64,000 bases of DNA from the NCBI RefSeq assembly GCF_024508335.1, contig NZ_CP101988.1, forward strand, positions 186,001 to 250,000, read 5' to 3'. This DNA is from Cellulomonas chengniuliangii (GTDB lineage Bacteria; Actinomycetota; Actinomycetes; Actinomycetales; Cellulomonadaceae). This document shows positions 1 to 64,000 of this stretch, piece after piece. The translations under genes and the position numbers were made by a program. The stretch's first letter is position 1. Each line of letters begins with the position of its first letter. The notes below the pieces were generated by a model that worked only from the letters and a program-made list of their open reading frames with translations, had not been told where the DNA came from and ran no database searches.

Positions 1-183
1 CAGCGAGAAGAAGTCCTCGAGCGGGGCATCCAGGAGGATGCTGCCGAGCCAACCGCCGAGCAGCGCGCCGATGACGCCGACGACGAGGGTGGCGATCCAC
101 CCACCCGCTTGCTTACCCGGCAGGATGGCCTTGGCGATGGCCCCCGCGAGCAGTCCGAGCAGCAGGAACGCTAAGAAACCCAT
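1..183 (-). CDS. GlsB/YeaQ/YmgE-family small membrane protein, partial
   Basis: The first 61 codons of a small integral membrane protein; the 3' end lies beyond the left edge. The N-terminus is one hydrophobic helix (GFLAFLLLGLLAGAIAKAI), then the short PGKQAGGW turn and a second glycine-rich helix (ATLVVGVIGALLGGWLGSIL). This is the pattern of the transglycosylase-associated GlsB/YeaQ/YmgE family, usually about 85-90 residues and linked to general or envelope stress; its biochemical role is not established. It is transcribed leftward, away from the tRNA gene. The family call rests on the two-helix glycine pattern and the PGK turn. Confidence 0.85.
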   Translation of the reverse strand, partial: MGFLAFLLLGLLAGAIAKAILPGKQAGGWIATLVVGVIGALLGGWLGSILLDAPLEDFFSL

Positions 184-379
184 GTCGACCTCCAGATGGT
201 TCGTATGCCGTTGACCGTCCCATGCCGATGACGGCGCCGCATCCGGAGGCCGCGGTCGGCGGGGCCGCTCATCGCCCGACGGGAAGCTCTGTGTGGCAGC
301 CGTCACCGCCGGGACGGGGAACTCGGTTTGGGTCCGGGGCGTCGGGGCGGTATTGTCATCGTCGGCCCGCAAGGGCCAC

Positions 380-452
380 GCGCCCGTAGCTCAATGGATA
401 GAGCATCTGACTACGGATCAGAAGGTTGGGGGTTCGAGTCCCTTCGGGCGCA
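380..452 (+). tRNA. tRNA-Arg (anticodon ACG)
   Basis: A complete 73-nt cloverleaf is visible. The acceptor stem GCGCCCG pairs with CGGGCGC and is followed by discriminator A. The anticodon stem TCTGA/TCAGA encloses the loop CTACGGA, giving anticodon ACG (read as ICG after deamination), which decodes CGU/CGC/CGA. The T loop has GGTTCGAGTCC. The 3' CCA is not encoded. A strong hairpin follows after 7 nt. Confidence 0.97.
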
Positions 453-459
453 CAGCAGA

Positions 460-492
460 CGAAGGCCCAGCACCGGTGGTGCTGGGCCTTCG
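460..492. terminator. Perfect 15-bp stem-loop, bidirectional terminator
   Basis: CGAAGGCCCAGCACC (460-474) pairs perfectly with 478-492 around a 3-nt loop. It lies just after tRNA-Arg and 29 bp beyond the stop of the opposing GH16 gene, so it can end transcription from both sides. Only a short, interrupted T run follows, as is common in high-GC actinobacteria. Confidence 0.8.
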
Positions 493-521
493 TCGTTGGC
501 GTGTGGACAGGTGTCAGGGCA

Positions 522-1799
522 TCACAGGGTCCACTGCTGGTTGGCGCCCCCGTGGCAGTTCCACAGGTTCACGCGCTGCCCGTCGTAGACCGGTGTGCCG
601 CCGACAGCGTCGAGGCAGCGGCCCGACTGCGGGTTCCGCAGTGCGCGTGTCGCCGAGTCGTACGTCCACTTCTGGGCGCCCGTGCCGTTGCACGTCCACA
701 GCTGCACGACGGTCCCGTTCTCCGTCCCGCCGCCCTGCACGTCCAGGCACTTGCCGAGCGCCCGGATCGTGCCGTCCGACCCTCGAGTCCACTGCTGGGC
801 GGCGTTGCCGTTGCAGCCGACCACCTGGATCGGGTTCCCGTCATGCGTCTGCGCCCAGGGCACGTCGAGGCACAGCGAGTTCGCGACGCGGAGGGTGCCG
901 GTGCCCGTCGGGAGCGTGCCGCCCCCGCCCCCGCCGCCTCCGCCGGACCCGGAGCCGTTGTCGTAGACGCGGACGTAGTCGACCTTCATCTGCTGGGGGA
1001 ACTGCGTGGTGCCGTCGGGGTAGCCGGGCCACTCGCCGCCGACGGCGACGTTGAGGATGAGGAAGTAGGGCTTATCGAACACCCAGGCGTTGGCGCCCAC
1101 GCTCGCCCTGGTGACCTGGTGGAAGACGGCGCCGTCGACCGACCAGGTGATGGAGCCGGGCTTCCAGTCCACGGCGAACGTGTGGAAGTCATCCGCGAAC
1201 GACCAGTTCTGCGGGTGCTGGTAGGCGCCCGTGATGCCGGCCCCGCCCGAGTAGCCAGGGCCGTGCACCGTGCCGTAGGTGCGGTGCGGCTCCTTGCCGA
1301 CGTTCTCCATGATGTCGATCTCGCCCGAGGAGGGCCACGGTGTCTGGGGGAAGTCCCCGCCGAGCATCCAGAACGCCGGCCAGATGCCCTGGCCGCGCGG
1401 GATCTGGATGCGCGCCTCGACGCGGCCGTACGCGAGCTCGACCTTGTTGTTGGTCTGCAGCCGCGCTGACGTGTACGACCCGTCGGCCTCGCGCCGGGCG
1501 GTGATGACGAGGTTGCCCTGCCCGTCGAGCGCGGAGTTGTTGCGGGACGTCGTGTAGTTTTGCAGCTCGGCGTTGCCCCAGCCGCCGGCGCCGGTGTCGT
1601 AGTTCCAGACGGACGGGTCGGGCGCGCTGCCGGCGGAGCCGTCGAACTCCTGGGACCACACGACGTCTCCGATCGCTGCCTCGGCAGGGCTGGCCGTCGA
1701 TGCCACCAGGCCGGCAGCGACGAGGGTGGCGACTCCGAGCGCGGCGGTGAGCCCGCGGGCTCGGTGGGTGGTGGTGGTGCGGGGGTGCGGGGGGTGCAT
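522..1799 (-). CDS. Secreted GH16 beta-1,3-glucanase (laminarinase type) with C-terminal ricin-B/CBM13 domain
   Basis: A 425-residue secreted endoglucanase. An Arg-containing signal peptide ends at about residue 41 (PAEA|AIGD). The GH16 fold spans about 44-280 and holds the signature GEIDIMENVG: E160 is the expected nucleophile, D162 the helper and E165 the acid/base. A poly-Gly linker (about 284-295) leads to a ricin-type beta-trefoil (about 300-425) with three QxW repeats (AQQW, AQKW, NQQW), which should bind glycans. The EIDIME spacing and the overall sequence suit laminarinase-type beta-1,3(4)-glucanases. The ATG at 1799 was preferred over an upstream ATG because AGGAGG lies 8 nt before it and the signal peptide begins there. 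The upstream DNA carries phased 23-bp repeats (2062-2140). Confidence 0.93.
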   Translation of the reverse strand: MHPPHPRTTTTHRARGLTAALGVATLVAAGLVASTASPAEAAIGDVVWSQEFDGSAGSAPDPSVWNYDTGAGGWGNAELQNYTTSRNNSALDGQGNLVITARREADGSYTSARLQTNNKVELAYGRVEARIQIPRGQGIWPAFWMLGGDFPQTPWPSSGEIDIMENVGKEPHRTYGTVHGPGYSGGAGITGAYQHPQNWSFADDFHTFAVDWKPGSITWSVDGAVFHQVTRASVGANAWVFDKPYFLILNVAVGGEWPGYPDGTTQFPQQMKVDYVRVYDNGSGSGGGGGGGGGTLPTGTGTLRVANSLCLDVPWAQTHDGNPIQVVGCNGNAAQQWTRGSDGTIRALGKCLDVQGGGTENGTVVQLWTCNGTGAQKWTYDSATRALRNPQSGRCLDAVGGTPVYDGQRVNLWNCHGGANQQWTL

Positions 1800-2181
1800 C
1801 TGTGCCTCCTGGATAGTCGGCGATCGGACGGGACCGGAATTGGCGCCGCCCGAGGGCACGTGTCGCGACGCTGCGCACGTGGGGGGCGACTAGTCCGTCC
1901 GAGGCCGACAGTAACGGCGACACTTGCCGACCGGCAGGTGCCCGGGAATGGAAACCGTTGTCGGATTTCGACCGAGTTGTCAATGAGCTCGCTCGATTGC
2001 CCGGGCGTCGGCCGCTGACGTGCATCACGGGAGTTCTTCTGCGGACCTCCGCACCGGAGTTCTGCAGAGTGACGCGACAAGCGTCTGCAAAGTGTTGTCT
2101 GACCAGTCTGCAAAGTGCAGCGTCGCAACCCTGCAGAGTGTCATCGAGGGTGGGACTCCCGCCGCGACCCGCAGCAGGCCG
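1800..2181. other. Intergenic promoter region of the GH16 gene
   Basis: This 382-bp stretch separates two leftward genes and must hold the GH16 promoter. No credible gene lies here; the open frames have no ribosome-binding site or family resemblance. Notable content is the four-copy CTGCARAGTG array at 2062-2140, listed separately. A short GGAAACCG half-site near 1950 could belong to a LacI-type operator, but no matching second half was found. Confidence 0.7.
2062..2140. repeat. Four CTGCARAGTG direct repeats with exact 23-bp period
   Basis: CTGCAGAGTG starts at 2062, CTGCAAAGTG at 2085 and 2108, and CTGCAGAGTG at 2131, so adjacent copies are exactly 23 bp apart. The 13-bp spacers are unrelated, so this is an array of spaced sites rather than a tandem duplication. 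A weaker in-phase copy (CTGCGGACCT) sits at 2039. Read toward the GH16 gene the motif is CACTYTGCAG. The array ends about 260 bp upstream of the GH16 start, which suits a cooperative regulator-binding region. The function is inferred; the periodicity is seen directly. Confidence 0.8.
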
Positions 2182-5100
2182 CTACCGCACGAGCAGGATC
2201 CGGGGGAGGGCTGCGGTGGCGGTGTAGTTCTGGTCGCCGCTGTAGAGCACGACGACCAGCGAGGTGCGCGTCCGGTCGGGCAGCCGCAGGGTGGCGGCGC
2301 CGTCGGGGCCGAGCGTGGCGGTGACGGTGGGGCCACCGACCACCCAGGCGCTCACGGTCCCGGTCGGCGTGACCCCATCGACGCCCTTGACCTGCGCCTG
2401 GACGACCTTGGGGTCATCACGTCTGACCGACCAGTCCGTGCCCGCCGTGGAGAGCGACGGGATGCCGCGCGTGACGACGTAGCGGGCCGGGCCGGACGTC
2501 GACGGCGCCACGTCGGCCGTGCCGCGGTAGGCGGCGACGACCTCGTGCGTGCCCGCGGGCAGGCTGTCGGGAAGGTCGATGCGGGCCTGCGCGCGGTTCG
2601 GCCCGGTGGCCACGAGCTCGCCGCTCGCGACGACCTCGCCGCCGACCAGCAGGTCGACCGTGCCGGTGGGGGCGGCGCCCTCGGCGCGTACCGTGACCGT
2701 CGCGGTGGCGCCGTGGCCGAGCGGCGCCCGCTCGCGTGAGAGGCGCAGCGTGGTCGTCGACTCGGCAGGCTCGGGCAGGTCGATGCCCGCCGCGGCGGCC
2801 AGCAGCGTGGCGGCCTCACCCGCACGGCCCGACATGAGCGCGTGCTCGGCGTCAGCGGTGAGCCGCACGGCGTCGTCGGCGGCCGTGCCCGCGATGACCG
2901 CGGCCTGGGCCACGTCGCGCAGCACCGACACGACGAGGTCGGCCTCGGGAGTCCACTCGCCGTCGAACGTCCCGGCCGCCGTGACGAGCAGGCGGACGGC
3001 CTGCGTCGTCGACTGCGGCGCCCCGGCGAGCGTGTCGCCGTCCCACACGTCGGCGTCGAGCACGGCCTGCACCGCGTCCCGCTGGGCGCCGGGCTCGAGC
3101 GACTCGACCACGTCGGCCAGGCGGGCGCGCTGCGCGTCGGTGCGCAGGCCCCAGCCGTAGGCGTACGCGGGCGCGTACGTCGCGTCGCCCACGTTCACCG
3201 GGACGCCGTCGGCGGTGGCCGGCCACGAGATGGGCAGGCGGCCGGTGAATGGCACGTCGCCGAACAGCACGTCCGCGACCCCCGCGCCCTCCGAGCCGGG
3301 CAGCCACGAGGCGACGAGCGCGTCGATCGCGTCGAGCCGGTCCGTGACCAGCTGCGGCCGGCCCGCCACCACGAGCACGACGCATTCCATCGCGTCGCAC
3401 ACCGCGTCGATCGCGGCCCGGTCCGCCGCGGGCAGCTCGAGGCTGCGGCCGTTGTTGCCCACGTCCCCGATGCCCTCGGCGTACGGGGGCTCCCCGACCA
3501 CGACCACGCCGACGTCCGCGCCGTCCATGGGCGCCGACGCGTCGGCCGAGTAGGTGACCTCGGCGCCCGGGGCAGCGGCGCGGATGCCCTCGAGGATCGA
3601 CGTCCCGGGAGTGATGTCGCCCGAGCCGCCCTGCCAGGAGATCGTCCAACCGCCCATCTGGTGGCCCAGGTCGTCGGCGTTGGACCCCGCGACGTAGAGG
3701 TGCTGGTCACGGCCCAACGGCAGCACGTCGTCGTCCTTGAGGAGCACCTGCGAGGCGGCCGCGGCCTCGCGGGCCACAGCGCGGTGCTCGGCCGAGCCGA
3801 CGGCGTCCGCGTGGGTGCGATCCGCGAGCGGCTGCTCGAACAGGCCCAGGTGCATCTTGGCGGTGAGGATGCGGCTCACCGCGTCGTCGACCCGCGCCTG
3901 GGACACGGCCCCGGACTCGACGTTCTGTGTGAGGGACGTGAGGAACGCGCCGAAGTTGTACGGCGCCATCGCCATGTCGAGGCCCGAGTTGACGCTCCGC
4001 GCCACCTTCTCGGTGTACGTGCCGCCCGGCAGCTTGTCGATGCCCTCCCAGTCGCTCACCAGGAACCCATCGAACCCGAGGTCACCCTTGAGCACCTCGG
4101 TGTTGAGCTGGGTGTGCTCGTGCATGCGTAACGGCCCGGCCCCGAGGTCCACCGCCGAGTAGGACGGCATGATCGAGCCGACGCCCGCCTCGATCGCGGG
4201 GACGTACGGGTCGCCGTGCACCCGCATCAGCTCGGCGAGCGAGCCCGCGTAGGTGATGCCCTGGTCGATCGGGTAGCCGGAGCCCGCGAGCGACGGCTCG
4301 TAGCGCGTGCCACCGTCACCGAGCCAGTGCTTGGCCGTCGCCAGCACCCGCCCGGGCCCGGACACGTCCGTTGGGTCGGGGCCCTGCAGCCCGATCACGG
4401 CGTCGTCGGCGAGCACCGACACGAGCGCCGGGTCCTCGCTGAACGCCTCGTAGCTGCGGCCCCACCGCTCGTCGCGCGTGACGCACAGGCACGGCGCGAA
4501 CGTCCACGGCACGCCCGTCGCGCGGGTCTCGACAGCCGTCGCCTCGCCCACCCGCCGCACCAGGTCGGGGTCGCGCGCGGCGCCCAGGCCGCTGTTGTGC
4601 GGGAAGATCGTCGCCCCCACCACGTTGTTGTGGCCGTGCACGGCGTCGACGCCGTAGATGAGCGGGACCTGCAGACGCGTCGAGAGGGCCTGGCGCTGGA
4701 ACCCGTCGACCATGTCGGCCCAGCCGGTCGCGGTGTTGTCCTGCGGCACGGAGCCCCCGCCGGAGAGCACCGACCCGAGCCCGAGCTCGGCGATCTGCGC
4801 GGGGGACTGCAGCCCCAGGCGCTCGGCCTGCGCCATCTGGCCGACCTTCTCCGCGAGCGTCATCCGCCCCAGCAGGTCCGCGACGCGCTCGTCCACGGGC
4901 GCCGTGCTGTCGAGGTACAGCGCCCCGACGGCGTTGAGCACCACCCGCGCCGACGTGGCGGCGAGGCCGTCCGCCGTGAGGGCCAGCGTGAACGACCGGG
5001 CGTCGTCCTCATCGGCCGTCGCGGCGGTGGCCACCTCGATGGTCTGCTCGGCGCCCGAGGCCGTGCCCGCGTCGAAGGTCAGCGTTCCGCTCGCGGCGGT

Positions 5101-7308
5101 GTAGTGGGTCCCGGCCGCGGCCGTGCCCGGCTGGTCGGTGAACGCGACCGTCACGGGCTCGGTCAGCGGCTCGCCGTCGGTCGTGGTCACGCGGACCCTG
5201 ACCTGGGCGGTCTCGCCCGGGTCCACCAGGACGACGTCGTCCACGGGGGCGACCGTCACCGTCGGGGCCGGCGTCGCGGAGCCGAACAGCTCGACGTCGT
5301 CGACGGCGAAGCGCACCGGCTGCGCGGTGCCGGGCACCATCGTCAGGGCGTACCCCCACGCGGAGGTGAGGTCGAGGGTCCCGTTGCGGGTGGCGGCGTC
5401 GCCGGGCTGGTACCCGCCGAGCCGGAAGTCCGCGAACGGGATCTCGACCACGCGCCACCGGCTGCCCTCGGGCGACCAGGTGTCCTTGAACGTCGCGGCC
5501 CACAGCTCGGAGTGCTCGCCGTCAGGGCCGCCGTCCTTGAGCTCGACCTTGATGTCCGCGCCCGCCGTCGGGGAGGCGGGACGGGTGTCCTGCGAGGCGT
5601 ACCAGAGCAGGCGGATGCCGTGGTACGAGCTCCAGTCCTGCGGGGCCGCGAGGTTGTGGCTGTAGCCGCCCCAGCCGCCGCCCGCGATGAGGTACTCGCC
5701 CGCGAGCACGTGGTTGCCCGCGGGCGCCCCGTCGCGGTCCTGCTGCTCGACGCCGAGCGACACCTGCGCGCCGTCCGAGCCCCAGGTGAAGTGCCCGACG
5801 GTGCCGCCCGGCTCGGCGAACGGCACGTCGCCCTCGAAGTCCTGGATGGTCGTGGCCCGCTCGTACAGGGCGATGTCGTCGAACTGCCAGGCCCCGGGGC
5901 CCAGGTCGGTCAGCGTGACCGCGAACCCGGTGGCCGCGGCGGGGTCGAACCGCGCGTCGGAGGCCGGGTCGCCCTTGAGGCGCAGCTGCGCGAACGCGAC
6001 GCTCACCTGGCGCCATCCGGCGGTGTCGTCGACGACCGAGCGCTCGAACAGCTGGCCGCCGCTCTTGAGCTCGAACCGCAGCTGGCCGCCGGCGCCCGTC
6101 CCGTGGAACCAGAACGCGAACCCGTCGTGCGCCGACCAGTCGGCGGACGCCGCGAGGTCATGGGTGAATCCGAACCAGTCGCCGGCGGCGGGGGCGCCTC
6201 CGACCAGCGCCTGGAGCGCCTGGTTGCCCGCGGGGGCGCCCGCCCTGTCCGCCGCGACGGTTGAGAGCGCCGGGGTCACGGACGCGGCGCTGCCCCATGT
6301 GGTGTACCCGGCGGGCACGCCCGACTCGAAGTCGTCGAGCACGTGCGCCGAGCCCACGTCGGGCAGGTCGCCGTGCGGGGTGATGGTGACGGTCGACGTG
6401 GTGCGGCCGCCCAGCAGCACGCCCGTCGGGTCGGTGAGGGTCAGCTCCACGGTCGTCACCGGGGCCAGCGGCCCGTGGTCGACCGTCTCGACGGCGACCT
6501 GCTGGGTCGTGGCGCCTGCGGGGATGGTCACGACCTGGTCGAGTGCCGTGTAGTCCGTGCCCGGGGCCGCGGTCCCGCCGGTCGAGGCCACCCGCACGGT
6601 GACGTCGCCCTCGGCGGGCGCGTTGAGCAGCAGCGGCACGGTGGCAGTCCCGCCGGCGGGCACCGACGTGGCGCCGCGCGCGAAGGACACCACGACGTCA
6701 TCGGGCACGCCCAGGACCTCGAGGGAGTACAGCGAGTACCCGTACCAGTGCGGGCGGGCCGGGTCCCAGTCGAACGCGACCCGCTCCAGCATGACGACGC
6801 GCACGTACCGGGCGTCGGCGGGGGCGTCGAACGTCACGGTGTCGGACCCGCCGTCGCTCGCCTCGGACGCGACGGTGGTCCAGCTCGCGTCGTCCTCGGG
6901 GGCGGCAGTGGCCACCTGCACCTCGTAGGACGCCGCGTACGCGTCCTCCCACGCCAGCGTGACGCCGTCGACAGCGGCCGAGGCGCCCAGGTCGACCTGG
7001 AGCCACGCGGTGAACTCGACGTCCTCGTCGGGCCCGTTGCCGCTGGCCCACCGCGTGCCGGGGTCGCCATCGATCGCGTGGGACGCCGGGAACGAGCCGT
7101 CGACGTCGTCCTGCGAGGCGGAGGCCGTCGCGACGCCCGTGCGGGCGAGGTCTGTCGCTGCGAGCGCCGGCGTCGCGGTGGTGACGAGGGCCCCGGGGAC
7201 CAGCATCGCGAGGAGTCCGACCATGGCGGCGCGTCGCCGTCGTCGTGGTGGGGGCGCGCTCGGCGCCGTGCGGTGGGTCGACCAGGACGTGCGCAGGGCT
7301 CCGGACAC
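2182..7308 (-). CDS. Giant secreted multidomain GH3 glycosidase (discoidin, Calx-beta, carbohydrate-binding and Ig-like domains)
   Basis: A 1,708-residue secreted enzyme. The signal peptide ends at ALA (about 50). Domains in order: F5/8 discoidin-like (about 55-200), Calx-beta (about 205-312), two CBM11/CIA30-like beta-sandwiches each opening with a D-F-E motif (about 322-475 and 485-675), a second Calx-beta (about 680-790), GH3 N-terminal barrel (about 800-1120), GH3 C-terminal sandwich (about 1150-1400), a helical spacer (about 1430-1505) and two Ig-like repeats (about 1512-1708). The predicted nucleophile is Asp of LVSDWEG (about D1086). GH3 enzymes are usually 600-900 residues, so this is unusually large. 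GH3 members act as exo-beta-glucosidases or xylosidases; the extra domains suggest binding to insoluble polysaccharide. The GTG start is preceded by AAGGAG. There is no LPXTG or dockerin at the C-terminus. Confidence 0.9.
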   Translation of the reverse strand: MSGALRTSWSTHRTAPSAPPPRRRRRAAMVGLLAMLVPGALVTTATPALAATDLARTGVATASASQDDVDGSFPASHAIDGDPGTRWASGNGPDEDVEFTAWLQVDLGASAAVDGVTLAWEDAYAASYEVQVATAAPEDDASWTTVASEASDGGSDTVTFDAPADARYVRVVMLERVAFDWDPARPHWYGYSLYSLEVLGVPDDVVVSFARGATSVPAGGTATVPLLLNAPAEGDVTVRVASTGGTAAPGTDYTALDQVVTIPAGATTQQVAVETVDHGPLAPVTTVELTLTDPTGVLLGGRTTSTVTITPHGDLPDVGSAHVLDDFESGVPAGYTTWGSAASVTPALSTVAADRAGAPAGNQALQALVGGAPAAGDWFGFTHDLAASADWSAHDGFAFWFHGTGAGGQLRFELKSGGQLFERSVVDDTAGWRQVSVAFAQLRLKGDPASDARFDPAAATGFAVTLTDLGPGAWQFDDIALYERATTIQDFEGDVPFAEPGGTVGHFTWGSDGAQVSLGVEQQDRDGAPAGNHVLAGEYLIAGGGWGGYSHNLAAPQDWSSYHGIRLLWYASQDTRPASPTAGADIKVELKDGGPDGEHSELWAATFKDTWSPEGSRWRVVEIPFADFRLGGYQPGDAATRNGTLDLTSAWGYALTMVPGTAQPVRFAVDDVELFGSATPAPTVTVAPVDDVVLVDPGETAQVRVRVTTTDGEPLTEPVTVAFTDQPGTAAAGTHYTAASGTLTFDAGTASGAEQTIEVATAATADEDDARSFTLALTADGLAATSARVVLNAVGALYLDSTAPVDERVADLLGRMTLAEKVGQMAQAERLGLQSPAQIAELGLGSVLSGGGSVPQDNTATGWADMVDGFQRQALSTRLQVPLIYGVDAVHGHNNVVGATIFPHNSGLGAARDPDLVRRVGEATAVETRATGVPWTFAPCLCVTRDERWGRSYEAFSEDPALVSVLADDAVIGLQGPDPTDVSGPGRVLATAKHWLGDGGTRYEPSLAGSGYPIDQGITYAGSLAELMRVHGDPYVPAIEAGVGSIMPSYSAVDLGAGPLRMHEHTQLNTEVLKGDLGFDGFLVSDWEGIDKLPGGTYTEKVARSVNSGLDMAMAPYNFGAFLTSLTQNVESGAVSQARVDDAVSRILTAKMHLGLFEQPLADRTHADAVGSAEHRAVAREAAAASQVLLKDDDVLPLGRDQHLYVAGSNADDLGHQMGGWTISWQGGSGDITPGTSILEGIRAAAPGAEVTYSADASAPMDGADVGVVVVGEPPYAEGIGDVGNNGRSLELPAADRAAIDAVCDAMECVVLVVAGRPQLVTDRLDAIDALVASWLPGSEGAGVADVLFGDVPFTGRLPISWPATADGVPVNVGDATYAPAYAYGWGLRTDAQRARLADVVESLEPGAQRDAVQAVLDADVWDGDTLAGAPQSTTQAVRLLVTAAGTFDGEWTPEADLVVSVLRDVAQAAVIAGTAADDAVRLTADAEHALMSGRAGEAATLLAAAAGIDLPEPAESTTTLRLSRERAPLGHGATATVTVRAEGAAPTGTVDLLVGGEVVASGELVATGPNRAQARIDLPDSLPAGTHEVVAAYRGTADVAPSTSGPARYVVTRGIPSLSTAGTDWSVRRDDPKVVQAQVKGVDGVTPTGTVSAWVVGGPTVTATLGPDGAATLRLPDRTRTSLVVVLYSGDQNYTATAALPRILLVR

Positions 7309-7350
7309 CGTTCACTCCTTTGTGAGACGACGACACCCCACGTAAGCACG

Positions 7351-7395
7351 AGACCGGTCTAGGCCACTAGGCCGAAAGGGTTACGGAAGCGTAAC
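7351..7395. promoter_or_regulatory. Palindromes upstream of the giant GH3 gene
   Basis: AGACCGGTCT (7351-7360) is a perfect 10-bp palindrome, and GTTACG-GAAG-CGTAAC (7380-7395) is a 6-bp-arm inverted repeat. A CTAGGCC direct repeat lies between them. All sit 43-87 bp before the GTG start of the GH3 gene, where operators for sugar-responsive repressors usually lie. The repressor is unknown. The GTTACG repeat could instead be part of a weak terminator for the antiporter gene that ends at 7434. Confidence 0.45.
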
Positions 7396-7433
7396 GGCGG
7401 CTGAGGCTTCGACGTCCTCGACTTCACGCTCGG

Positions 7434-9020
7434 CTAGTCCGCGATGGGCCCGTCGGTGCTCAGCCGCAGCTCCTCGACGTCGAGCTGGGCCTGGATGGCG
7501 CGCAGCACGCCGTCGTCGATCGTGCGCTCGTCGCGGAGCCTCACCACGGTCGCCCGCTTGTGCGCGATGAGCGCGAGCCGCAGCTCGGCGTACTGCCGGT
7601 CGGCGCGGACCACAGGGGAGTCGTCCGGGGCGTTCTCCGCGTCGATGACCTGCAGGCGCTCCTCGAACTCGGCGCGGGCCCGGGCGACGATCGCCGGGTC
7701 GGTGCCGAGTCGCGAGGCGAGGCCGTCGAGGGCGTCGAGCGCCTCCTGGGTGGCCAACCGGTTCGCGAGCGTCCGCTCCTCCGCGGGGGAGTCGTCCGGC
7801 GGGAACGCCGCCCAGCGCACCACCCGGGGGAGCAGGAGGCCCTGCACCACGAGCGAGAGGGTCACGACGCCCGCGGTCACGAACACCAGCAGGTCCCGTG
7901 ACGGGAACGCCCCGCCCGACTCGACGGTGGTCGGGATGGCGAGGGCCGCGGCCAGCGAGACGGCGCCGCGGAAACCGGCCACGCTGCTGACCACCCGTGC
8001 GCGGTCGCTCATCCGGCGCAGCCGCTGGGAGGGTCGGCGGTCGATCAGCCGGATCAGGTACGTCGAGGCGAAGATGAAGGCCAGCCGCACCACGACGACG
8101 ACGGCCCAGACGGTGACGGTGACGAGCAGGGCGGAGCCGAGGTCCCGGCTGGACAGCCCGCGCTCCGCCGACTGCACCTCGAGCCCGACGAGCACGAACA
8201 GCGCCGCGTTGAGCAGGTAGGCGCCGAACGACCAGAACACCACCGCGATCCGCCGGGTGGCGGCGGTGACCGTGCGCGGCCCGAACTGGCGCAGCATCAG
8301 GCCGCTGACCACCACCGCGAGGACGCCGGACGCCTCGACGGACTCGGCCAGCAGGAACGCGGTGAACGGCGCGAGCAGCCCCACCACGTTCTCCAGCACG
8401 GGATCGACCATGCGCGCGCGCACCACGTTGCCCAGCCATGCGGCGAGCGCGCCGGCCAGCACGCCCCCCACGTACGACAGGACCAGCAGCCACGTCAGCC
8501 GGCCGGCGGTGAGCGTCTCCTCGCCAGCAGTCACCCCCACTGCCACCCCGTACAGGACGAGCGCGGTCCCGTCGTTGATCAGGCTCTCGGCCCGGATGAC
8601 GGCCACGTTCCGGCGCGGCAGCAGCCGGGACAGGGCGCCCACGGCGGTGGCGTCCGTTGGGGCGAGCGCGGCGCCGAGCACCCACGCGGGCCCCCACGGC
8701 ACGCCGAACGCGTGGGCGACGGCGGCGACGGCGGCCGCGGTCACCACCACGAGGACCGTGCTGGTGAGCAGCACCGCGCGCAGGTTGCGGCGGATCTCCC
8801 GCAGCGAGCTGGTGATCGCCTCCCAGTAGAGCAGGGCGGGGAGGAAGACCAGCAGCATCAGCTCCGGCGGCAGGCGCACGAAGCGCAAGGCCGGCACGAG
8901 CCCCAGGAGCGCGCCGAGCAGGAGCAGGATCACCGGAGGCGCGATCCGCAGGCGGTTCCCCAGCGCTCCGCCGATCACGATGGCGGCGCCAAGGATCACC
9001 ACGAGCTCCAAGGCCTGCAC
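7434..9020 (-). CDS. Na+/H+ antiporter, CPA1 (NhaP) family
   Basis: A 528-residue polytopic membrane protein with about 12 hydrophobic helices, starting at QALELVVILGAAIVIGG and ending in a charged cytoplasmic tail of about 120 residues. CPA1 signatures are present: LAPTDATAVGALSRLLP, RAESLINDGTALVLYG (including the ion-binding ND) and GFRGAVSLAAALAIP. The family exchanges cytoplasmic Na+ or Li+ for external H+ and supports pH and salt tolerance. The GTG start at 9020 was chosen over a 97-residue upstream extension because it follows GGAGGTGGA and opens straight into the first helix. The extension is Arg/Pro-rich and looks like read-through of non-coding DNA. Confidence 0.92.
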   Translation of the reverse strand: MQALELVVILGAAIVIGGALGNRLRIAPPVILLLLGALLGLVPALRFVRLPPELMLLVFLPALLYWEAITSSLREIRRNLRAVLLTSTVLVVVTAAAVAAVAHAFGVPWGPAWVLGAALAPTDATAVGALSRLLPRRNVAVIRAESLINDGTALVLYGVAVGVTAGEETLTAGRLTWLLVLSYVGGVLAGALAAWLGNVVRARMVDPVLENVVGLLAPFTAFLLAESVEASGVLAVVVSGLMLRQFGPRTVTAATRRIAVVFWSFGAYLLNAALFVLVGLEVQSAERGLSSRDLGSALLVTVTVWAVVVVVRLAFIFASTYLIRLIDRRPSQRLRRMSDRARVVSSVAGFRGAVSLAAALAIPTTVESGGAFPSRDLLVFVTAGVVTLSLVVQGLLLPRVVRWAAFPPDDSPAEERTLANRLATQEALDALDGLASRLGTDPAIVARARAEFEERLQVIDAENAPDDSPVVRADRQYAELRLALIAHKRATVVRLRDERTIDDGVLRAIQAQLDVEELRLSTDGPIAD

Positions 9021-9126
9021 GGCTCCACCTCCGTCGGCCGTCGCGCGCCGCCAGGCCCTGGAGGGCCGGGAGGCGTCGCTCGATCGTCCTGCGCCGCCGC
9101 GCCCGCGGCCACCGCTGGGCCCCGGG

Positions 9127-10104
9127 TCAGCGCTCTGAGGGTTCCGAGGTGTCTCGCAGCACCGCGAGGATCGCCTCGGGGGTCGCGCGACCGCCCTGGG
9201 CTCCGGAGGCCCGGACCGCGAGCGAGCCCGCTGCCGCGCCCCAGCGGGCGGCGTCGGGCAGGTCGTGGCCCGTGCACCAGGCGGCAGCCAAGGCGCCGAC
9301 GAAGGCGTCACCGGCGCCGGTGGTGTCGACGACCTGCGGTGCGGCGAACGCGGGGAGCGCCTCGTCGAGCGGTGTTCCGGGGGACCGGTCCACGAGGTGC
9401 GAGCCGTCGGTGCCGAGGGTCACGAGGACCGCGACGCCGAGGGCGCCGGCGAGCCGGGCGGCGGGGGAGCCCGAGGGCTCGTGGTCGAGGCCCTCGAGCA
9501 GCCATGCGCACTCGTGCTCGTTGACCACCAGGAGGCTCACGTGCCGCCACAGGCCCGGGCTGACGGCGATCGCCGGCGCCAGGTTCAGCAGGAACCGTGC
9601 GCCCGCCGCGGAGGCCGCCCGGGCTGCCGCCTCGATGGACTCGGCGGGGATCTCGCCCTGCGCGACGAGCACGTCGGCCGCCGTCAGGGAGCGCAGCGTG
9701 GCGGTGACGTGCGCCGGGGGGCACGCGTGGTTCGCGCCCGGGGCGACCGTGATGGCGTTCTCCCCGGCGGCGTCCACGGTGACGAGGGCCAGGCCGGTGG
9801 GCTCGGGCGAGCGCAGCACGTCGTCGACGTCGATGCCCTCGGCGGCGAGCGCGTCCAGCAGCGCCGCGCCGTCCGCGTCGTCGCCCACGGCGCCCACCAT
9901 CGTGACCTGCGCACCCGCGCGAGCGGCGGCCACGGCCTGGTTGGCGCCCTTCCCGCCGCAGGCACGCCGGGTCTGCGAGGCCAGGACCGTCTGCCCGGGA
10001 GCGGGAATGGCCTCGACGGTGACGATCAGGTCCATGTTGAGGGAGCCGACGACGACGACCCGCCCGCTGGCGGGCTGCGACGCGCGGTCGGCGCGGGTGC
10101 TCAT
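9127..10104 (-). CDS. rbsK: Ribokinase
   Basis: A 325-residue PfkB-family sugar kinase. The N-terminal signature GSLNMDLIVTV and the sugar-binding loop GGKGANQAVAAARAG are typical of ribokinase, and the C-terminal DTTGAGDAFVGALAA holds the anion hole and catalytic Asp. It phosphorylates ribose (possibly deoxyribose) at O5 with ATP, feeding the pentose phosphate pathway and nucleotide synthesis. Its ATG overlaps the TGA of the upstream LysR-effector-domain gene (ATGA), so the two are probably translationally coupled. No ribose transporter is adjacent. Confidence 0.93.
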   Translation of the reverse strand: MSTRADRASQPASGRVVVVGSLNMDLIVTVEAIPAPGQTVLASQTRRACGGKGANQAVAAARAGAQVTMVGAVGDDADGAALLDALAAEGIDVDDVLRSPEPTGLALVTVDAAGENAITVAPGANHACPPAHVTATLRSLTAADVLVAQGEIPAESIEAAARAASAAGARFLLNLAPAIAVSPGLWRHVSLLVVNEHECAWLLEGLDHEPSGSPAARLAGALGVAVLVTLGTDGSHLVDRSPGTPLDEALPAFAAPQVVDTTGAGDAFVGALAAAWCTGHDLPDAARWGAAAGSLAVRASGAQGGRATPEAILAVLRDTSEPSER

Positions 10105-10997
10105 CGGCCCCCGCGGCGGCCCTGCTGGCCGGAGCCCTTGCCCCCGGGCTTCCCCCCGGACTTGCCCGCGGGCCTGCCCCCCGGCTTGCCCCCGGACCTG
10201 GCGCCGGGCTTGAGACCGGCCTTGCCGCCCGACGTGCCCGACCGCGCGCCGCCCTTCGAGGCCGCGCCCTTGGCCCCCGCGCCCTTCGAGGCCGCGCCCT
10301 TCGACGGAGCGCTCTTCGACGCCGACCGGTCGCGCGGCGGGTCAGCCGCCGCGGTCCGTCCCGCGATGCCCCGCGAGCTGTTCACCGTGCGGCCGCGGAC
10401 GATGCCGACAAGCTCCTCGACGAGGTCCGTCGAGCGGTCCTCGACCCAGGCGAGCGCCACCGGCGACAGCGGGGCGTCGGGCACGGGCCGGTAGGTGACG
10501 TCGCGGCGGTGGTGCAGGCGCGCGAGGGACTGGGGCACCACCAGCACGCCCACGCCCGCGGCGACCAGGGCCACGGCGTCCGCGGTCGTGGCGGGCGGCT
10601 CCACGGACAGGCGGGCGCCGGGCGCGTCGTCCCACCCCAGCACGTCGTCGAGCGGCACCACGAGCGTCTCGTCGGCCAGGTCCTCCAGGCCGACCTCGTC
10701 GGCGGCGGTCAGCACGTGCTCGCGCGGGACCACGACCACGGACGTCTCGGCGTACAACGGGATGACGCTCAGGCCCTCGCGGTCGAGCGGCGTGCGGACC
10801 AGGGCGGCGTCGGCGCGGCCCTCGCGCAGGGCGGCGACCTGGTCGTCCGTGCTGGCGTGCACCAGCTCGAGGCGCACGTCGGGCAGGCGCTCGTTCCACA
10901 CCCGCACCCACTTGGCGGGGGTGACCCCCGGCACCACGAGCAGCCGGAACGGCGTTGTGTCGTCCCCGGCGCCGTCGCGCTCGATGTGCTCGTCCAT
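10101..10997 (-). CDS. LysR-type effector-binding domain protein lacking an HTH, with basic Lys/Ala/Gly-rich tail
   Basis: A 298-residue protein whose first 205 residues match the periplasmic-binding-protein-like effector domain of LysR regulators (RLLVVPGVTPAKWVRVW, then a central PREHVLTAADEVGLEDLAD segment). The usual N-terminal winged helix is absent; the protein begins directly with the effector domain. Residues from about 220 on are a low-complexity tail of SKGAASKGAGAKG-like units grading into GGKPGGRPAGKSGGKPGG. Such a tail could bind DNA or RNA non-specifically, as in histone-H1-like proteins. It is coupled to ribokinase and divergent from the DUF5997 gene, an arrangement I recall in other actinobacteria. 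The ligand is unknown. Confidence 0.8.
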   Translation of the reverse strand: MDEHIERDGAGDDTTPFRLLVVPGVTPAKWVRVWNERLPDVRLELVHASTDDQVAALREGRADAALVRTPLDREGLSVIPLYAETSVVVVPREHVLTAADEVGLEDLADETLVVPLDDVLGWDDAPGARLSVEPPATTADAVALVAAGVGVLVVPQSLARLHHRRDVTYRPVPDAPLSPVALAWVEDRSTDLVEELVGIVRGRTVNSSRGIAGRTAAADPPRDRSASKSAPSKGAASKGAGAKGAASKGGARSGTSGGKAGLKPGARSGGKPGGRPAGKSGGKPGGKGSGQQGRRGGR

Positions 10998-11130
10998 CAG
11001 CAGCCCCCGGTTCCGCGACCGGCTGCCGGTCGGCGTCGTTCCCTCGACGTCGTGCCGACGCGCTCGGCCCAGGTTACCGGCGACAGGCGCCGATGACGGC
11101 CTTGAGCCGGGCGCTCGTTACGCTGGGGGT

Positions 11131-11541
11131 GTGAGCGCGCCCCGGAAGACCCAGACCATGAAGCCCTCGACTGCGGCGCAGAAGCTCGAGGTGTACCTGC
11201 CCGCGACCCCCGCCGAGTTCCAGGAGCGGGACATCTCGCGTGAGGAGCTGCAGGAGCTGCAGCGCACACCCCCGCAGTGGCTGGTCGACCTCCGTAAGAA
11301 CGGCCCGCACCCGCGCGGGGTCGTCGCGGCCCGCCTGCGCGTGTCGATCAGCGCGCTCGGCCGGCACGGGCTGACCGACCCCCTCACCACCGCGGAGATC
11401 GACGAGATCATCCAGAACCCGCCGGAGTGGCTGTCGCGCGAGCGGGCGACGCAGGCCGAGGTGAAGCGTGAGGAGCGCCGGCTCAAGGAGCGCGACGCCC
11501 AGCGGCGCGCGAGCGGCGAGAGCACGGACGCGCAGGCCTGA
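11131..11541 (+). CDS. DUF5997 family protein
   Basis: A 136-residue soluble protein, lysine-rich and basic at its start (SAPRKTQTMKPSTAAQKLEVYLP) and with a charged helical C-terminus. It matches my memory of DUF5997, a short actinobacterial family found divergently beside a LysR-effector-domain gene, as here. The central RVSISALGRHGLTDPLTTAEIDEII looks helical and could be a degenerate HTH, but this is weak. The GTG start follows GGGGGT. Function is unknown; the divergent pairing suggests a regulatory partnership with the upstream gene. Confidence 0.75.
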   Translation: MSAPRKTQTMKPSTAAQKLEVYLPATPAEFQERDISREELQELQRTPPQWLVDLRKNGPHPRGVVAARLRVSISALGRHGLTDPLTTAEIDEIIQNPPEWLSRERATQAEVKREERRLKERDAQRRASGESTDAQA

Positions 11542-11557
11542 CCTGACGCGACGCCGC

Positions 11558-12301
11558 TCACTGGCAGCGGCGGACCACCAGGTCCCGCACCTCGTGGCCG
11601 AGGTCGAGCCCGCGGCGCTCGAACTTCGTCACCGGGCGGTGCGCGGGCCGTGGCGCGAACCCGCCTGACGGGTTCTCCAGCCCGGGGTCGGCGTCGAGGA
11701 CCTCGAGCATCGCGTCGGCGTACTCGACCCAGTCGGTGGCGCAGTGCAGTGTGCCGCCCACCACGAGCCGGGAGCGCAGCAGCGCGACGTGCGCTGGCTG
11801 GATGATGCGGCGCTTGTGGTGCCGCGCCTTGGGCCAGGGGTCGGGGAAGAACACGTGCACCGCGTCGAGGCTGCTCTCGGGAAGCCGGTGGCGCACCAGG
11901 TCGAGGGCGTCGCCGTGCGCCACCCGCACGTTCTCGAGCCCTTGCGCCTCCACGAGTCCGAGCAGGTGGGCGATCCCGGGCAGGTGGGCCTCGACGGCGA
12001 GGTAGTCCCGAGCGGGGTCGGCCGCGGCCATCGCGGCGGTCGTCTCGCCCATCCCGGACCCGATCTCCAGGACAAGGGGGGCCTCGCGGCCGAACAGCCG
12101 CGGCACGTCCAGCAAGCCGTCGGCGGTCTGCGGCATGGGGCCCTGCTCGGCGTCGTGCACGGAGAAGCCCCACCGCGGCCACAGCCGGGCCAGCGCGTCC
12201 TCACGCCCGGGGCCCAGCTGGCTGCGGCGCGGGTGGAAGGTGCGCAGCGGCTCGTACGGGGCGGCGTTGGTGTGCCGGAACGCGGCGGACGGGAGGGTCA
12301 C
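11558..12301 (-). CDS. trmB: tRNA (guanine-N7-)-methyltransferase TrmB
   Basis: A 247-residue SAM-dependent methyltransferase that forms m7G46 in the variable loop of tRNAs. The SAM-binding motif LEIGSGMGE and the TrmB hallmark FFPDPWPKARHHKRR (tRNA and catalytic contacts) are intact, as is the C-terminal TKFERRG motif. The start is GTG. It converges on the DUF5997 gene with only 16 bp between the stop codons. Confidence 0.95.
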   Translation of the reverse strand: MTLPSAAFRHTNAAPYEPLRTFHPRRSQLGPGREDALARLWPRWGFSVHDAEQGPMPQTADGLLDVPRLFGREAPLVLEIGSGMGETTAAMAAADPARDYLAVEAHLPGIAHLLGLVEAQGLENVRVAHGDALDLVRHRLPESSLDAVHVFFPDPWPKARHHKRRIIQPAHVALLRSRLVVGGTLHCATDWVEYADAMLEVLDADPGLENPSGGFAPRPAHRPVTKFERRGLDLGHEVRDLVVRRCQ

Positions 12302-12345
12302 GAGGGCTCAGCCTACGGACCTGGCCTGGGCCTCCGGCCGCGGCG

Positions 12346-13146
12346 TCAGGAGGTGAGCGGGGGAGTGGGCTCCTCCTCGGTGGACATCACCGCGAACGAC
12401 TCCCCGAACGGCCCGCGGATGACCGCCATCCGCCCGTACGCGCTGTCCGCCGCAGGGCTCGTCACGACGCCGCCGAGCGTCGTCGCCAGCTCGACCGCCG
12501 CGTCGGTGTCGGCGACGGCGAAGTACGTGGTCCAGGCGGTCGGCACGTCGTCCACGACGTCGGCGGGGATCGCGCCCAGGCCGCCGGCGATATGACCGCC
12601 GATCTCCATGGTGTGGTAGATGAAGTCCGGTCCGCTCATGTCCCCGAACGCGTACTCGAAGAGCCGCGAGTAGAACTCGCGGGCTGTCGCCACGTCATGC
12701 GTCATGAGCTCGTTCCACACGACCGCTCCGGGCTCGTTGACCACGTGCGCGCCGGTGTGGAGGCCGGCCTCCCACAGCCCGAACACCGCGCCCGTCGGAT
12801 CCGCCAGCACGGCAACCGTGGCCTGGTCGCCCTCATCGTCGAACGCCGCGATCTCCTCGATGACCTGGCCGCCATGGGCCACGCACCGCTCGACGGCGCC
12901 CTCGATGTCGTCGGTCGCCAGGAACGTCATCCACTGCGGCGGCTCCGAGGCGCCCTCGGGGTGGACCCAGAACGCGGCCGCCCGTCGGCCTCCGCGCAGG
13001 GCCGTCGTGCGGGATCCCGGACCCGCCTCCTCGAAGTCCCAGTCGAAGAGCCGGCCGTAGAACCTGCGGGCGACCTGCCTGTCCGGAACGCGCAGCTCCA
13101 CCCACGCCGGGACCCCCTCCGGCCAGCGCTCCTCCCTGGTGCTCAT
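12346..13146 (-). CDS. Double VOC (glyoxalase/bleomycin-resistance fold) protein
   Basis: A 266-residue protein made of two vicinal-oxygen-chelate domains, about 10-130 (WVELRVPDRQVARRFYGRLFDW) and about 140-258 (WNELMTHDVATAREFYSRLFEY). Each has the ADPTGA/RGPFGE-type closing strand. Tandem VOC proteins in actinobacteria include many of unknown substrate; some bind hydrophobic drugs or act on aldehyde-glutathione-like adducts. Metal ligands are not clearly conserved in both halves, so enzymatic activity is uncertain. The gene stands alone. Confidence 0.85.
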   Translation of the reverse strand: MSTREERWPEGVPAWVELRVPDRQVARRFYGRLFDWDFEEAGPGSRTTALRGGRRAAAFWVHPEGASEPPQWMTFLATDDIEGAVERCVAHGGQVIEEIAAFDDEGDQATVAVLADPTGAVFGLWEAGLHTGAHVVNEPGAVVWNELMTHDVATAREFYSRLFEYAFGDMSGPDFIYHTMEIGGHIAGGLGAIPADVVDDVPTAWTTYFAVADTDAAVELATTLGGVVTSPAADSAYGRMAVIRGPFGESFAVMSTEEEPTPPLTS

Positions 13147-13265
13147 CCCAGACCCCCCTGGTGAGACAGTCCCGGCGGCCCGGGCCTCTGTGCCATCACA
13201 CCACCGGGGCCCGGCATCTCACCACCGCTCGGGTCCGGGCGCCGCGCCACCCGTGTGCGGGCATG

Positions 13266-13301
13266 AGCAGACCCCGGGAGTCAGGGTTCCCGGGGTCTGC
13301 T
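13266..13301. terminator. 14-bp stem-loop between the glycosyltransferase and VOC genes
   Basis: AGCAGACCCCGGGA (13266-13279) pairs perfectly with 13288-13301 around an 8-nt loop. It sits 41 bp past the stop of the leftward glycosyltransferase gene and ahead of the VOC gene, so it probably ends the former's transcript. Confidence 0.7.
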
Positions 13302-13341
13302 CCGCGGGGCGCCAGGGGATGCGTCCCGCCCGCACGAGGCC

Positions 13342-14268
13342 TCAGGCGGCAGCGCGCCCCAGCCCTCGGAAGTCCCAGCCGGCCTCGCGCCAGTCGTCGG
13401 CGTCGAGCGTGGTCGAGGCGGATCGCGAGCGGCAGGCCCAACGCCGCGACATCGCTGTCCTGCTCGCCTTCAGCCGGGCGGCCTGCTCCTTGTCGAGCGC
13501 CTCGCGCAAGGAGCCAGCCTGCGCCCGGCTGCTGCGGAGCTGGCCGAGCTCGGCGAGCTCGGCCATGAGGTCGTCGTCCAACGCGGGCCGCGGCTCCGGG
13601 AGCCGGGGGGATGGCGCCGCGCCGGGGAGCGGGGCGGGATCGGGGGCCGGAGCCGGGTCGCCACCGGCGTAAGCGCCGGCCCGGGCCGACTGCGCGGGCA
13701 TCGAGTACAGCGACCGCGAGTTCTCCAGCCAGCCCGCCCAGCGGGTGATCCAGGACCGGGTCGGCTCGAGGATCCGCTGCGGCGTTGTGACGCCGCCGAT
13801 GGTGGCGTCGGCGAACGGCTTGATGATCTCGGGCAGCGTGCCCTCGGTCCAGATCGTGTCGGAGTCGAGCAGCACGGTGATCTCGTGCCGCGACATCTCG
13901 GTGCCGATCTTCACCGCGTTCCGCTTTCCCTGAATGGGGGTGTGCACCCATTGCACGAGTGGCGCGAACTCCTCGCAGACTCCGACTAGGCCGGGGTTTG
14001 GCGCGCCATTGATGACCACGATCACCTCGTCGGGCGACTGCTCGGTGACGCGCACCAGGACTTCCCGGAAGAGGTCGAGCGGCTCGTCGACGACGGGGAC
14101 GATCACGCTGGTTCCCGCATGATGCTCGGCGGTGAAGGGGCGGTAGCGGCGCGAGAGCACGACCTTCAGGAGCCAGAGCGCCCACACCAGGCCGGAGACC
14201 ACGGCGCAGAGGTAGACCTCGTTGTTGTCGTCGAGCATGTGACGGATCTGGAGCAGGAAGATGAACAT
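13342..14268 (-). CDS. Chimeric, truncated family-2 glycosyltransferase fused to an unrelated tail
   Basis: A 308-residue reading frame. Residues 1-195 are the N-terminal half of a membrane GT2 of hyaluronan/cellulose-synthase type: one membrane helix (VYLCAVVSGLVWALWLLKVVL), TSVIVPVVDEP, and the metal-binding VLLDSDTIW. The match stops near ENSRSLYSMPAQS (about 13690), before the acceptor-binding QxxRW region and the C-terminal membrane helices. A Pro/Ala/Gly-rich segment follows, then a charged helical tail ending WDFRGLGRAAA with no relation to GT2. A second frame reads more protein-like at about 13395-13450, hinting at compensating indels. The ATG at 14268 is preferred because AAGG precedes it; an ATG at 14322 is possible. 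Catalytic activity is doubtful. The GT2 half is less GC-rich than its neighbours, suggesting transfer. Confidence 0.65.
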   Translation of the reverse strand: MFIFLLQIRHMLDDNNEVYLCAVVSGLVWALWLLKVVLSRRYRPFTAEHHAGTSVIVPVVDEPLDLFREVLVRVTEQSPDEVIVVINGAPNPGLVGVCEEFAPLVQWVHTPIQGKRNAVKIGTEMSRHEITVLLDSDTIWTEGTLPEIIKPFADATIGGVTTPQRILEPTRSWITRWAGWLENSRSLYSMPAQSARAGAYAGGDPAPAPDPAPLPGAAPSPRLPEPRPALDDDLMAELAELGQLRSSRAQAGSLREALDKEQAARLKASRTAMSRRWACRSRSASTTLDADDWREAGWDFRGLGRAAA

Positions 14269-14322
14269 CGCGCTGACCTTGGGTGACGTCGTTGTTCGGG
14301 CTGGAGGTGCGCTCGGCGTCAT

Positions 14323-14701
14323 CGACGAGGCGGGTGGACGGGGACCGTCGGACGAGGCGCGCCGACGCCTTCGCCGAGCATGCTCGGCGACCGCTCCGGG
14401 GTGGTCTCCGAAGCGGTGCGGTGGGTCGGGGCGGCTGGGGCGATGCCTACCGGTTGGTCTGGTTAGGCGTGTTCCACACCTTGGCGGCTCACGGCCGAAG
14501 AATGCAACCTCCGATGTGAGGGCAGGTCGCTTTCGGGGTCATTTCAGGGGGCCCGTCTGAACCGAATGTCCGAAATTGCAATACCTTGGCGCGGCGCCTG
14601 GACAAGTCAACATGAGAGAACTCTCATTGACGGACGCACGTCCAGGACGGACGTCTTGAACAAGCGTCCATGAATTCATGGCGACAATTTGCGGACGGGT
14701 A
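14323..14701. other. Atypical, lower-GC intergenic region upstream of the glycosyltransferase
   Basis: About 380 bp without a supported gene, between the alpha/beta hydrolase stop and the glycosyltransferase start. It is visibly richer in A/T than the surrounding DNA. The left part shows nothing recognisable; the right part holds the cluster of four inverted repeats at 14612-14681. Confidence 0.7.
14612..14681. repeat. Cluster of four adjacent inverted repeats
   Basis: Four palindromic elements lie within 70 bp: ATGAGAG-AA-CTCTCAT (14612-14627), GGACG-CA-CGTCC (14632-14643), GGACG-T-CTTG-AA-CAAG-CGTCC with one bulged T (14649-14669) and the perfect CCATGAATTCATGG (14668-14681). They lie between the hydrolase stop and the distant glycosyltransferase start. 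They could be operators or an exotic terminator, or the scar of a recombination or replication element. Confidence 0.75.
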
Positions 14702-15715
14702 TTACTTGTGCTTGAGGGGATCCCCGAGGCGGTCAGCGGGTAGTGCGTCGAGCCAGTCCAGCACCTCGCGGAGGTATCGGCCCCGCGCCTGCTCGGCGGA
14801 GAGCGCGAGGTCGTGGGCGCCGCCGGGGACCTCGACGAAAGTGGTGTCCGGCCCCAGTCGCGCAGAGCGCGCCGCGATCTGCGCGACGTCCAGCACCGAG
14901 TCCGTCGACAGCAGCGCATCGTGCCACCGGTCGTCCGGGCCGGTGGCGTCGGAGGCCAGCACCAGCACCGGGCAGGAGATCGCCAGGCCGCGCGCCACCC
15001 GCGCATGGCCCCGGCGCACCGTCCGCAGCCACCCGGCGCGCACCGGGAACCCGCCATGCGGCTTCCAGGCCAGGTCGTAGTCCCACTCGCCGCCCGAGGC
15101 CGCGTGCAACGCCTGCCCGTAGTGGGGGCTGAGCTTGCCGACCACCAGGCGGGGCGCGAGCGGCCCCGCCACGTCGATCAGGCGCGTGGCGACCACCCGC
15201 TCGAACCACGAGCCGCGCAGGTCCAGCCACGGGCTGTTCAGCACCAGGGCGCCCACGACTCCGTCGTCACGCCGGGCGTCTGCCCACAGCGCGGCGATCA
15301 GCCCGCCGGTCGAGTGGCCCATGAGGACGAGCTCGTCGTGGTCGACGAGCAGCAGCCGCGCCGCGGCGTCGAGCTCCTCGCTGTGCACGGACAGGTCTGT
15401 CACGTAGTTGGGCTCCTGCCAGGGGAGCAGCGACCGTCCGTAGCCGCGCAGGTCGAGCGCGTAGAAGTCGTCGCCGTGCGCCGCGAAGGCGTCGCCGACG
15501 TGGCGCTGGAAGAAGTAGTCGACGAACCCGTGGACGTAGAGCACCGCTCGGCGCGCCGCCGGTGCGCCCGGGTCCGGGGTCCGGCGCACCAGTGTGGCCA
15601 CCGGCGACCTGCCGCTCCGGTCGGGGCGCAGCGGCAGCGTCTGCGCCGTCCACCCCTCGCCCAGGACGTCAGGCGCGGGGGAGGCGGGCCTGGTCGCGAG
15701 CGCGTCGTCGGGCAT
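14702..15715 (-). CDS. Alpha/beta hydrolase (lysophospholipase-like serine hydrolase)
   Basis: A 337-residue cytoplasmic hydrolase without a signal peptide. The oxyanion segment AVLYVHGFVDYFFQ and the nucleophile elbow LMGHSTGGLIAALWA (GxSxG) are clear, with a late Asp (VLVLASDATGPDDRW) and His (VPGGAHDLALS) completing the triad. Spacing and the HGFVDY motif resemble monoacylglycerol lipase/lysophospholipase-type Hydrolase_4 proteins; the substrate is unknown. The ATG at 15715 has only a weak ribosome-binding site, so the start is moderately sure. The gene is not obviously in an operon. Confidence 0.88.
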   Translation of the reverse strand: MPDDALATRPASPAPDVLGEGWTAQTLPLRPDRSGRSPVATLVRRTPDPGAPAARRAVLYVHGFVDYFFQRHVGDAFAAHGDDFYALDLRGYGRSLLPWQEPNYVTDLSVHSEELDAAARLLLVDHDELVLMGHSTGGLIAALWADARRDDGVVGALVLNSPWLDLRGSWFERVVATRLIDVAGPLAPRLVVGKLSPHYGQALHAASGGEWDYDLAWKPHGGFPVRAGWLRTVRRGHARVARGLAISCPVLVLASDATGPDDRWHDALLSTDSVLDVAQIAARSARLGPDTTFVEVPGGAHDLALSAEQARGRYLREVLDWLDALPADRLGDPLKHK

Positions 15716-15903
15716 GTCGTGATCGTGCCATGAGGGCGTCCCGGCTGTTGTGGTTCGGGGGTTCCCGGCCCGATCCGCGGTGGCCTGCATTGCGGTCCGC
15801 GCGGGGCGGGCTGAGGCTGGACCGTGAGTGCTGGACTCGGGGGGTGGCGTCAGGTGGCGGCAGGGCGGCCGGAGGGTGGAACGCTGCGGGGATCGGCTGG
15901 GCG

Positions 15904-16683
15904 TCAGTCCTGGGCCGTGGCGCCCTGTGGCGCGGGCGAGGCGTCGGTGGCCCCGTCTACCGCGCCGCGCCCGGCCGTGGGCGGCCCGGCGTCCGCGTCC
16001 GGCGCGTGGCCGGTGTGTCGCGCGCGAGCGAAGGCCGCGCCCGCGAGGGCAAGGGCGAGGGCGACGACGCCGCCAGCGAGCCACATCCACTGCCGGTCGG
16101 GCGGCGGGGCCACGGCGCCCTCGATGGCGTACCCCTGCGCGGACAGCGTCAACCTGTCTCCGCGCACCGCGTGCCAGGTGACGGTGCGCCCGTCGAGCTC
16201 ACCGTTGTGGTCCACGACCACCCCGGGGAACGTGATGCGGACCCGCACGTCGAGCTCGTCCAGGTCCGCGCCCTCGGCGCCGCCCGCTGGCCCTCCCAGC
16301 ATCGCGTCCGAGACGTCGATCGCGCCCGAGACGACGAACTGGTCGCCGTCGCGCGTGATCTCCACCGACGAGCCGTCGTTGCCGAAGGTGTCCAGTGGCG
16401 CGTTCTCGACCGTGACCCGCTTGCCCGCGAAACCGGCCTCGGTGAACGACTCCACGGTGGCGCCGGGCACGTCGCCGGCCAGCGCGGGCAGCTGCAGCGA
16501 CTCCACCAGGGCCTCCGCGGTGACGCCCGAGCGCTCGGCGAACTCCTCCGACACGGCGAAGGTCAGCGACCCGCTCTGCGTGTCGTCGGGGTGCAGGGTG
16601 GTCGCGAGGTCGACCCGCACGCACCCGGCCAGGCCGAGTGTCACGAGGGCCACGAGCGCGACGGCAGCGGTGCGTCGAGGCAT
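15904..16683 (-). CDS. LppM-like membrane lipoprotein
   Basis: A 259-residue lipoprotein. The signal peptide MPRRTAAVALVALVTLGLAGC carries a lipobox (LAGC) at Cys21. The extracytoplasmic domain (about 22-200) matches the LppM type (VDLATTLHPDDTQSGSLTFAVSEEFAE), followed by a single membrane helix (WMWLAGGVVALALALAGAAF) and a short hydrophilic, Ala/Pro-rich tail. In mycobacteria LppM affects phosphatidylinositol mannoside display and phagosome maturation; elsewhere the role is unknown. The ATG at 16683 follows AGGGTG; a longer upstream start is less likely because it would bury the lipoprotein signal. It is divergent from clpB. Confidence 0.85.
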   Translation of the reverse strand: MPRRTAAVALVALVTLGLAGCVRVDLATTLHPDDTQSGSLTFAVSEEFAERSGVTAEALVESLQLPALAGDVPGATVESFTEAGFAGKRVTVENAPLDTFGNDGSSVEITRDGDQFVVSGAIDVSDAMLGGPAGGAEGADLDELDVRVRITFPGVVVDHNGELDGRTVTWHAVRGDRLTLSAQGYAIEGAVAPPPDRQWMWLAGGVVALALALAGAAFARARHTGHAPDADAGPPTAGRGAVDGATDASPAPQGATAQD

Positions 16684-16751
16684 GGGGCACACCCTGGCGC
16701 CCGGACGACTCGTGCGGAAGGGGTAAACCGGACAGTGCCCGACCATGCAGC

Positions 16752-16772
16752 CTTGAGCCGAGTAGACTCAAC
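16752..16772. promoter_or_regulatory. HAIR-type operator for HspR, upstream of clpB
   Basis: CTTGAGC-N7-ACTCAAC matches the HspR-binding HAIR consensus (CTTGAGT-N7-ACTCAAG) in 12 of 14 arm positions with the correct 7-bp spacer. It lies 69 bp before the clpB start, overlapping the likely promoter. This predicts repression by HspR with DnaK as co-repressor and induction on heat shock. The hspR gene itself is not in this window. Confidence 0.85.
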
Positions 16773-16840
16773 TTCAGATCCTGGCCCGTGCGGGTAGCCG
16801 CCGGGCCCACCGCACCCGCTCTTGTGGCACCGGAGGAACG

Positions 16841-19456
16841 ATGGACGCGAAGTTCACCACCAAGGCGCAGGAAGCGCTGGGCGACGCCATCCAGCAGGCG
16901 TCCGCCGCGGGCAACCCCCAGCTCGAGCCCGCCCACCTGCTCAACGCGCTGCTCACCCAGGACGGCGGCGTCGCCAACGCGCTGCTCGACGCCGTGGGCG
17001 CGGACCGCACCGCCCTCGGCCGCTCCGTCCGGGCCGCGCTCGTGGGGCTGCCCGCCGCGACCGGCTCAGCCGTGGCACAGCCGACGGCATCGCGCGCCAC
17101 CGCCGCCGCGCTCGAGGCGGCACAGGGCGAGGCGCGAGCGCTGGGCGACGAGTACGTCTCCACCGAGCACCTGCTGATCGGCGTCGCCGCAGGCCAGAGC
17201 GGCATGGCGGACGCGCTGCGGGCCCAGGGGGCCTCGCGGGAGGCGCTCGTCGCCGCCCTGCCCACGGTCCGGGGCAGCGGGCGTGTCACGAGCCCCAACC
17301 CCGAGGGCACGTTCAAGGCCCTCGAGCAGTACGGCAACGACCTGACCGCCGCCGCGCGCGACGGCAAGCTCGACCCGGTGATCGGCCGTGACTCCGAGAT
17401 CCGCCGCGTCGTGCAGGTGCTGTCCCGCCGCACCAAGAACAATCCCGTCCTGATCGGGGAGCCCGGAGTCGGCAAGACCGCCGTGGTCGAGGGCCTCGCC
17501 CAGCGCATCGTCGCCGGCGACGTGCCCGTCTCGCTGCGCGACAAGCGGCTGGTGGCGCTCGACCTGGGCGCCATGGTGGCCGGCGCCAAGTACCGCGGCG
17601 AGTTCGAGGAGCGGCTCAAGGCCGTGCTCGAGGAGATCAAGAACTCCGACGGCGAGGTCGTCACCTTCATCGACGAGCTGCACACCGTGGTCGGCGCCGG
17701 CGCCGCCGAGGGCTCGATGGACGCCGGCAACATGCTCAAGCCCATGCTCGCCCGCGGCGAGCTGCGGATGGTCGGCGCCACCACGCTCGACGAGTACCGC
17801 GAGCACATCGAGAAGGACCCCGCGCTCGAGCGCCGATTCCAGCAGGTCTTCGTGGGCGAGCCCAGCGTCGAGGACACCATCGCGATCCTGCGCGGGCTCA
17901 AGGAGCGGTACGAGGCCCACCACAAGGTCACGATCTCCGACGCCGCGCTGGTCGCCGCCGCCGCGCTCTCCGACCGGTACATCCCCGGCCGCCAGCTCCC
18001 CGACAAGGCCATCGACCTGATCGACGAGGCCGCGAGCCGACTGCGGATGGAGCTCGACTCCTCACCGGTGGAGATCGACGTGCTCCAGCGGGCGGTGGAC
18101 CGGCTCACCATGGAGGAGCTCACCCTCGAGAACGCGGACGACGACGCGTCGCGCGAGCGACTGGAGAAGATCCGCGCGGACCTCGCCGACCGCCGTGAGG
18201 AGCTCGCCGCCCTGACCGCCCGATGGGAGAAGGAGAAGGCCGGCCACAACATGGTGGGCGACCTCAAGGCGCGCCTCGACGAGTTGCGCGGCGCCGCCGA
18301 GCGGGCCGAGCGCGAGGGCGACCTGGCCGCCGCGGGACGCATCCTCTACGGCGAGATCCCCGCCGTGCAGAAGGAGATCGACGAGGCCGAGCGCCACGAG
18401 CAGGAGGTCGGCGAGGAGGACGCCGCGGGACCGGCGCCCGCGCCGATGATCGCCGAGAAGGTGGGCCCCGACGAGGTCGCGGAGGTGGTCTCCGCCTGGA
18501 CCGGCATCCCCGCCGGGCGGCTGCTCGAGGGCGAGAGCGCCAAGCTCATGCGGATGGAGGACGTGCTGGGTGGCCGGATCATCGGGCAGAAGCAGGCCGT
18601 CGCCGCGGTCTCTGACGCGGTGCGCCGCGCTCGGGCGGGCGTGTCCGACCCGGACCGCCCCACCGGCTCGTTCCTGTTCCTAGGCCCCACCGGCGTCGGC
18701 AAGACCGAGCTCGCCAAGGCGCTCGCCGACTTCCTGTTCGACGACGAGCGCGCGATGGTCCGCATCGACATGTCGGAGTACTCCGAGAAGCACTCGGTGG
18801 CTCGGCTCGTCGGGGCGCCCCCCGGGTACGTCGGGTACGAGGAGGGCGGACAGCTCACCGAGGCGATCCGCCGGCGCCCGTACTCGGTGGTGCTGCTCGA
18901 CGAGGTGGAGAAGGCCCACCCGGAGATCTTCGACATCCTGCTGCAGGTGCTCGACGACGGGCGCCTCACCGACGGCCAGGGCCGCACGGTCGACTTCCGC
19001 AACGTCATCCTGATCCTCACGTCCAACCTGGGCTCCCAGTTCCTGGCCGACCAGACGCTCGACCCGCAGGCCAAGGAGGATGCCGTGATGGCCGCGGTCC
19101 GCACCGCGTTCAAGCCCGAGTTCCTCAACCGCCTCGACGACGTGGTGCTGTTCCACGCGCTGAGCCTGGAGGACATCGGGCAGATCGTGGACCTGCAGGT
19201 CGCGAACCTGGCGAAGCGCCTGACCGACCGGCGGCTGGTGCTGGACGTGACCCCCGCGGCGAAGGAGTGGCTTGCGATCGAGGGCTACGACCCGGCTTAC
19301 GGCGCGCGGCCGCTGCGTCGGCTCGTGCAGAAGGAGATCGGCGACCAGCTCGCCCGGCTGCTGCTGTCCGGGCAGGCGCACGACGGCGACACCATCGTCG
19401 TGGACCACCCCTCGCCCGAGGACCGCGGCCTGACCCTGACTGCCACAACCGCCTGA
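16841..19456 (+). CDS. clpB: ATP-dependent disaggregase ClpB
   Basis: An 871-residue Hsp100 chaperone that, with DnaK/DnaJ/GrpE, extracts and refolds aggregated proteins. The N-domain (about 1-145) has two Clp-N repeats ([21 protein letters not shown]). NBD1 carries Walker A GEPGVGKT (about 206-213), then the long coiled-coil M-domain (about 400-520) and NBD2 with GPTGVGKT (about 615-622) and [15 protein letters not shown]. There is no ClpP-docking loop, as expected for ClpB rather than ClpA/C. GGAGGAACG precedes the ATG. Control by HspR is predicted from the HAIR operator upstream. Confidence 0.98.
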
Positions 19457-19483
19457 CCTGCGGGTAGGCCCGCCGCCGGCTCG

Positions 19484-19519
19484 GCACAGGTCGCGCGGCG
19501 GTCGCCGCGCGACCTGTGC
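19484..19519. terminator. 16-bp perfect stem-loop after clpB
   Basis: GCACAGGTCGCGCGGC (19484-19499) pairs perfectly with 19504-19519 around the 4-nt loop GGTC. It lies 27 bp past the clpB stop and before the oxidoreductase start, separating the two transcripts. Confidence 0.8.
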
Positions 19520-19539
19520 GGGTCTGGAAGAGTTCCGCC

Positions 19540-20592
19540 ATGACCGCGACGACGACCGCCCTGCCCACGCCCCGGCACGCCGACCCGCGGGACGCGCCCG
19601 CCCTGCGCTGGGGGATCATCGCGCCGGGGTGGATCGCGGGCCAGCTCACCTCGACGATGCACGCGCACACCGGGCAGCGGGTCGTGGCCGTCGGGTCGCG
19701 CTCGCCTGAGCGTGGCGCCGAGTTCGCGCGGCGCCACGGTGTCGAGCGCGCCTACGCGGGGTACGAGCAGCTGGTCGAGGACCCGGACGTCGACGTCGTG
19801 TACGTCGCGAGCCCGCACAGCCACCACCGCGAGCAGGCGCTGGCCGCGATCGCCGCCGGCAAGCACGTGCTGGTGGAGAAGGCGTTCACACGCAACGCCC
19901 GCGAGGCTCGGGAGGTGGTCGACGCCGCCCGCGCCGCCGGGGTGATGTGCATGGAGGCCATGTGGAGCCGCTACCTGCCGCACACCGACGTGGTGCGGCA
20001 GCTCCTCGACGATGGCGTGATCGGCGACGTGCGCCTCGTGACGGGGGACTACGGCGTGCGGACCGATCCTCCGGCGGGGCACCGCCTGCTCGATCCCGCG
20101 CTGGCTGGCGGGGTCCTGCTGGACCTGGGCGTGTACCCGCTGTCGTTCGCGTCGTTCGTGGCCGCGCACGCCGGCTGGGGGGAGCCGGTCGCGGTGCACG
20201 CCGCGGGGGTCCTGGCGTCGACGGGGGTGGACGCACAGGCCACGGTCCTGCTCGACCATGCCGGTGGCGGCCAGGCCCAGGTCTTCACCTCGATGCTGAC
20301 GGCCACGGGCCGCACCGGGACGATCGCCGGCTCGGAGGGGCGGATCGAGCTGGGCGAGGACTTCTTCGCGCCGTCGACGGTGACTTTGCTCCAGGGGGAC
20401 CGCCGCCTGGTCTGGGACGAGGACCCGCTGCGCGGCCACGACGGCCTCTGCTACCAGACGGCCGCGCTCGCGCGGTACGTCGCGGAGGGCCGCACCGAGT
20501 CGCCGTGGATGCCGCTCGAGGAGACGGTTCGGGTGCTGGAAACCGCCGATGAGGTCCGCCGACAGCTGGGTGTCGCCTTCCCCGGAGAATGA
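19540..20592 (+). CDS. Gfo/Idh/MocA-family NAD(P)-dependent oxidoreductase
   Basis: A 350-residue dehydrogenase. A Rossmann fold (RWGIIAPGWIAGQL, about 16-29) is followed by VVYVASPHSHHREQALAAIAAGKHVLVEKAFTRN, which contains the family's EK(P/A) motif with the catalytic Lys. The C-terminal alpha/beta domain follows (about 140-330). Relatives oxidise sugar or inositol hydroxyls, or dihydrodiols; the substrate cannot be told from sequence. The ATG at 19540 follows GGAAG. It is probably monocistronic: a terminator precedes it and a regulator promoter follows. Confidence 0.88.
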   Translation: MTATTTALPTPRHADPRDAPALRWGIIAPGWIAGQLTSTMHAHTGQRVVAVGSRSPERGAEFARRHGVERAYAGYEQLVEDPDVDVVYVASPHSHHREQALAAIAAGKHVLVEKAFTRNAREAREVVDAARAAGVMCMEAMWSRYLPHTDVVRQLLDDGVIGDVRLVTGDYGVRTDPPAGHRLLDPALAGGVLLDLGVYPLSFASFVAAHAGWGEPVAVHAAGVLASTGVDAQATVLLDHAGGGQAQVFTSMLTATGRTGTIAGSEGRIELGEDFFAPSTVTLLQGDRRLVWDEDPLRGHDGLCYQTAALARYVAEGRTESPWMPLEETVRVLETADEVRRQLGVAFPGE

Positions 20593-20611
20593 ACACGATT
20601 TCATTGGTGCT

Positions 20612-20634
20612 TTGTCACTCATACGAGTGAACAA
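20612..20634. promoter_or_regulatory. Inverted repeat, candidate TetR operator
   Basis: TTGTCACTC-ATAC-GAGTGAACAA is an inverted repeat with core CACTC-ATAC-GAGTG (20616-20629) and flanks matching except for one bulged A. It lies 72 bp before the TetR-family GTG, where an autoregulated TetR promoter would have its operator. Confidence 0.6.
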
Positions 20635-20705
20635 GAGGCTCAAACAGTCCCGAAAGGGGGCGTACTCTCAGTCTGCCGACGGCCGGGGGGCAACGAGGGG
20701 GCGTA

Positions 20706-21305
20706 GTGACGAGCCAGATCGAGCGTGGCTATGCCAAGGGACGGGCACGTCGCCAGCAGATCCTCGACGAGGCCATGGCCCTCTTCGGAGACGTGGGCTA
20801 CCGCGCGGCGTCGCTGCGTGAGATCGCGGCCCGTGCGGGCATCTCGCACCCCGGGCTGCTGCACCACTTCACCAGCAAGGAGTCGTTGCTCCTGGCCGTC
20901 CTCGAACGGCGGGACGAGACCGACTCCGCCCAGTTCGACCTCACCGGCTCGAGCGGCACCGAGGTGCTGCGGCACATGCTCGACCTGGCTGACTACAACA
21001 CCACCCGGCCCGGGATCGTCGAGCTGTCCTGCGTGCTCGCGGCCGAGGCGACTTCGCCCGACCACCCGGCCCACGAGTTCTTCACCGACCGCTACGAGCG
21101 GGCCGTGCGCCTGTGCATCGAGGCGTTCGAGCAGGCCAAGCAGGCGGGACAGCTCAACTCCGACGTCGACCCCGAGCACGCAGCCCGCAGCTTCATCGCC
21201 CTGATGGACGGGCTGCAGGTGCAGTGGCTCCTCGACCGGGAGGGCGTCGACATGGCCGGCACGCTGCGCCAGCACCTCGCCCGGCAGTTCACCGTCGACC
21301 TCTGA
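20706..21305 (+). CDS. TetR-family transcriptional regulator
   Basis: A 199-residue repressor. The N-terminal HTH (RRQQILDEAMALFGDVGYRAASLREIAARAGISHPGLLHHFTSKESLLLAVL, about 14-65) is canonical; the C-terminal ligand and dimer domain (TetR_C_6 type) includes ELSCVLAAEAT. The GTG start follows GAGGGGG. It lies 86 bp upstream of a GH3 beta-glucosidase on the same strand and probably controls it together with itself, through the inverted repeat at 20612-20634. Similar TetR/GH3 pairs occur in Cellulomonas and Streptomyces, where the effector is often unknown. Confidence 0.9.
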   Translation: MTSQIERGYAKGRARRQQILDEAMALFGDVGYRAASLREIAARAGISHPGLLHHFTSKESLLLAVLERRDETDSAQFDLTGSSGTEVLRHMLDLADYNTTRPGIVELSCVLAAEATSPDHPAHEFFTDRYERAVRLCIEAFEQAKQAGQLNSDVDPEHAARSFIALMDGLQVQWLLDREGVDMAGTLRQHLARQFTVDL

Positions 21306-21391
21306 CCAGGGACTCCACCCCCCGCGGCGCTCGGACATCCGTCGCGTGGTAGGCATGGAGGGGCGGACTTCCCTGACGAGCGAGGTCGACG

Positions 21392-23875
21392 ATGACCACC
21401 AGCCTCACCTTGACCGACGCGAGCCTCGACGGGCTCCTCGCGCGCCTCACGCTCGCCCAGAAGGTGCGGCTGCTCACCGGGGCGGACATCTGGTCTCTGC
21501 ACCCTGAGCCCGAGATCGGGCTGCGCGCGATCGTCATGTCCGACGGCCCCTCGGGTGTGCGCGGGACCGTGTGGGACGAGCGCGACCCGTCGCTCAACCT
21601 GCCCTCCGCCACCGCGCTCGCCGCGACCTGGGACCCCGACCTCGCGTACCGCTACGGCGCCGCGATGGCCCGCGAGGCCCGCCGCAAGGGTGTGGACGTG
21701 GTGCTGGGGCCCACCATCAACCTGCACCGCAGCCCTCTGGGCGGCCGCCACTTCGAGGCGTACTCGGAGGACCCGCTGCTGACCGCCGTCATCGCCGACG
21801 CCGTGGTCCGCGGGCTCCAGGACCACGGCGTCGCGGCCTGCCCCAAGCACTACGTCGCCAACGACTTCGAGACCGAGCGGTTCACCGCCTCCGTCGACGT
21901 GTCCGCCAAGGCCCTGCACGAGCTGTACCTGCAGCCCTTCGAGCATGTCGTCACCCACGCCGGAGCCTGGTCGCTGATGAGCGCCTACAGCGGTGTCGAC
22001 GGCGTGACGATGAGCGAGAGCGATCTGCTCCGCACACCGCTCAAAGACGCGTGGGGGTTCGACGGCGTCGTCGTCTCGGACTGGACGGCCGTGCGCTCGC
22101 TCGACGCGGCCAGGGCCGCGCAGGACCTGGCGATGCCGGGCCCCGACGGGCCCTGGGGCGAGGCGCTCGTCGCTGCCGTCGAGGCCGGCGACATCCCCGC
22201 CGCGACCGTCGACGAGAAGGTGCGGCGCCTGCTGCTGCTCGCCGCGCGCGTCGGCGCCCTGGCCGTCGAGGGCGCCGAGGACGGCACGCCCCCAGCCGAT
22301 GAGCCACCGGCAGAGGTGGACCCGGACGCGGTGCTGCTCGCCCGCGAGGTCGAGGTGCGCGGCATGGTGCTGGCCCGCAACGACGGCGCCCTGCCGCTGC
22401 TGCCACCCGACGCCCCGGCGCCAAGGCGGATCGCGGTCCTGGGGCAGAGCGCGGTGCAGCCGCGGACGCAGGGCGGCGGCTCGGCCACCGTGATGCCGAC
22501 CCGCACCGTCTCCCCGGTCGACGGGCTGCGCGCGGCCCTCCCCGACGTCGACATCGTGCACGCCACGGGCGCATTGGCGCACCAGGGGGTCGTCCCGTTC
22601 GACCTCGACGAGGTGCGGGACCCGCAGACGGGGGAGCACGGTCTGCGCGCCAGGTTCCTCGCCGCTGATGGCGCCGTGGTGCTCGACGAGGTGCGCCGCA
22701 GCAGCGCCCTCATGTGGCTCGGCGACGCGCCCGACGCCGCCGTCTTCGAGCTCGTGGCCGAGTTCACCCCCACCGCCACGGGCGAGATCGAGCTCGGGTT
22801 CGCGACGGTGGGGTCCACGGTCCTGGAGGTCGACGGGGAGCCCGTCCTCGAGGTCACGCTCGGCGCCGACTCCGATGACCTGGCCGCCGGGCTGATGGCG
22901 CCGCCGTCGGCAACCACACGGGTCCACGTCGAGGGCGGGCGGGCCTACCGCCTGCGCTGGCGGCGGGTCGTCGCCCCGCTCGGGGCGGGCCAGGACGGCA
23001 TGGCGCGCTCGGTGGGCTTCACCGCCGGCTGGCGGCCCGTCGTGGACTCCCCGGAGCAGCTCATCGCCGAGGCGGCCGCCCTGGCGCGCGAGGCCGACGT
23101 GGCCGTGGTGGTGGTCGGCACCAACGAGCAGGTCGAGTCCGAGGGCCTCGACCGCCAGGACCTCCGGCTGCCCGGGGCGCAGGACGACCTGGTGCGGGCA
23201 GTGGCGGACGCGAACCCGCGCACCGTCGTGGTGGTCGACGCCGGGTCGCCTGTGCTCATGCCGTGGCGTGATCAGGTGGGCGCTGTGCTGCTGACCTGGT
23301 TCGGTGGCCAGGAGTACGGCAACGCCCTCGCCGAGGTGCTCGTCGGCAGCCGCGAGCCCGGCGGGCGGCTGCCCACCACCTGGCCCGCCGCCCAGGAGGA
23401 CGTGCCCGTGCTGGACGTGACCCCGCGGGACGGGGTGCTGCGCTACGCCGAGGGCATCCACATCGGCTACCGCGCCTGGCTGAGGGCCGGCGCCGTGCCG
23501 GCGTACCGGTTCGGGCACGGGCTCGGGTACACGAGCTGGTCGTACGACGCGGTGCGCGTCGAGCCGGAGGGGCACGATGTGATCGTGCGGGTGGCCCTGA
23601 CGAACACGGGCCTGCGCCGCGGGCGCGAGGTGGCGCAGGTGTACCTCGAGCGCGGGGACTCCGTGGTCGAGCGTCCGGTGCGCTGGCTCGCGGGGTGGGC
23701 CGTGGTCGCCGCGGACCCGGGCGAGCACGTCACCGCGGAGGTGCGGCTCGCTGCCCGGGCGTTCCAGCACTGGGACGCCGCGAGCGGCGCGTGGGCCGCG
23801 GAGCCCGGGCCGTTCACCGTGCTGGTGGGCGGGGATGTCGCGGCGGACCGGCTCGCCGCGACGGTGGTGCGCTGA
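21392..23875 (+). CDS. GH3 beta-glucosidase
   Basis: An 827-residue glycosidase without a signal peptide, so intracellular. The N-terminal barrel contains the substrate motif CPKHYVANDFETER and the nucleophile Asp in VVSDWTAVRS (about D230). The C-terminal sandwich carries VVVVGTNEQVESEGLDRQDLRLPG. Between them a PA14-like insertion (about 410-540) is plausible, and the C-terminal 70 residues form an Fn3-like domain. Such enzymes hydrolyse cellobiose or other short beta-glucosides (some act on flavonoid glycosides). The TetR gene immediately upstream is the likely regulator. GAGGT precedes the ATG. Confidence 0.93.
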   Translation: MTTSLTLTDASLDGLLARLTLAQKVRLLTGADIWSLHPEPEIGLRAIVMSDGPSGVRGTVWDERDPSLNLPSATALAATWDPDLAYRYGAAMAREARRKGVDVVLGPTINLHRSPLGGRHFEAYSEDPLLTAVIADAVVRGLQDHGVAACPKHYVANDFETERFTASVDVSAKALHELYLQPFEHVVTHAGAWSLMSAYSGVDGVTMSESDLLRTPLKDAWGFDGVVVSDWTAVRSLDAARAAQDLAMPGPDGPWGEALVAAVEAGDIPAATVDEKVRRLLLLAARVGALAVEGAEDGTPPADEPPAEVDPDAVLLAREVEVRGMVLARNDGALPLLPPDAPAPRRIAVLGQSAVQPRTQGGGSATVMPTRTVSPVDGLRAALPDVDIVHATGALAHQGVVPFDLDEVRDPQTGEHGLRARFLAADGAVVLDEVRRSSALMWLGDAPDAAVFELVAEFTPTATGEIELGFATVGSTVLEVDGEPVLEVTLGADSDDLAAGLMAPPSATTRVHVEGGRAYRLRWRRVVAPLGAGQDGMARSVGFTAGWRPVVDSPEQLIAEAAALAREADVAVVVVGTNEQVESEGLDRQDLRLPGAQDDLVRAVADANPRTVVVVDAGSPVLMPWRDQVGAVLLTWFGGQEYGNALAEVLVGSREPGGRLPTTWPAAQEDVPVLDVTPRDGVLRYAEGIHIGYRAWLRAGAVPAYRFGHGLGYTSWSYDAVRVEPEGHDVIVRVALTNTGLRRGREVAQVYLERGDSVVERPVRWLAGWAVVAADPGEHVTAEVRLAARAFQHWDAASGAWAAEPGPFTVLVGGDVAADRLAATVVR

Positions 23876-23893
23876 GGCCCTGCGTGCGCGCCG

Positions 23894-24562
23894 TCAGGGG
23901 ATGACGACGGTGCCGTCGAGGAAGGACCCGGTCAGGCCCCCGCCCTCGACGGTGGCGACGCACAGGCCGGTGCGGTCGCCGCGGCCCCACGACTCCTCGG
24001 TGGGCGCCCAGGTCACGGCCCGCACCCCTGCTTCCACCTCGGCCGGGGTCAACGCGCACGCGGACGCGACGCGCCGGTCGGCGGCCTGCTGGCCGGGCCA
24101 GGTCGCGGCCTTGTCGAACCGGTACTGGGTGACCACCTGAGCGGCGTGGGGCTGGTCGCAGGGCACCACCGTCACCTCGTCGACGCTGCCGCTGGGAGGC
24201 AGCGGGTCGACGCAGTGGCCGGTGACGAGCTGGACGGCGTGCGCCTCGCGTGGGGAGTCGACGTCGAGCGTCAGCGGCCGCTGGGCCGCCGCGGTGAGCC
24301 GCACGCCGACGACCACCGCCACGATCGCGAGCGTCCCGAACACTCCGAGCGCGATTCCGGCGATGGCGAGCCGGGCGCCCCGGGAGCCGCGCGCGCGGGT
24401 GCGGCGCAGCCCGACGACACCCAGCGCGAGCGCCACCGGCCCGGTCATCAGCACGCCGGCGACGAGCGAGGCCACGGACCAGCGGTCCCACGGCGCGCGG
24501 GGCTCCGACCAGCCCGGGGCGTAGTACGGCTCGGGAGGGACGGCGTCGAGGTGGGGGCTCAG
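23894..24562 (-). CDS. DUF4190-type membrane protein with septum-formation-like domain; probable CTG start
   Basis: A 222-residue protein: a proline-rich N-terminus, two membrane helices (VASLVAGVLMTGPVALALGVVGL and ARLAIAGIALGVFGTLAIVAVVVGV) and an extracytoplasmic domain (about 85-222) with Cys pairs (GHCVDPLPPSG, VVPCDQPHAAQV) like its upstream paralogue. No ATG or GTG is suitable. A CTG at 24562 overlaps the upstream TGA (CTGA), has AGGGGAG six bases ahead and gives an N-terminus (SPHLDAVPPEPYYAPG) like the paralogue's. A GTG about 35 codons further in would cut the first helix. Function unknown. Confidence 0.7.
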   Translation of the reverse strand: MSPHLDAVPPEPYYAPGWSEPRAPWDRWSVASLVAGVLMTGPVALALGVVGLRRTRARGSRGARLAIAGIALGVFGTLAIVAVVVGVRLTAAAQRPLTLDVDSPREAHAVQLVTGHCVDPLPPSGSVDEVTVVPCDQPHAAQVVTQYRFDKAATWPGQQAADRRVASACALTPAEVEAGVRAVTWAPTEESWGRGDRTGLCVATVEGGGLTGSFLDGTVVIP

Positions 24563-25656
24563 CTCGGGCTCCCCTGGCCCAGGTCGAGGGTCTGGGCCAC
24601 GACTGAGCCGGTGACGTCGGCGTCGGAGATCGCGAGGCAGTAGCCGGACCTCTGCCCGCCGTCCCAGTAGGACGGGTGCGGGTAGAAGACGTCGACGGTT
24701 CCCCAGGCGCTGGTGAGGCTGGGGGCCAACGCGTCGACCTGGTCCCAGCAGGTCGACCACGCGCCCTCGACGGCCGGGTCGGCGTCCATGCCCCACGGCG
24801 CGCTGGCGAGCTCGACCCGGCCGATCACCTCGGCGGTGTGCGCCTGGGCGCAGTCGACCACCACCGCGTCACTCATGTCGTACAGCTCGGGCCACTCGTC
24901 GAGGCACTGGCCCGCGGTGAACGGTCCCGCGAGCTCGTACATCTGGACATCAGCGGAGGTGGCGTCGTCCTGCGACGACCAGGCGTCGTCCTCGGCGTCC
25001 TGCTGCTCGAGGGTGTCCTCCCAGGACGTGCTCCACTCGACGTCGTCGTACGTGCTCTGGTTGTTCATGCCGACCACCAGCAGGGTGACGAACGCCGCGA
25101 GGAACAGGGTCATCACGCCGCCGAGGGCGACGCCCGCGATGGCGAGCCCACGCCCGCGCGCCCCGGAGCGCCGGATCCTGACCAGTGCCGCGATGCCCAG
25201 CCCGAGACCGACGATGCCGGTCAGCCCCATGGTGACCAGCCCGACGCAGCTGGTCACGAGGGACCCGATGGCCAGCCCGTCCACGGGCGGCTGCGGGGGG
25301 CCCCACGCGCCCGGCGGCGGGTAGTAGCCGCCCGGAGCCTGGGGGTGGCCCGGCGGGGGGCCGCCGTACGGCGGGCCACCGTAGGGCGAGGCGCCGTAGG
25401 CCGGCCCGCTGTACGACGGAGTCGGCCCCCCAGCGCCCGCCGGTGGCGCGCCGTAGGGCGAGCCGCCGTAGGGCGGGGTGGCGGGGTACGGAGCGGCGTA
25501 AGGAGACGCGGGCTCGGCCGATGGCGGCCCGTACGGGGACCTCGAGTCCTCCGCGGGCGCTGCCGGCGGGGGATCCGCGGGAGCCGCCGGCGCGGGCGCC
25601 GCGAACGGGTCAGGTCGGTCCTGGTCGGGGGCGGGCCAGGTCGGGGGCGTGCTCAT
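24559..25656 (-). CDS. Proline-rich DUF4190-type membrane protein
   Basis: A 365-residue protein: a long cytoplasmic Pro/Gly/Tyr-rich region with SPYG/APPYGG repeats (about 1-125), two membrane helices (IGSLVTSCVGLVTMGLTGIVGLGLGIAAL and IAGVALGGVMTLFLAAFVTLLVVGM) and an extracytoplasmic domain (about 205-365) with Cys-containing segments GQCLDEWPEL and VVDCAQAHTAEV. It is paralogous to the next gene, with which it overlaps. Proteins of this layout in actinobacteria are annotated DUF4190 or septum-formation-like; no function is proven. ATG at 25656 with a weak ribosome-binding site. Confidence 0.8.
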   Translation of the reverse strand: MSTPPTWPAPDQDRPDPFAAPAPAAPADPPPAAPAEDSRSPYGPPSAEPASPYAAPYPATPPYGGSPYGAPPAGAGGPTPSYSGPAYGASPYGGPPYGGPPPGHPQAPGGYYPPPGAWGPPQPPVDGLAIGSLVTSCVGLVTMGLTGIVGLGLGIAALVRIRRSGARGRGLAIAGVALGGVMTLFLAAFVTLLVVGMNNQSTYDDVEWSTSWEDTLEQQDAEDDAWSSQDDATSADVQMYELAGPFTAGQCLDEWPELYDMSDAVVVDCAQAHTAEVIGRVELASAPWGMDADPAVEGAWSTCWDQVDALAPSLTSAWGTVDVFYPHPSYWDGGQRSGYCLAISDADVTGSVVAQTLDLGQGSPS

Positions 25657-25738
25657 GTCCAGGAACGTAGCGGAGGGCGGCGGCGCGGAGGGTGCGCTTC
25701 CACATCGGGGCGCCCGTATCACCCGCCCGGCCGCGTGG

Positions 25739-26536
25739 TCAGTCCGCCAGGTCGAGGACGACCGGGACGTGGTCGGACGGCGCCTTGCCCTTCCGCTCGT
25801 TCCGCTCGATCGTCGCCCCGGTGACCCGGGCCGCGAGGGCCGGTGAGGCGTACGTGAAGTCGATGCGCATGCCCTCGTTCCGGGGGAACCGCAGCTGCTG
25901 GTAGTCCCAGTACGTGAAAGTGCGGTCGGGGATGTGCTCGCGGGACACCTCGGTGTACCCGGCGTCCGCGAACGCGGCGAAGGCCTCACGCTCGGCCGGG
26001 GTGACGTGGGTGCGGCCGGCGAACGCCTCGATGTCCCACACGTCCTCGTCGAGGGGCGCGATGTTCCAGTCGCCCACCAGGGCGATCTGCGCGTCGGGGT
26101 CGCCCGTCCCCGGGGTGATCCACGACTCCGCCTGGGCGCGCAGGTGCTTGAGCCACTCGAGCTTGTAGGCGTAGTGCGGGTCGTCGATCTCCCGGCCGTT
26201 GGGGATGTACAGGCTCCAGATGGTCACCCCGCCGCAGGTGGCGCCCAGCGCCCTCGCCTCGGTGACGGGCTCCACCCCGAAGCCGGGCTGCCCGGCGAAC
26301 GTCGTCTGCACGTCCTCCAGGCCGACCCGCGAGATGATCGCGACGCCGTTCCACTGGCTGAACCCGAGCGTCGCGACCTCGTATCCGGCGGCCTCGAAGG
26401 CCTCGCGGGGGAACTGCTCGTCCTTGCACTTGGTCTCCTGCAGCGCCAGCACATCGGTGCCAGTGCGCTCCAGGAACGCCAGGGCGCGGTCGGCGCGGGC
26501 ACGGATCGAGTTGATGTTCCAAGTCGCGATGCGCAT
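25739..26536 (-). CDS. xthA: Exodeoxyribonuclease III (AP endonuclease)
   Basis: A 265-residue ExoIII-family nuclease that cuts DNA 5' to abasic sites and trims 3' ends in base-excision repair. All catalytic motifs are visible: MRIATWNINSIRAR, LALQETKCKDEQFP (metal-binding Glu), LVGDWNIAP (catalytic Asp/Asn), RIDFTYASPAL and the final SDHVPVV (catalytic Asp-His). The length is normal. It is a single gene pointing away from the neighbouring SDR. Confidence 0.96.
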   Translation of the reverse strand: MRIATWNINSIRARADRALAFLERTGTDVLALQETKCKDEQFPREAFEAAGYEVATLGFSQWNGVAIISRVGLEDVQTTFAGQPGFGVEPVTEARALGATCGGVTIWSLYIPNGREIDDPHYAYKLEWLKHLRAQAESWITPGTGDPDAQIALVGDWNIAPLDEDVWDIEAFAGRTHVTPAEREAFAAFADAGYTEVSREHIPDRTFTYWDYQQLRFPRNEGMRIDFTYASPALAARVTGATIERNERKGKAPSDHVPVVLDLAD

Positions 26537-26650
26537 GACGGCAGGCTAGCCGCCAGCGCTGACGGCCCGGCCCCTGCGGGGTGCTGTGATGCGCGCCGGC
26601 CGGGCAGGGTTCGTGGGACAACTGGGCCGACCGCTCCGTAGGGTGGCCAC

Positions 26651-27469
26651 ATGGGAACCGCACTCATCACCGGCGCGAGCGCCGGACTCGGGCTCGAGTT
26701 CGCCTGGCAGCTCGCGACCGCCAAGCACGACGTGGTGCTCGTCGCGCGCGACACCGAGCGACTCGAACGCCTCGCCTCCCAGCTGCGCGCGGCGGCGGGC
26801 GTGCACGCCGAGGTCCTCACCGCCGACCTGACCGACCCCGCCGACCTGGAGCGGGTCGCCGAGCGGCTGCGCGACCAGACCCGCCCGGTGGGCCTGCTGG
26901 TCAACAACGCGGGCCTCAGCCTGCACCAGAGGTTCGTCGGCGGCGACCTCGACCGTGAGGAGATGGCGCTCGACCTCATGGTGCGGTCCGTCATGGTGCT
27001 GTCCCACGCGGCCGCGCAGGCGATGGTCGAACGGGGCCGGGGGGCGATCCTCAACGTCGCGTCGGTCGCGGCGCTGTTCACGTCGGGCACCTACTCGGCG
27101 CACAAGGCGTGGGTGCGGACCTTCACCGAGGGGCTCGCCGTGGACCTGCGCGGCACCGGGGTGACGGCCACGGTGCTGTGCCCGGGGCTCGTGCACACCG
27201 AGTTCCACGACCGCGCCGGCATCGACAAGTCGGTGCTGCCGGACATCGCCTGGCTCAACCCCGACGACGTGGTCGCGGCGGCGCTCGCGGACGTGCGGCG
27301 CGGCGCGGTCATCTCGACGCCGAGCCTGCGGTACCGGCTCGCCTCGGGCGTGGTCCGCCTCCTGCCCCGCACGGCGGTCCGGGCCTTCGCGTCGTACCGC
27401 AAGCCTGTGCCGGACGACGCGGCCAGCGCCGCTGGGATGGGCTCCCTGGCTCCCGACGCCGATCGGTAG
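26651..27469 (+). CDS. Short-chain dehydrogenase/reductase
   Basis: A 272-residue classical SDR. The nucleotide-binding TGASAGLG (about 7-14), LVNNAG (about 84-89), catalytic Ser in NVASVAALF and YSAHK (catalytic Tyr and Lys) are all present. The Arg in LVARD suggests NADPH preference. Homologues reduce carbonyl or fatty-acyl groups (DltE-like/SDR type), but the substrate is not evident. It ends 10 bp before the pyrE start, so the two may be co-transcribed. Confidence 0.92.
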   Translation: MGTALITGASAGLGLEFAWQLATAKHDVVLVARDTERLERLASQLRAAAGVHAEVLTADLTDPADLERVAERLRDQTRPVGLLVNNAGLSLHQRFVGGDLDREEMALDLMVRSVMVLSHAAAQAMVERGRGAILNVASVAALFTSGTYSAHKAWVRTFTEGLAVDLRGTGVTATVLCPGLVHTEFHDRAGIDKSVLPDIAWLNPDDVVAAALADVRRGAVISTPSLRYRLASGVVRLLPRTAVRAFASYRKPVPDDAASAAGMGSLAPDADR

Positions 27470-27479
27470 CCTGTCGACC

Positions 27480-28073
27480 GTGACCCACGCGCAGCCTGAC
27501 GGCCTCTCCCTGTCCCCGACGCCCCGCGAGCAGCTCCGCGAGCTGATCTCCGAGCTCGCGGTGGTCCGCGGCAAGGTGACGCTGTCCTCGGGCCGCGAGG
27601 CCGACTACTACGTGGACCTGCGCCGGGTGACCCTGCACCACCGGGCGGCCCCGCTCATCGGGCACCTGATGCTGGACCGGCTCGAGGAGGTCGGCCTCGG
27701 CACCGCGGAGATCGACGCGGTGGGCGGGCTGACCCTCGGCGCCGACCCGGTGGCCACGGCCCTGCTGCACGCCGCGGCCTCGCGCGGGCAGGACCTCGAC
27801 GCATTCGTGGTCCGCAAGGAGGCCAAGGCGCACGGCATGCAGCGCCGCATCGAGGGCCCGGACATCGCCGGCCGCCGGGTCGTCGTCCTGGAGGACACGT
27901 CCACCACTGGCGCCTCCCCGATCGCCGCCGTGCAGGCTGCTCGGGAGGCCGGCGCCGAGGTGATGGGCGTCGCGGTGATCGTGGACCGCGCGACCGGCGC
28001 CGCCGAGAAGATCGAGGCGCTGGGCGTGCCCTACCACCACCTGTTCGACCTGTCCGACCTCGGCCTGGCCTGA
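27480..28073 (+). CDS. pyrE: Orotate phosphoribosyltransferase
   Basis: A 197-residue enzyme that makes OMP from orotate and PRPP in pyrimidine synthesis. The PRPP-binding loop VVVLEDTSTTGAS is at about 136-148, and the flexible catalytic loop RKEAKAHG (about 118-125) is complete. The start GTG follows the SDR stop closely. No other pyr gene lies nearby. It fits the actinobacterial pyrE type. Confidence 0.95.
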   Translation: MTHAQPDGLSLSPTPREQLRELISELAVVRGKVTLSSGREADYYVDLRRVTLHHRAAPLIGHLMLDRLEEVGLGTAEIDAVGGLTLGADPVATALLHAAASRGQDLDAFVVRKEAKAHGMQRRIEGPDIAGRRVVVLEDTSTTGASPIAAVQAAREAGAEVMGVAVIVDRATGAAEKIEALGVPYHHLFDLSDLGLA

Positions 28074-28078
28074 TCGCG

Positions 28079-28837
28079 GTGCGCCGCCGACCCAGCGTCG
28101 CGGCCCTGGTGGTCGGCGCGCTCGTGGTCGGCACCCTGGTGGCCAGCTGCCTCGTGGCGGACGGGGCCTTCCTGCTGCCGACGGTGGTGCTGTGGCTGGT
28201 GCTCGGCGGCTTTCTGCTGGCCTTCTGGGTCGGTGAGAAGCGGCACGAGCGCCTCCAGGCGTGGGGAGCGGCCCGCGGCTGGACCTACCAGCGTCACGAT
28301 CAGTCGCTGCGCTCGCGGTGGACCGGCCCGCCGTTCGGCGAGGGCGCGAACCGCCAGGCCACCGAGGTGCTGCGGGGCCCCGTGGACGGCCGGGCGGCGG
28401 TCTCCTTCACCTATCGCTGGACCGTCGGCACGGGCAAGCAGAAGACCACCCACACCCGCCAGGTGGTCGCGCTCGACCTGCCGACCGCGCTGCCGGGCCT
28501 GCAGCTCACGCCGGAGTGGCTCGGCAGCCGGATGGCCAGGGCGCTGGGAGCGCAGGACATCCAGTTCGAGTCCGAGGAGTTCAACCGGGCCTGGCGTGTC
28601 CAGGCGCGGGATCTGAAGTTCGCCCACGACGTGGTGCACCCACGGCTGATGGCTCGGCTGCTGCAGGACGACGCCCGTCGGGCGAACCTGCGGATCGAGG
28701 GGGCGACCGTGCTCACCTGGCTGCCGAACGGGACGGACGTCGACCGCATCGACCCCGCCCTCACGCTGCTGCGCGCCTTGGTGGACGCCGTCCCGCGGCA
28801 CGTCTGGGAGGACATGGGCCTCCCGACGGCGCGCTGA
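28079..28837 (+). CDS. Membrane-anchored protein of unknown function
   Basis: A 252-residue protein with two N-terminal membrane helices (VAALVVGALVVGTLVASCLV and VVLWLVLGGFLLAFWV) followed by a soluble domain (about 55-252). The soluble part opens with AAARGWTYQRHD, typical of DUF3137-like proteins and others that modulate membrane enzymes, but I do not recognise it with certainty. It follows pyrE by 5 bp and precedes lemA by 73 bp; an association with LemA is plausible because similar proteins accompany lemA in other actinobacteria. Confidence 0.7.
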   Translation: MRRRPSVAALVVGALVVGTLVASCLVADGAFLLPTVVLWLVLGGFLLAFWVGEKRHERLQAWGAARGWTYQRHDQSLRSRWTGPPFGEGANRQATEVLRGPVDGRAAVSFTYRWTVGTGKQKTTHTRQVVALDLPTALPGLQLTPEWLGSRMARALGAQDIQFESEEFNRAWRVQARDLKFAHDVVHPRLMARLLQDDARRANLRIEGATVLTWLPNGTDVDRIDPALTLLRALVDAVPRHVWEDMGLPTAR

Positions 28838-28910
28838 CCTGCGCTCACGGTCGGACGACGCGCACGAGCCCGCCGCTACGATCTGTCCCATCCGACTCTG
28901 GAGGTCCCCC

Positions 28911-29486
28911 ATGGAGGTCGCACTCGTCGTCCTCGCCGTGCTGGTCGTCATCGTGCTCGTGTGGGCGATCGCCCAGTACAACGGCTTCATCCGCCTGCGG
29001 AACCTGGTGCAGGAGGCATGGCGGCAGATCGACGTCGAGCTGCACCGTCGGCACGACTTGATCCCGAACCTGGTCGAGACGGTCAAGGGGTACGCCGCGC
29101 ACGAGCGGGCGGTGTTCGACGAGGTGTCCCGGGCCCGCTCGGCGGCCTCGGCCAGCGGCGCCACGCCCGGCGCGCAGGCCGCGCAGGAGAACGCCCTGAC
29201 GCAGGCCCTGGGCCGCCTGTTCGCCGTCGCGGAGGCGTACCCGGTGCTGCGCGCCAGCGAGAACTTCCAGCAGCTCCAGCTCGAGCTCACGTCCACCGAG
29301 GACCGCATCGCCGCGGGCCGCCGCTTCTACAACGCGAACGTGCGGGCGCTCAACACCAAGGTGGAGTCGTTCCCCTCGAACGTCATCGCGAACATGTTCC
29401 ACTTCAGCCGCGCCGAGTACTTCGAGGCCGAGGACCCGGCCGTCCGCGCCGTGCCGCAGGTCGGCTTCGGAGACGAGGGCCGCTAG
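28911..29486 (+). CDS. lemA: LemA family protein
   Basis: A 191-residue protein with one N-terminal membrane helix (ALVVLAVLVVIVLVWAIAQY) and a helical body containing the LemA signature NGFIRLRNLVQEAWRQIDVELHRRHDLIPNLVETVKGYA. The LEL/ERA motif and C-terminal FNARVRALNT-like segment (FYNANVRALNTKVESFPSNVIA) are present. LemA proteins are membrane-associated and of uncertain function. A clear terminator follows. The preceding gene may be part of the same unit. Confidence 0.93.
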   Translation: MEVALVVLAVLVVIVLVWAIAQYNGFIRLRNLVQEAWRQIDVELHRRHDLIPNLVETVKGYAAHERAVFDEVSRARSAASASGATPGAQAAQENALTQALGRLFAVAEAYPVLRASENFQQLQLELTSTEDRIAAGRRFYNANVRALNTKVESFPSNVIANMFHFSRAEYFEAEDPAVRAVPQVGFGDEGR

Positions 29487-29515
29487 CCCGGCCCACGTCG
29501 GCCGCCGCCGACGAG

Positions 29516-29560
29516 ACGCGCGAAGGGCGCCGACCCGCGTGGTCGGCGCCCTTCGCGCGT
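29516..29560. terminator. 20-bp perfect stem-loop, bidirectional terminator
   Basis: 29516-29535 (starting ACGCGCGAAGGGCGCC) pairs perfectly with 29541-29560 around a 5-nt loop. It separates the converging lemA and HAD-hydrolase genes and can end transcription on both strands. Confidence 0.85.
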
Positions 29561-29576
29561 GTCAGGCCAGGGTGGG

Positions 29577-30353
29577 TCAGACCAGGTCGACGAGGTTCGC
29601 GATCGAGTCGACGACGTGGCTGGGCCGGAATGGGAACTTCTCCACGTCGGAGGCGCTGGTCGAGCCCGTGAGCACCAGGAAGGTCTGCAGCCCCGCCTCG
29701 ATGCCGGCCACCACGTCGGTGTCCATCCGGTCGCCGATCATCGCGGTGGTCTCCGAGTGCGCGTCGATGCGGTTGAGCGCGGAGCGGAACATCATCGGGT
29801 TGGGCTTCCCGACGAAGTACGGCTGCCGGCCGGTGGCGGCGGTGATCATCGCGGCGACGGCGCCGGTGGCGGGCAGGTCGCCCTCAGGGCTGGGGCCCGT
29901 GACGTCCGGGTTGGTGGCGATGAACCGGGCGCCGCCCTTGATGAGGCGGATGGCGCGCGTGATGGCCTCGAACGAGTACGTGCGGGTCTCGCCCAGCACC
30001 ACGTAGTCCGGGTCGCTCTCGGTGAGGGTGTAGCCGATCTCGTACAGCGCCGTCGTCAGGCCGGCCTCGCCGATGGCGTAGGCGCTCCCGTCGGGGACCT
30101 GGTCGGCGAGGAACTGGGCGGTGGCCAGCGCCGACGTCCAAATGGCGCCCTCGGGCACGTCGATGCCGGTGGCGGCGAGGCGGGCGCGCAGGTCGCGGGC
30201 CGTGTAGATCGAGTTGTTGGTGAGGATGAGGAACGGCCGGTCGGCCTCGCGCAGCGCCCGCACGAACTCGGGGGCGCCGGGCAGGGCTGTGCCCTCGTGG
30301 ACGAGCACGCCGTCCATGTCCGTGAGCCAGCTGTGGATCTGCCGTGTCGTCAT
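29577..30353 (-). CDS. HAD-superfamily IIA phosphatase (NagD-like)
   Basis: A 258-residue phosphatase. The nucleophile motif LTDMDGVLVHEGT (D12, D14), the Thr/Ser motif ILTNNS, Lys motif and VGKPNPMMF, and the Mg-binding MIGDRMDTDVVAG are in canonical order. The subclass-IIA cap domain (about 80-190) is present. NagD-like enzymes dephosphorylate small sugar phosphates or nucleotides; the physiological substrate is unknown. It lies 25 bp downstream of the DedA gene and is probably co-transcribed with it. Confidence 0.93.
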   Translation of the reverse strand: MTTRQIHSWLTDMDGVLVHEGTALPGAPEFVRALREADRPFLILTNNSIYTARDLRARLAATGIDVPEGAIWTSALATAQFLADQVPDGSAYAIGEAGLTTALYEIGYTLTESDPDYVVLGETRTYSFEAITRAIRLIKGGARFIATNPDVTGPSPEGDLPATGAVAAMITAATGRQPYFVGKPNPMMFRSALNRIDAHSETTAMIGDRMDTDVVAGIEAGLQTFLVLTGSTSASDVEKFPFRPSHVVDSIANLVDLV

Positions 30354-30378
30354 GCCTGTCGCTCGTCTCTGACGCAGG

Positions 30379-31107
30379 TCACTCGGTGGGGCCGAAGGCG
30401 TCGCGCGCCGCGCGGTCGCGCTCTTCCGGCTCGTCGTAGTTCGGGTCGCGCTTCTGGCTGCGGGCGCGCAGCAGCTCGATGAACACGGGGATGACCGAGA
30501 TGCCGACGATCGCCACCAGGATCAGCTCGATGTTGTCCTTGATGAACCCGATGTTCCCGAGCAGGTAGCCGAGCACCGTGACGCCGACGCCCCAGACGAA
30601 CGCGCCGATGACGTTGAAGGCGACGAAGTGCCGGTAGGTCATGTTGCCGACGCCCGCGGCGACGGGGGCGTAGGTGCGCACGAACGGCACGAACCGCGCC
30701 ACGATGATGGTGCGGCCGCCGTACTTGTCGAAGTAGGCGTACGTCTGGTCGATGTACTGCTGCTTGAAGAAGCGCGAGTCGGGCTTGTTGAAGATCTTGG
30801 GTCCAGCCTTGCGCCCGATCAGGAAGCCGACCTGGTCGCCTGCGAACGCGGCGATGAACAGCATCAGGCAGAGCACCCACAGCGGCACGTTCATCTGGTC
30901 CTGGGCGACGAGCATGCCCGCGGTGAACAGCAGCGAGTCGCCGGGGAGCAGGGGGAACAGCAGCCCTGTCTCGATGAACACCACGATCGCGACGCCGATC
31001 AGCGCATATGTGCCGAACGAGTCGATGAGGTGCTGCGCGTCGAGGAAGTCCGGCCCGAGGGCTGGCACAGATCCGATTGCGGGCAGGGCGGCAGCGAGGG
31101 CGGTCAT
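30379..31107 (-). CDS. DedA family membrane protein
   Basis: A 242-residue polytopic membrane protein. It carries the SNARE-associated/DedA pattern: an amphipathic FETGLLFPLLPGDSLLF-like loop (IETGLLFPLLPGDSLLF), GDQVGFLIGRKAGPKIF, FARFVPFVRTYAP and several helices. DedA proteins translocate polyprenyl phosphates or phospholipids and sustain membrane potential. The ATG at 31107, preceded by AGGTG, is preferred over a GTG nine bases upstream. It is the first gene of a leftward pair with the HAD phosphatase. Confidence 0.92.
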   Translation of the reverse strand: MTALAAALPAIGSVPALGPDFLDAQHLIDSFGTYALIGVAIVVFIETGLLFPLLPGDSLLFTAGMLVAQDQMNVPLWVLCLMLFIAAFAGDQVGFLIGRKAGPKIFNKPDSRFFKQQYIDQTYAYFDKYGGRTIIVARFVPFVRTYAPVAAGVGNMTYRHFVAFNVIGAFVWGVGVTVLGYLLGNIGFIKDNIELILVAIVGISVIPVFIELLRARSQKRDPNYDEPEERDRAARDAFGPTE

Positions 31108-31329
31108 GGTGGACACCTGCCAAGACTACGTGCCGACTGCGAGCGCTCGCCGGAGACAACGTGAAGACCTCGCGCGCACTGGAGGACCGGCAGAGGCGGC
31201 ACATCGGATGGATTGCGCTTTCCCGACAAAGGCGCCACGGTGTCTGCGGCAGCCCGCGCCACCGACGCCGCGGGTTGGCCCGGTGGATCTCGCCAGTCGC
31301 GCGTCGGGCACACCGAACGGAGAACTGGC

Positions 31330-32811
31330 ATGGCACGCATCCACGCACGCATGCTCGCCACCGGCGCGGCAGCGGCGCTGCTGCTCGGCACGGTCGCCCT
31401 CCCTCCCGCCACCGCCGGACCCGGGCACGGCGAGCCGGGGCACGGCTCCGGGGGCCACGGCAACGGCAAGGGCCCTGGCGGTGGGCACGGAGGAGGGCAC
31501 GGCCCTGGCAAGGCGGCGGACCTCGGCCGCGAGGTGCTGGGCGCGGACGACGGCTGGGCGGCCGCGAACGGCGGCGTCACCGGCGGGTCGGCCGCGGACG
31601 CCGCGCACGTGTCCACCGTCCGCACCTGGGACGAGTTCCGCGCGGCGCTCGGCGGGGGCGCCGCCCGCGCGGACACTACCCCGCGCATCGTCTACGTCGA
31701 GGGAACGATCGACGCCTTCGCCGGCGCGGACGGAGCCCGCCTCACGTGCGAGGACTTCGGGCGGCAGGTCGCGGTGGGCGGCGACCCCGCGGCGCCGTTC
31801 AGCATGGACGACTACATCGCCGCGTACGACCCCGCCGTCTACGGCTGGGTCGACCCGTCGGGGCCGCTCGAGGACGCCCGGGTGGCCGCGGCCTCCGTGC
31901 AGGCCGCGCAGACGCAGCAGCACGTCGGGTCCAACGTCACCATCGTGGGGCTCGGCAAGGACGCGCGGATCGTCGGCGCGAACGTGCGGATCCGGGACTC
32001 CTCGAACGTCATCCTGCGCAACCTCACGTTCTCCGACGCCTACGACTGCTTCCCGCAGTGGGACCCCGCCGACACGGACCAGGGCAACTGGAACTCGGCC
32101 TACGACAACGTCTCGGTGTGGACCTCGACCAACGTGTGGGTCGCCAACAGCACCTTCGACGACGGCGACCATCCGGCGCAGAGCCTGCCGACGGTGTTCG
32201 GCCGCCCCTACGAGGTGCACGACGGCCTGCTCGACATCACGCACAGCTCGAACTACGTGACGGTCTCGTACAACCGCTTCTCCGGGCACGACAAGACGAT
32301 GCTCATCGGCTCGTCGAACAACCGCCCGGCGGATGAGGGCACGCTCAAGGTGACGATCCACCACAACCGCTGGGAGGGCATCGGGCAGCGGGCGCCGCGG
32401 GTGCGCTACGGCCAGGTGCACGTCTACGACAACCTGTACGTCGTGGGCTCCGACAACGACCTCTACCAGTACGTGTGGGGCCCCGGCACCCGGTCCCAGC
32501 TGTACCTCGAGGACAACGTGCTGCGGCTCGCCCGGGGCATCGACCTCGCCTCGGTGCTGACCAACTGGGGCGCCACCCAGCTCACCGAGAAGGGGACGCT
32601 CGTCAACGGCCGCCCCGCGAGCGTGCTCGACGCCTTCCACGCGGCGGACGGCGACCCGTTCACCGCGCCCGCCGGATGGGAGCCCCCGCACGTCGCCGAC
32701 AAGGACCCGGTCCGCAGCGTCGAGCGGATCGTCGAGGCGGAGGCCGGAGCGGGGCGGATCGCGTCGAAGGCCCCCGCCGCGCCGAAGCCGACGCCGCCCG
32801 GCCGTCGCTGA
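31330..32811 (+). CDS. Secreted pectate lyase, polysaccharide lyase family 1
   Basis: A 493-residue secreted enzyme that cleaves polygalacturonate by beta-elimination with Ca2+. The signal peptide ends near ATAGPGH (about 29-31), followed by a His/Gly/Lys-rich low-complexity segment (about 32-60, GHGSGGHGNGKGPGGGHGGGH). The parallel beta-helix shows PL1 hallmarks: NVTIVGLGKDARIVG, the Ca-binding NVWVANSTFDDGDH, DGLLDITHSSNYVTVSYNRFSGHDKTMLIG and HHNRWEGIGQRAPRVRYGQVHVYDN, which holds the catalytic Arg. The C-terminus is Ala/Pro/Lys-rich. The ATG follows CGGAGA. The His-rich spacer could bind metal or tether the enzyme. Confidence 0.93.
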   Translation: MARIHARMLATGAAAALLLGTVALPPATAGPGHGEPGHGSGGHGNGKGPGGGHGGGHGPGKAADLGREVLGADDGWAAANGGVTGGSAADAAHVSTVRTWDEFRAALGGGAARADTTPRIVYVEGTIDAFAGADGARLTCEDFGRQVAVGGDPAAPFSMDDYIAAYDPAVYGWVDPSGPLEDARVAAASVQAAQTQQHVGSNVTIVGLGKDARIVGANVRIRDSSNVILRNLTFSDAYDCFPQWDPADTDQGNWNSAYDNVSVWTSTNVWVANSTFDDGDHPAQSLPTVFGRPYEVHDGLLDITHSSNYVTVSYNRFSGHDKTMLIGSSNNRPADEGTLKVTIHHNRWEGIGQRAPRVRYGQVHVYDNLYVVGSDNDLYQYVWGPGTRSQLYLEDNVLRLARGIDLASVLTNWGATQLTEKGTLVNGRPASVLDAFHAADGDPFTAPAGWEPPHVADKDPVRSVERIVEAEAGAGRIASKAPAAPKPTPPGRR

Positions 32812-32832
32812 GCGCCTCCCGTCACGCAGGCC

Positions 32833-32875
32833 CACGCCCACATCCTCGCCCGGTCTCGGCGAGGATGTGGGCGTG
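32833..32875. terminator. 18-bp stem-loop that contains the next gene's start codon
   Basis: CACGCCCACATCCTCGCC (32833-32850) pairs perfectly with 32858-32875 around a 7-nt loop. It is well placed to end the pectate lyase transcript, but the 3' arm overlaps the ribosome-binding site (GAGGA) and GTG start of the downstream RNA methyltransferase. It may therefore also hide that start in read-through transcripts. Confidence 0.75.
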
Positions 32876-33571
32876 AGCAACGACAGCGGCAGCCCCGCGC
32901 CCGATCGGGAGGCCGACCTCGGCGTCGGCGTCGGACCGTGGCCGGGGGGCCGAGCCGCGTGGCCGGCGCTCGAGGGCCCCGACGGGCGGCAGCGGTACGA
33001 CCCCGAGCTCCTCGAGCACGGCGACCGGCGCAACGTCGTGGACCGGTACCGGTACTGGACGGTCGAGGCGGTCGTCGCCGACCTCGACACCCGGCGGCAC
33101 CCGTTCCACGTGGCCGTCGAGAACTGGGCGCACGACATGAACATCGGCTCAGTGGTGCGCACCGCCAACGCGTTCGCCGCCGCCGAGGTGCACATCGTGG
33201 GCCGGCGCCGGTGGAACCGCCGTGGCGCCATGGTCACCGACCGGTACCAGCACCTGCGCCACCACCCCGACATCGGCGCGCTGCTCGAGTGGGCGCGGAC
33301 CGCGAGGCCGGGCGGCGGCCCGCTGCCCGTGATCGGCATCGACAACCTGCCCGGCTCGGTCGCGCTCGAGGGGTACCCGCTGCCGCGCGAGTGCGTGCTG
33401 CTGTTCGGCCAGGAGAGCGTCGGCCTGTCGCCCGAGGCGCAAACGGCGGCGGTGGACGTGCTGCACATCGCCCAGTTCGGGTCGACCCGCTCGATCAACG
33501 CGGGCGCCGCCGCGGCCATCGCCATGCACGCGTGGGTGTCACAGCATGTGGCCACCCGGTCCGATGGGTAG
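32873..33571 (+). CDS. TrmH/SpoU-family RNA 2'-O-methyltransferase
   Basis: A 232-residue SPOUT methyltransferase. The knot motifs are visible: NWAHDMNIGSVVRTANAF (motif 1 with catalytic Arg/Asn), ECVLLFGQESVGLSPEA (motif 2, SAM knot) and IAQFGSTRSINAGAAAAIAMHAWV (motif 3). It methylates a ribose in tRNA or rRNA; the target nucleotide is not evident. The GTG at 32873 lies in the 3' arm of the preceding hairpin; a GTG six bases earlier (32867) is also possible. It precedes fbaA by 79 bp. Confidence 0.92.
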   Translation: MSNDSGSPAPDREADLGVGVGPWPGGRAAWPALEGPDGRQRYDPELLEHGDRRNVVDRYRYWTVEAVVADLDTRRHPFHVAVENWAHDMNIGSVVRTANAFAAAEVHIVGRRRWNRRGAMVTDRYQHLRHHPDIGALLEWARTARPGGGPLPVIGIDNLPGSVALEGYPLPRECVLLFGQESVGLSPEAQTAAVDVLHIAQFGSTRSINAGAAAAIAMHAWVSQHVATRSDG

Positions 33572-33650
33572 GACGTCCTGATCGCATCATGGCCAGGACG
33601 TGGAAGACTCAGATGGAAAACCACTCCCACTAGCAGCAGGAGAATCCGCG

Positions 33651-34670
33651 ATGCCGATCGCAACACCTGAGGTCTACAACGAGATGATCGACCGCGCGAA
33701 GGCGGGCAAGTTCGCCTACCCCGCGGTCAACATCACCTCCTCGCAGAGCGTCACCGCTGCTCTGCAGGGCTTCGCCGAGGCCGAGAGCGACGGCATCATC
33801 CAGGTCTCCGTCGGTGGCGCCGAGTACGCCTCCGGCTCGACGATCAAGGACCGTGTCGCGGGCTCGCTGGCCCTCGCCGCCTACGCGACCGAGGTCGCCA
33901 AGAACTACCCCATCACCGTCGCGCTGCACACGGACCACTGCACCAAGCAGAACCTCGACTCCTGGGTCCGGCCGCTGCTGGCCCTCGAGGCCGAGCAGGT
34001 CAAGGCGGGCAAGAACCCGACGTTCCAGTCGCACATGTTCGACGGCTCCAACATCCCGCTCGACGAGAACCTCGTCATCGCGGAAGAGCTGCTGGCCCTC
34101 TCGCAGGCCGCCCGCACCATCCTCGAGATCGAGGTGGGCGTCGTCGGTGGTGAGGAGGACGGCCACACGGCCGAGATCAACGACAAGCTCTACACGACGA
34201 TCGAGGACGGTCTCGCGACGGTCGCCGCCCTCGGCGCCGGCGAGAAGGGCCGCTACCTGACGGCCCTGACCTTCGGCAACGTGCACGGGGTCTACAAGCC
34301 CGGCGCCGTCAAGCTGCGCCCGGCGATCCTCAAGGAGATCCAGGACGCCGTCGGCGCCTCGCTCGGCAAGGACAACCCGTTCGACCTGGTCTTCCACGGC
34401 GGCTCGGGCTCGACCGAGGCCGAGATCAGCGAGGCCGTGGACAACGGCGTCATCAAGATGAACATCGACACGGACACCCAGTACGCGTTCACGCGTCCCG
34501 TCGTCGGCCACATGTTCACGAACTACGACGGCGTCCTGAAGATCGACGGCGAGGTCGGGAACAAGAAGGCCTACGACCCGCGCGCCTGGGGCAAGCTGGC
34601 CGAGGCCGGCATGGCCCAGCGCCTGGTGGAGGCCGCGCAGCAGCTGCGCTCGGCCGGCCACAAGCTCTGA
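33651..34670 (+). CDS. fbaA: Class II fructose-1,6-bisphosphate aldolase
   Basis: A 339-residue zinc-dependent aldolase of glycolysis and gluconeogenesis. The Zn-binding HTDHC (VALHTDHCTKQNLD) and the catalytic/Zn segments (EEDGHTAE, GNVHGVYKPG, FHGGSGSTEAE) are in canonical order; IKMNIDTDTQYAF holds the phosphate-binding region. Length is normal for the FbaA/class-IIA type. The ATG follows AGGAGA. Codon use is strongly biased to C-ending codons, as expected for a highly expressed gene. Confidence 0.97.
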   Translation: MPIATPEVYNEMIDRAKAGKFAYPAVNITSSQSVTAALQGFAEAESDGIIQVSVGGAEYASGSTIKDRVAGSLALAAYATEVAKNYPITVALHTDHCTKQNLDSWVRPLLALEAEQVKAGKNPTFQSHMFDGSNIPLDENLVIAEELLALSQAARTILEIEVGVVGGEEDGHTAEINDKLYTTIEDGLATVAALGAGEKGRYLTALTFGNVHGVYKPGAVKLRPAILKEIQDAVGASLGKDNPFDLVFHGGSGSTEAEISEAVDNGVIKMNIDTDTQYAFTRPVVGHMFTNYDGVLKIDGEVGNKKAYDPRAWGKLAEAGMAQRLVEAAQQLRSAGHKL

Positions 34671-34687
34671 GCTGACCGCCTGAACGA

Positions 34688-34732
34688 ACGAGGCCCGGCC
34701 CTGACGCTCATCGCGTCGGGGCCGGGCCTCGT
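34688..34732. terminator. Strong stem-loop after fbaA
   Basis: ACGAGGCCCGGCCC (34688-34701) pairs with 34719-34732, and the inner GACGC/GCGTC lengthens the stem. It lies 18 bp past the fbaA stop and 21 bp before the stop of the opposing STAS gene, so it likely serves both. Confidence 0.8.
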
Positions 34733-34752
34733 CGTCGTCTGGACGGCGCCGC

Positions 34753-35211
34753 TCAGGTCGCCGAGGGGCCGGGCTCGTCCGTGGGGCCCTCCGGGGCGGC
34801 GTCGAAGCCGTGCGGCTCGTCGTCGCCGTCGACCACATCGAGCAGCTCGCCGATGCGGGTCACCTCGAGGAGGAACCGCACGGTGGGCGGGACGCGCAGC
34901 AGGCGCACCCGGTGCTGGCTGCGGATGGACAGCCGGGCGAGGAACGCCACCCCCGAGGAGTCCATGAAGGTCACGTGGTGGGCGTCGACCTCGATGGGCA
35001 GACCGGCCTGCTCGGCGTCCGTGGTCGCCTCCTGCAGGTCGGGCCCCAGGTCCGCGTCGACCTCGCCGGACAGGACGATGCGCGTCCGGTCCGATCCGAG
35101 GATGACGTGGACCGCTCCGGGCTCGCCTGCCGTGATCCCGGGGGTGATTCCTGCCGAACCCCCCGTGGTCTGGGCGGGCTCGTCCGTCGTCGGGCTGTTA
35201 CCGTCGCGCAC
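34753..35211 (-). CDS. STAS-domain anti-sigma factor antagonist
   Basis: A 152-residue protein: a disordered N-terminus (about 1-35), then a STAS domain (about 36-130) carrying the signature HVTFMDSSGVAFLARL, where the second Ser is the usual phosphorylation site. Dephosphorylated STAS proteins bind anti-sigma kinases and release the sigma factor. The GTG at 35211 follows GAAGGAG; a longer frame exists upstream but has no ribosome-binding site. It is divergent from the PP2C gene, which is a plausible phosphatase partner. Confidence 0.9.
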   Translation of the reverse strand: MRDGNSPTTDEPAQTTGGSAGITPGITAGEPGAVHVILGSDRTRIVLSGEVDADLGPDLQEATTDAEQAGLPIEVDAHHVTFMDSSGVAFLARLSIRSQHRVRLLRVPPTVRFLLEVTRIGELLDVVDGDDEPHGFDAAPEGPTDEPGPSAT

Positions 35212-35307
35212 GGTGCTCCTTCCCGGGCGAGGGCGATCCTGAGGCCCCGGTTCCTGCACGGGCTGCGTTCGGTCGCAGCACCTGTTCGGCACGCTAGACG
35301 ATCGGAG

Positions 35308-37458
35308 GTGGTCGCGGTCAACTCCTCAGGCCTCGATCATCATGACGAATCTCTCGCAGAGCTGCGCGACAGAGCTCTGCGAGTCGCTGACGTGCCCTGC
35401 TTCCTGCTGGAGGACGGGCCGTCCGGGCAGCACATCGTGTGGGTCAACGACGCCTTCACGCGCAGCACGGGATTCACCCTCGAGCAGGTGAGGTGGCGCA
35501 CGCCGCACGTGCTGTACGGCGAGTGGACGGACCGCGAGGAGATCGCCCGTCTGGCCGGCCTCGCGGACGCGGGTGAGCCCGGCACCGCGACGATCTGCGG
35601 TCGGCGCGCGGACGGCTCGCCCTTCTGGTCCCGGGTGTCCGTGACCCCCGTGCCCGGCGAGGACGGCGCCCCCAGGACGCACTGGATCGCCGTGCTCGTG
35701 GACGTGACGGAGCTGGTGGAGCGCGACGCCGCGCAGACCGCCCTGGTGGAGCGGGAGCGCGCGGAGCGCACCGGGCTGGGCATCGTGGCGCAGATCTCGG
35801 ACCTGCTCATGGACCTCGACGCGCCGTACACGCTGCGGGAGATCACCCGGCTGCTGGAGCGCGGCGGCGTGGTCTCGTGGGCAGGCTTCTACCTGAACGA
35901 CGGCGGCCTCAGCGCCGCCGAGGGCATCGACGTGACGGCGCCGCCCTCTGGCCGCGGCCACCGGCACGGCAACGTCCCGCCCGACGACGTGCCCACGGGC
36001 CGCGACGAGCCCGACCAGGTGCAACTGCTGCTCGACGGCGCCCTCGACATCCCGGTCCAGCTGGACCTCACCGGGTGGCACGCGACCACGAGCGCGTCCG
36101 GGTGGCTCGCCGAGCATGTGCGGCCGCACGTCCAGGAGGTCGCCCCGGGCCTCACCGAGGTGCTGGTCATGGCGGTCCCGGGCAGGCGCCGGGTGATGGG
36201 CGTGCTCGTGGTGATCCCGAGCGATGTGACGCGCGGCGCCGGGCTTGACGCGCTCGAGGACTTGGCGCGGACGGTGCTGCAGCTCACCGTGCGCCGGGTG
36301 GGCCTCGCGGTCGACAACGTGCGGCTCTACGAGCGGGAGCACCGGCTCGCGGAGACGCTGCAGCGGGCGATGCTGCCCGAGCAGGCCGAGGTGGTGGGCC
36401 TGGACGTGTGGAGCTACTACGCGCCCAACGTCGAGCACGCGCAGGTCGGCGGCGACTGGTACGACGTGCTGCAGATCTCCCCCGAGGTGGTGGGCGTGGT
36501 CATCGGCGACGTGGTGGGCCACGACGTCGAGGCCGCCGCGGCGATGGGGCAGCTGCGCTCGGTGGTGCGCTCCTACGCGTACGAGGTGACGACCCCCGGC
36601 CCGGTGCTGGAGCGCGTCGACCAGCTCGTGGCGGGGATGCGGATCCCGCGCTCCGCGGCGCTGGTGCTCACCACGTTGAGCCGGGACGGCGAGGGATGGC
36701 ACGTGGAGTACTCGCGGGCCGGGCACCTCCCGGCGCTGCTGGTGCGGCACGGCGTGGTCACGCCGCTCTCGGACGCGTCGGGGCCGCTGATCGGCTTCGG
36801 CGGCCGCCCGCGCTCGACCGCGACCGCGGAGCTGACTCCCGGCGACGTGCTGATCTTCTACACCGACGGCCTCATCGAGCGCCGGGACCGCGCGCTGCGC
36901 GACGGCGTGGACGCCCTCGTCGACGTCGCGGCGGGCATCACGGCCATCGACGCCGCGGGCATCGGCGAGGAACTGCTCTCGCGGTTCGCGGACAGCCCCG
37001 AGGACGACGTCGCGGTGGTCGTGGTGCGCATCCCCGACCCCGAGGACGACGCCGCGTTCAGCGGGAGCCCGCGTAGCCGTAGGTGGCTGCTGCCCAGTGA
37101 GCCGGCGTCGATCGGACGGGCTCGGCACGCCGTGCTGCGCACCTGCCAGGCATGGTCGCTGTCCGATGGGCCGAGCGCCGAGCTGGTTGTCTCGGAACTC
37201 GTCGCGAACGCCGTGCTGCACGGGTGGGGGCACATCGCCCTGCGGCTCTACGACACCGGCGAGGGGCTGCGCATCGAGGTCGAGGACTCGAACCCGACGC
37301 CCCCGGTCGCGACGGACGGGCACCCCGGGCGGATCGGCGGGTACGGCATGCAGATCATCGACCGGTTGGCCGACTGGGGATGGCGCCCGGCACGCGACGG
37401 CAAGCTGGTGTGGGCCAAGGTGCGCAGCGAGGTGCGCCCGGTCAGCCAGGAGGCCTAA
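35308..37458 (+). CDS. PAS-GAF-PP2C (SpoIIE/RsbU-type) phosphatase with C-terminal HATPase domain
   Basis: A 716-residue signalling protein. Domains in order: PAS (about 20-140; VNDAFTRSTGFTLEQVR), a GAF-like region (about 150-345), a PP2C/SpoIIE phosphatase (about 350-570; LQRAMLPEQAEVV, VGGDWYDVLQIS, GDVLIFYTDGLIERR) and a histidine-kinase-like ATPase (about 590-716; ELVVSELVANAVLHG N-box, GRIGGYGMQIIDRL). This links sensing to a partner switch: the phosphatase dephosphorylates STAS antagonists while the HATPase may act as an anti-sigma kinase. It is flanked by two STAS genes. The GTG at 35308 is the first plausible start but overlaps GGAGG, so the N-terminus is uncertain. Confidence 0.9.
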   Translation: MVAVNSSGLDHHDESLAELRDRALRVADVPCFLLEDGPSGQHIVWVNDAFTRSTGFTLEQVRWRTPHVLYGEWTDREEIARLAGLADAGEPGTATICGRRADGSPFWSRVSVTPVPGEDGAPRTHWIAVLVDVTELVERDAAQTALVERERAERTGLGIVAQISDLLMDLDAPYTLREITRLLERGGVVSWAGFYLNDGGLSAAEGIDVTAPPSGRGHRHGNVPPDDVPTGRDEPDQVQLLLDGALDIPVQLDLTGWHATTSASGWLAEHVRPHVQEVAPGLTEVLVMAVPGRRRVMGVLVVIPSDVTRGAGLDALEDLARTVLQLTVRRVGLAVDNVRLYEREHRLAETLQRAMLPEQAEVVGLDVWSYYAPNVEHAQVGGDWYDVLQISPEVVGVVIGDVVGHDVEAAAAMGQLRSVVRSYAYEVTTPGPVLERVDQLVAGMRIPRSAALVLTTLSRDGEGWHVEYSRAGHLPALLVRHGVVTPLSDASGPLIGFGGRPRSTATAELTPGDVLIFYTDGLIERRDRALRDGVDALVDVAAGITAIDAAGIGEELLSRFADSPEDDVAVVVVRIPDPEDDAAFSGSPRSRRWLLPSEPASIGRARHAVLRTCQAWSLSDGPSAELVVSELVANAVLHGWGHIALRLYDTGEGLRIEVEDSNPTPPVATDGHPGRIGGYGMQIIDRLADWGWRPARDGKLVWAKVRSEVRPVSQEA

Positions 37459-37517
37459 GCGACCGGAGCGGCCCGGCAGCCTGAGAGGGACTAGTCGCGG
37501 ACCCGGTCGTCCGGTCC

Positions 37518-37886
37518 TCAGGCGGGGCTGACGCGCCCTTCGGCGGGGCGCCGGAAGCCCGAGGAGTGGCGCTCGTGGCTGCACTCCTCGTCGACCCGGA
37601 ACAGCTCGAGGGCGCCGCAGACCTCGATGACGAACAGGTCGCGGGGGTCCGCGCCACGCAGCACGGTGGCGCCGCCGCGCCTGCGGCCCGAGTCCGCGAG
37701 CGAGATGAGGAACGCCGCGCCCGTCGAGTCCATGAACGTGACACCGCACATGTCGATGACGAGGAGCTGCCGGCGGAGCCCGACGATGCGGGCGGCGATC
37801 TCGGGGAACTGGTCGCGCTCCGCGAGGTCGAGGTCGCCCTCGATGACGAGCGTCGTCGTCGTGGGAGAGGTCGAGATCTCGATCAT
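37518..37886 (-). CDS. STAS-domain anti-sigma factor antagonist
   Basis: A 122-residue STAS protein (MIEISTSPTTTTLVIEGDLD...), compact and without an extra N-terminus. The phosphorylation motif is CGVTFMDSTGAAFLISL. It converges with the PP2C gene and has the expected length for a RsbV/SpoIIAA-type antagonist. GAGGA precedes the ATG. With the other STAS protein and the PP2C/HATPase it suggests two antagonists serving one switch. Confidence 0.9.
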   Translation of the reverse strand: MIEISTSPTTTTLVIEGDLDLAERDQFPEIAARIVGLRRQLLVIDMCGVTFMDSTGAAFLISLADSGRRRGGATVLRGADPRDLFVIEVCGALELFRVDEECSHERHSSGFRRPAEGRVSPA

Positions 37887-38015
37887 GGTCGTCCTCGGGG
37901 GAGAGGCGGAGAGGGGGCATGCGCGCTTCGACTGTAGCCACGGTACCCCTCGACCCGCACGCGGTCTGCGACGCCACTCGCCCGGAGGCGCCGCATCGCT
38001 GCCACACTGGGCCTC

Positions 38016-38438
38016 ATGAACCGGAACCTGCTCGGCCCTGAGCCCACCCTGCTGCCGGCCGACGGCGCCGATGCGGAGGCGCGCCTCCTGCTGTCCGGCG
38101 GGTCGGACGCGCGGGACGCCGCCCGGGCGGTGCCCGCGTCGTCGCTCGCCTGGGCGATGCTCGCCGAGCAGGCGCTCACGGACGTGGGCGACCCCGTCGC
38201 CGCCTACGCGTTCGCACGGACCGGCTACCACCGCGGGCTCGACGCGCTGCGCCGGGCGGGCTGGCGCGGGGCCGGCGAGATCCCCGCCGATCACGTCCCC
38301 AACCAGGGGTTCCTGCGGGCGCTGCTCGCGCTGGCCGACGCGGCGGACGCGATCGGCGAGGAGGACGAGGCCGCTCGCTGCACCCAGTTCCTCGCGGACT
38401 CGGGCGTCTCGGTGGCCCAGGTCTCCGCACTTCGCTGA
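38016..38438 (+). CDS. DUF3151 domain-containing protein
   Basis: A 140-residue soluble, alanine-rich helical protein. The motif SLAWAMLAEQAL...AYAFARTGYHRGLDALRRAGWRGAGEIPADHVPNQGFLRALLALADAA is typical of DUF3151, an actinobacterial family of unknown function with a TPR-like appearance. It precedes purA by 138 bp on the same strand; family members are often found there, but no functional link is known. Confidence 0.9.
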   Translation: MNRNLLGPEPTLLPADGADAEARLLLSGGSDARDAARAVPASSLAWAMLAEQALTDVGDPVAAYAFARTGYHRGLDALRRAGWRGAGEIPADHVPNQGFLRALLALADAADAIGEEDEAARCTQFLADSGVSVAQVSALR

Positions 38439-39863
<1,425 letters not shown>

Positions 39864-39871
39864 CATGAGCC

Positions 39872-39912
39872 GCCGACGAGCGCGCAGCCGCGTGGCTGCC
39901 GCGCTCGTCGGC
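39872..39912. terminator. Stem-loop terminator after purA
   Basis: GCCGACGAGCGCG (39872-39884) pairs perfectly with 39900-39912, and the inner CAGCC/GGCTG extends the stem with one bulge. It begins 8 bp past the purA stop. The opposing GvpU-like gene ends 56 bp to its right, so it may serve both. Confidence 0.8.
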
Positions 39913-39968
39913 GCTTCTGTCGGCGGGGCCGCCGCAGCGGGCGCGCGCCGCTCGAGCGCTGACCGGGC

Positions 39969-40388
39969 TCAGGGCTCGAAGGTCCAGCCGGAGACCTCGG
40001 ACAACCGGCCGCGCCACGGTCCCAGCCACGTCTCCTGACCTCCCGGGCCCACCAGGCTCGCGTCCTCCAGGTGGAGGAAGCCCGACGGGACGGCGCCGTG
40101 GTCCGGGAGCCCCCGCTTCGCGTGCTCGTCGGACTGGATCGCGGCGCGCAACCGGAACATCCCCAGCACCGCCTCGCCGAGCGTCTCCTGGCCGGGCACG
40201 CGGTCCATCGCCCGTGCGAGTCCTTCGAAGTGCCTGGCCACGCCGACCAGCCGCCCGCCGACCAACCCGGCCGGCGTGCAGAGCACCAGCCCCACGGTGA
40301 CGCCCGTGGTGTCGGCTAAGTGCACCAAGAAGCCCAGTTCGGGGTCCACGTCCGACGACTCGACGAGCCCCAGGCTCTCGTAGGTCAT
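39969..40388 (-). CDS. GvpU-like protein of unknown function
   Basis: A 139-residue soluble protein. LGFLVHLADTTGVTVGLVLCTPAGLVGGRLVGVARHFEGLARAM, then GFLHLEDASLVGPGG and the closing WRGRLSEVSGWTFEP, resemble gas-vesicle accessory protein GvpU as I remember it, especially the WRG-(K/R)-(I/L)-S-x-V-x-G end. There are no other gas-vesicle genes in this window, so it may belong to a GvpU-like family with another role. GGGAAAG precedes the ATG. It is divergent from the three-repeat protein at 40580, sharing a 191-bp promoter region. Confidence 0.6.
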   Translation of the reverse strand: MTYESLGLVESSDVDPELGFLVHLADTTGVTVGLVLCTPAGLVGGRLVGVARHFEGLARAMDRVPGQETLGEAVLGMFRLRAAIQSDEHAKRGLPDHGAVPSGFLHLEDASLVGPGGQETWLGPWRGRLSEVSGWTFEP

Positions 40389-40579
40389 GCCGGTCTTTCC
40401 CTGCTCATGCCGCACACCGTAACCAGGCAGACCGGACGGATCGGACGATTCGGTCCTCTGGCGGGAAGCGTCGCCCGATCGGCGGCAACAGGGGGGACCC
40501 TTGTTCACCCGTCCGACGTCGACCGGGGATCGCGGGTGCACGCGCGCGGGGTTAGCGTCGAATGGAGGGGGCGAAGACC

Positions 40580-41395
40580 ATGACTCCAACTGTCGAGGGA
40601 TTCGGGACCGAGATCACGCGCCGCACCTACCCGGTCAGGGGCGTGCCGCTGATGCAGACGTTCTACCTGCGCTTCTCGCACGAGGACAGGCACATCGACA
40701 GCGTCGGCGTGGAGGTGGCCGTGCCGGACACCGACACGCTGACCATCGAGTACTTCGACGAGAGCCGCGACGACGAGTACTTCTACAAGGTCCAGCACCG
40801 GGACCAGATCGACCGGAGGATCATCCCCGGTCAGATCCAGAGCGTCGCCAAGGCCCGGGAGACGCGCGAGCTGGGGGACAAGCCGTCGGACGACTACGTG
40901 TTCGTGCTCAGCGGCTTCGACTTCTACTTCCGTGGCTTCGACCAGCACGTCGACCAGATCAAGCTGCTCGAGTCGGACGGGCGCCTGTCGGTGGCGTTCA
41001 ACGACCAGGACGACAAGGAGACGTTCCTGTGGCGGGCGCAGTACGCCTGGGTGCCGCCGGATCTCATCCTGGGCGACCACAGGGCCCGCGGCACCCGCGC
41101 GCACGGCGGGGTGCGGCGCGCGATCCCGCCGGGCGTGCCGTTCATCCAGGGGTTCAACCTCGACTTCCGGCCGTACTTCACGCCCGGAGCTGACCACCAC
41201 CTGCGGGAGATCGGCGTGCTCACCCGCTGGCCCACCGAGGATTTCATGGAGATCTACTACGCCGATCGCAACGGCGACGACGGCTTCGACTGGGAGGTCC
41301 GGCTCGCCTACCTGGCCGACCAGGGCTTCACGGGGCCGGAGGTCGCGGACCTCCAACTGCGGGAGTTCACTGCTGCGGAGATCGAGGTCGAGTAG
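40580..41395 (+). CDS. Unrecognised protein with three internal repeats
   Basis: A 271-residue soluble protein without signal or membrane segments. Three segments of about 50 residues repeat roughly every 82 residues: R1 about 26-74 (QTFYLRFSHEDRHIDSVGVE), R2 about 108-157 (FDFYFRGFDQHVDQIKLLE) and R3 about 188-245 (FNLDFRPYFTPGADHHLREI). Each ends in a hydrophobic-acidic strand pattern (IEYFDESRDDEYFYKV, VAFNDQDDKETFLWRA, IYYADRNGDDGFDWEV), suggesting a duplicated beta-sandwich with an acidic D-x-x-D-D loop, perhaps a metal or ligand site. I do not recognise the family. The ATG at 40580 follows GGAGGGGG. Confidence 0.75.
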   Translation: MTPTVEGFGTEITRRTYPVRGVPLMQTFYLRFSHEDRHIDSVGVEVAVPDTDTLTIEYFDESRDDEYFYKVQHRDQIDRRIIPGQIQSVAKARETRELGDKPSDDYVFVLSGFDFYFRGFDQHVDQIKLLESDGRLSVAFNDQDDKETFLWRAQYAWVPPDLILGDHRARGTRAHGGVRRAIPPGVPFIQGFNLDFRPYFTPGADHHLREIGVLTRWPTEDFMEIYYADRNGDDGFDWEVRLAYLADQGFTGPEVADLQLREFTAAEIEVE

Positions 41396-41396
41396 C

Positions 41397-41789
41397 TCAA
41401 CGGGTGGGGGGAGGGGGCTCGGCGATCAGCGGTCGCAGGCGGTTCGCGATCACGGTGACATCGTCGAGGGTCCCCGCGGCGACCTGCATCACGAGGTCGT
41501 ATGCCTCGTCGTTGGTCGCGGTCATGCGTGCGCCGTTCACTCCGAGGAAGACGATGGTCCCGGCGAGGGCGAGCCGCTTGTTGCCATCGAGCAGCGGGTG
41601 GTTGCGGGCGAGCGAATGCAGAAGGGCGGCGGCCTTGGTGACAAGGTCGGGGTACGCGTCACGGTCGCCGGCGGAGGTTTGGGGTCGAACTGCGGCGGAC
41701 TCCAGAAGGCCGATGTCTCGGACTGTCACGCCAGCAGGGACGACGCGCTCGGCGATTCGGACGAGCTCCTCCGCGGTGAGGAAGATCAT
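41397..41789 (-). CDS. Doc/Fic-type toxin of a type II toxin-antitoxin pair
   Basis: A 130-residue Fic-fold protein. The motif NHPLLDGNKRLAL (H64-R72) matches the Doc form HxFx(D/N)GNKR and retains the His, Asp and Arg needed to transfer a phosphate or nucleotide to a target; Doc itself phosphorylates EF-Tu. The length is typical of Doc. It lies 13 bp downstream of the antitoxin gene on the same strand. Its stop is 1 bp from the stop of the opposing three-repeat gene. Confidence 0.9.
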   Translation of the reverse strand: MIFLTAEELVRIAERVVPAGVTVRDIGLLESAAVRPQTSAGDRDAYPDLVTKAAALLHSLARNHPLLDGNKRLALAGTIVFLGVNGARMTATNDEAYDLVMQVAAGTLDDVTVIANRLRPLIAEPPPPTR

Positions 41790-41802
41790 TGCGGGTGGCT
41801 GG

Positions 41803-42006
41803 TCATCGGCCTAGGCGTTCGAGCGCTTCGGCGTATCGCGGCAGCTCGGCGTCCATGACCGACTCGATGAGGTCGGCGCGCGACGTCCTCTCGACGTAGT
41901 CGCGCACCGCCTGCCGGGCCACGTCTTGCATCGAGCGGTGCTCGATCTCGGCCCGGCGGCGCAGCGCGCGGGTCTCATCGTCATCAAGCCGCAAGGTCAT
42001 CGCCAT
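41803..42006 (-). CDS. Ribbon-helix-helix antitoxin
   Basis: A 67-residue protein, first in the toxin-antitoxin operon. MTLRLDDDETRALRRRAEIEHRSMQDVARQAVRDYVERTS is a ribbon-helix-helix (CopG/MetJ-like) DNA-binding domain; the C-terminal acidic helical segment should cap the toxin. The canonical partner of Doc is Phd, so this is the RHH/Doc variant. ATG at 42006; an in-frame ATG at 42000 is also possible. The palindrome at 42014-42033, just upstream, is the likely autoregulatory site. Confidence 0.88.
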   Translation of the reverse strand: MAMTLRLDDDETRALRRRAEIEHRSMQDVARQAVRDYVERTSRADLIESVMDAELPRYAEALERLGR

Positions 42007-42013
42007 GACGTGA

Positions 42014-42033
42014 TGGTATCGCTGGCGATACCA
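42014..42033. promoter_or_regulatory. Palindromic operator of the toxin-antitoxin operon
   Basis: TGGTATCGC-TG-GCGATACCA is a perfect 9-bp-arm inverted repeat with a 2-bp spacer, starting 8 bp upstream of the antitoxin ATG. Its position and symmetry fit the operator of an autoregulated TA operon bound by an RHH antitoxin. Confidence 0.85.
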
Positions 42034-42043
42034 CTACGCGTCG

Positions 42044-43762
42044 TCACTTCGCCTGGTCGTAGCTGTCCACGACGGCGACCTGGAGGGCGAAGTCGACGGG
42101 GGAGTCGCCGAACAGCAGGCGGCCGGCCTCGACGGCGGCGTCGCGGATGGCGGCGGCGACCTCGTCGGCCACGCGGGCCGGGGCGTGGACCATCACCTCG
42201 TCATGCAGGAAGAACACCAGGTGCGGGCGGCCGTCGATCGCTCGGAGCCGGCGGCGCAGGGACGCCATCCAGCACAGTGCCCACTCGGCGGCCGTGCCTT
42301 GGACGATGAAGTTGCGGGTGAACCGGCCCCAGTTCCTGGCCCGTTGCCGGGCGGCGCGGACGTCCTCCGGGTCGGCGCCCTCGGCTGACGCGGCGTGGAG
42401 GTCGGCGAGGCGGGCCGCGTCGGGGACCGGGGACGTGCGGCCGAGCCATGTCGACACCGGCTCGCCGCGCTCGCCCGCGCGTGCCGCCGCCTCGACCAGG
42501 CCCACGGCCCGCGGGTAGGCGCGCGTCAGGCGCGGCATGAGCACCGCGCTGGCCCCCGTGGTGGCGCCGTAGATGGCGCCGAGCATCGCGTACTTCGCCT
42601 GCTCGCGGGTCTCGACGATGCCCGCGTCGACGACCCCCTGGTACAGGTCCGCCTGACGTCCGGCGGCCGCCATCGCGTCGTCGCCCGACATCGCCGCGAG
42701 CACCCGCGGCTCGAGCTGCGCGGCGTCGGCCACGACCAGCCGCCAGCCCGGATCGGCCCGCACCGCCCCGCGGATGCTCGCCGGAAGCTGCAGGGCGCCG
42801 CCCCCGCTGGTGGCCCATCGGCCCGTCACCACACCGCCGGGCACGTAGTCGGGCCGGAACCGGCCGTCGTGCACCCACTGCTCCATCCACGCCCAGCCGT
42901 TCGCGCTCAGCAGCCGGGAGAGCTTCTTGTACGCGAGCAGCGGCTCGACCGCGGGGTGGTCGAGTCCGCGGATGTCCCACTTGCGGGTTGACTCCACGTC
43001 GAGCCCCGCGGCCCGCATCCCGCGCAGGAGGTCCGGCTGCGAGTCGAGGTTCAGCCCGGGCTGGCTCAGGGCGCTGCGAACCTCGGCGGCCAGCGCCTCC
43101 AGGTGGCTCGGGCGGCCGCTGCCAGCGGGCCGTGTGCCGAGCTCGCGGGTCAGCAGCTCGTCGTGCACGGCGACGTCCCACGGCATGCCGTCGTGGCGCA
43201 TCTCGGCGGCGATCAGGGCGCCGGTGGACTCGGCGGCGAGGAGCAGGCGGAGGCGGCCGGGATCGTCAGCGGCGGCGACGGCCGCTAGCTGGCGCTGGAG
43301 CTCGGTCAGCGGGTCGGCGTCGTCGGGGGTGTCCTCGTCGCTGGCGGCCTGGGCGGCGGGCGTCGCGGCGAGCCTGGGGTCGTCGAACAGGCTGACCTCG
43401 ACCGCCCGCGGCTCGCCAGGCGGTGGCTGGTCCCATCGCCCGGGAGCGGCCTGCGCGAGCTCCGAGCCCTGCGTGAGGACGCTGCGCCGCAGGATCGTGT
43501 GGCAGAGCCGCAGGTCATGGCACCGCTCGACGCGCACCCCGGCGGCCAGCAGCGGTGGGTACCGGCGGGCTGTGTCGTCCCACACCCAGCGCGGATGCTC
43601 GGCCTCACGGGCGGCGACGGCTGCGGGGAGGTCGGCCCTCGGGACCTCGGCGCGGGCGACCGGCTGGCCGTCGTCGGTGGCGTCCAGCAGCACGACCACG
43701 TCCCGCAGGCCAGGGTGGTCGAGCACGACGGTCAGGGGCACGGTCCATTGTCGGGCCCCCAT
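42044..43762 (-). CDS. Family-A DNA polymerase with degenerate 3'-5' exonuclease domain
   Basis: A 572-residue protein annotated in actinobacteria as bifunctional 3'-5' exonuclease/DNA polymerase. The N-terminal half (about 1-180) looks like a degenerate exonuclease domain, and there is a variable insertion (about 130-160). The polymerase palm has motif A VVADAAQLEPRVLAAMSGD, the O-helix-like RQRARNWGRFTRNFIVQGTAAEW and motif C FFLHDEVMVHAP. It lacks a 5' nuclease and is much shorter than Pol I (about 900). A specialised repair role is likely. The ATG at 43762 has only a weak ribosome-binding site. Confidence 0.85.
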   Translation of the reverse strand: MGARQWTVPLTVVLDHPGLRDVVVLLDATDDGQPVARAEVPRADLPAAVAAREAEHPRWVWDDTARRYPPLLAAGVRVERCHDLRLCHTILRRSVLTQGSELAQAAPGRWDQPPPGEPRAVEVSLFDDPRLAATPAAQAASDEDTPDDADPLTELQRQLAAVAAADDPGRLRLLLAAESTGALIAAEMRHDGMPWDVAVHDELLTRELGTRPAGSGRPSHLEALAAEVRSALSQPGLNLDSQPDLLRGMRAAGLDVESTRKWDIRGLDHPAVEPLLAYKKLSRLLSANGWAWMEQWVHDGRFRPDYVPGGVVTGRWATSGGGALQLPASIRGAVRADPGWRLVVADAAQLEPRVLAAMSGDDAMAAAGRQADLYQGVVDAGIVETREQAKYAMLGAIYGATTGASAVLMPRLTRAYPRAVGLVEAAARAGERGEPVSTWLGRTSPVPDAARLADLHAASAEGADPEDVRAARQRARNWGRFTRNFIVQGTAAEWALCWMASLRRRLRAIDGRPHLVFFLHDEVMVHAPARVADEVAAAIRDAAVEAGRLLFGDSPVDFALQVAVVDSYDQAK

Positions 43763-43804
43763 CTGACATGGCCGTCCAGGGCCCGCCTCTTCTACGGTGG
43801 AGGG

Positions 43805-44227
43805 GTGCCCCGCCGAGACGCCGAGGAGCAGCGCCTGCGCGACCTCGCCGTGCTGCGCGGGGTCCGCGATCGGATCGACCGGGAGTACGCCCAGCCGCTC
43901 AACGTCGACGCGCTGGCGCGGGACGCGCACATGTCCTCCGGGCACCTGAGCCGGGAGTTCAAACGCGCCTACGGCGAGGCGCCGTACTCGTACCTCATGA
44001 CCCGCAGGATCGAGCGGGCGATGACGCTGCTGCGGCTCGGCGAGATGAGCGTCACCGAGGTCTGCTTCGCCGTGGGCTGCTCGTCGCTCGGCACCTTCAG
44101 CACCCGGTTCACCGAGCTGGTGGGCGTGTCCCCGAGCGCCTACCGACGCGAGCACGCGCCGACGGCCGGGATCCCATCCTGCGTGGCCAAACGGGTCACC
44201 CGACCGGTCAGGAATCGAGAAGCGTAG
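43805..44227 (+). CDS. AraC-family regulator, DNA-binding domain only
   Basis: A 140-residue protein consisting essentially of the AraC double HTH (NVDALARDAHMSSGHLSREFKRAYGEAPYSYLMTRRIERAMTLL, then VTEVCFAVGCSSLGTFSTRFTELVGVSPSAYRRE), without a separate ligand domain. It lies 29 bp before a VOC-family gene on the same strand; this AraC-VOC pair is common in actinobacteria and the regulator probably controls its neighbour. The GTG at 43805 follows GGTGGAGGG. Confidence 0.9.
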   Translation: MPRRDAEEQRLRDLAVLRGVRDRIDREYAQPLNVDALARDAHMSSGHLSREFKRAYGEAPYSYLMTRRIERAMTLLRLGEMSVTEVCFAVGCSSLGTFSTRFTELVGVSPSAYRREHAPTAGIPSCVAKRVTRPVRNREA

Positions 44228-44256
44228 GCGCCTGGCCGCGACCTAGCGTCGCCGGT

Positions 44257-44664
44257 ATGGACATCTCGATTCAGCACAGCTTCCTTCCCCACACCGACCC
44301 CGAGGCCTCGCTGGCCTTCTACCGCGACGTCCTCGGCTTCGAGGTGCGCAACGACGTCGGCTACGGCGGCATGCGGTGGATCACCGTCGGGCCCGCAGGC
44401 CAACCGGACACCTCCGTGGTGCTGCACCCGCCCACAGCCGACCCCGGCATCACCGACGACGAGCAGCGGATGATCGCCGAGATGATGGCCAAGGGCACCT
44501 TCGCCACCATCGTGCTCGCGACCCCTGACCTCGACTCCACGTTCGACCGGATCCAGGCCGCCGGCGCCGAGGTCGTCCAAGAGCCGACCGATCAGCCCTA
44601 CGGCATCCGCGACTGCGCGTTCCGCGACCCCGCGGGCAACCACGTGCGCATCAACGGGGCCTGA
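44257..44664 (+). CDS. VOC family protein (glyoxalase/dioxygenase fold)
   Basis: A 135-residue VOC protein: SIQHSFLPHTDPEASLAFYRDVLGFEVRNDVGYGGMRWITVG and the closing GIRDCAFRDPAGNHVRINGA. These are typical of single-domain VOC proteins with His and Glu metal ligands partly present. Co-expressed with the AraC gene upstream. Likely detoxification or antibiotic-binding, but the substrate is unknown. Confidence 0.9.
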   Translation: MDISIQHSFLPHTDPEASLAFYRDVLGFEVRNDVGYGGMRWITVGPAGQPDTSVVLHPPTADPGITDDEQRMIAEMMAKGTFATIVLATPDLDSTFDRIQAAGAEVVQEPTDQPYGIRDCAFRDPAGNHVRINGA

Positions 44665-44703
44665 CCCGGCCGCGCAGGGGTGTCCCGCTCGGGCGGGCGC
44701 GGC

Positions 44704-45366
44704 TCAGCCCAGCGCGGGAAGCCTCAGCCGGAGGCCGCCCAGGCCGTGCGGGACAGGCGCCCGGCCGGCGCCGATCAGCGTGGCCTCCTCATCGGTCCAC
44801 GCCGCCGGCAGCGGTTCCCCGGCGATGGCCTCGATCGTCGCGCGAGCCAGCCCCAACGCGCCCGGCGGTGGCGGCTCCTGCGAGATCAGGTCCAGGTGGT
44901 GCACGGCGTGCTCGACCGCCCACACCGCCAGGTAGTCGCCCGGCGTGAACACGTGCCCCTGCCACAGCAGCGGGCTGCCCTGCACCGCGGCCACGCCCCG
45001 CAGCGTCACCGCGCCCACCTCACGCAGCTGTGCCGTGGCGTCCGACGGGCGCGCGAAGGCGGCCGTCCGGCGCTGCTGCGACATCACCTCGGGCACCGGG
45101 TCGTCGGTCGCGAACTGGGCCGCGAAGGCCGACCAGTAGCTCGCCGCGTCCACGGACGGCTCTGCGTCGACCGGCGACACCAGGCCACCGAGCATCTCCT
45201 GCCAACCGGCCAGCACGTGCACCACCACGTCCAGGCGCGACCACCCGTGGCACCTGGACCCATCGAGCAACTCGTACTCGCTCAGGCCGTCCACCGCCCG
45301 CAGGAACGCCTCGATCGACTCCGCGCACGCCGCGCGGCCAACGTCTAGCTCGACGGTGAGTGCCAT
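44704..45366 (-). CDS. Maleylpyruvate isomerase/DinB-superfamily protein (mycothiol-dependent type)
   Basis: A 220-residue four-helix-bundle protein. LLDGSRCHGWSRLDVVVHVLAGWQEM and the later AVWAVEHAVHHLDLI give the His-rich metal-binding pattern of the MDMPI/DinB superfamily. In actinobacteria members are mycothiol-dependent enzymes, but substrates of most are unknown. ATG at 45366. It converges on the VOC gene. Confidence 0.85.
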   Translation of the reverse strand: MALTVELDVGRAACAESIEAFLRAVDGLSEYELLDGSRCHGWSRLDVVVHVLAGWQEMLGGLVSPVDAEPSVDAASYWSAFAAQFATDDPVPEVMSQQRRTAAFARPSDATAQLREVGAVTLRGVAAVQGSPLLWQGHVFTPGDYLAVWAVEHAVHHLDLISQEPPPPGALGLARATIEAIAGEPLPAAWTDEEATLIGAGRAPVPHGLGGLRLRLPALG

Positions 45367-45800
45367 GCGCCGCAGCGTAGGGGGACCGACGCAGTGGCGT
45401 ATGGCACCGCCGCCCGATCCCGCGGGCACACGTCCGAGCACCCCGCATTCTACCGAACAGACGGTTCGCAGCATCCGGTCTCGCTCCGGAGGGCCTCGTC
45501 TGTTCGTGTGCCTTCGAGCTTTCTGGGCGGTGGCCGTCTGCGCTGCTCAGCCCCCCAAGCAGGGCTACCAAATCGAGTCATCGGGCCTTGGGTGGTCTCT
45601 TGCCCGTGCCGCAAGTCCTACCCCGCGAACCACGCCGTTGTCACTCCTCAGCGGTGGCCCACCGGGCTGGCTGCCGCGGGACCGTTCGTCCTCGGCCGCT
45701 GGGCGGCCTGCGGGCGGCGCTGCGTCCCTTGCCCACTGGACCCCACGGTCTGGTCAGGCGCTGGACGACCTGACTCCACGAGTTACGTTGCTATATCAAG
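45367..45800. other. Gene-free region with a 10-bp inverted repeat
   Basis: About 430 bp without a supported gene. CGAACAGACG (45454-45463) is repeated in inverted form at 45497-45506, with an imperfect CGAAC-N5-GTTCG hairpin inside it. Open frames here lack ribosome-binding sites and family resemblance. It borders the lower-GC patch of the following two reading frames and may be part of the same acquired segment. Confidence 0.6.
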
Positions 45801-46217
45801 TCAAGAGTGCACCACCGGTGCGCCCTCCTCGCCCCCCGCGGGAGTGTCGAGACTCGCCCGCCTGCCCTGTATTGCGTCGTATTGCATCCGCGCAGTGATG
45901 TCCATTCTCTCGTATGCCTCATTCATTAAACCCGTGCCCGCCAAAGAAGGGTGTCGCAGCTTACTTTCGAATTCGCGAGATCGCCTGAGTAGTCCACGCT
46001 CCGCCAAGAAGTCGCACAGCCATGCCAGGGCTCCGGCGTCGTCGTCGGCGTCTCGCTTCTGCAAATCGTCCGACGCTGAAGCGACTAGGGCATCAAACAT
46101 CGGCGTCGACGTGTAGCCGAAGTAGATCGCCGAAGCCATGTACTCGTCCGCGCGGCGAGCGCGCTCACGTCCTTGGCCATACACAAGGGTAGCGATTAAC
46201 GCCCCTGCAGTGAACAC
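45801..46217 (-). CDS. Hypothetical protein; probable C-terminal part of a frameshifted membrane protein
   Basis: A 138-residue frame beginning GTG at 46217, which would start with the second half of a membrane helix (FTAGALIATLVYG). Extending the same frame upstream gives FCCCIFLPLWPGLGVFTAGALIATLVYG, a full helix, without a stop for several more codons; this suggests it continues the preceding frame after a shift near 46270-46300. The rest is soluble, with an acidic helix (ASASDDLQKRDADDDAGALAWLCDFL). No family is recognised. Lower GC than neighbours and atypical codon use suggest transfer. Confidence 0.5.
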   Translation of the reverse strand: MFTAGALIATLVYGQGRERARRADEYMASAIYFGYTSTPMFDALVASASDDLQKRDADDDAGALAWLCDFLAERGLLRRSREFESKLRHPSLAGTGLMNEAYERMDITARMQYDAIQGRRASLDTPAGGEEGAPVVHS

Positions 46218-46774
46218 ACCCAGCCCTGGCCAGAGCGGTAAGAAGATGCAACAGCAGAAGCCGCGAAGAGCGTCGGCGGGGCGACGCCCAGGCGAAACTC
46301 GGCCTCTGCGCGCACGCGGTCGTACTGTTGGAACTGCTCAGGGGCATCCTTGCTTAGTCGCAAACTGGCCAATTCGAACTCGTCAAGCACGATTTCAGTC
46401 GGCACGAAACTCGGAAGCAGTCGCGAGATCGGCCTCAACCTCTCCTGCATCGAACTCTCGACAAAAGTCAAGGACTTCCTACTGGTCACACCGTAACCTG
46501 GCCTGCCCTTGCGCGGCAAGCGCCGTTCTAACCACTCTCCGACACCCAGAGCGAGAAGGCCGACCAAATATGCGACGAAACCCATGGCGCCAAACCTAAA
46601 GCCTTGCGGCCAGTCATCGACTAGAGCGCCTACCCTTTGAATCGGCTCCGACGTGGCAAGATATTGAACAGCGGGAGCGGCGGAAATTTGCCCGACCAGG
46701 AGCCACAGGCAACCCACGACAAAGGGGGTCCTGAAGTCGCGCAGGCCCGGCAGCACGGCAGAAAGGAAAGTCAT
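46196..46774 (-). CDS. Hypothetical membrane protein, probable N-terminal part of a split gene
   Basis: A 192-residue protein with two membrane helices (TPFVVGCLWLLVGQISAAPAVQYLA and FGAMGFVAYLVGLLALGVGEWL) followed by a soluble region (about 70-165). GGAGGAAG precedes the ATG at 46774, so it is translated. After AEAEFRLGVAPP the frame runs into APTLFAASAVASSYRSGQG and stops, while the neighbouring frame reads a natural helix, which is best explained by a 1-bp indel. Probably one original protein of about 320 residues with three or more helices. Confidence 0.6.
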   Translation of the reverse strand: MTFLSAVLPGLRDFRTPFVVGCLWLLVGQISAAPAVQYLATSEPIQRVGALVDDWPQGFRFGAMGFVAYLVGLLALGVGEWLERRLPRKGRPGYGVTSRKSLTFVESSMQERLRPISRLLPSFVPTEIVLDEFELASLRLSKDAPEQFQQYDRVRAEAEFRLGVAPPTLFAASAVASSYRSGQGWVCSLQGR

Positions 46775-46935
46775 CGGTGCTTCCTCCGGGTTGTTGACTG
46801 CTCGGATGGTCGCAGATCTTAGGCGCATCGTGCGACCGGGTGTTTCAACAACTAGCGGGCTTTGCGGCCTGTGTCGCCCCCGATAGTCCCGTCGCATGCA
46901 TCGTCGGTACGCGAAGGGCCTGGCACACTCGCGGC

Positions 46936-47958
46936 ATGATCCGGTACCCGCGCCCACTGGTCGATGGTGATGTGGTCGGTGTGGCGAGCCCGTCGGCTGG
47001 GGTCGAGGCGCAGCATCAGGCACGGCTCGCGGTGGCGCTCGACCGGGTGCGAGGGCTCGGGTTCGGGGTGCGGACGGGGCCGCTGCTGAGCGGATCGGGT
47101 GTGGCGAGTGGTTCCGCGGAGGCTCGCGCGGCTGAGCTGATGGCGTTGATGACCGATCCGCAGGTGCGGGCCGTGGTCCCGCCGTGGGGCGGTGAGATCG
47201 CGATCGACCTGCTGCACCGGTTGGACTGGGACTCGCTGGCCGCCGATCCGACGTGGCTCGTGGGGTACTCCGATATCTCGACGCTGCTGCTTCCGCTGAC
47301 CTTGCGGACGGGGGTGGCGACGCTGCACGGGCAGAACCTGATGGACACCCCGTACCGGGTGCCGGCGCCGATGGCCCCCTGGCACGAGGTGGTGCGGGCG
47401 GCGCCGGGGAGCGTGATCACGCAGGGAGCGTCAGAGGAGTACCGCTCGGCCGGGTTCGACGACTTCGCCGCTCACCCGGACGTCGACGAGTACCCGATGG
47501 ACGCGCCAGGCGGCTGGACGCGGCTCGACTCGAGCGGCGAGGTGGAGGCCGTCGGGCGGCTCATCGGCGGCTGCCTCGAGACGGTCTCGCACCTGGCCGG
47601 GACACCGTTCGGGGACGTGGACCGCTTCGTTCGCGAGCACGCGCCCGAAGGGCTGATCGTCTACCTGGAGTCGGCCGAGTCGGATGCCGCCGACGTGACC
47701 CGACGCCTGTTCGGGCTCCGGTACGCCGGCTGGTTCGCGCACGCCCGCGCGGTGCTGATCGGGCGGACGCGGGGCCGTGACCTCGCTGACTGGAGCCAGC
47801 ACGACGCGGCACGCCACGCCCTCGGCGACCTGGGCATCCCGGTGCTCGCCGACGTGGACTGCGGCCACGTGCCGCCGCACCTGTCCTTGGTGAACGGCGC
47901 CCTCGCGACCGTCACCCACACGCCCGAGCGGTCCATCCTGCGCCAGGCGCTTCGGTAG
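46936..47958 (+). CDS. LD-carboxypeptidase, S66 family (MccF-like)
   Basis: A 340-residue serine peptidase. The S66 signature is clear: the N-terminal VDGDVVGVASPS, GYSDIS carrying the nucleophile Ser, and the C-terminal DCGHVPPHLSLVNGA with the catalytic His; a Glu in YLESAES completes the triad. S66 enzymes cut murein tetrapeptides (LdcA) or inactivate microcin C-like peptide-nucleotides (MccF). The lack of a signal peptide and the general pattern fit a MccF-like immunity enzyme or cytosolic recycling. ATG at 46936 is supported by context; ribosome-binding site weak. Confidence 0.9.
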   Translation: MIRYPRPLVDGDVVGVASPSAGVEAQHQARLAVALDRVRGLGFGVRTGPLLSGSGVASGSAEARAAELMALMTDPQVRAVVPPWGGEIAIDLLHRLDWDSLAADPTWLVGYSDISTLLLPLTLRTGVATLHGQNLMDTPYRVPAPMAPWHEVVRAAPGSVITQGASEEYRSAGFDDFAAHPDVDEYPMDAPGGWTRLDSSGEVEAVGRLIGGCLETVSHLAGTPFGDVDRFVREHAPEGLIVYLESAESDAADVTRRLFGLRYAGWFAHARAVLIGRTRGRDLADWSQHDAARHALGDLGIPVLADVDCGHVPPHLSLVNGALATVTHTPERSILRQALR

Positions 47959-48040
47959 TCGTCTGGGGAGGGTGTCACGTTCGCGCACCGCGGCGGGCGT
48001 GCTCGCGCGGAGCGAGGTGGATCAGCGCTGAGCGCGGCGA

Positions 48041-48583
48041 TCACGCCGGTCGGATCGCTGAGTACAGCAGCATGTCCACCCGTCGGCCGCCGATGACCTG
48101 CCTGCTGCGCAGGAGCCCTTCGCGCTCGTAGCCGGCGTTCTCGGCGGTGCGGCTGGACGCCTCGTTCCACGGCTCGATGTAGAGCTCGACGCGATGCAGC
48201 TCGGGGACGGTCCAGGCGAACGCGGTCAGCGCGGTCAGGGCGCGCCCGGCGATGCCGCGGCCTCGTTCGGGTGGCGCGACGCCGTACCCGGCGGTGGCTC
48301 GCCCGTGCTCGATGTCGGCAAGCCACAGTCCAACCTGCCCGAGCGCGCGGTCGTCCACCGCATCCGCGATGCAGAAGGAGTACCCGGCGCCCGCGACCAG
48401 CCGATCGTGCTGGCGATCGATCCACGCCCGCGCTTGCTCAGCGGTGGCCTCACCGACCAGCGTGCTGGTCAGGGGTGTGTAGGGATCCGTCGAGAGGTCC
48501 TGGACCATCTCGACGTCCCGAGGCTCGAACGGCCGCAGGCGGACGTCACCGAAGGCCGGTGCGAGCGTCGGCAACCGCAGCAT
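48041..48583 (-). CDS. GNAT-family N-acetyltransferase (RimJ/RimL type)
   Basis: A 180-residue acetyltransferase. VRLRPFEPRDVEMV opens the fold; GYGVAPPERGRGIAGRALTALTAFAW contains the acetyl-CoA-binding R-G-x-G-x-A loop (RGRGIA); ELYIEPWNEASSRTAENAGYEREG is the RimJ/RimL hallmark. It acetylates a protein N-terminus or a small amine. The ATG at 48583 has a weak ribosome-binding site, so the start is less certain. It is followed by the DUF4143 remnant upstream in the same direction. Confidence 0.88.
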   Translation of the reverse strand: MLRLPTLAPAFGDVRLRPFEPRDVEMVQDLSTDPYTPLTSTLVGEATAEQARAWIDRQHDRLVAGAGYSFCIADAVDDRALGQVGLWLADIEHGRATAGYGVAPPERGRGIAGRALTALTAFAWTVPELHRVELYIEPWNEASSRTAENAGYEREGLLRSRQVIGGRRVDMLLYSAIRPA

Positions 48584-48623
48584 GCGGACAGTGTCGCGCA
48601 GGCGGGAGTTGCTGTCAGCGAGG

Positions 48624-48872
48624 TCACGGTCCCAGGAGTGCGGCAGGCACCACGGCGATCCCGTCGTCGCGGCGGTAGGCGGCCGAGCCGGTGGTGATGA
48701 CGACGGCATCGAGCAAGTCGTCGCCCACCTGGTTGCGGAGCCAGTGCAGATGCCTGGTGTCGTGGTCGTCGGCGACCGGCGCCAGCTTGACCTCGATGGC
48801 GAGCATCCGCCCATCGGGCCGCGTGACGATCAGGTCGACCTCGTGGTTCCCGGGTGGGTCCGCTCGTGCGGC
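48624..48872 (-). pseudogene. Remnant of a DUF4143 ATP-binding protein (C-terminal fragment)
   Basis: An open frame of 82 codons without a start, cut off upstream by an in-frame TGA at 48873-48875. It encodes HEVDLIVTRPDGRMLAIEVKL, then RHLHWLRNQVGDDLLDAVVITTG and GIAVVPAALLGP. These are the nuclease-like C-terminal end of the AAA+/DUF4143 ATP-binding proteins common in actinobacteria (normally about 400 residues). The N-terminal ATPase and middle part are missing, so the gene is decayed. Confidence 0.8.
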
Positions 48873-48892
48873 TCAAGGCCCCCGGAGGGCCG

Positions 48893-49936
48893 TCAGTCCA
48901 GCGGCCGGATCGCGGTGGCCTCGGCGGCGGCCGGCGTCTCGAACGCCAGCCGGTACGTCTCGACAACAGCCTCCTGCGCGCCGCCCAGATCGTGCTCGAG
49001 CGCGTCGCGCACCAACCGCGCGTGGGTGTCGTCGAGCTCCGGGGGCGCCGACGGGAACGGCCGCACCCGCACGTCGAGCTCGAATGCCCGGCGGATCACG
49101 GGTCCGAACCGGCACACCGCGGCAGGGCACCACACGTCGAGCGTCCCTGTCCCGTCGTCCACTGTGATGCGGGCGCCGTCGCCCGAGCCGACAAGGCTCA
49201 CCACCCGGGCCTGGATCGTGCCAGACGCCTCTGCCCCCTTCCCGGCGGCGAGCAGCAGCGTGCCGACGGTGGCTGTTGCGCCCTGGGGATAGCGGTCCTG
49301 GGCGGTGACGCCATCGGCGGCGAGCCAGTGCGGTGGCCACAGGCGCACGTCCTCGTCGAGAACCACCCTGTCGCCCAGCCCTGGCAGTGGGAGCGCCCGG
49401 GCGAGCAGCGCCTCCTGGTACTCGGGCCATCGGCCGTCCGGGTCGAACTCGTGGTGCACCCGTCCCAGCGTGCGATGCTCGCGCACCTCACCGAGCTCGA
49501 TCATGGCGGCCATCAGGTCCAGGTACGCGGCGAGGTCAGCCGCCACCAGCGTGAACGCCGAGCCGGCGAACGCCCACTCCAGGCAGGCCCCACCCGTCTG
49601 GCCGGGGGCGTCCAGCTCCACGAACAGGAAGCTGTGGCGCTCGTAGCAGACGGGGAACAGCAGCTGCGGGGTCATCCCGGGGAAGTCGTCACGGTGCGTG
49701 ACCCAGGTGTTGAGGGCGAGCTCGGGGGTGGTGGGCGTCGGGTGCGGGGCGACCGTGAGCGACGCCGGATCGACCCGCCGCCAGAACGCCACGAGCTGCT
49801 CGGGGAGTCGCAGCGGGTGGATCGTGGCGTTGACCTGGGCGATCACCGCGTCCACGGACGCGCCGGGCGGGCGGATCGGGGGGAGTCCCGCGGTCGTGTA
49901 CGCCGCCACGAGCCGGTCGATCGCCTGGTCGATCAT
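48893..49936 (-). CDS. SMI1/KNR4 (SUKH)-like protein
   Basis: A 347-residue soluble protein. The region about 20-165 (RLPEQLVAFWRRVDPASLTVAP, then CLEWAFAGSAFTLVAADLAAYLDLMAAM) resembles the SMI1/KNR4 fold, often found in bacterial toxin-immunity proteins and other binding partners. The C-terminal half (about 200-347) contains an OB-like stretch (TIQARVVSLVGSGDGARITVDDGTGTLDVWCPAAVCRF). No toxin gene lies adjacent. GAGGAGAGG precedes the ATG at 49936, so the start is well supported; an upstream extension in the same frame is Pro/Arg-rich and not credible. Confidence 0.75.
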   Translation of the reverse strand: MIDQAIDRLVAAYTTAGLPPIRPPGASVDAVIAQVNATIHPLRLPEQLVAFWRRVDPASLTVAPHPTPTTPELALNTWVTHRDDFPGMTPQLLFPVCYERHSFLFVELDAPGQTGGACLEWAFAGSAFTLVAADLAAYLDLMAAMIELGEVREHRTLGRVHHEFDPDGRWPEYQEALLARALPLPGLGDRVVLDEDVRLWPPHWLAADGVTAQDRYPQGATATVGTLLLAAGKGAEASGTIQARVVSLVGSGDGARITVDDGTGTLDVWCPAAVCRFGPVIRRAFELDVRVRPFPSAPPELDDTHARLVRDALEHDLGGAQEAVVETYRLAFETPAAAEATAIRPLD

Positions 49937-50100
49937 GCGCCTCTCCTCGGCACTGGGGGGCCGGCAGGCACCCGGGGGCGGGCCTGCGCGAACAGGATGT
50001 CGGGTGGGAGCGCGGCCAAAGAGGCTGGGCGCGAGAGTTACCCCGGTTGGCGGTGTCCAGGGCCACAGGCGAGGCCAAAACCCAGACAGGGGAAACGAGG

Positions 50101-50487
50101 GTGCGCTACACAGTGCCCAGGTATGAGGACCGGCCGACCAGGGAGTTCGATGTGGACGCTCACCGCGCCAGGGCGCGCGCCCCTCTGGCCCGCGCCTGGG
50201 TCCGAGCGCGCGTCCGCGCGGCGTCATGGAGCAGCGTGATCGCGTGGCTGCTCGGGCTCTGGGGGATCGTCGAGCTCATCCGGTGGGGCAACCGCTGGTA
50301 CATCGCCACGAGGTTCTTCGCGGACGCGACCGCCGATGCCGACTGGAGGTGGCGCTACGAGCTGCTCGACGACGCGCATGCCACGCTGGTGCGCGCACTA
50401 GTGATGCTGCTGGTGGCGGCAGCGTTCGCGGGCGTCGCCACGATGGCGCGCCGGTCGCTTCGAGGAGTCGGGCTGCCCGCCCGGTAG
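50101..50487 (+). CDS. Small membrane protein of unknown function
   Basis: A 128-residue protein with an Arg-rich cytoplasmic start (DAHRARARAPLARAWVRARVRAA) and two membrane helices (SSVIAWLLGLWGIVELI and VRALVMLLVAAAFAGVATMA) separated by an acidic loop (FFADATADADWRWRYELLDD). No family is recognised. The GTG at 50101 follows a GGGGAAACGAGG stretch; a GTG at 50113 is also possible. It converges with the RamB-like gene. Confidence 0.65.
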   Translation: MRYTVPRYEDRPTREFDVDAHRARARAPLARAWVRARVRAASWSSVIAWLLGLWGIVELIRWGNRWYIATRFFADATADADWRWRYELLDDAHATLVRALVMLLVAAAFAGVATMARRSLRGVGLPAR

Positions 50488-50537
50488 CCCTGCCAGTCCC
50501 CGCGAGGTGGCGGCGGCTCGGGCCGCGTCCACCTCGA

Positions 50538-52025
50538 TCAGCGGTTGCCCGAGTGCCGGTCCAGGAACGCGTAGACCTCCGCGTCGTCCACCCCGGGGAA
50601 CGTGCCCTGCGGCAGCGGGCTGAGCACCTGGGCGTGCATGCGCGCGCTGGGCCACGACTGGTCGGCCCACCGAGTGGCGAGCTCCGGGTCGGGGCGGCGG
50701 CAGCACGAGGCGTCGGGGCAGCGGGACGTGGTGCGCAGCGTGGTGTCCCGGCCGCGGAACCACTTGGCGTGCGCGAACGGGACGCCGACGGTGATGGAGA
50801 ACTCGCCCGAGTCGGCGGTGCCCGTCTGAGCGGTGCACCAGAACGTGCCCGCGGGGGTGTCGGTGTACTGGTGGTACTCGGTGGTGCGGTCGCGGCTGGT
50901 CAGCGCCGCGCGGGCGGCCCACTGCCGGCACACGTGCTGGCCCTCGATCGCCCCTGTGGGGTCGGTGGCGAAGCCCACCCCGTCGTTCTCGTAGCCGCGG
51001 GTCAGCGCCCCCGCGTCGTCCACCCGCAGGAAGTGCACGGGCAGGCCGAGGCCGCTGGTGGCGAGGTTGGTGAACCGGTGCGCGGCGGCCTCGTGGGTCA
51101 CGCCGAACGCGTCGCGGAAGTCCTCGATGGCCAGGTCCTTCGCCCGCTTGGCGGCGTTCAGGTGCTCGAGCGCCGCGGTGCGGGGCATGAGGCAGGCAGC
51201 GGCGAAGTACGTGATCTCGAGCCGCTGCCGCAGGAAGTCCGCGTACGACGCGGGGCGCGTGTGGCCGAGCACCCGGTGCGCTATCGCCTGCAGGGCGAGC
51301 GATCGCAGGCCGTGGCCGCCGGGGATCGACGCGGGCGGCAGGTAGATGCGGCCCGATGCCAGGTCGGTGACGGTGCGGGTCGAGTGCGGCAGGTCCGTGA
51401 CGTGCAGGATCTCGAAGCCGAGCTGCTCGGCCATCCGCGCGACGGCGCGGTGGGTCAGGGCGCCCACGGTGTACCCGGCGGCGCGTGCCATCTGCTCGCC
51501 CACGGCGTCGATCTCCGGCAGGCAGTTGTCCTGCTCCTGCATCCACAGGCGCAGCTCGGTGTTCGCGCGGCGGGCCTCCTCGGGGGTGGCGATCGACTCG
51601 TTGACGCGGCGTGCGAGCTCGTCGTGCAGGCCGACCAGCGCCTCGAGGGCCTCGGTGGGCACCGAGCGGCCGGGGCGGACGGTGGGCAGCCCGAGGCCGC
51701 TGTACAGCGACGTGCGCTGCGCCCGGTCCAGGGCGATCTCCAGGGCCGCGCGCCGGTTGGGCGGCTCGGCGGCGAGCAGGTCGGCCAGATCGACGTCGAG
51801 GGCGGCGGCGATCTCCTGGAGCAGGGACAGCCGGGGCTCGCGGTGGCCGTTCTCGATCAGCGAGAGCTGGCTGGCGGCCGATCCGGTGGCCTGCGCGAGC
51901 TGGTCCAGGGTCAGGGACCGCTGGGCGCGGAAGTGGCGGATCCGCCGGCCCAGCGTGAGCAGGTCCCCGGTGCGGGGCTTGCCCGGGGGCTCGGCACGCG
52001 GTGAGACCGGGGGTCGAGGGCTCAT
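50538..52025 (-). CDS. RamB/ScfR-type XRE-ImmA-family transcriptional regulator
   Basis: A 495-residue regulator. An XRE HTH (about 25-85: TLDQLAQATGSAASQLSLIENGHREPRLSLLQEIAAALDVDLADLL) is followed by an ImmA/IrrE-like domain with a degenerate metalloprotease motif (ALQAIAHRVLGHT, lacking the usual HEXXH Glu) and a C-terminal short-chain acyl-CoA regulator domain (about 320-495) rich in Cys (CPDASCCRR). Relatives include RamB (acetate and glyoxylate metabolism) and PrpR/ScfR, which sense acyl-CoAs. The divergent neighbour pckG suggests control of gluconeogenesis. ATG at 52025 follows AAGAG. Confidence 0.9.
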   Translation of the reverse strand: MSPRPPVSPRAEPPGKPRTGDLLTLGRRIRHFRAQRSLTLDQLAQATGSAASQLSLIENGHREPRLSLLQEIAAALDVDLADLLAAEPPNRRAALEIALDRAQRTSLYSGLGLPTVRPGRSVPTEALEALVGLHDELARRVNESIATPEEARRANTELRLWMQEQDNCLPEIDAVGEQMARAAGYTVGALTHRAVARMAEQLGFEILHVTDLPHSTRTVTDLASGRIYLPPASIPGGHGLRSLALQAIAHRVLGHTRPASYADFLRQRLEITYFAAACLMPRTAALEHLNAAKRAKDLAIEDFRDAFGVTHEAAAHRFTNLATSGLGLPVHFLRVDDAGALTRGYENDGVGFATDPTGAIEGQHVCRQWAARAALTSRDRTTEYHQYTDTPAGTFWCTAQTGTADSGEFSITVGVPFAHAKWFRGRDTTLRTTSRCPDASCCRRPDPELATRWADQSWPSARMHAQVLSPLPQGTFPGVDDAEVYAFLDRHSGNR

Positions 52026-52155
52026 CTCTTGACAGTAGCGAAAGATCGCCGGTTCTTGACCCCTTCGCCCGGTTGAAGACCGTCCGTACATCACTCAGGG
52101 TGGGAATTGCGAGGCCTACGGCCCCGCCCTCGACCGCCAAGGAGGCCGATCTCCC

Positions 52156-54087
52156 ATGACCCTCACCGACCCCGCCCTCGCCAGCGCCAGCCGCGTCCGG
52201 CTCAGCGCCGCGACGTCCGCGGTCCCGTCCGGCGCCCTGCCGGCCACGACGCTGCGGATCGAGGCCGGCGCGCCGACAAGGCACGGCGCCCTGCTCGCCT
52301 GGGTGGCGCGCGTCGCCGCGTTGACCGAGCCGGACGCCGTCGTGTGGGTGGACGGATCCGCCGAGCAGCAGCAGGGCCTGATCGACCAGATGGTCGATGG
52401 CGGCACGCTCATCCCGCTGAACCCCGAGCTGCGGCCCGGGAGCTACCTCGCGCGATCCGACCCGAGCGACGTCGCCCGCGTCGAGGACCGGACCTTCATC
52501 TGCTCCGCCGACTCCGCCGACGCCGGCCCCACCAACAACTGGCGCGACCCGCGGGCGATGCGCGCCGAGCTGTCCGGGGTGTTCGCCGGCGCGATGCGCG
52601 GTCGAGTCATGTACGTCGTGCCGTTCTCGATGGGCGCCATCGGCGGCCCCATCTCGCAGATCGGCGTCGAGCTCACCGACTCCCCGTATGTCGTGGCGAG
52701 CATGGCCGTGATGACGCGGGTGGGCTCGGCCGTGCTCGACGAGCTCGGCGAGGACGGCGACTTCGTTCCGGCTGTGCACTCGGTCGGCGCGCCGCTGGTC
52801 GACCGCGACGGGGAGCCCGTCGCCGACGTGCCGTGGCCGTGCAACGCCACCAAGTACATCGTCCAGTTCCCGGAGACCCGCGAGATCTGGTCCTACGGGT
52901 CCGGGTACGGCGGCAACGCGCTGCTCGGCAAGAAGTGCTTCGCGCTGCGGATCGCCTCGGTGATGGCGCGCGACGAGGGTTGGCTCGCCGAGCACATGCT
53001 GGTGCTGCGTGTCACCGACCCGTCGGACCGGGTGTTCCACGTCGCGGCGGCCTTCCCGTCCGCCTGCGGCAAGACGAACCTCGCGATGCTGCGGCCCACG
53101 ATCCCGGGCTGGGCCGTCGAGACCATCGGCGACGACATCGCGTGGATGCGGCCCGGCGGCCCGGGGACCGACGGCCGGCTGCGGGCGATCAACCCCGAGG
53201 CGGGCTTCTTCGGCGTCGCGCCCGGCACCGGGCCGGCGACGAACCCCACCGCGATCGAGATGCTGCGCTCCGACGTGATCTTCACCAACGTCGCGCTGAC
53301 CGACGACGGCGACGTGTGGTGGGAGGGCCTCACCGAGGAGCCGCCCGCGCACCTGGTCGACTGGCGCGGGCAGGACTGGACGCCCGACGCCGGCACGCCC
53401 GCAGCGCACCCGAACTCGCGCTTCACGGTCGCGGCAGACCGGTGCCCGTCGATCGCCGACGACTGGGACTCGCCCGACGGCGTCGCCATCGACGCGATCC
53501 TGTTCGGCGGCCGCCGTGCCACCAACGTGCCCCTGGTGACCCAGGCGCGGGACTGGACCCACGGGGTGTTCATGGGCGCGACCATCTCCTCGGAGAAGAC
53601 GGCCGCCGCCGAGGGGACGGTGGGCGAGCTGCGCCGCGACCCGTTCGCGATGCTGCCGTTCTGCGGCTACACGATGTCCGACCACTGGGGCCACTGGCTC
53701 GACCTGGGCGGGCGGCTCAGTGACGCGGGGGTCGAGCTGCCCGCGATCTTCCAGGTCAACTGGTTCCGCAAGGGCGAGGACGGTCGGTTCTTGTGGCCCG
53801 GCTTCGGGGAGAACTCCCGGGTGCTCGCGTGGGTGCTGGAGCGCGTCGCGGGGGAGGCCCAGGCCGTCGAGTCCCCGATCGGGCTGCTGCCCGCGCCCGG
53901 CGCCCTCGACGTGCACGGCCTCGACCTGCCCGCGGCTGACGTCGCCGCGCTGTTTGACGTCGACGCGGGCTCGTGGCTCGAGGAGTGCGACCTCACCGAG
54001 GAGTTCTTCGCGCGGTTCGGCGAGCGGCTGCCGGACGCGATGACCACCGAGCTCGATGCCCTGCGTGCGCGGCTCGGCGCCGTCTAG
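52156..54087 (+). CDS. pckG: Phosphoenolpyruvate carboxykinase (GTP)
   Basis: A 643-residue GTP-dependent enzyme converting oxaloacetate to PEP in gluconeogenesis. The kinase-1a P-loop FPSACGKTN (about F300), the active-site R-x-Y-V-V-P region (MYVVPFSMG), [11 protein letters not shown] and [23 protein letters not shown] are all conserved. GGAGG precedes the ATG. The divergent RamB-like regulator, with 130 bp of shared promoter, suggests acyl-CoA-responsive control. Confidence 0.98.
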
Positions 54088-54167
54088 CACCAGGCATCGG
54101 GGCGGGGGGAGGTGGGCGGCGGCCCGGGGGAGCCGTCGCCCGCCTCGCGCCCGCTACCGTCGGACGC

Positions 54168-54818
54168 ATGAGCACCCCCGCGCCGACCGCTGAGCCGGAT
54201 CGTCCCGCCACCGCGCCCGACGGCCGCGACCTCGCCGGGCCGGTCGTGGAGTTGCGCCTGCTGTCCGCCGACGACGCCCCGGCCCTGTTCCGCGCGCTCG
54301 ACGACGCACGGGTGTGGGCGTCCGGGTACAGCGGCGGCCCTGGGAACCGCCCGCCCAACATCGGCGGCGCCGAGCGGTGGATCTCCCGCATGCTGACCGT
54401 CCCCGGCCTCACGCCGTACGGGGTGCGCACGGTCGAGGCCTCCGAGCTGGGCCCGGCGGGGACGCTGGTCGGCACCAGCGCCCTGGGCGACGTCGACCTG
54501 CCCAACCGGCGCCTGCACCTGGGATGGACGGCGTACACGCCGGACGCGTGGTCGGGCCTGGTCAACCCCGCGTCCAAGCTGCTGCTGCTTCGGCACGCGT
54601 TCGTGGACTGCGGCATGCACCGGGTGAAGCTGCAGACGGACGCGATCAACCTGCGCTCGCAGGCGGCGATCGCGCGTCTGGGGGCGGTGCGCGAGGGCGT
54701 GCTGCGCCAGCACGTGCGTCGCGCCGACGGCACCTGGCGCGACACCGTCGTGTACTCGATCCTGGCGGACGAGTGGCCACGCGTGGAGGCGCGGCTGGAA
54801 GCACGCATCGCCGACTGA
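54168..54818 (+). CDS. GNAT-family N-acetyltransferase (RimJ/RimL-like)
   Basis: A 216-residue acetyltransferase. [18 protein letters not shown] opens the fold; [64 protein letters not shown] carries the RimJ/RimL-type arrangement and a weak acetyl-CoA loop. Substrate unknown. The ATG at 54168 is in the correct frame and starts a disordered Pro/Ala-rich segment of about 25 residues. It lies 68 bp before purD. Confidence 0.85.
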
Positions 54819-54885
54819 CGGTCCACGCCAGCGGGCCGCGGACACCACCTCCGCCGCTGGCGCCTGCCGGTTAGGCTCCAGGACC

Positions 54886-56181
54886 GTGAAGATCCTCGTC
54901 ATCGGCACCGGTGCCCGTGAGCACGCCCTCGTCCGCGCCCTGGCCGCAGACCCGCAGGTCACCGACCTGCACGCGGCTCCCGGCAACCCCGGCATCGGGG
55001 CCCTCGCGCAGCTGCACGCCGTGGACCCGGTGGACGGCGACGCCGTCGCGGCCCTCGCGACCAGCCTGGCCGCCGACCTGGTGGTCGTGGGTCCCGAGGC
55101 CCCACTGGTCGCCGGCGTGGCGGACGCGGTGCGCGCCGCGGGAATCCCCGTCTTCGGACCGAGCGCGGCGGCGGCCCGTCTCGAGGGGTCCAAGGCCTTC
55201 GCCAAGGAGGTCATGGCCGCCGCGGGGGTGCCCACCGCGGAGCCCCGCGTGGTCACGAACGCCGACGAGGCGGCCGCCGGGCTCGACGCCTTCGGCGCCC
55301 CGTACGTGGTCAAGGACGACGGGCTGGCCGCCGGCAAGGGCGTCGTGGTGACGTCCGACCGGGACGAGGCGCTGGCCCACGCGCTCGCGTGCCTGGACAA
55401 GCCCGACGGCCGGGTCGTCATCGAGGACTACCTGGACGGCCCCGAGGTCTCGCTGTTCGTGCTCTCCGACGGCTCGACCGTGGTTCCGCTGGTGCCCGCG
55501 CAGGACTTCAAGCGCGCGCTCGACGGCGACGAGGGCCCCAACACCGGCGGCATGGGGGCGTACTCGCCGCTGCCGTGGGCGCCCGAGGGGCTCGTCGAGG
55601 AGGTCGTGGCGACGGTCGCGCAGCCCACCATCGACGAGATGCGCCGCCGTGGGACCCCGTTCGTGGGCGTGCTGTACGTGGGCCTCGCGCTGACCTCGCG
55701 TGGCACCCGGGTGGTCGAGTTCAACGCCCGGTTCGGGGACCCCGAGACGCAGGTCGTGCTCGCGCGGCTCGCGACACCGCTCGCCGGGGTGCTCATGGCA
55801 GCCGCCACCGGCGCCCTCGACACCCTGCCACCGCTGCAGTGGCGCGACGAGGCGGCCGTGACCGTCGTGGTGGCCTCGCACGGCTACCCGGGGACGGTCA
55901 GGGCGGGCGACCCGATCAGCGGGGTCCAGGACGCCGAGGCGATCGACGGAGTCCACGTGCTGCACGCGGGCACCGCGCTCCGCCAGGCTCCCGCGGGGGA
56001 CGACGACGCGGCCCTGCGCGAGGCGCAGCTCGTCGCGGCCGGGGGCAGGGTGCTCACCGTGGTGGGCGTCGGCGCCGACCTGGCCGCGGCTCGGGAGGCC
56101 GCGTACGCCGGCGTCGAGCAGATCGACCTGCCGGGGTCCCATCACCGCACCGACATCGCACGGGCCGCCGCGGGGCAGTGA
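54886..56181 (+). CDS. purD: Phosphoribosylamine-glycine ligase (GAR synthetase)
   Basis: A 431-residue ATP-grasp enzyme that makes GAR from phosphoribosylamine, Gly and ATP in purine synthesis. [14 protein letters not shown], the ATP-grasp core ([29 protein letters not shown]) and [15 protein letters not shown] are conserved. GTG start at 54886. It is followed by purC, so the two probably form a pur operon. Confidence 0.97.
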
Positions 56182-56292
56182 CGGCCGGACGCAGGGCGTG
56201 GTGACCGCCACACGAGACACCGGCCGGGCTCGGACACACGTTGCCGCGGACAAGCGGCCCGCGACGTGGTCCTCGCGCGGCACACTTGCCCT

Positions 56293-57228
56293 GTGACCCT
56301 CGCGCCTGACGCAGTGCCCGCTCAGCCGTTCGACCTGCCCGGGTGGGCCCACACCTACTCCGGCAAGGTGCGCGACCTGTACGCGCCCGACGACTCCGAG
56401 GCCGGGCGCGCGCTCGTCGCCGAGCACGGGGACGTGGTGCTGGTCGTGGCGAGCGACCGGGTCAGCGCCTTCGACCACGTGCTGAGCCCTGGCATCCCCG
56501 ACAAGGGCGTGGTGCTCACCCAGCTCAGCCTGTGGTGGTTCGAGCAGCTCGCCGACCTCGTGCCCAACCACGTCGTCTCGACCGACGTGCCCGCCGCCGT
56601 GGCCGGGCGCGCGATGATCTGCCGCCGCCTGGAGATGTTCCCGGTGGAGTGCGTGGCGCGGGGCTACCTCACCGGGTCCGGGCTCGCGGAGTACCGGGTG
56701 GACGGCCGCGTGACCGGCATCGCGTTGCCGGAAGGGCTGGTGGACGGCTCACGGCTGCCCGAGCCGATCTTCACCCCCGCCACCAAGGCCGAGCTGGGCG
56801 AGCACGATGAGAACGTGCCGTTCGAGGCGGTGGCCGAGCAGATCGGGGCGGACGCCGCGGAGGTGCTGCGCGACCTGACGCTCGCGGTGTACGCGCGGGC
56901 CGAGGGGACCGCGCGGGAGCGCGGCGTGATCCTGGCGGACACCAAGCTCGAGTTCGGCGTGGACCCGGTGACGGGTGCGGTGACCCTCGGCGACGAGGTG
57001 CTGACCCCCGACTCGTCGCGGTTCTGGGCTGCTGACGGCTGGCGGCCCGGCACGTCGCAGCCGAGCTTCGACAAGCAGTTCGTGCGCGACTGGCTGGTCT
57101 CGGAGGCCTCCGGATGGGATCGCGCCGGGGACGCCCCGCCGCCGGCGCTGCCCGCCGACGTGGTCGAGCGGACCCGAGCCCGGTACCTGGAGGCCTACGA
57201 GCGGCTCACAGGGCGACCGCTGTTCTGA
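56293..57228 (+). CDS. purC: SAICAR synthetase
   Basis: A 311-residue enzyme converting CAIR, Asp and ATP to SAICAR in purine synthesis. Conserved segments include YSGKVRDLYA (ATP-binding), VASDRVSAFDHVL, VECVARGYLTGSG and LADTKLEFGVD. The GTG at 56293 is preferred over one at 56266. It follows purD by 111 bp. Confidence 0.97.
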   Translation: MTLAPDAVPAQPFDLPGWAHTYSGKVRDLYAPDDSEAGRALVAEHGDVVLVVASDRVSAFDHVLSPGIPDKGVVLTQLSLWWFEQLADLVPNHVVSTDVPAAVAGRAMICRRLEMFPVECVARGYLTGSGLAEYRVDGRVTGIALPEGLVDGSRLPEPIFTPATKAELGEHDENVPFEAVAEQIGADAAEVLRDLTLAVYARAEGTARERGVILADTKLEFGVDPVTGAVTLGDEVLTPDSSRFWAADGWRPGTSQPSFDKQFVRDWLVSEASGWDRAGDAPPPALPADVVERTRARYLEAYERLTGRPLF

Positions 57229-57298
57229 GCCGACGGTCGCCGAAACCGTGCGAGATGTGACGTAGCGCACGACCTTGGTCCTAGGGCACACTCGTTCC

Positions 57299-57317
57299 TG
57301 AGGTTAGCCTTACCTCA
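57299..57317. promoter_or_regulatory. IdeR/DtxR-type iron box
   Basis: TGAGGTTAGCCTTACCTCA closely matches the IdeR/DtxR consensus TTAGGTTAGGCTAACCTAA (about 15 of 19 positions, with the central GTTAGCCTTAC intact). It lies 79 bp before the start of the siderophore-binding-protein gene, within the likely promoter. This predicts repression by the iron-loaded regulator and derepression under iron limitation. Confidence 0.88.
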
Positions 57318-57395
57318 TCGAAGCCGAACGCGGCTCTGCTCTGCCCCAGTGCGGCACGAGACGCGCGGCAACCCCAAAACGGATGGAGCCCACCC

Positions 57396-58427
57396 GTGCA
57401 CGCACGCACGCGCAAGAGCCTGGCCGTCGCGGCCGGGACCGCAGCCCTCGCCCTCGGCCTCACCGCATGCGCGGGGGACGACGCGACGGCCGGGGCGACG
57501 GACGCCGGCGACGCCGCGAACGAGAGCATCACGATCACGTCCGCGTACGGCGACGCCGTGATCGAGGGCACCCCCGAGCGGGTCGTGGCCCTCGGCTGGG
57601 GCGCCGCTGACGTGGTGCTCTCCCTGGGTGTCGTGCCCGTGGGCGTCGAGGCCGACGCATGGGGCGGCGACGCGGAGGGCTACCAGCCCTGGTTCCGGGA
57701 GGCGGTCGAGGCCCAGGGCGCCGACCTGCCCGTCACCATCGACATGTACCCCGAGCTGGACGTCGAGAAGATCGTCTCGCTCGAGCCGGACGTCATCATC
57801 GCCCCGCAGTCGGGACTCACGCAGGACGCCTTCGACCAGCTCTCCGAGTTCGTGCCCGTCGTCGCGCACCCGGGTAGCGCGTGGGGCACCTCGGTCGAGG
57901 ACCAGGTGAAGATCACGGCCGAGGCGCTCGGCAAGGAGGACAAGGTGCAGGGCGTCCTCGACGGGATGGCCGACGCCACCGAGTCCGCGGCCGGGGAGAA
58001 CCCCGAGTTCGAGGGCGTCTCGTTCGCCTACGTCTACGGCGGCACGCAGGCCGGCTCGCTCGACGTCTACCTGCCCGGTGACACCCGGGTCGAGCTCCTC
58101 ACCAAGCTCGGCCTCGAGCTCGCGCCCTCCGCGGCGAACCTGACCTCGCCGACCGGCGCGTTCACCGCGAGCCTCGGCCTCGAGAACGCCGACCAGCTCA
58201 ACGACGCCGACGTGCTGTTCACCTGGTTCAACGACGAGGCCGAGCAGGCGACCACCGAGGCCCAGCCCTTGTGGTCCCAGATCGCCGCCGTGAAGCGCGG
58301 CTCCTACGTGGCGATGCTCGACCGCCAGCTCGGCATGGCCACCTCGGTGGCCTCGCCCCTGAGCATCCCGTGGGCGCTGGACCGCTACGTCCCGCTGATC
58401 TCGGACGCCGTGACGCACCTGTCCTGA
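57396..58427 (+). CDS. Iron-siderophore ABC transporter, substrate-binding lipoprotein
   Basis: A 343-residue lipoprotein of the FecB/FepB (type III periplasmic-binding) class. The signal peptide carries the lipobox LTAC (Cys about 25), followed by a linker rich in Asp/Ala. The two-lobe domain shows the expected ERVVALGWGAADVVLSLGVVPVG and FVPVVAHPG segments. It captures ferric siderophores at the membrane surface for the FecCD permeases downstream. The GTG follows GGA-GGAG-like TGGAG. Iron-box control is predicted. Confidence 0.95.
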   Translation: MHARTRKSLAVAAGTAALALGLTACAGDDATAGATDAGDAANESITITSAYGDAVIEGTPERVVALGWGAADVVLSLGVVPVGVEADAWGGDAEGYQPWFREAVEAQGADLPVTIDMYPELDVEKIVSLEPDVIIAPQSGLTQDAFDQLSEFVPVVAHPGSAWGTSVEDQVKITAEALGKEDKVQGVLDGMADATESAAGENPEFEGVSFAYVYGGTQAGSLDVYLPGDTRVELLTKLGLELAPSAANLTSPTGAFTASLGLENADQLNDADVLFTWFNDEAEQATTEAQPLWSQIAAVKRGSYVAMLDRQLGMATSVASPLSIPWALDRYVPLISDAVTHLS

Positions 58428-58455
58428 CCGTCGCACCCACCCGAGGGATCCCCGC

Positions 58456-59505
58456 ATGACCGTCGTGGACCGCACGGCAGCGCGAGCCCCGCACGTCACC
58501 GACGTGCGGGGCTCCCGCACGCGCTCGTGGCGGCTCGGCGCCGGGCTCGTGGGCGCCGTCGCGCTGCTGGTGGTCGTCGCCGGGCTGAGCATCGCGGTGG
58601 GCTCCAAGTCGGTCCCGCTCGGCGAGGTGTGGCACGCGCTGCGGTTCCCCGACGACTCCTACGTCTCGGCCGTGGTCGACTCCCGCATCCCGCGCACGCT
58701 GCTCGGGCTGCTGGTGGGTGCCGCGCTCGCCGTGGCGGGCGCCGTGATCCAGGGCATCACCCGCAACCCGTTGGGCGACCCCGGCCTGCTGGGCGTCAAC
58801 TCCGGCGCGGCGGCCTCCGTGGTCATCGTCACGGCGCTCGCCGGAGTCGGCGCGGGGCGCACGGTCTGGGCGGCAATCCCCGGCGCCGTGCTGGCGGCCG
58901 TGGCGGTCTACGCGATCGGCGCCAGCGGACGCGGCCCCACCGCCGTGCGGCTCATCCTGGCGGGCGCCGCCGTGACGGCGGTGCTGGTCGCGCTCGTCGA
59001 GGCGATCTCGCTGGCCAACCCCGAGGTCTTCGACTCCTACCGGTACTGGGTGGTCGGCTCCCTCGCGGGCCGTCCGCTGTCGGCCGTGGACGAGGTGCTG
59101 CCCGTCATCGCGGTCGCGCTCGTCATCGCGCTGCTGCTCTCCCGGGCGCTGAACGCGCTGGCGCTGGGCGACGAGGCGGCCACGTCGCTGGGACTGCGCG
59201 CCGGGCACACCCGGCTGCTCGGCGGCGCCGTGGCGACGGTCCTGACGGCGGCGTCCGTCGCGGCGGTCGGGCCCATCGCGTTCGTGGGGCTGGCGGTGCC
59301 GCACGTGGTCCGGGGCTTCACCGGCTCGGACCACCGGTGGCTGCTGCCGTTCTGCGTCGCGCTCGGGCCGGTGCTGCTGCTCGGCGCGGACATCCTGGGC
59401 CGGTTGATCGCGCGGCCCGGCGAGATCATGGTCGGCGCGGTGACCGCGTTCCTCGGCGCGCCGTTCCTCATCGCGGCCGTCCGCCGACGGGGGGCCGCGC
59501 TGTGA
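58456..59505 (+). CDS. Iron-siderophore ABC transporter permease (FecCD family)
   Basis: A 349-residue membrane protein with about ten helices and the FecCD signature AVAGAVIQGITRNPLGDPGLLGVNSGAA. It forms half of the permease heterodimer with the next gene; the TGA of this gene overlaps that gene's GTG. Sits 28 bp after the binding-protein gene in the same operon. Confidence 0.95.
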   Translation: MTVVDRTAARAPHVTDVRGSRTRSWRLGAGLVGAVALLVVVAGLSIAVGSKSVPLGEVWHALRFPDDSYVSAVVDSRIPRTLLGLLVGAALAVAGAVIQGITRNPLGDPGLLGVNSGAAASVVIVTALAGVGAGRTVWAAIPGAVLAAVAVYAIGASGRGPTAVRLILAGAAVTAVLVALVEAISLANPEVFDSYRYWVVGSLAGRPLSAVDEVLPVIAVALVIALLLSRALNALALGDEAATSLGLRAGHTRLLGGAVATVLTAASVAAVGPIAFVGLAVPHVVRGFTGSDHRWLLPFCVALGPVLLLGADILGRLIARPGEIMVGAVTAFLGAPFLIAAVRRRGAAL

Positions 59506-60572
59506 CCGCCACGCTGACCCGCCCGGCGGCGCCCTCGGGTGACCACGTCCCCGTGCTGCGCCTGGGCGCCCTGGGCGCGCTGCACTGGCGTCGCCGGGCG
59601 GTGCTGGTCTGCCTCGCGATGCTGGCGGTGGGGCTGATCGCCTCGCTGCTCACCGTGACCGTCGGCGAGCTCGGCATCCCGCTGCGCGAGCTGCCGGACG
59701 TGCTGGCCGGGAACGGCAGCCGCGCCCAGGAGTGGGTGCTGCGCGCCAACCGGCTGCCGCGGTTGCTCGTCGGCGCCCTGGCCGGGGCCGCGTTCGGCGT
59801 CGCCGGGGCGATCTTCCAGAGCGTGACCCGCAACCCGCTGGGCAGCCCGGACGTGATCGGCCTGGGCGCCGGCGCCGCGGCGGGGGCTGCCGCGGCCGCG
59901 CTGGTGTGGCCCGGCATCGTGCCGGTCGCGGTGGGCGCGCTGATCGGAGCGGGGGTCGCGATCGGCGCCGTCTACGTGGGGTCCGGGCGCGGGTTCGCGG
60001 CGCCGTACCGGATGGTGGTGACCGGCATCGCCGTCGGGGCCATGGCCCTCGCGTTCGTGCAGCTGGCGTTGGCCCGGGCCACCCACGAGGACGCGTTCGC
60101 CATGTCCGCGTGGCTCAACGGCTCGCTGGCCTCGCGCCGGTGGAGCGACGTGACCCTCATCGCCGCGGCCCTGGTCGTGCTGATCCCGATGGCGCTGCTG
60201 CTCACCCGGCGGCTCCAGCTCGTGGAGATGGGCGACGACGCCGCCACCGGGCTCGGCGTGGACCCCACCCGGACCCGCAACCTCGCGGTCGGGGTCGCCG
60301 TGCTGCTGACCGCGGCCGCCGTCACGGTGAGCGGGCCGGTGGCGTTCGTCGCGCTCACCTCGCCGCAGATCGCCCGCCGCCTGACCCGCTCGACCGGCCC
60401 CGGCATGGTGGCCGCGGCATGCACCGGCGCCACCGTCCTGGTGGTCGCCGACCTGATCGCCCAGCGGCTGCCGTTCGGCGTGCAGTACCCCGTCGGGGTG
60501 GTGACCGCCGCGCTCGGCGGCGTCTACCTGGCCATCCTGTTGATCCGCGAGTGGAGAAGGGGTGCGGTGTGA
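59502..60572 (+). CDS. Iron-siderophore ABC transporter permease (FecCD family)
   Basis: A 356-residue membrane protein, paralogous to the preceding permease. The signature GVAGAIFQSVTRNPLGSPDVIGLGAGAAAG is present. The GTG at 59502 overlaps the previous TGA (GTGA), so the two are translationally coupled, and its own TGA overlaps the ATPase start. About nine or ten helices. Confidence 0.95.
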   Translation: MTATLTRPAAPSGDHVPVLRLGALGALHWRRRAVLVCLAMLAVGLIASLLTVTVGELGIPLRELPDVLAGNGSRAQEWVLRANRLPRLLVGALAGAAFGVAGAIFQSVTRNPLGSPDVIGLGAGAAAGAAAAALVWPGIVPVAVGALIGAGVAIGAVYVGSGRGFAAPYRMVVTGIAVGAMALAFVQLALARATHEDAFAMSAWLNGSLASRRWSDVTLIAAALVVLIPMALLLTRRLQLVEMGDDAATGLGVDPTRTRNLAVGVAVLLTAAAVTVSGPVAFVALTSPQIARRLTRSTGPGMVAAACTGATVLVVADLIAQRLPFGVQYPVGVVTAALGGVYLAILLIREWRRGAV

Positions 60573-61438
60573 CCTCCGTGACCAGCTCGACCTCAGTCCC
60601 GACGCGCACGGACGGCGCGGGCCCCGCCGCCGCCTTCGCGGAGCCGCCGCTGCGCGCCGAGGGCCTCACGCTCGCGTACGACAAGACCGTGGTGGTCGAG
60701 GACCTCACGGTGTCGGTGCCCCGTGAGTCGTTCACCGTGATCATCGGCCCCAACGGCTGCGGCAAGTCGACGCTGCTGCGCGCGCTGGCCCGCACGATGG
60801 CGCCGCGCTCCGGCAGGGTGCTGCTCGACGGCGAGCCCATCACCGCGCTGCGCACCAAGCAGGTGGCCAAGCGCATCGCGCTGCTGCCGCAGAGCCCGAT
60901 CGCCCCTGAGGCCATCACCGTGGGGGACCTGGTCGCGCGCGGCCGCTACCCCCACCAGGGGTTGCTGCGGCAGTGGTCGCCCGCCGACGAGGTCGCCGTG
61001 CGGGACGCCCTGGACGCCACCGAGGTCACCAGCCTGCGCGAGCGGCTGGTCAGCGAGCTGTCCGGCGGGCAGCGCCAGCGGGTGTGGCTGGCGATGGCGC
61101 TCGCGCAGCAGACCGACCTGCTGCTGCTCGACGAGCCCACGACGTTCCTCGACATCGCCCACCAGCTCGAGGTCATGGACCTGTGCGCGCACCTGCACGA
61201 GCAGGGCCGCACGCTGGTCGCCGTGCTGCACGACATCAACCAGGCCGCCCGCTACGCCACGCACCTGATCGCCATGAAGGGCGGCGCCGTCGTCGCCGAA
61301 GGAGCCCCGCAGGACGTCATCACGGCCGAGCGGATGGCCGATGTGTTCGGGCTCGCGTGCCGGGTGGTCCCCGACCCGGAGACCGGCACGCCCCTGGTCG
61401 TGCCGGCGCGGCGCGGCGGGCACATCCGGCACGCCTGA
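60569..61438 (+). CDS. Iron-siderophore ABC transporter ATP-binding protein
   Basis: A 289-residue ATPase. Walker A IIGPNGCGKSTLL, the LSGGQRQRVWLAMALAQQTD signature, Walker B LLLLDEPTTFLDI and the switch His in VAVLHDINQAARY are intact. Its closest relatives are FepC/FhuC-type ATPases that drive siderophore import. GTG start overlaps the previous TGA. Last gene of the four-gene operon; the hairpin at 61454 follows. Confidence 0.96.
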   Translation: MTSVTSSTSVPTRTDGAGPAAAFAEPPLRAEGLTLAYDKTVVVEDLTVSVPRESFTVIIGPNGCGKSTLLRALARTMAPRSGRVLLDGEPITALRTKQVAKRIALLPQSPIAPEAITVGDLVARGRYPHQGLLRQWSPADEVAVRDALDATEVTSLRERLVSELSGGQRQRVWLAMALAQQTDLLLLDEPTTFLDIAHQLEVMDLCAHLHEQGRTLVAVLHDINQAARYATHLIAMKGGAVVAEGAPQDVITAERMADVFGLACRVVPDPETGTPLVVPARRGGHIRHA

Positions 61439-61453
61439 CATCGACGCGGCCTA

Positions 61454-61489
61454 GGGTCGGAGGCCTACGGCGGGGGTCTGCTCCGACCC
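61454..61489. terminator. Possible terminator between the iron operon and the serine hydrolase
   Basis: GGGTCGGAG (61454-61462) pairs with CTCCGACCC (61481-61489) around an 18-nt loop, between two converging genes. The stem is modest and the loop long, so confidence is limited. Confidence 0.5.
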
Positions 61490-61514
61490 GGCTACTCGCA
61501 GGGCGTGCTCCCTG

Positions 61515-62948
61515 TCACGCGGTCACCTGGGCAGCGGTGACGCGCAGCATGGAGGGCTGTCGGCGCAGGAACTCCTCGACCGGCCAGCTCGTCATCCCGC
61601 CGACGCGCACGGACGCGATCGAGCCGTCGGCGGCACGCTCCAGGCGGATGAGCTCCCCGGAGCTGCCGAAGCCCGTCTGCGGGTGGACGCGCAGGGTGTC
61701 GGGGCCGACCACCTCGAGCTCCTCGAAGCCCTCCATCGGGTCGGCCGAGGACGGGTCCAGCGCGACGAGTCGCCCGCCCAGGACGGTCAGGTCGAGCAGG
61801 CCCCACAGGTTCGCGAAGCGTCCGGTGTACGACTCCAGCGGGGGCAGCACCCCGGCGGGGGCCGGTGGCGTGAAGCCGCGGCGCGGGGTCAGCGCGGCGT
61901 CGATGAGCTTGACCAGCGCGGTCGCGATCGGAGTGGCGGGGCCGTCCACCGCGTTGGTCAGGACGCTCACCACGAGCTTGTCCTTGGGGTCGATGTACGT
62001 GCGGGTGATGTGCCCCGGGTAGCCGCCGGAGTGCCCGATCAGGGGCCGGTCACCGATCTTCCGGACATCCATCCCCACCCCGTAGCGGCCGACCTCCTCC
62101 CCATACGAGGAGACGACGGACTCGAGCCGCTGCATGAGCCGCTTGGAGTCGTCGCTGAGCAGGCGGGTGTCGCCGAACCAGTGCGCCGCCCCGTACTCGG
62201 TGAGCTCGGCGGCAGTGGAGTAGAACCCGGTGGCGGCAGACATCACCCGGGTGTCCACGTGCTCGATGACCTGGCGCTCATGCGTGCCGAACAGCAGCGC
62301 GGTGTGCCCGCTGGCGTACTCGTCGGCCCGGGCGGGGTCGTACTCGGCGCCTGTGCGGGTCAGGCCGAGCGGCTCGATGATGTGGGTGCGGGTGTACTCG
62401 TCGAACGTCTGCCCGCTGGCGGCCTCGATGGCCAGGCCCAGCAGCGAGTACCCGACGTTCGAGTAGTGGAAGTGCTCGTTGCGGGCGTAGACGCGGCCGT
62501 CGGCCACGATGTCCGCGATGAGGGTCTCGCGGTCTGGGAACGGGTACGCGAGCTGCCAGAAGTCGGCGTGCACGCCGTCCCGGATCACGCCGGACTGGTG
62601 GCCCAGCAGCTCCCGGATGGTCGCCTCGGCGATCGGCGATCCAGCCTCCACGAGCTCGGGGACGTACTGGCCGATGGCGTCGTCGAGCCGGATCCTGCCC
62701 GCCTCGACGAGCTGCATCACCGAGGTGGCCGCGAACGTCTTGGAGTGCGACGCGATGCGGAACAGGTGGTCGGTGCGCAACGGGGTCCCGGCGACGGCGT
62801 CCGCGACGCCGACGGCCATGTCGAGCACGAGCTCGTCGTCCGAGCGGATCGCGACCTGCACGCCGGGCACCCGATGGTGCACGGCCTGCGTCTCGACGAA
62901 CTGGGCGAGGTAGCCGGCAGCCGCACGGATCGTCTCGGTCTGGCTCAT
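61515..62948 (-). CDS. Serine hydrolase, beta-lactamase/DD-peptidase fold
   Basis: A 477-residue protein of the class-C-beta-lactamase superfamily. The nucleophile SxxK is SHSKT (about 73-77), the Y-x-N motif is HYSNVGYSLLG, and HSGGYPGH replaces KTG. The C-terminal domain (about 370-477) is a beta-barrel as in D-aminopeptidases and esterases. No signal peptide is visible, so it probably acts in the cytoplasm. Substrates of such enzymes range from D-amino peptides to esters; none can be assigned. ATG at 62948. It is divergent from the amidohydrolase. Confidence 0.88.
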   Translation of the reverse strand: MSQTETIRAAAGYLAQFVETQAVHHRVPGVQVAIRSDDELVLDMAVGVADAVAGTPLRTDHLFRIASHSKTFAATSVMQLVEAGRIRLDDAIGQYVPELVEAGSPIAEATIRELLGHQSGVIRDGVHADFWQLAYPFPDRETLIADIVADGRVYARNEHFHYSNVGYSLLGLAIEAASGQTFDEYTRTHIIEPLGLTRTGAEYDPARADEYASGHTALLFGTHERQVIEHVDTRVMSAATGFYSTAAELTEYGAAHWFGDTRLLSDDSKRLMQRLESVVSSYGEEVGRYGVGMDVRKIGDRPLIGHSGGYPGHITRTYIDPKDKLVVSVLTNAVDGPATPIATALVKLIDAALTPRRGFTPPAPAGVLPPLESYTGRFANLWGLLDLTVLGGRLVALDPSSADPMEGFEELEVVGPDTLRVHPQTGFGSSGELIRLERAADGSIASVRVGGMTSWPVEEFLRRQPSMLRVTAAQVTA

Positions 62949-63090
62949 GGGATGCACACTCCGGAGTCTGGGGATGGTCGCTGACCTGACTGGCCGGCGG
63001 CCCTTGGGGTCGCGGACGTCGCGCAGGATGTCGCCGAGGGTAGTCATCGCCAGCACGGTCACGGTGCGGACGATGCTGTTCGATGGGTCC

Positions 63091-64000
63091 GTGATCCACA
63101 CCACCGACGACGGGATGGCCGCCTCGCCGGTCCCGGTGCTGCTCGCCCGCGCGCGGCCGCTCGACACGACCGGCGATCCCGGCCTCGTGGACGTGCTGCT
63201 GCGGGAAGGGCGCGTCGCGGCCATCGGCCCCGCTGGCTCGCTCGACGCCTCGCTCAGCAGCGGCACGCGGGTCGAGCGCGTGGACCTGGACGGGCGCACC
63301 CTGATGCCGGGCCTGTGGGACGCGCACACCCACCTCACGCAGTGGGCGCTGGCCCGCGATCGGCTCGACGTGTCCGCCGCGACCTCCGCGGCCCACGCCG
63401 TGCGCCTGGTCGTGGGGCGCCTGGCGGACCGCCCGCCCCGGCCCGGGACGGCCCTGGTCGGCTACGGGTTCCGCGACGGTCTGTGGCCCGACGTGCCGAC
63501 GGCCGCCCTGCTCGACGCGGCGGCCGGCGCCACGCCGGTCGTGCTGGTCTCCGGCGACCTGCACTGCGGCTGGCTGTCCACCGCGGGCCTCGCCTACCTG
63601 GGCGTGGGCGAGCACCCCACGGGAGTGCTCCGCGAGGACGAGTGGCTGCCCGTGATGGGCGAGGTCGACCGTGTGCCGGACGAGGTCGCCGACGCGCTCG
63701 TCGCCGAGGCCGTCAAGGACGCCGCGACGCTCGGGGTGGTCGGGGTCGTCGACCTGGAGATCGCCGACAACGTGGACGTGTGGCGTCGCCGGGCCGCCAC
63801 GGCCGCACCCGCGGCCCGGATCCGCGCCGGGGTCTGGGAGGCGCACCTCGACCGCGTGCTGCGCGAGGGCCTGGTCGCCGGGGACCCGCTCACCCCCGAC
63901 GGGCTCGTCACACAAGGACCGTTCAAGGTCATCACCGACGGCTCCCTCAACACCCGCACCGCCTTCTGCCACGACCCCTACCCGGGCGCGTCGGGCAGCC
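63091..64000 (+). CDS. Amidohydrolase, YtcJ-like, partial
   Basis: The first about 300 residues of a metal-dependent amidohydrolase running off the right edge. The N-terminal composite domain (VLLREGRVAAIGPAG) is followed by MPGLWDAHTHLTQWAL, with the HxH metal ligands, and later GVVGVVDLEIADNVDVWRRR and FKVITDGSLNTRTA. These suit YtcJ-like enzymes (amino-hydrolases of unknown substrate). The GTG at 63091 is a reasonable start; an ATG at 63073 in the same frame is also possible. Confidence 0.8.
   Translation, partial: MIHTTDDGMAASPVPVLLARARPLDTTGDPGLVDVLLREGRVAAIGPAGSLDASLSSGTRVERVDLDGRTLMPGLWDAHTHLTQWALARDRLDVSAATSAAHAVRLVVGRLADRPPRPGTALVGYGFRDGLWPDVPTAALLDAAAGATPVVLVSGDLHCGWLSTAGLAYLGVGEHPTGVLREDEWLPVMGEVDRVPDEVADALVAEAVKDAATLGVVGVVDLEIADNVDVWRRRAATAAPAARIRAGVWEAHLDRVLREGLVAGDPLTPDGLVTQGPFKVITDGSLNTRTAFCHDPYPGASGS

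Follow-up and report, generated by a model that had tools for sequence, protein, structure and literature searches.

The repeat array upstream of a GH16 glucanase gene in Cellulomonas chengniuliangii is probably the orphaned promoter-operator of a deleted gene, which encoded a PDC-S01-type ATPase with AAA_14 and DUF4143 domains and once lay between a tRNA-Arg gene and a GH3 glycosidase gene. The window, by which we mean the whole 64,000-nt stretch of NZ_CP101988.1 that was analysed, comes from a genome of 3.57 Mb, and its relevant features are given in Table 1.

Table 1. Positions of the array and its neighbours in the window (L064 is the corresponding locus of C. cellasea)
Feature	Position	Strand	Remark
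tRNA-Arg(acg), left syntenic anchor	380..453	+	inside 82% match to L064
GH16 glucanase with ricin-type lectin; adjoins the array, not its target on present evidence	522..1799	-	
Possible degenerate fifth core, weak	2039..2048	+	6/10 core positions
Probable orphan operator/promoter array of a lost DUF4143 ATPase gene	2059..2153	+	79% to L064 3694-3788 (95 bp)
Repeat core 1, CTGCAGAGTG	2062..2071	+	aligned to C. cellasea L064 3697
Repeat core 2, CTGCAAAGTG	2085..2094	+	exact CTGCARAGTG match
Repeat core 3, CTGCAAAGTG	2108..2117	+	exact CTGCARAGTG match
Repeat core 4, CTGCAGAGTG	2131..2140	+	exact CTGCARAGTG match
Inferred deletion junction	2154..2181	.	28 bp where C. cellasea has a 1,257-bp reading frame
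GH3 glycosidase gene, right syntenic anchor	2182..7308	-	88.6% to L064 over 2182-4918
XRE-HTH protein, initially proposed as RamB-like; no array link found	50538..52094	-	

Structure of the Repeat Array

The initial annotation described four copies of the core CTGCARAGTG at an exact pitch of 23 bp, separated by unrelated spacers. All four are exact matches on the plus strand, so that the array holds at least three core copies spaced exactly 23 bp, and the spacers share 1–4 of 13 positions between copies, indicating that the core and the pitch alone are kept. The degenerate fifth copy proposed in phase upstream does agree with the core at the positions counted in Table 1, but a score of six or more is reached by 2.9% of the window positions, and hence this copy is weak and is not needed for the interpretation of the array.

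None of 100 dinucleotide shuffles of the window contained four exact matches, the mean being 0.20. When one mismatch is allowed, the window count is 4 against 5.55 expected, indicating that the exact cores in phase carry the signal. The genome scan for core pairs that the initial annotation had proposed as a check covered the 3.57-Mb genome with gaps of 10–16 bp; it found three exact pairs, all at the window array, and the reversed control pattern gave none. The longer word CTGCARAGTGT occurs at two sites genome-wide, both in the array. The shuffles and the genome-wide pair scan together rule out a chance origin. Selected protein binding at an exact pitch, as first suggested, is supported by sequence comparison: the cores are identical to those of the C. 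cellasea array at 38 of 40 positions and the spacers at 34 of 52, and the 23-bp pitch recurs across phyla. No phage target with this exact core pair was found in the viral contigs collection.

Probable Deletion of an ATPase Gene between tRNA-Arg and GH3

The order in C. cellasea is tRNA-Arg, array, AAA_14 and DUF4143 ATPase gene, and GH3. L064 3115–3600 aligns with window 1–498 at 82% identity, the tRNA-Arg gene included, and L064 5259–7995 aligns with window 2182–4918 at about 89% in GH3; the array match between them (Table 1) makes the window array a homologue of one that heads an intact DUF4143 ATPase gene. This gene occupies L064 3795–5051, between the array and GH3, and the homologous array ends 6 bp before its ATG at 3795. 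A cognate gene directly downstream of the window array on the same strand was not found in the window or in the genome, and so the array is an orphan; PF13635 (DUF4143) has no match in the genome, nor does the C. cellasea ATPase protein at 1e-10.

The simplest account of this arrangement is a deletion whose limits nearly coincide with those of the reading frame. Window 2169–2181 is the same 13 bp that follow the stop codon of a DUF4143 gene remnant in the genus mate G108, and the G108 match beginning at window 2169 extends for 53 bp at 89% and runs into the end of GH3. The G108 flank is 97% identical to that of C. cellasea, and pieces of the ATPase gene, of 54 bp (91%), 119 bp (86%) and 26 bp (88%), remain next to the corresponding tRNA gene; no array was seen in the stretch inspected beside these pieces. 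We infer that the gene was lost from the window locus and not gained elsewhere. Alternatively, the ATPase gene could have been gained beside an older array, in which case the 13 bp could be old flank on the GH3 side.

On the deletion account, the pattern of divergence bears on its age. All four cores are intact; of the spacer positions, 22 of 39 in the first three spacers are shared with C. cellasea, as are 12 of 13 in the last. Since the last spacer and the 13-bp 3' flank are kept and have no evident use without the gene, we take the deletion to be recent, and a recent deletion means that the intact cores require no new function. At the G108 locus (L116), GH3 seems to be missing as well; what is left of it next to the fragments of the ATPase gene is about 40 bp from its 3' end.

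The ATPase Family Headed by the Arrays

A core-pair scan of the genome contigs collection gave 65 loci. In a coherent set among them, from Isoptericola, Ruania, Tessaracoccus, Slackia, Acidimicrobiia and C. cellasea, one gene for an ATPase of about 418–437 residues is immediately preceded by two or more exact copies spaced 23 bp apart. A protein profile was seeded with eight of these ATPases, the seeds being chosen for their position after an array, and by this profile 11 of the 65 loci have a complete family gene on the strand of the array and 25–77 bp beyond it, namely the eight seeds and L007, L046 and L050. The archaeal locus L020 has a twelfth array-headed gene, cut by the end of the locus, and L013 and L067 hold gene parts only. 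Most of the 65 loci have no family gene by the profile; they resemble tandem repeats of other origin or coincidences in coding sequence and were set aside.

The C. cellasea protein matches AAA_14 (PF13173) and DUF4143 (PF13635), both over the cut-off, and it matches the models of PDC-S01, a PADLOC phage defence candidate, with a best value of 8.1e-66. In the accessible text of PMC12988326, PDC-S01 consists of an ATPase domain joined to a PD-(D/E)-X-K superfamily member and, by one study's count, ranks fourth in frequency among the defences of prokaryotes; the text adds that most such core-defensome candidates still await validation. An upstream repeat array, the point in which the genes described here differ, is not mentioned in the accessible parts of PMC12988326 and PMC13356809. 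In the C-terminal region, the acidic/ExK-type residues Asp-337, Glu-342, Asp-344, Glu-358 and Lys-360 (D337, E342, D344, E358 and K360) are kept in all 11 aligned proteins. PDB sequence searches for a solved structure of the ATPase gave nothing useful; its middle region may form a winged helix.

Fixed Pitch and Gene-Specific Repeat Words

Relatives of the C. cellasea protein at 1e-10 are present in 95 of 221 family genomes, and 90 loci (30 plus 60 among the matches listed) were taken, of which 89 were scored; L185 was left out for want of a recognisable ATP-binding motif. The scored region was the 230 bp ending 45 bp before the ATP-binding motif, first codons included, and periods of 15–40 were compared. 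The strongest upstream period is 23 in 76 of these 89 related actinobacterial genes, and in 65 of the 89 it is both on top and equalled in no more than one of 200 dinucleotide shuffles. Among the 13 exceptions, two have period 24, L172 and L187 have 23 as second best, and nine have a similar N-terminus by eye. In control windows taken from the 30 of these loci with long flanks, 23 came out strongest once among 87 far-upstream windows and never among 118 intragenic ones, and scores of at least 29 occurred in 7 of the 87 and 2 of the 118.

The repeat words mostly differ between genes: 48 of 56 within-genome pairs are not above the 99th percentile of a shuffled null, and eight are. In 300 pairs formed by 25 full-length genes, unit similarity is 0.40–0.42 at 40–60% protein identity, against a null median of 0.38, and is 0.50 at 60–70% identity and 0.63 above 70%. 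The Mantel correlation between unit and protein is modest (rho 0.21, reached by 44 of 2000 permutations), and unit similarity is unexpectedly high in the bin below 40% identity (median 0.47, 26 pairs), exceeding that of pairs at 45–50% (0.40). The array is probably a tandem promoter-operator that is private to its gene and bound by the product of that gene.

A fresh set took in every plasmid record in which a relative was found at 1e-20 (11 records, 29–43% identity), from Collinsella, Bacteroides, Prosthecochloris, Lentilactobacillus, Actinomyces, Azotobacter and Spartinivicinus, together with the one viral contig found. In this set, which includes four Collinsella with two of them nearly alike, 23 is the strongest period in 12 of 12 genes; none of 200 shuffles reaches it in 11 genes and 3 of 200 do in one.

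PF13635 is found in 13 of 20 genomes that were reached by way of other loci; 70 loci were examined and 68 scored. Period 23 is on top in 11 of these 68 DUF4143 loci and a period of 32–34 in 31. When the loci were sorted after the fact by N-terminal sequence, 32–34 was found in 19 of 21 WK-type loci and 23 in 7 of 8 CGKT-type loci, and the 39 others were mixed; 14 of these 39 pass the shuffle threshold at mixed periods, and so the rule is not valid for all DUF4143 proteins. For a fresh test, 58 plasmid records have a WK-type relative, and 12 were chosen among the 30 that were listed, so as to avoid near-copies. Period 32 or 33 is on top in nine of the 12, being reached by at most 5 of 200 shuffles in eight and by 111 of 200 in L325, and L322, L326 and L329 show no period signal. 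The pitches of 23 and 32–34 bp differ by about one helical turn. Not all the sequences analysed are independent, several being from close species or paralogues, and the regions of L238 and L239 overlap. In the second-subfamily loci L225, L232–L242 and L320–L331, several units hold a GAAAAAGTGT-like word resembling the CTGCAAAGTGT core.

Position of the Arrays Relative to the Promoter

In 74 genes with an assignable start, start codons being assigned by a simple rule, the block of the three best copies ends at a median of 25 bp before the assigned start (quartiles 9–33, range −6 to 72). A TANNNT is found no more than 25 bp from the start in 46 of the 74 genes, 39 of these at −12 or −13, against 3.0 in control windows; TANNNT at −12/−13 of the start is the layout of leaderless actinobacterial promoters. 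Judged by sequence alone, direct repeats lie over the gene's own promoter in many genes of the family, a statement that applies to the family and not to the orphan array. Since TANNNT is found near the start in two of seven genes with the core type of the window (L085–L091), the C. cellasea gene being without it, overlap with the promoter is clear for the family at large and less so for this core type.

Possible Mechanism of Array Recognition

The ATPase may bind the core of about 10 bp in each 23-bp unit of its own array, and its protomers would then stand side by side along the DNA with a pitch fixed by the protein. The array-bound ATPase would keep its own promoter repressed until titration or activation of the protein, and such autoregulation is the most likely working of the array. 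In a wider and more tentative hypothesis, which we hold possible rather than probable, the AAA_14/DUF4143 ATPase-nucleases would be modular, fast-diversifying, sequence-specific DNA readers: each gene would have a private tandem address read by its own product alone, the pitch (23 or 32–34 bp) would be a structural constant of the subfamily, and a co-operative protein array would both silence the promoter and sense invading DNA.

The array might instead serve beyond an operator, as a loading or target site of the ATPase-nuclease (e.g., a sensor platform or a mobility site) with transcription control being secondary. The acidic/ExK-type residues kept in 11 of 11 proteins, the PD-(D/E)-X-K member described for PDC-S01 in the accessible text of PMC12988326, and the presence of 4–6 exact copies in some arrays (L056, L020) would fit such a role. 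We nevertheless regard it as unlikely, because the arrays lie just 5' of the start codon and over the promoter in many genes, which is the place of an operator. Moreover, among five N-truncated genes found without regard to arrays (L300, L303, L304, L305 and L307; L306 lies at a contig end), the array is kept in two (L307 and, at a lower score of 27, L303), and so array-linked breakage is not clear.

Less probable still is the binding of the arrays by a separate host regulator in place of the ATPase. Small HTH genes within about 200 bp upstream of three of the 11 plasmid copies speak for such a regulator, but the words differ in the great majority of the within-genome pairs (48 of 56), so that one host regulator would need to read many words, and in the scan of 221 genomes the 11 with a same-type pair each have it at a single place (the pair in G116 looks like chance).

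Relation to Known Direct-Repeat Operators

Direct-repeat operators are already known. According to the accessible text of PMC12255303, RptR is a direct-repeat autorepressor of a defence island and thus a precedent for autoregulation by the ATPase: the first gene of the defence locus encodes a protein that binds a run of direct repeats in the promoter of the locus. RptR is, however, a 9-kDa repressor acting on 9-bp repeats with a TAGCTA palindrome (PMC12255303, accessible text), whereas the arrays described here have a pitch of 23 or 32–34 bp, their words vary from gene to gene, and it is the ATPase that is the candidate binder. The core CTGCARAGTG contains no TAGCTA and is not a palindrome. 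The SARP and LAL regulators of Streptomyces are likewise large, ATP-binding proteins on direct repeats, in their case heptameric, but they belong to other protein families and their operators have another repeat length. In the literature searched, which fell short of most subscription papers and preprints, we found no account of a fixed pitch combined with gene-specific words for this abundant candidate defence family.

A fixed-pitch, gene-specific array provides a molecular handle on the family, namely a candidate DNA ligand for each member, and the arrays alone offer a way to locate lost or hidden gene copies. Judging from the repeat words, the operator–protein pairs look mutually private.

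The GH16 Gene and the RamB-Like Protein

The array lies about 263–341 bp upstream of the GH16 start, and its cores read away from GH16. Control of this gene by the array, as the initial annotation had proposed, is not supported by the orthologues. GH16 matches at 1e-60 occur in 92 of 221 family genomes, and 30 loci among these were examined, the window locus included. The 29 others comprise 26 with 600 bp upstream and L283 with 462 bp, giving 27 informative loci; L294, with 34 bp upstream, and L295, which runs off its contig, were left out as uninformative. CTGCARAGTG within one mismatch on either strand is absent upstream of GH16 in all 27, against four sites at the window locus. Upstream of GH16, L271 and L272 have other blocks in common with the window, e.g., GTTACTGTC and GTGCGCAGCGT, and the most widespread 10-mer upstream of GH16 is found in 11 of the 30 loci. 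The array therefore gives no evidence on glucanase control, and a likely false lead is removed for this genome.

GH16 has no match in the genus mates G104, G105, G106 and G108; it is 81% identical in G103 and G107, and its closest relatives (88–91%) are in another genus. The missing matches in four genus mates and the high identity to genes of another genus suggest that GH16 was acquired beside the tRNA. The gene is now placed between tRNA-Arg and the array.

It is very unlikely that the orphan array was retained because it now controls GH16 or something else. The four cores are intact although the first three spacers have diverged from C. cellasea, and the array is near the GH16 start, as retention would have it; on the other hand, the last spacer and the 13-bp 3' flank are preserved as well, as a recent deletion predicts, the 27 orthologue loci are without a site, the sites point away from GH16, and no DUF4143 protein is found in the genome.

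The initial annotation noted that the core resembles that of RamB sites and linked the two as a hypothesis; on this reading, the sites would place the glucanase under acetate or carbon control. The published RamB site of Corynebacterium is AA/GAACTTTGCAAA according to the accessible text of PMC4448153, and the array has its TTTGCA core when read on the other strand; by eye, the ACTTTGCA part alone is in common, and a 13-bp site differs from a 23-bp array, with no genomic link found between the two. The resemblance and the encoded XRE-HTH protein both stand, but the IrrE-like and ScfRs matches of this protein are weak and below their cut-offs. With 27 of 27 informative orthologue upstreams lacking a site, CTGCARAGTGT absent from the rest of the genome and the homologous arrays heading DUF4143 ATPase genes, RamB control of GH16 is hardly credible and was rejected.

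Other Orphan Arrays and Gene Relics

Same-type arrays with no gene found or with gene remains only occur in G061, G010, G133 and G140 and at L013, L028, L045 and L067, and so turnover of the ATPase gene looks frequent from these sequences. Fragments of the ATPase gene lie right behind the array in the relics G133, G140, L067 and G217/L307, a sample that is biased in that G133, G140 and L067 were found through their arrays. Deletions starting at the array are not claimed, the array being kept in just two of the five N-truncated genes that were found without this bias. L136, L137, L138 and L139, like L067, L013, L028 and L045, are geneless same-type arrays, some of this group being fused to ATPase gene fragments.

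In Bacteroidales, L017, L023, L024, L060 and L049 carry tandem arrays of 23 bp that contain a GTGCAGAGTG word; several of the arrays are near-perfect, and the seed profile finds no family gene at these loci. In Saccharibacteria, L035 has a same-type core pair that lies immediately past a DUF4143 gene on its 3' side, and L208 in the same genome is a gene with its own upstream period-23 array.
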